From Candidatus Latescibacterota bacterium (GTDB lineage Bacteria > JAAXHH01 > JABIQT01), in NCBI GenBank assembly GCA_018667995.1, contig JABIQT010000372.1:1-11318 (forward strand): a stretch of 11,318 nt of DNA. Reading direction: 5' to 3'. The notes beneath the pieces were generated by a model. That model was not told the DNA's origin and did not search any database. It saw nothing but the letters and a program-made list of their open reading frames with translations. Position 1 is the first letter of the stretch, and each line of letters opens with the position of its first letter. Shown here piece after piece: positions 1 through 11,318 of the stretch. Made by a program: the position numbers and the translations under genes.

Positions 1-630
1 AACGTAGGCAGTCATTCCATCACGTTTACAGTGAGTGATGGAAACGGAGGAACAGACTCTGAAGTCGTTCAGATAACTGTCGCGGAAAGCTCTTCCTCTA
101 ACTCCGGTCCTATTCTTGCTTCGGTGGGATCAAAATCGGTGGTCGCTGGGTCGTCCTTGTCGATCATCTTGTCGGCGTCTGATGTTGACGGGGACGCTCT
201 CAGCTACTCAGTATCCGGCAATCCCGCAGGTTCTTCCCTTTCTGGAACGACGTTCTCCTGGACTCCTGAATCCGGAGATGTCGGGACGCATAACGTCACT
301 TTCTCCGTGAGTGATGGGAACGGAGGATCGGATTCAGAGGTCGTCCAGATCACCGTTGAAGGGGTGCAGAACTCTAATCCAGTTCTTGCGAGCATCGGTC
401 CTCAATCAGTAAAAACTGATGGCTCGACGCTTACCATCACCTTGTCGGCGACCGACTCCGATGGGGACGTACTCACTTATACGGTGTCGGGCAATCAATC
501 GGGATCGGCACTTTCCGGCTCGGAGTTCTCTTACACACCTCTGGCATTAGACACCGGTACCGTCCCTGTCACGTTCACCGTGAGCGACGGGAACGGTGGT
601 TCGGACTCAGAGGTCGTCCAGATCACGGTG
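1..630 (+). repeat. Tandem Ig-like repeats of about 91-92 codons
   Basis: Three copies lie at 1-84 (only the C-terminal part), 109-357 and 376-630. The motif VSDGNGG(T/S)DSEVVQITV starts at 31, 307 and 580, giving periods of 276 and 273 bases. The last two copies share almost the same bases over DSEVVQIT. Each unit has an SDG turn and a DxDGD segment typical of calcium-dependent bacterial Ig/cadherin-like (He_PIG-type) domains. More copies probably lie upstream. The units likely form a rigid extracellular stalk. Confidence 0.85.
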
Positions 631-3600
631 AGCGTTGGAAACCTGGCACCCGTACCTCAGGCAATCAACGCGGTCACATCCGAAGATCAAGCAACAGAGA
701 TTCAACTCTCAGCGACTGATCCCGATGGCGATGCGGTCTATTTCTTACTCTCGACTCAGCCGAGTCACGGATCAGCGTCGCTGTCCGGGGACGTTCTTAC
801 ATACACTCCAAATCCTGACTACGCTGGACTCGACACAGTTGGCTATGCAGCCACAGATAGTTCACTGACATCAGAGATTGAGTTTATCGTCATTGATGTG
901 ACCCAAGTCAACGATGCGCCGTCACTGCCATCACAAGTGACAGAGGTGAATGAGGACGAGACGCTTCTACTGGTGCTCTCCGTTTTCGATCCAGACGGAG
1001 ATGAAACTTCCCTCCGTCTCGTTGTCGCGCCCGATCATGGATCAGTTGAACTTGGCGACAATCAAATAGAGTACACACCTGCTTCAGAGTATTCCGGACC
1101 AGACAGTCTGCAATTGGCTGTGTCCGACGGTCAAATCGAGTCCTCGGCTTGGATCTCAATCAATGTCCTGTCTGTCAATGATCCTCCGGTTTTCCACGCT
1201 GTGACAACTGAGTTTGCGATCGAAGAACTCGATACGCTGCGGATTGTCCTAGAGACTTCGGATCCTGAGGAGAAGGTGTTGGGATTGAGGGTAGTCACCG
1301 CCCCCGTAGGCCTGGAAATGGAGTTTGGCATCGTCACATGGGTCCCTGATGCGACTCAGGCAGGTGAATATGAAATAGTGTTTGAGGTCCTTGACCTAAA
1401 AGGTGGCAGTAGCACGATCACGTTTTCTGTCGAGGTCGCCAACGTCAACCAGCCGCCGACGATCGAGGTGGAGAGCAGGCTAGTGTTCCATGAGGGGGAA
1501 AGTGGAGGCTATGTAGTCAAGGTAAACGACGTCGATGACGATCCTGTCACCCTGAACTTTGAAGCGGATAACGAGGGTATATCGATCCAAGACAGCGTGA
1601 TTACCTGGACCCCGGATTTCGAGGCTGCCGGAGAATGGCAAGCGACCTTAACGGCAGGTGATGGCCTGGCAGAGACGATCGTTCAACTGAGGTTGGTTGT
1701 GGTCAATGTGAATCGGCCACCAACTGCAGATCCCGTGGTCCCACAGAGCATCGACGTTGGTGACACTTTGCGTGTCGAAGTGGTCGCGGAAGACCCAGAT
1801 GGCGATCTGGTAGTTTTCGAGTTGGTTGAGAGCTACGCAGGCCTTTCAATGGAAGAGAACATTCTTACATGGGTCCCCGTGCTGGATCAAAGAGGAGATC
1901 GAGAACTCGCAGTCTTGCTAAGCGACGGCGAAGGTGGCGAGAGCACGCTCGTCGTCGTCGTATCGATTAAGGGGAAGATTCCATTAGCTCAGTTCACTGC
2001 CGATACCCAGATCGGACTGGCACCCCTAACCGTTCAGTTCACGGACATATCTGTTGGTCGCATTGACAACTGGTGGTGGGCCTTCGGTGATGGGGGGATC
2101 GGTTTCGAGCAGCATCCAACTCATGTCTACAGCCAACCTGGTGTGTATTCAGTCGACTTGCGTGCGAGTAATGATGATGGAGTTGCCTACGACACGCTTG
2201 AAGTGACGGCCCTCGAGGCAACAATCTATATCGGGTCCGCGCCTGAGTTAGCGGGTCCCACACCTACACTCGAAGTCGCTGCTAACCATTATCAGAGCGA
2301 ATCCGTCTCGATTCGAGCGTCGTTCACCCTGGATGGCGTAGAGTGGCGACCTGCGACAGTCGATCCTACCCGGGTTGAAGGATCGGCCAACGTCGTGTGG
2401 CGCTTCACTGAAGACGTGATGGAGCGGGGGGAATACGACGTTCGCATCGCATTTCAGCCCGAAGTAGAGCTCGGCCTGTCCGATACCGTCGCTTTCCATG
2501 TGAGTACCGTTGGACCCTCAATTGTCGAGGTGACTGGAGACTATGGCGGTCTGGAGATGCGCGTCCTCTTCGACAGGGAAGTGGTCATCGGTGACGGGAC
2601 ACAGTTCGAGCTTGAGGGGCTCGACGTCGAAGAAGTAATTCAGGAAGCGCCCGATGTAATTCGACTGCGGCTAAGCACTCCTCTGCCAGAGGGGGAACTG
2701 ACGCTGACGGCGCGTGAAGTGCTCGACGAGTTGGACGGTTCTGGAGGGGGGCGCTTTTCGTTCGTGCCGATGAACTCACCCCCAAGTGTTCGTATTGCAG
2801 AGGTGGAGCAGGCCGAGGCGGGGGAGTGGAACTTCTCCGTGGCCATCGAAGACGTGCAGAGTAATTCTGTCCAGCTGTCGGTTGAGTATCAGATCGGCAA
2901 TGACTGGATCTCCATCGATTTGGGAGGTCCTTTTGAGCCTGGCGAGCATTCACTGACATGGATTCCAACTGGCGACGTTTTGGGCTACCAGGGGGATCTC
3001 CTGGTTCGCATGTGGGGCACGGATATTGAGATGGGAGAAGTCGTCTCGATCGAGGTGGTAGTCGATCTCAACGATGCCCCGTTGCTTTCAAGCCTCACCA
3101 TTCCAGAGCCCCTCTCACGTCTGGTAGAAGTCGAATTTGAGGGATCAGATTCGGAAGCCGACAGCATCCATGTGGTTTTTGAATACGCTGTCGGTAGTGA
3201 ATGGTTCCAGGTGGACCCCGATGACATTTCTGTCAATCGTCAAGGCGATGGGTTTTCCGGAGTCATTTCGTGGGACACATTCGCTGAATTTGGCTATGGC
3301 GAGTTTCCCTCTGTTGCCATTCAGCTCTCCGCTGCGGATCTCGACACCACTTTTCTCGACACCGTCGTTACGATCCGCAACCTGGCGGGGGATTACGATG
3401 GAGACGGTCAGATTTCAGCCCCCGACTTGGCTGTATTCACGAGCCATTGGTTAGACGAATCTGCTGATGCGGATCTCGGACCGGCAACTGGTGATCTCCC
3501 ACTGTTGATACCGGAAGGTGATGGCCTATTGAACTTTGAGGATCTCCTTGTTGTCGCCCAGATGTGGAACTGGTCCATTGGGATCATCCCACAAGGGGTC

Positions 3601-4218
3601 GTTGGGAAATCCACAGGAAATGAGAATCTCGCCTTTACAGAACTAACCACCCAAGAGGGACGACTGCGTGTAGTCGTTGATCCATATGGAGCTCTGTCGG
3701 CGGACGTGACTATCCGTCTTCACGGGGAGGATGTAGAGGTCGTGTCGCCGCAGTCCTTCGTAATGAAACGTAGGTCCGAGGGTTTATTGGAGGTCTTCGT
3801 CGGTGCCTTGGACGGTGCCCCATCTCCGTTCTCTGTGACCATCGAGGATCCAACGACCGTTCATGGCGTCACGCGCATCTGGAATACAGACGGCACACTG
3901 CGCACTACAGAATCCTGGAGCTACACCCCTCCGCAGCCACAGGCTACTTCACTCACGGGCAGCTGGCCGAATCCGTTCAATTCCTCGACCACGATCGGCT
4001 TGGAGGTGTCCGACGAATCCTTCCTAACGCTGAACGTATACGATGTCCTTGGTCGGCGGGTGCGGTCACTACTCTCCGACATGCTTCCCGCAGGTGTCCA
4101 CCAAGTTGTGTGGGATGGTCGAGATGACGAAGGGCTATCTGTTGGAAGCGGAATCTACATCGTCCGAATGGTAGCTGACGACGTCATGTCCCTTCAGCGC
4201 GTCCTGCTGCTAAAATGA
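1..4218 (+). CDS. Giant Ig/cadherin-repeat, PKD and dockerin-like surface protein with C-terminal T9SS-type sorting domain (5' end missing)
   Basis: The frame is open from base 1 with no start in view; the GTG at 31 lies inside an Ig repeat, so the true start is upstream. 1405 residues are visible. Modules in order (visible residue numbers): Ig-like tandem repeats 1-210; five more Ig/cadherin-like units 214-659; PKD 660-740 with the WWWAFGDG core; four Ig/FN3/Big_5-like modules 741-1127; dockerin-like EF-hand domain 1131-1191; a beta-rich linker of unknown type 1192-1316; FlgD-Ig/T9SS type A sorting domain 1317-1405. The visible protein is acidic and has no cysteine, as is common in secreted repeat proteins. 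It should be exported through its C-terminal signal and act outside the cell as a stalk or adhesin; no catalytic domain is seen. Its stop overlaps the next start, so it is probably cotranscribed with two lipoprotein genes. Confidence is high for the gene and the sorting domain, low for any ligand. Confidence 0.95.
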   Translation, partial: NVGSHSITFTVSDGNGGTDSEVVQITVAESSSSNSGPILASVGSKSVVAGSSLSIILSASDVDGDALSYSVSGNPAGSSLSGTTFSWTPESGDVGTHNVTFSVSDGNGGSDSEVVQITVEGVQNSNPVLASIGPQSVKTDGSTLTITLSATDSDGDVLTYTVSGNQSGSALSGSEFSYTPLALDTGTVPVTFTVSDGNGGSDSEVVQITVSVGNLAPVPQAINAVTSEDQATEIQLSATDPDGDAVYFLLSTQPSHGSASLSGDVLTYTPNPDYAGLDTVGYAATDSSLTSEIEFIVIDVTQVNDAPSLPSQVTEVNEDETLLLVLSVFDPDGDETSLRLVVAPDHGSVELGDNQIEYTPASEYSGPDSLQLAVSDGQIESSAWISINVLSVNDPPVFHAVTTEFAIEELDTLRIVLETSDPEEKVLGLRVVTAPVGLEMEFGIVTWVPDATQAGEYEIVFEVLDLKGGSSTITFSVEVANVNQPPTIEVESRLVFHEGESGGYVVKVNDVDDDPVTLNFEADNEGISIQDSVITWTPDFEAAGEWQATLTAGDGLAETIVQLRLVVVNVNRPPTADPVVPQSIDVGDTLRVEVVAEDPDGDLVVFELVESYAGLSMEENILTWVPVLDQRGDRELAVLLSDGEGGESTLVVVVSIKGKIPLAQFTADTQIGLAPLTVQFTDISVGRIDNWWWAFGDGGIGFEQHPTHVYSQPGVYSVDLRASNDDGVAYDTLEVTALEATIYIGSAPELAGPTPTLEVAANHYQSESVSIRASFTLDGVEWRPATVDPTRVEGSANVVWRFTEDVMERGEYDVRIAFQPEVELGLSDTVAFHVSTVGPSIVEVTGDYGGLEMRVLFDREVVIGDGTQFELEGLDVEEVIQEAPDVIRLRLSTPLPEGELTLTAREVLDELDGSGGGRFSFVPMNSPPSVRIAEVEQAEAGEWNFSVAIEDVQSNSVQLSVEYQIGNDWISIDLGGPFEPGEHSLTWIPTGDVLGYQGDLLVRMWGTDIEMGEVVSIEVVVDLNDAPLLSSLTIPEPLSRLVEVEFEGSDSEADSIHVVFEYAVGSEWFQVDPDDISVNRQGDGFSGVISWDTFAEFGYGEFPSVAIQLSAADLDTTFLDTVVTIRNLAGDYDGDGQISAPDLAVFTSHWLDESADADLGPATGDLPLLIPEGDGLLNFEDLLVVAQMWNWSIGIIPQGVVGKSTGNENLAFTELTTQEGRLRVVVDPYGALSADVTIRLHGEDVEVVSPQSFVMKRRSEGLLEVFVGALDGAPSPFSVTIEDPTTVHGVTRIWNTDGTLRTTESWSYTPPQPQATSLTGSWPNPFNSSTTIGLEVSDESFLTLNVYDVLGRRVRSLLSDMLPAGVHQVVWDGRDDEGLSVGSGIYIVRMVADDVMSLQRVLLLK
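640..1977 (+). other. Five diverged Ig/cadherin-like units within gene 1
   Basis: Units lie at about 640-921, 922-1188, 1189-1458, 1459-1722 and 1723-1977. Junctions are marked by VNDAP, VNDPP, VNQPP and VNRPP, the usual linker style between tandem-95/VCBS/cadherin-like repeats. DPDGD calcium-ligand-like motifs recur in several units (for example near 721 and 1795). They have diverged far more than the repeats at 1-630, so they are an older duplication. Inferred role: spacer of the surface stalk. Confidence 0.75.
1978..2220 (+). other. PKD domain within gene 1
   Basis: The segment begins PLAQFTADTQIGLAPLTVQFTD and carries the PKD hallmark W-x-FGDG (WWWAFGDGG), followed by HPTHVYSQPGVYSVDLRASN. 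This matches the conserved H-x-Y...G-x-Y-x-V-x-L pattern of PKD domains. It sits between the cadherin-like array and a different set of Ig-like modules. Confidence 0.9.
2221..3381 (+). other. Four further Ig/FN3/Big_5-like modules of gene 1
   Basis: Boundaries by eye are 2221-2508, 2509-2775, 2776-3072 and 3073-3381. The second resembles SbsA/Big_5 bacterial Ig domains, with PSIVEV...LEMRVLFDREV...RLRLSTPLPEGELTLTAREVLDELDG. The third and fourth resemble each other: NSVQLSVEYQIGNDWISID pairs with DSIHVVFEYAVGSEWFQVD, and each has a later TWIP or SWDT strand. They are an internal duplication of an FN3-like unit. No catalytic motif is visible. Confidence 0.55.
3382..3576 (+). other. Dockerin-like EF-hand domain of gene 1
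   Basis: The first loop DYDGDGQISAPD at 3391-3426 has acidic or oxygen ligands at EF-hand positions 1, 3, 5, 7, 9 and 12 (D, D, D, Q, S, D) and is followed by the hydrophobic helix LAVFTSHW. The second half, PEGDGLLNFEDLLVVAQMW, keeps E3, D5, G6, N9 and D12, but position 1 is Ile, so its calcium site is degenerate. The two halves are separated by an ADLGPATGDLP insert. Dockerins bind cohesins; the next gene encodes a cohesin-like domain. Calling this a functional dockerin rather than an EF-hand spacer is inference. Confidence 0.75.
3949..4218 (+). other. FlgD-Ig / T9SS type A C-terminal sorting domain of gene 1
   Basis: Hallmarks in order are PNPFN (3967-3981), LNVYDVLGRRVR (from 4030), AGVHQVVWDGRDDEG (around 4096-4134), SGIYIVRM (from 4147) and the terminal VLLLK followed by the stop. 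This is the conserved layout of the C-terminal domain that targets proteins to the type IX (Por) secretion system in FCB bacteria, also annotated as a FlgD-like Ig domain. It supports outer-membrane translocation and surface attachment or release. No T9SS gene is in the window. Confidence 0.88.
4215..4218 (+). promoter_or_regulatory. ATGA stop/start overlap coupling genes 1 and 2
   Basis: The TGA of gene 1 (4216-4218) overlaps the ATG of gene 2 (4215-4217). No clear Shine-Dalgarno sequence precedes this ATG (upstream bases are GTCCTGCTGCTAAA). This fits translational coupling or re-initiation after gene 1. The ATG is followed directly by a lipoprotein signal peptide, which supports it as the true start. 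Confidence 0.8.
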
Positions 4219-4268
4219 CTTCTTCCAAGTGGTTGCCTCTTGCCCTTGTGGTTAGCCTCGTAGCCTGC
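4215..4268 (+). other. Lipoprotein signal peptide of gene 2
   Basis: MTSSKWLPLALVVSLVAC has a lysine at residue 5, a hydrophobic core and a lipobox L15-V16-A17-C18. Asp follows at +2. The mature chain then runs through a short polar linker (DVPTGNDDN) into the first BACON-type repeat. This predicts Sec export, cleavage by signal peptidase II and lipid anchoring. Confidence 0.9.
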
Positions 4269-7200
4269 GATGTGCCAACGGGGAATGACGACAATCCGCT
4301 CCTATCAGTGGATCCTGGCACGCTGGACTTTGGGACCGAAACGGAGAGTCTCAATCTCAGAATCCAAAATGATGGAACGGGTGAACTGGCCTGGAAGATT
4401 TCCATTCCAGCTACCGACCGCGCCTGGATAAAGACAAGCATGGAGGCCAATGTCATAACGAACGTGCCTGACGTCGTGTCGGTCACCATCGATCGATCGT
4501 TAGCACAAAATGGGTCTCGATCGGTCGATCTCTCGGTTTCGGGACCGGATACTGTAGCGAACGTCATCGTTCTTGCGGTGATCGAACGCCCCGCGGTCTT
4601 GAACGTCGACCAAACTAGCCTGGACTTCGGTGCGACCACCGATAAGAGCCAAATTGGACTTCGCAACTCCGGGGGGGAGAACCTAACCTGGCAAGCAAGC
4701 ACATCGCAGCCATGGATCACGATCACGCCAGAGACTGGTTCGATTGCTCCTGGTGAAGCACGAACAGTCGAAATCTCGATTTCCCGCGAGGGGCAAGTTG
4801 CTGGCGATCTTCCCGGTACGGTGACGATTACATCCAGTGGAGGAGTGCGAGACGTCGATGTGCGAGTGCTCATCTCCGATGCTGGGCGACTCACTCTCTC
4901 AACCAACACTCTTGAGTATGGCGAGAGCCTGACGTCTCTGCAGATGGAAGTGAGCAACACTGGTGACGCCCCACTGGATTGGTCGGCCACTTCCGACCAG
5001 ACGTGGATCTCGTTATCACCCGATAGCGGAACTCTGGGACCCGGCGAGGCACGGTTTGTCACGGTTCTATTGTCTCGGGATGGACAGACGGCTGATCTGC
5101 TTGGGACGATTGAGTTTTCGTCCGATGCTGGTGATGCCTCGGTTTCCGTGGGCGCGCGTTTGCCCACCGTGCCACTGCTATCAGCAACGCCCGCGACTCT
5201 GAACTTCGGGGCGGGGACGAATCGTCTGAACGTGACGCTACAAAATATTGGGGGGACGACCCTCGAGTGGTCGGTGGGATCCAGTGATTCGTGGTTGGTC
5301 CCACTGACTACATCAGGCGCTATTCTGGCTGGCGATACACGAACGATCGTCGTCGAAGTAAGCAGATCAGACTTGTCAGTTTCCACACATCAAGGCAAGC
5401 TGACGTTTTCTACATCCGGCAATGATGTCACACTCGACGCGACGGTGACTGTTCAGGCCGCCCCGGAATTGGGACTGTCCAGCAACTCCATCGAGGTCTC
5501 AGCGGACGAAGATGGGTTCGTGTTACGTATTTCTAACGCCGGAACAGGAACTCTGAACTGGGTCGCGACCCAGACCAGTGCGTGGTTGTCGATAGACAAT
5601 GCAGAGGGCTCAACAAGCGATCTTGCCAATGTGATAACCGGAACTGTTTCGAGGCAGGGGCTGACGGCCAACGAGTACTCGACGAAGATCTTTGTCACCT
5701 CTGATGGTGGCAATGGTGAAATCTTGGTTACGATGTCAGTCGCGGCGCCAGAGGTTCGATTTGCATCGGGCCCCGATGAAGAGCAATCGGCCAACAGCAG
5801 GACCGCAACATTTGAGTTGGCAGCAAAGCGAACATCGGGAGCTGTCGAGTTTTCGACACGACTTGATGGTGGCCAATGGTCGGCTTGGTCTGAAGATCCA
5901 TTCGTTAGTTATGGAGGGCTCGAGGAATCTTCGTCGTTTGGCCTGCATGAGATCGAGGCGCGAGCACGGACGTTTGTAGGTGAGAGTGCGGTCGCGACGC
6001 GCTTCTTTTCGGTTGACGCACTCCAGGGCCCTTCCATACGAATCGCACCGTCCGAAATCGAGATCGATACCGGAGAGAGACTGACGATCCAGGTCGTCCT
6101 CGAGGAGGTGTCTGGTGTTTTGGGTGGGAATGTCATCTTGATCTTCGATCCAGAGAAGGTCAGCGTCACTGACGTGAGTATGTCGCGGCAAGCTGGATCA
6201 CTGGTCGAGGAGACCCCGCAGATTTCTCCATTCATCTCCAACGAGGATGGTCGACTCGTCGTGGGTTTTGCCGCCCCCGGCTTGGATACCGGCATCAACG
6301 GTACTGGCGCAATCATCGATCTGGTGATCGTCGCAACGTCGAACAGTTCAATCGCGATCAGCGGGCAGTCAACGCTCAGAGATCTGGCCAATCAGGATAT
6401 TCCACTGACCATTGGCGCGGAGGCCCGGATTCAGGTTTCCGGACGACAAGGGCCCAGCAGTACGATCCTTTCCCCAATTGACGCCTTGCAGGTAGAGGTA
6501 GGGACAGTGATCCAATTCGAGGGTGTCGCTTCAGATCCTGAGGATGGCCCCCTCGAAGGATCATCGCTGGTATGGTCTTCGGATATAGACGGACAACTTG
6601 GTATTGGTGCTCAACTGAGGTTGTCGTTGACGGTGGGATCTCACAGAATCACGCTCGCTGCAACTGACAGTGATCAAAATACGACCACCACGTCAATCAC
6701 TTTGGCTGTCCAGCCAGCGGCTAACGCTGGGCCAACAGCGAACGCGGGAGCCAACAAAACAGGTCAGGAAGGCGATGCAATATCGTTTGACGGTTCAAGG
6801 TCCACGGATTCCGACGGCATCGTAGCGAGCTACCTGTGGACGTTTGGTGACGGCACAAGTTCGGCAGAAGCATCAGTCAGCCATGTTTTCGCAGATGACG
6901 GCAACTACAGCGTCAGACTGACGGTCACCGATGATTCGGGTGCACAAGGCAGTGATACGATTCAGGTAGCCATTCAGAACGTCGCTCCGGTCGCCCGGAC
7001 GCACGGTCCATACGCTGGCACCGTAGGTGAGCCGATCCAGTTTTCCGGGAGTGTTGAAGATCCCGGGATCAATGACTCACACACTTTCGCGTGGGATTTC
7101 GGAGACGGTACGAGTGGGATCGGCCCGGGTGCTGAGCACACTTTCAATGCTGCAGGCGACTTCAATGCAACGCTCACGGTTACCGACAACGATGGAGGGA

Positions 7201-8105
7201 TAGGAACAGATTCAGCGCCTGTAAGGATATCCAGCCTGAGTTCCCCCGAAGGGACGATTGTGTTAGATGTTCCATGGCCGCAGATCGTTGACGCGGGTAC
7301 CATTGCTTTTTCGACACACAGAAACCGGCATTTAGAGATATATACGGTGGAGTCAGATGGCAGTACCCCGCAGCAGGTCATCCCAAATGATAGCGGTGAT
7401 GGCCCCCATGACAGCGAGCCTGCATGGTCACCTGATAAAAGTCAGATCTGCTTTGTGAGGTCCAACAGGATCTATGTGGTGAATGTCGATGGTTCAGATG
7501 TGAGGCCGCTTACCGACGGATACGATTACTCCCCAGCATGGTCACCAGATGGCACCCGTATAGCGTTCGTTTCGGACCGAGATGGTAGTCAGGACATCTT
7601 CATTATGGACGCAGACGGCACCAATGAGGTTAACCTCACTAATGACGGACCCAATAACTGGCGGGGTGGGAAGATGTCTGCGAGTCCGGCACCTGCTTGG
7701 TCTCCAGACGGGAGTCAGATCGTCTTCTCTTCTCTGCGAAGTGGCAATTGGGATCTTTATGTGGTTAGCGCCGCGGGGGGAAGACCATCTCTGCTGCTCG
7801 CCGATTCAAGCGAAGATCTAGCACCTTCATGGGCACCCAATGGCGAGGAACTCGTATTCGCGAGCAACCGCAAGGGGAAGGGCCAATGGCAGATATTCAA
7901 GTGGCGCGTTGGTGATCCTGCTGTAGTCAACATCTCGAACAGCCCGTATGCAGATACCGAACCGGTCTATTCGCGTGATGGATCACGCATCTTGTTCACG
8001 TCGAACAGAACCGGTGGCGCAGATCTGTATATCATGCAGGCGGATGGGAGCCAGCAAACACGGGTGACACTTGACCCTGAGGTAGATGACCAGGGCGCAT
8101 GGTAA
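4215..8105 (+). CDS. Lipoprotein with BACON-type repeats, cohesin-like domain, PKD domains and TolB-like propeller
   Basis: The gene is complete: 1296 residues, ATG start to TAA. Domains: lipoprotein signal 1-18 (lipobox LVAC, Cys18); five BACON-type beta-sandwich repeats of about 95 residues, 27-511; an Ig-like module 512-604 resembling Y_Y_Y domains (STRLDGGQWSAWS...GLHEIEARA); a cohesin-like domain 605-743; an Ig/PKD-like module 746-834; two canonical PKD domains 837-1007 (WTFGDG, WDFGDG); a six-repeat PD40/TolB-like propeller about 1016-1296. The only cysteines I see are Cys18 and Cys1079. No enzyme active site is recognised. It is probably a lipid-anchored envelope or surface scaffold whose propeller and cohesin-like domain bind other proteins or glycans. 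The start overlaps gene 1 by 4 bases and the end overlaps gene 3 by 7 bases. Domain calls are firm for PKD and propeller, good for BACON, moderate for cohesin. Confidence 0.96.
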   Translation: MTSSKWLPLALVVSLVACDVPTGNDDNPLLSVDPGTLDFGTETESLNLRIQNDGTGELAWKISIPATDRAWIKTSMEANVITNVPDVVSVTIDRSLAQNGSRSVDLSVSGPDTVANVIVLAVIERPAVLNVDQTSLDFGATTDKSQIGLRNSGGENLTWQASTSQPWITITPETGSIAPGEARTVEISISREGQVAGDLPGTVTITSSGGVRDVDVRVLISDAGRLTLSTNTLEYGESLTSLQMEVSNTGDAPLDWSATSDQTWISLSPDSGTLGPGEARFVTVLLSRDGQTADLLGTIEFSSDAGDASVSVGARLPTVPLLSATPATLNFGAGTNRLNVTLQNIGGTTLEWSVGSSDSWLVPLTTSGAILAGDTRTIVVEVSRSDLSVSTHQGKLTFSTSGNDVTLDATVTVQAAPELGLSSNSIEVSADEDGFVLRISNAGTGTLNWVATQTSAWLSIDNAEGSTSDLANVITGTVSRQGLTANEYSTKIFVTSDGGNGEILVTMSVAAPEVRFASGPDEEQSANSRTATFELAAKRTSGAVEFSTRLDGGQWSAWSEDPFVSYGGLEESSSFGLHEIEARARTFVGESAVATRFFSVDALQGPSIRIAPSEIEIDTGERLTIQVVLEEVSGVLGGNVILIFDPEKVSVTDVSMSRQAGSLVEETPQISPFISNEDGRLVVGFAAPGLDTGINGTGAIIDLVIVATSNSSIAISGQSTLRDLANQDIPLTIGAEARIQVSGRQGPSSTILSPIDALQVEVGTVIQFEGVASDPEDGPLEGSSLVWSSDIDGQLGIGAQLRLSLTVGSHRITLAATDSDQNTTTTSITLAVQPAANAGPTANAGANKTGQEGDAISFDGSRSTDSDGIVASYLWTFGDGTSSAEASVSHVFADDGNYSVRLTVTDDSGAQGSDTIQVAIQNVAPVARTHGPYAGTVGEPIQFSGSVEDPGINDSHTFAWDFGDGTSGIGPGAEHTFNAAGDFNATLTVTDNDGGIGTDSAPVRISSLSSPEGTIVLDVPWPQIVDAGTIAFSTHRNRHLEIYTVESDGSTPQQVIPNDSGDGPHDSEPAWSPDKSQICFVRSNRIYVVNVDGSDVRPLTDGYDYSPAWSPDGTRIAFVSDRDGSQDIFIMDADGTNEVNLTNDGPNNWRGGKMSASPAPAWSPDGSQIVFSSLRSGNWDLYVVSAAGGRPSLLLADSSEDLAPSWAPNGEELVFASNRKGKGQWQIFKWRVGDPAVVNISNSPYADTEPVYSRDGSRILFTSNRTGGADLYIMQADGSQQTRVTLDPEVDDQGAW
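4293..5747 (+). repeat. Five tandem BACON-type repeats in gene 2
   Basis: Units start at about 4293, 4590, 4878, 5169 and 5463, and the array ends near 5747. Shared pattern: L-S-(x)5-L-D-F-G, then a V-x-N-T-G-x-x-x-L-x-W strand, then S-x-x-W-I-x-(I/L)-x-P-x-x-G (for example NTGDAPLDW and QTWISLSPDSGTLGPGE in unit 3). The paired tryptophans are typical of BACON domains in FCB-group surface proteins, which are thought to bind carbohydrate or mucin or act as spacers. The repeats are diverged at DNA level. Unit 5 has lost the DFG motif and unit 1 lacks the P-x-x-G turn. Confidence 0.8.
6027..6443 (+). other. Cohesin-like domain of gene 2
   Basis: The segment starts PSIRIAPSEIEIDTGERLTIQVVLEE and continues with VSGVLGGNVILIFDPEKVSVTDV. 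It then has a loop with NEDGRLVVGFAAPG and the strand GTGAIIDLVIVATS. This order (V-x-x-G-x-x-F/L-x-V-x-V; L-x-(Y/F)-DP-x-x-(V/L); DG-x-(L/I)-x-(V/F); G-(S/T)-G-x-(L/I)) is the cohesin-family nine-stranded jelly-roll signature. Cohesins bind dockerins; a dockerin-like domain ends the preceding gene. A non-cohesin beta-sandwich remains possible. Confidence 0.7.
6450..7238 (+). other. PKD/Ig-like triplet of gene 2
   Basis: The first unit (6450-6717) is a PKD-like Ig domain with ASDPEDGPLEGSSLVWSSD and ending HRITLAATDSD. The second (6723-6980) and third (6981-7235) are canonical PKD domains with LWTFGDG...SHVFADDGNYSVRLTVTD and AWDFGDG...EHTFNAAGDFNATLTVTD. They separate the cohesin-like domain from the propeller and probably act as a spacer. 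Confidence 0.88.
7260..8102 (+). other. TolB-like six-repeat beta-propeller of gene 2
   Basis: Six PD40/WD40-like repeats carry the signature I-x-F-x-S-x-R...D-I-(Y/F)-x-M-x-x-DG...AWSPDG. Examples are PAWSPDGTRIAFVSDRDGSQ and IFIMDADGTNEVNLT near 7540-7640. The final repeat ends at DQGAW immediately before the stop. That matches the strand before SPDG, so the fold is probably closed by the N-terminal strand of the domain near 7300. TolB-type propellers bind partner proteins; no catalytic residues are evident. Confidence 0.9.
8092..8105 (+). promoter_or_regulatory. Gene 2/gene 3 overlap and weak ribosome site
   Basis: Gene 3's ATG at 8099 lies upstream of the gene 2 stop TAA (8103-8105), a 7-base overlap. 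A weak AGGG lies at 8092-8095, only three bases before the ATG, and a GAGG lies further upstream near 8080. An in-frame ATG at 8123 also leaves an intact signal peptide, but it has no obvious ribosome site. The 8099 start is therefore preferred and suggests translational coupling. Confidence 0.6.
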
Positions 8106-8185
8106 CTCCACGATTACAGCGGATGATTCCACGTTCCTGCCTCTGTATCGCGACGGCCATGACCTTGCTGTTAGTGACGTCATGT
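8099..8185 (+). other. Lipoprotein signal peptide of gene 3
   Basis: Arg4, Arg8 and Arg12 precede a hydrophobic stretch (LCIATAMTLLL) and a lipobox V26-T27-S28-C29. Asp is at +2, as in gene 2. The mature N-terminus continues as a short polar linker (DRSRSADSPVRPDG). Sec export and lipid anchoring are predicted. Confidence 0.85.
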
Positions 8186-11100
8186 GATCGTTCGCGATCC
8201 GCGGACTCCCCTGTTAGACCGGACGGTGTTGGTCAGATTTCGCTTCGCGTAGAATGGCCCGCAGGTGTGGTATCCCAGAAGAAGGCCGCACAGATAGATT
8301 CCATGTCGGCCTATGTATACAGCACTTCCGGTGCCCAAGTCGCTCGGGCATCGTTGGAAAGGGTGGCTGGCAGAGGAACGGCTTCACTGCTTGTCCCTGT
8401 TGGAGTCGGCTATTCGGTCGAATTGGTCGCGTTTCTTGGTGAGAATGTCGCCTTCATCGGGAACAGTGGCGACATCCAGATCGCAGCAGGAGAGACTGTG
8501 GTGGTCGCAGTCCAGATGCGCTCGACATTACTGACTCTCCGGCAGCTACCTTCGTCGGACTCCATGAGCGAGGTGGCGTGGTTAGCCGTTCAAGGCATCG
8601 ACTCTTATGTCTTGGAGAGTTCATCTGATTACGGGTTTTCTGATCCTCTTGTGGCGGCGTTGGCGACCTCGGCCAATGCGAGGCTTGTGGTCAATCCCGA
8701 ACGAATCTTTCTAAGGGTGAGAGGGACGACTGCATACGGACCTGGACTTTGGAGTTCGGGGATCCGCCTCGAGGTATCGACCTCGTCCACTGACGTGTTG
8801 ACGGTCACTCTGCCCGGCGGCCGGACGATGGAGTTCGTCTGGATCGAGCCGGGGACATTTGCCATGGGGTCGCCATCGTCGGAACCTGGACGGTTGGCGA
8901 GCGAGGGGCCGCTTCACGAAGTCACAATCACCGTAGGCTTCTGGCTAGCGAAATATGAAATCACACAGGATCAGTGGGAAAGTGTGATGAGTACGAATCC
9001 AAGCAGTTTCCAAGGAGGAAATGATCCCGTTGAGAATGTGTCCTGGGATGATGTACAAGACTTCATTGGCCAACTTAACCAAACCGGGGAAGTAGTATTT
9101 CGACTGCCCAGCGAAGCAGAATGGGAGTATGCGTGCCGGGCCGGTACTGCCACTGCATGGTCGTTCGGTGATGATAAGAGTCAATTGGATTATTTTGCCT
9201 GGTACCTAGCGAACACATCGGGTATACCACAGGAAGTTGGGCGCAAGCTTCCTAATGCATTTGGCCTGTACGATATGCATGGCAATGTAGCGGAATGGGT
9301 TCAGGATTGGTTTGGTGGATATTCAGCTGGCAGTCAGGTCGATCCCCTGGGTCCCACGGGTGGCAATGACAGAGTCTACCGCGTCGGCGGGGCGAAGAGC
9401 CTTCCTCGGTATGTGAGGTCGGCTTTCCGTGGATTCGGTTCACCCTCGCTCCGTGTTCACGACATAGGCGCACGCTTGGTCATGCTGAGTGAAACAGGGA
9501 TGGTGAACAGGCCGCCAACCGCTGACGCTGGTGAAGACGTTGCAGTTGCTGTTGGAACGCCCGTCCAACTAAGCGGCCTCGCTAGTTCCGATCCTGATGG
9601 CGATGAACTGCAATTCACCTGGAGCCAGATCGGGGGACCCGTGACTGCCACGGAGGCCGATCGGACAGCAGAGCTTGTCTTCACTCCCATGGACGTGGGC
9701 GACTACGTCTTTGAGTTGAGGGTGTCAGATGGCGCTCTCGAGAGCACACCTGACACCGTATTCGTTTCCGTGGGGCCTGACATCGCCTTCTTCGAGGATT
9801 TTGAAGGTAATCTGGGCCAGTGGATTGAACCCTACAACTCGATCATAACCCAAGGCCAGTCTTACGACGGCTCTGGGAGCCAAACATTCGAGTTGACATC
9901 TGACTCCAGAGCAACGACTGCACACAGTGTCGGCTTTGAGGTCGAACCGGGCACTACGTATTACTTCCACGTCGCCCATATGACACTTGGGGGAGGTGGG
10001 CTACTGGGTTTCGACAGACTCGCCTCCGTTGACGCTCTTGAGAGAGAGGAAGATTCCGTTTGGTTGTTTGGCGATGGTAGTGCAGGAAGCCTTCAGCCCT
10101 TTCCCTACAACGTTGATAGCCAAGACTCGGATGAACTCAGCGTGTGGAAGGTCTATTCACAGGCGTACACCATACCATCCGGGGTAAGAGCCATTCGGGT
10201 AGTCACAAAGGACTTTCAGGAGGGGCTACCCAATGATCCCATTGGCGCGGGAGTGTTCTTCGACAACATCGAGGTGTCGACAGATCCGACGCCCTCGTAC
10301 GGTACCGGGACGCGGCCTGCAAATCGTGCGCCGACCGGGAACACTCATGAGATGGTCCATGTGTCATCCGGTTCATTTGCCATGGGCTCGGAAGAGGCGC
10401 TTGACCTGTCGCCGGTTCACACTGTCGAGTTGTCAGGCTACTGGATCGACAAGTTCGAGGTGACGAACTCCCAGTATGCGGTCTACGTGGCAGAGGGCGC
10501 AGGCCAGGCATCCCAGTACGCGAATGATGGAACCTTCAATCGTGCTCAGCAACCGGTGGTAGGGGTGTCGTGGTACGACGCGGATGGTTACTGCCGGTGG
10601 GCGGGGCAGCGGCTGCCAACGGAGGCGGAATGGGAGAAGGCGGCGCGGGGGACCGATGGCCGGACCTACCCGTGGGGTGAGGAAATGGCGACCTGTGAGC
10701 GGGCTGTCATGTATTCTATCAGTGAAGACCAAGCCTCTTGCGGGACTGGATCAGGAGCATGGGACGTGGGCTCAAAGTTAAGCGGCGTGTCGCCATATGG
10801 AGTACTGAACATGGCAGGGAACGTCTCGGAGTGGGTGGCGGACTGGAAAGCACGCTACCCTTCGGGCACTGTAAGCGATCCCACTGGCCCAGACAATGAT
10901 CAGGGTGACGGCAAGGTCATTCGTGGAGCGTCGTGGAGACATTCGCACCCGTACTTCTTGAAGTCTGCAGCCCGTCTACGTAATCCACCGGGTAACAAGA
11001 ATGGGGATGAGACGGGATTTCGGTGCGTAAAGAGCGTCCAGGCCACCCTGCCCAATCGTCCGCCAACTGCAGACGCTGGTTCCGCCTTAGAGATTGAGTT

Positions 11101-11318
11101 GGGACAGTCGGTCACACTTGATGGCAGTGGAAGCAGCGATCCGGATGACGATCAACTGCTGTATCTGTGGGCACAAGTCGAAGGGCCTTCCGCAGAGGTG
11201 ACTTCCGGCAGCGCGGCGATAGCATTCGCGATTCCGACCACAGTCGGACGGCATCGGTTCCGGCTGACGATTAGCGATGGTGTCTCAGATCCGCAAGTTG
11301 ACGACGTGATTGTCTCGG
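8099..11318 (+). CDS. Lipoprotein with two SUMF1/EgtB/PvdO-family (FGE-sulfatase fold) domains, FN3-like and PKD modules (3' end missing)
   Basis: I translated this frame by hand: 1073 codons from ATG 8099 to the window edge without a stop, so the gene continues. Domains: lipoprotein signal with Cys29; beta-sandwich 45-141 of unknown family; FN3-like 148-228; FGE-like domain 1, 242-463; PKD 470-559; jelly-roll-like 560-730; FGE-like domain 2, 752-979; PKD 986 onward. Both FGE-like domains keep the fold signatures F-x-MGS, LP(S/T)EAEWE and GNV(A/S)EW. The region that holds the two catalytic cysteines of true formylglycine-generating enzymes has none here (residues 428-441 and 942-957). They are therefore more likely binding domains than sulfatase activators. 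Cys866 and Cys881 in domain 2 could form a disulfide. No sulfatase gene is nearby. The gene overlaps gene 2 and probably belongs to the same transcript. Confidence 0.95.
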   Translation, partial: MVTPRLQRMIPRSCLCIATAMTLLLVTSCDRSRSADSPVRPDGVGQISLRVEWPAGVVSQKKAAQIDSMSAYVYSTSGAQVARASLERVAGRGTASLLVPVGVGYSVELVAFLGENVAFIGNSGDIQIAAGETVVVAVQMRSTLLTLRQLPSSDSMSEVAWLAVQGIDSYVLESSSDYGFSDPLVAALATSANARLVVNPERIFLRVRGTTAYGPGLWSSGIRLEVSTSSTDVLTVTLPGGRTMEFVWIEPGTFAMGSPSSEPGRLASEGPLHEVTITVGFWLAKYEITQDQWESVMSTNPSSFQGGNDPVENVSWDDVQDFIGQLNQTGEVVFRLPSEAEWEYACRAGTATAWSFGDDKSQLDYFAWYLANTSGIPQEVGRKLPNAFGLYDMHGNVAEWVQDWFGGYSAGSQVDPLGPTGGNDRVYRVGGAKSLPRYVRSAFRGFGSPSLRVHDIGARLVMLSETGMVNRPPTADAGEDVAVAVGTPVQLSGLASSDPDGDELQFTWSQIGGPVTATEADRTAELVFTPMDVGDYVFELRVSDGALESTPDTVFVSVGPDIAFFEDFEGNLGQWIEPYNSIITQGQSYDGSGSQTFELTSDSRATTAHSVGFEVEPGTTYYFHVAHMTLGGGGLLGFDRLASVDALEREEDSVWLFGDGSAGSLQPFPYNVDSQDSDELSVWKVYSQAYTIPSGVRAIRVVTKDFQEGLPNDPIGAGVFFDNIEVSTDPTPSYGTGTRPANRAPTGNTHEMVHVSSGSFAMGSEEALDLSPVHTVELSGYWIDKFEVTNSQYAVYVAEGAGQASQYANDGTFNRAQQPVVGVSWYDADGYCRWAGQRLPTEAEWEKAARGTDGRTYPWGEEMATCERAVMYSISEDQASCGTGSGAWDVGSKLSGVSPYGVLNMAGNVSEWVADWKARYPSGTVSDPTGPDNDQGDGKVIRGASWRHSHPYFLKSAARLRNPPGNKNGDETGFRCVKSVQATLPNRPPTADAGSALEIELGQSVTLDGSGSSDPDDDQLLYLWAQVEGPSAEVTSGSAAIAFAIPTTVGRHRFRLTISDGVSDPQVDDVIVS
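8231..8782 (+). other. N-terminal beta-sandwich and FN3-like domain of gene 3
   Basis: Residues 45-141 (ISLRVEWP...ASLLVPVGVGYSVELVAF...IQIAAGETVVVAVQM) read as a prealbumin-like beta-sandwich that I cannot name. Residues 148-228 fit an FN3 pattern: VAWLAVQGIDSYVLESSSDYGFSDP, then IFLRVRGTTAYGPGLWSSGIRLEV. Both are probably spacers or binding modules before the first FGE-like domain. Confidence 0.55.
8822..9487 (+). other. FGE-sulfatase-like domain 1 of gene 3, non-catalytic
   Basis: The domain begins MEFVWIEPGTFAMGS and has the family landmarks FWLAKYEITQDQW, VENVSWDDVQDF, LPSEAEWEYA (residues 336-345), FGLYDMHGNVAEWVQDW (GNVAEW at 395-400) and a final GARLV. The usual RGGSW segment is replaced by RVGGAKSLPRYVRSAFR (from 428), with no cysteine. 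The only cysteine is Cys346, outside the active-site region. The fold is C-type-lectin-like, so ligand binding is plausible. Confidence 0.9.
9506..9775 (+). other. PKD-like domain 1 of gene 3
   Basis: NRPPTADAGEDVAVAVG leads into SDPDGDELQFTWSQIGGP and ends with VGDYVFELRVSDGALES. This is the PKD/REJ-type Ig fold common between surface modules. It closely resembles the domain that begins at 11054. Confidence 0.85.
9776..10291 (+). other. Jelly-roll-like module between the FGE-like domains
   Basis: FFEDFEGNLGQW at the start, a central VEPGTTYYFHVAHM strand and the end GAGVFFDNIEVS fit the frame of CBM4/9-like or galactose-binding-like beta-sandwiches, which typically end in a D-(N/D)-(I/V)-x-(V/L) strand. 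I infer a carbohydrate-binding fold, but no ligand residues can be assigned. It is absent after the second FGE-like domain in the visible part. Confidence 0.5.
10352..11030 (+). other. FGE-sulfatase-like domain 2 of gene 3, non-catalytic
   Basis: Landmarks are MVHVSSGSFAMGS, YWIDKFEVTNSQYAVYV, PVVGVSWYDADGYCRWAGQRLPTEAEWEKAARG, YPWGEE, YGVLNMAGNVSEW (GNVSEW at 907-912), KVIRGASWRHSHPYFLKSAAR and a terminal GFRCV. It is closer to the family consensus than domain 1, but His and Phe stand where the two catalytic cysteines would align. Cysteines are at 832, 866, 881 and 976. Confidence 0.92.
11054..11318 (+). other. PKD-like domain 2 of gene 3 (cut by the window edge)
   Basis: NRPPTADAGSALEIELG, SGSSDPDDDQLLYLWAQVEGP and VGRHRFRLTISDG repeat the layout of the domain at 9506-9775. 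The repeated FGE-PKD order suggests further modules beyond the window. Confidence 0.85.

Follow-up and report, generated by a model that had tools for sequence, protein, structure and literature searches.

A conserved neighbourhood of cohesin lipoprotein and dockerin-type T9SS protein genes: a candidate non-cellulosomal surface-display pair in uncultured bacteria

Two directly adjacent genes of a Candidatus Latescibacterota bacterium probably encode a cohesin-dockerin pair that acts in surface display and not in a cellulosome. They lie on a contig of 11,318 nucleotides, analysed here in full and referred to as the window (JABIQT010000372.1), with all genes on the forward strand. Gene 1 (1–4218), the 5' end of which is cut by the contig, encodes Big_9, cadherin-like and He_PIG Ig repeats, PKD, a dockerin-type domain and a T9SS/FlgD tail. 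Gene 2 (4215–8105) encodes a lipoprotein with BACON_2 repeats, an Ig-like plus cohesin module, PKD domains and a PD40/TolB-type propeller. The stop of gene 1 and the start of gene 2 overlap in an ATGA (4215–4218), in line with the direct coupling claimed in a previous sequence-only reading. That reading had also listed Ig, BACON, PKD and propeller modules, of which BACON_2, PKD and the PD40 propeller were found in gene 2 by Pfam, and it had reported no glycoside hydrolase; none was found in the window, and neither gene 1 nor gene 2 had any Pfam match to a glycoside hydrolase or carbohydrate-binding module (CBM).

The dockerin-type EF-hand pair of gene 1 occupies positions 3382–3576 (aa 1128–1192), where it had been placed previously. 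With Pfam alone it remains below threshold: Dockerin_1 covers the first half of the domain only, at 22.0 bits against a cut-off of 22.9 (E 1.9e-4 for the isolated domain). Of the 22 family members, 15 match Dockerin_1 (PF00404) at E <= 0.1, and the profile of the 22 relatives (alignment A5) has the cellulosomal dockerins 2vn5 (E 3.5e-4), 5nrm and 5nrk as its best PDB matches. A calmodulin identity, given by a three-row profile of the domain, was rejected, as the 22-row profile leads to dockerins instead. Loop 1, DYDGDGQISAPD (3391–3426, aa 1131–1142), is a canonical 12-residue EF loop (D1, D3, D5, S9 and D12). Loop 2, IPEGDGLLNFED (3508–3543, aa 1170–1181), is non-canonical; it retains D5, N9 and D12 and lacks the Asp at position 1, which is missing in 22 out of 22 members of the alignment. 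The family therefore represents a subtype in which one loop is canonical and the other is not, with the motif GDxDxD...GPxxG..P......DG..NFEDL.VF..MWNW, and does not show the two duplicated canonical 12-residue calcium loops of PF00404. Judged from these loops, the domain is a dockerin-like subtype and not a type I dockerin.

The region that follows the dockerin in gene 1 (3586–3954, aa 1196–1318) is a cohesin in relatives. A degenerate cohesin was considered here and dropped because every cohesin profile scores the region no better than shuffled sequences (1.5 bits). At the C terminus, the predicted sorting signal was recovered as a T9SS type A/FlgD-Ig tail (3955–4215, about aa 1319–1405), matched by TIGR04183 (27.7 bits, cut-off 23) and FlgD_ig (E 7e-10).

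Gene 2 has the lipobox MTSSKWLPLALVVSLVAC, with LVAC and Cys18, which identifies its product as a lipoprotein. Its Ig-like domain (5742–6023, aa 510–603) aligns with the Ig domain of a cohesin lipoprotein from G016, a metagenome-assembled genome of candidate division KSB1, and is directly followed by a cohesin domain (6024–6443, aa 604–743), previously noted as cohesin-like at 6027–6443. A Pfam search with this domain alone gave no matches, and its best phmmer match in the PDB is the cohesin ScaC (4uyp, E 0.017). Three profiles built without the window sequence score it at 39.3, 29.1 and 22.1 bits, whereas the maximum among 200 shuffles was 5.2 bits. Furthermore, 13 of the 17 aligned family members match the Pfam Cohesin family (PF00963; best 6e-9), and the top PDB matches of the family profile are cohesins. 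By the profiles of its relatives, aa 604–743 of gene 2 is thus a divergent cohesin, the sole recognisable one within the window. The cohesin fold is a nine-stranded jelly-roll with a dockerin-binding 8-3-6-5 face. AlphaFold2 models of the gene 2 Ig-cohesin and the gene 1 dockerin-to-tail region, made from two-row alignments, were poor (pLDDT 42.9–44), and a Foldseek search with the gene 2 model (pLDDT 42.9) returned nothing meaningful, only immunoglobulin noise.

A profile scan of genome contigs based on a two-row alignment returned only unrelated Ig proteins and the G016 locus, where the gene of a 284-aa Ig-cohesin lipoprotein is followed, after 151 bp, by that of a T9SS protein with the dockerin subtype of the window. 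In KSB1, the gene immediately preceding that of a giant T9SS protein with this dockerin subtype encodes a cohesin lipoprotein of about 280 aa, with a Cys motif similar to the lipobox of gene 2. This direct adjacency was observed at 15 of the 16 KSB1 sites where the upstream sequence is intact, with gaps of 1–91 bp at 14 sites and 341 bp at one. At the exception (L111) no lipoprotein gene is found beside the dockerin gene, and the same genome holds another full pair. The gene order in the window is inverted compared to G016 and KSB1, where the lipoprotein comes first, so the linkage is more than one inherited order. Across 82 KSB1-group genomes the dockerin was found in 18 and the full-length lipoprotein in 20; 17 genomes have both and 61 have neither, giving a raw Fisher p of 1.2e-13, a value that overstates independence because the KSB1 genomes are related. 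All four mismatches involve contig ends: in the three lipoprotein-only genomes the giant gene starts right after the lipoprotein and, beyond its 5' portion, runs off the contig, and in the dockerin-only genome the dockerin gene sits on a 3-kb contig. The lipoprotein cohesin and the dockerin subtype are accordingly linked and co-occurring, and a survey of orthologous loci, proposed on the basis of the window alone, finds the two domains kept together in G016 and a large KSB1 clade. In the host genome of 6 Mb, each of the two subfamilies is present once, next to the other, and neither occurs in the other 15 genomes of the host's phylum.

The pairing of the two domains, suggested from domain type and gene order, no longer rests on one locus, but it is complicated by the partners themselves. 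The giant proteins of the KSB1 group, of VWA, PKD and propeller type, have the architecture Coh1-Doc-Coh2-CTD, the cohesins immediately flanking the dockerin, and more than a dozen further T9SS proteins in the host genome combine dockerin and cohesin-like domains on one chain. As the KSB1 giants have two cohesins of their own, intramolecular or self-assembling docking is a real rival. The dockerin would then bind cohesins of its own protein family, either within one chain, giving a compact Coh-Doc-Coh stalk, or by linking copies head to tail, and the lipoprotein cohesin would be a paralogue with a capping or nucleating part in the assembly, or with another role. A mirror-tree comparison is consistent with this as well, since dockerin distances correlate with those of Coh1 (0.75) and of the lipoprotein cohesin (0.72) to an extent that leaves the two partners inseparable by this measure. 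However, no cohesin can be recognised on either flank of the gene 1 dockerin, and the G016 giant is without Coh1. What all lineages share is the dockerin together with the lipoprotein cohesin, whereas the cohesins of the giants diverge faster: among 15 operons the mean identity is 67% for the dockerin and 45% for the lipoprotein cohesin, against 33% and 28% for the giants' own cohesins and 32% for a neighbouring SH3 protein. We regard docking within the own protein family as unlikely, but as the most probable of the alternatives.

It is less likely still that the two genes are functionally linked, as members of the same complex or regulon, with the EF-hand acting as a calcium-rigidified linker in front of the sorting tail and the cohesin as a plain beta-sandwich spacer that make no cohesin-dockerin contact. 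Loop 2 is non-canonical in every member, both domains sit among numerous Ig-like spacers, and copies of cohesins and dockerins are frequent in such T9SS proteins, all of which would fit this explanation. The dockerin is, however, the most conserved part measured (67% compared to 28–47% for the other domains), and its conservation extends beyond the calcium ligands to MWNW, GP and FEDL, unlike what would be expected of a spacer. The near-perfect co-occurrence with the cohesin lipoprotein also argues against it.

A chance neighbourhood of frequent modules, possibly on a mis-binned contig, is very improbable and already disfavoured by the genome survey: the host genome does contain 11 cohesin and 21 dockerin matches, weak ones counted, and the dockerin subtype is missing from the rest of the host's phylum, but the specific subfamilies are single-copy and directly adjacent in the host, and KSB1 genomes show this pair side by side as well. 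Contamination was considered and is unsupported: in tetranucleotide composition the window correlates with the host contigs at 0.472, inside the contigs' own range (0.316–0.616); mis-binning, even if real, would leave the linkage standing.

The most likely explanation of the locus is that the cohesin of the lipoprotein anchors the dockerin protein, once secreted, at the cell surface. Gene 1 would be exported by the type IX system via its C-terminal tail and would form a long Ig/PKD stalk with the putatively calcium-binding dockerin among its last folded modules. The Ig-cohesin module of the lipid-anchored gene 2 product would receive this dockerin and thereby keep the stalk (the giant VWA/propeller protein in the case of KSB1) attached to the lipoprotein or arranged together with it. 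The mutual binding of the two domains, its need for calcium and an adhesive or structural role are what we infer from the sequences. Two observations speak less for this model: loop 2 of the dockerin is non-canonical, and for SprA, of the T9SS translocon, the host genome has one weak match (E 7e-6, below cut-off). No Pfam match to a glycoside hydrolase or CBM was found in seven giants (six KSB1-group, one G016) or in ten cohesin/dockerin T9SS proteins of the host. Among the proteins scanned there were thus neither dockerins on glycoside hydrolases nor a multi-cohesin scaffoldin with a CBM, which agrees with the non-cellulosomal use previously suggested. We give about even chances to a broader speculation, that the pair represents a dedicated and conserved two-part surface-display system of uncultured T9SS bacteria, in which a cohesin lipoprotein and, encoded next to it, a giant non-enzymatic T9SS protein with a distinct dockerin subtype serve adhesion or the architecture of the surface and not the breakdown of polysaccharides, perhaps with further chaining through the cohesins that the giants themselves bear.

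Cohesin and dockerin modules with no tie to cellulose are likewise known from Archaeoglobus fulgidus and from ANME archaea, the latter with scaffoldin-like proteins that have one dockerin and several cohesins per chain. The profile of the gene 2 cohesin family gives a weak match (E 0.16) to the PDB cohesin 2xdh, which we take to be the cohesin of A. fulgidus. For archaeal versions, binding has been verified to be strong and specific (as cited in PMC9012536), and the A. fulgidus pair has been employed as a binding module (PMC9705933). The present pair differs in combining a bacterial lipoprotein with a T9SS-exported partner, in its one-canonical-loop dockerin and in being a conserved KSB1 gene pair. 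Another candidate phylum, Cloacimonadota, also has dockerin and cohesin proteins, in the cellulosome-like complex of 'Ca. Stygibacter', whose scaffoldin-like protein has a C-terminal domain for surface attachment (PMC8542988). There, the dockerins are on enzymes (GH18, GH57 and peptidases) and the scaffoldin has many cohesins, whereas here a lone lipoprotein cohesin stands beside a non-enzymatic giant. The previous description of the locus as a distinct use of the pair is supported as regards its non-cellulosomal nature, but overstated, because non-cellulosomal pairs had already been reported (PMC9012536, PMC9705933, PMC8542988).

The family profile matches extend to clostridial cellulosomal cohesins and dockerins, and the anchoring of clostridial cellulosomes (type I/II) likewise relies on a cell-anchored cohesin that takes up a secreted dockerin protein, as presumed here. 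In contrast, the present locus has no cellulases or CBM scaffoldin, SLH domains or sortase are replaced by a lipid anchor and T9SS, and loop 2 of the dockerin is a variant one. In Bacteroidota, T9SS cargo is anchored at the surface by A-LPS or by partner proteins. The endpoint for cargo with a C-terminal tail would be the same, whereas retention here would work through a cohesin lipoprotein whose gene neighbours that of the cargo. That two such neighbours are kept without cellulose enzymes in distant bacteria suggests a little-described mode of retaining giant secreted proteins at the surface, and bears on the retention of T9SS cargo outside Bacteroidota. Non-cellulosomal cohesins and dockerins have mostly been catalogued without partners, and a single-copy, adjacent and conserved pair offers a specific candidate partner. 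Such a pair could also yield new orthogonal binding modules, and suggests that cohesin-dockerin may be a general device for extracellular assembly.

Gene 3 is not a component of the pair in relatives. In the window its start overlaps the end of gene 2 (8099 versus 8105), and up to the contig end, where it is cut (8099–11,318), it encodes a lipoprotein with two FGE-sulfatase domains and PKD.

Gene 1 (1–4218, its 5' end cut by the contig) encodes a chain of Ig/cadherin-like and PKD domains, followed by a dockerin-type domain (3382–3576) and a T9SS/FlgD-type sorting tail. The start of gene 2 lies within the gene 1 stop in an ATGA overlap, confirming that the two genes are directly coupled, as proposed in the sequence-only reading. 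Gene 2 (4215–8105) encodes a lipoprotein that combines BACON_2 repeats with an Ig-like domain, the candidate cohesin (6024–6443), PKD domains and a TolB-type propeller. Gene 3 (8099–11318) overlaps gene 2 and, as the operon's third member, encodes another lipoprotein, with PKD domains and two FGE-sulfatase domains that gave GldK/PvdO-like profile matches below cut-off.

The isolated gene 2 domain (6015–6455) had no match in Pfam, and its top PDB sequence match was a cohesin (E 0.017). Searching related genomes with it revealed one homologue, a 284-aa lipoprotein in genome G016, and the Ig-like domain preceding the cohesin can also be aligned between the two. In the family alignment to which the KSB1 lipoproteins were added, 13 of 17 members match Pfam Cohesin, and the family profile matches PDB cohesins. 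Profiles built without the window score the gene 2 domain at 39.3, 29.1 and 22.1 bits (shuffles ≤5.2). The earlier call of a cohesin-like domain is upheld; judged by sequence, it is a divergent cohesin.

The dockerin-type EF-hand proposed for gene 1 is upheld as a dockerin-like subtype. Pfam matched only its first half, slightly below cut-off. Alignment with relatives revealed the subtype (GDxDxD..., GPxxG, NFEDL, MWNW), whose first calcium loop is canonical and whose second has no Asp at position 1. The top PDB matches of a 22-member profile are dockerins, and the subtype was aligned with the host genome's canonical dockerins in profile-profile comparison (E 2.4e-5, probability 75%).

The G016 contig is the same as that of a candidate division KSB1 MAG, and here a 151-bp gap separates the cohesin lipoprotein gene from the downstream gene for a 1896-aa T9SS protein bearing the same dockerin subtype (47% identity to the window dockerin). 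We surveyed 82 genomes of the KSB1 group, a phylum-level grouping around two named KSB1 loci that was reached from a named locus; G016 was grouped in a phylum of its own. The subtype was present in 18 of the 82 genomes, at 20 sites, and a ~280-aa cohesin lipoprotein is encoded directly upstream of the large T9SS dockerin protein (the giant) at 15 of the 16 KSB1 sites having upstream sequence. Most of these related loci keep both domains together, the point on which the sequence-only reading called for a survey. Searching in the other direction identified 20 genomes with the full-length lipoprotein; the dockerin is present in 17 of these. In the lipoprotein-only genomes (G060, G064 and G071) the 5' part of the giant gene directly follows the lipoprotein and runs off the contig; in the sole dockerin-only genome (G061) the dockerin is on a 3-kb contig. 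Co-occurrence gave a raw Fisher p = 1.2e-13, a value that ignores the kinship of these related genomes. Within the window's own phylum, lipoprotein cohesin and dockerin subtype were each found once, adjacent, in the window genome only, and in the inverse of the KSB1 gene order.

At most KSB1 sites the lipoprotein is preceded by a third conserved gene, whose Ig/SH3 product carries a membrane span at its C-terminus. These proteins (L100–L118, ~270–300 aa) consist of a signal peptide, Ig-like, SH3_3 and Ig-like domains, the span and a short tail ending VEW. The sole site without an upstream lipoprotein, L111 (6736–15837), is syntenic with L102 (common flanking genes, named by eye: GreA, UbiA-like, Dtd and Maf-type) and lacks both the SH3 and lipoprotein genes; its genome carries a second, complete operon (L117). 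The dockerin protein at L111 is short, 1184 aa. In G062 an additional copy of both the SH3 and lipoprotein genes (L155, 7991–9762) has no giant; its SH3 gene is broken across frames and may be decaying.

Inter-protein docking, in which the lipoprotein cohesin would receive the dockerin of the T9SS-exported partner, is the best reading of these sequences and a probable one. It is favoured because dockerin and lipoprotein cohesin are kept in every lineage and rank, with the sorting tail, as the most constrained modules examined, and because cohesin profile scoring found no other recognisable cohesin in gene 1. Mean identity is 67% for the dockerin, 45% for the lipoprotein cohesin and 47% for the tail, compared with 33% and 28% for the cohesins within the giants. 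The latter are alternative partners through which the dockerin could bind intramolecularly or by self-assembly, and dockerin distances do not separate the two (correlation 0.72 with the lipoprotein cohesin versus 0.75 with the giants' cohesin before the dockerin). Gene 1, however, lacks a recognisable cohesin of its own, and we consider such binding unlikely. That the genes are linked while cohesin and dockerin make no contact is less likely still, and chance adjacency, set beside the linkage in KSB1 genomes, is highly improbable.

The KSB1 giants scanned combine VWA, PKD, carboxypeptidase-regulatory-like, laminin-B-like and BNR-propeller domains in varying mixes with a T9SS tail, and most have cohesins on either side of the dockerin; in the G016 giant, FG-GAP repeats are present and a single cohesin follows the dockerin. 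No cellulosomal-type enzyme was matched by Pfam in any giant scanned, in agreement with the non-cellulosomal context suggested earlier, and the system is not a cellulosome. Non-cellulosomal cohesins and dockerins are already established: specific binding of archaeal pairs and scaffoldin-like proteins of ANME archaea have been described (PMC9012536), the A. fulgidus pair is used as a binding tool (PMC9705933), and a cellulosome-like, T9SS-linked system has been proposed for Cloacimonadota (PMC8542988). Within the open literature searched, we found nothing on dockerin together with KSB1. The present pair resembles those of A. fulgidus and ANME in being non-cellulosomal but differs in combining a lipoprotein with a T9SS-exported protein. 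New here are this arrangement, the subtype of dockerin and the fact that the pair is conserved.

Elsewhere in the 6-Mb host genome, ten T9SS-type proteins with dockerin or cohesin matches were scanned and are mostly NHL, LDLR-type, FG-GAP or Ig proteins. More than 12 T9SS proteins (L042–L057; contigs C317, C667, C920, C725, C124, C944, C1037 and others) end in a shared cassette in which a canonical dockerin is combined with a cohesin-like domain and an FlgD-type tail. Several have a further cohesin before the dockerin, and the cassette is possibly a genome-wide, self-complementary assembly module. A second dockerin-then-cohesin neighbourhood was observed at L048 (2652–3932, minus strand of contig C348), where the gene immediately after a dockerin/cohesin-like/tail gene encodes a 162-aa secreted protein and the next one a protein with cohesin matches. 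The 162-aa protein, without a Pfam match when searched alone, looks like a single cohesin-like domain.
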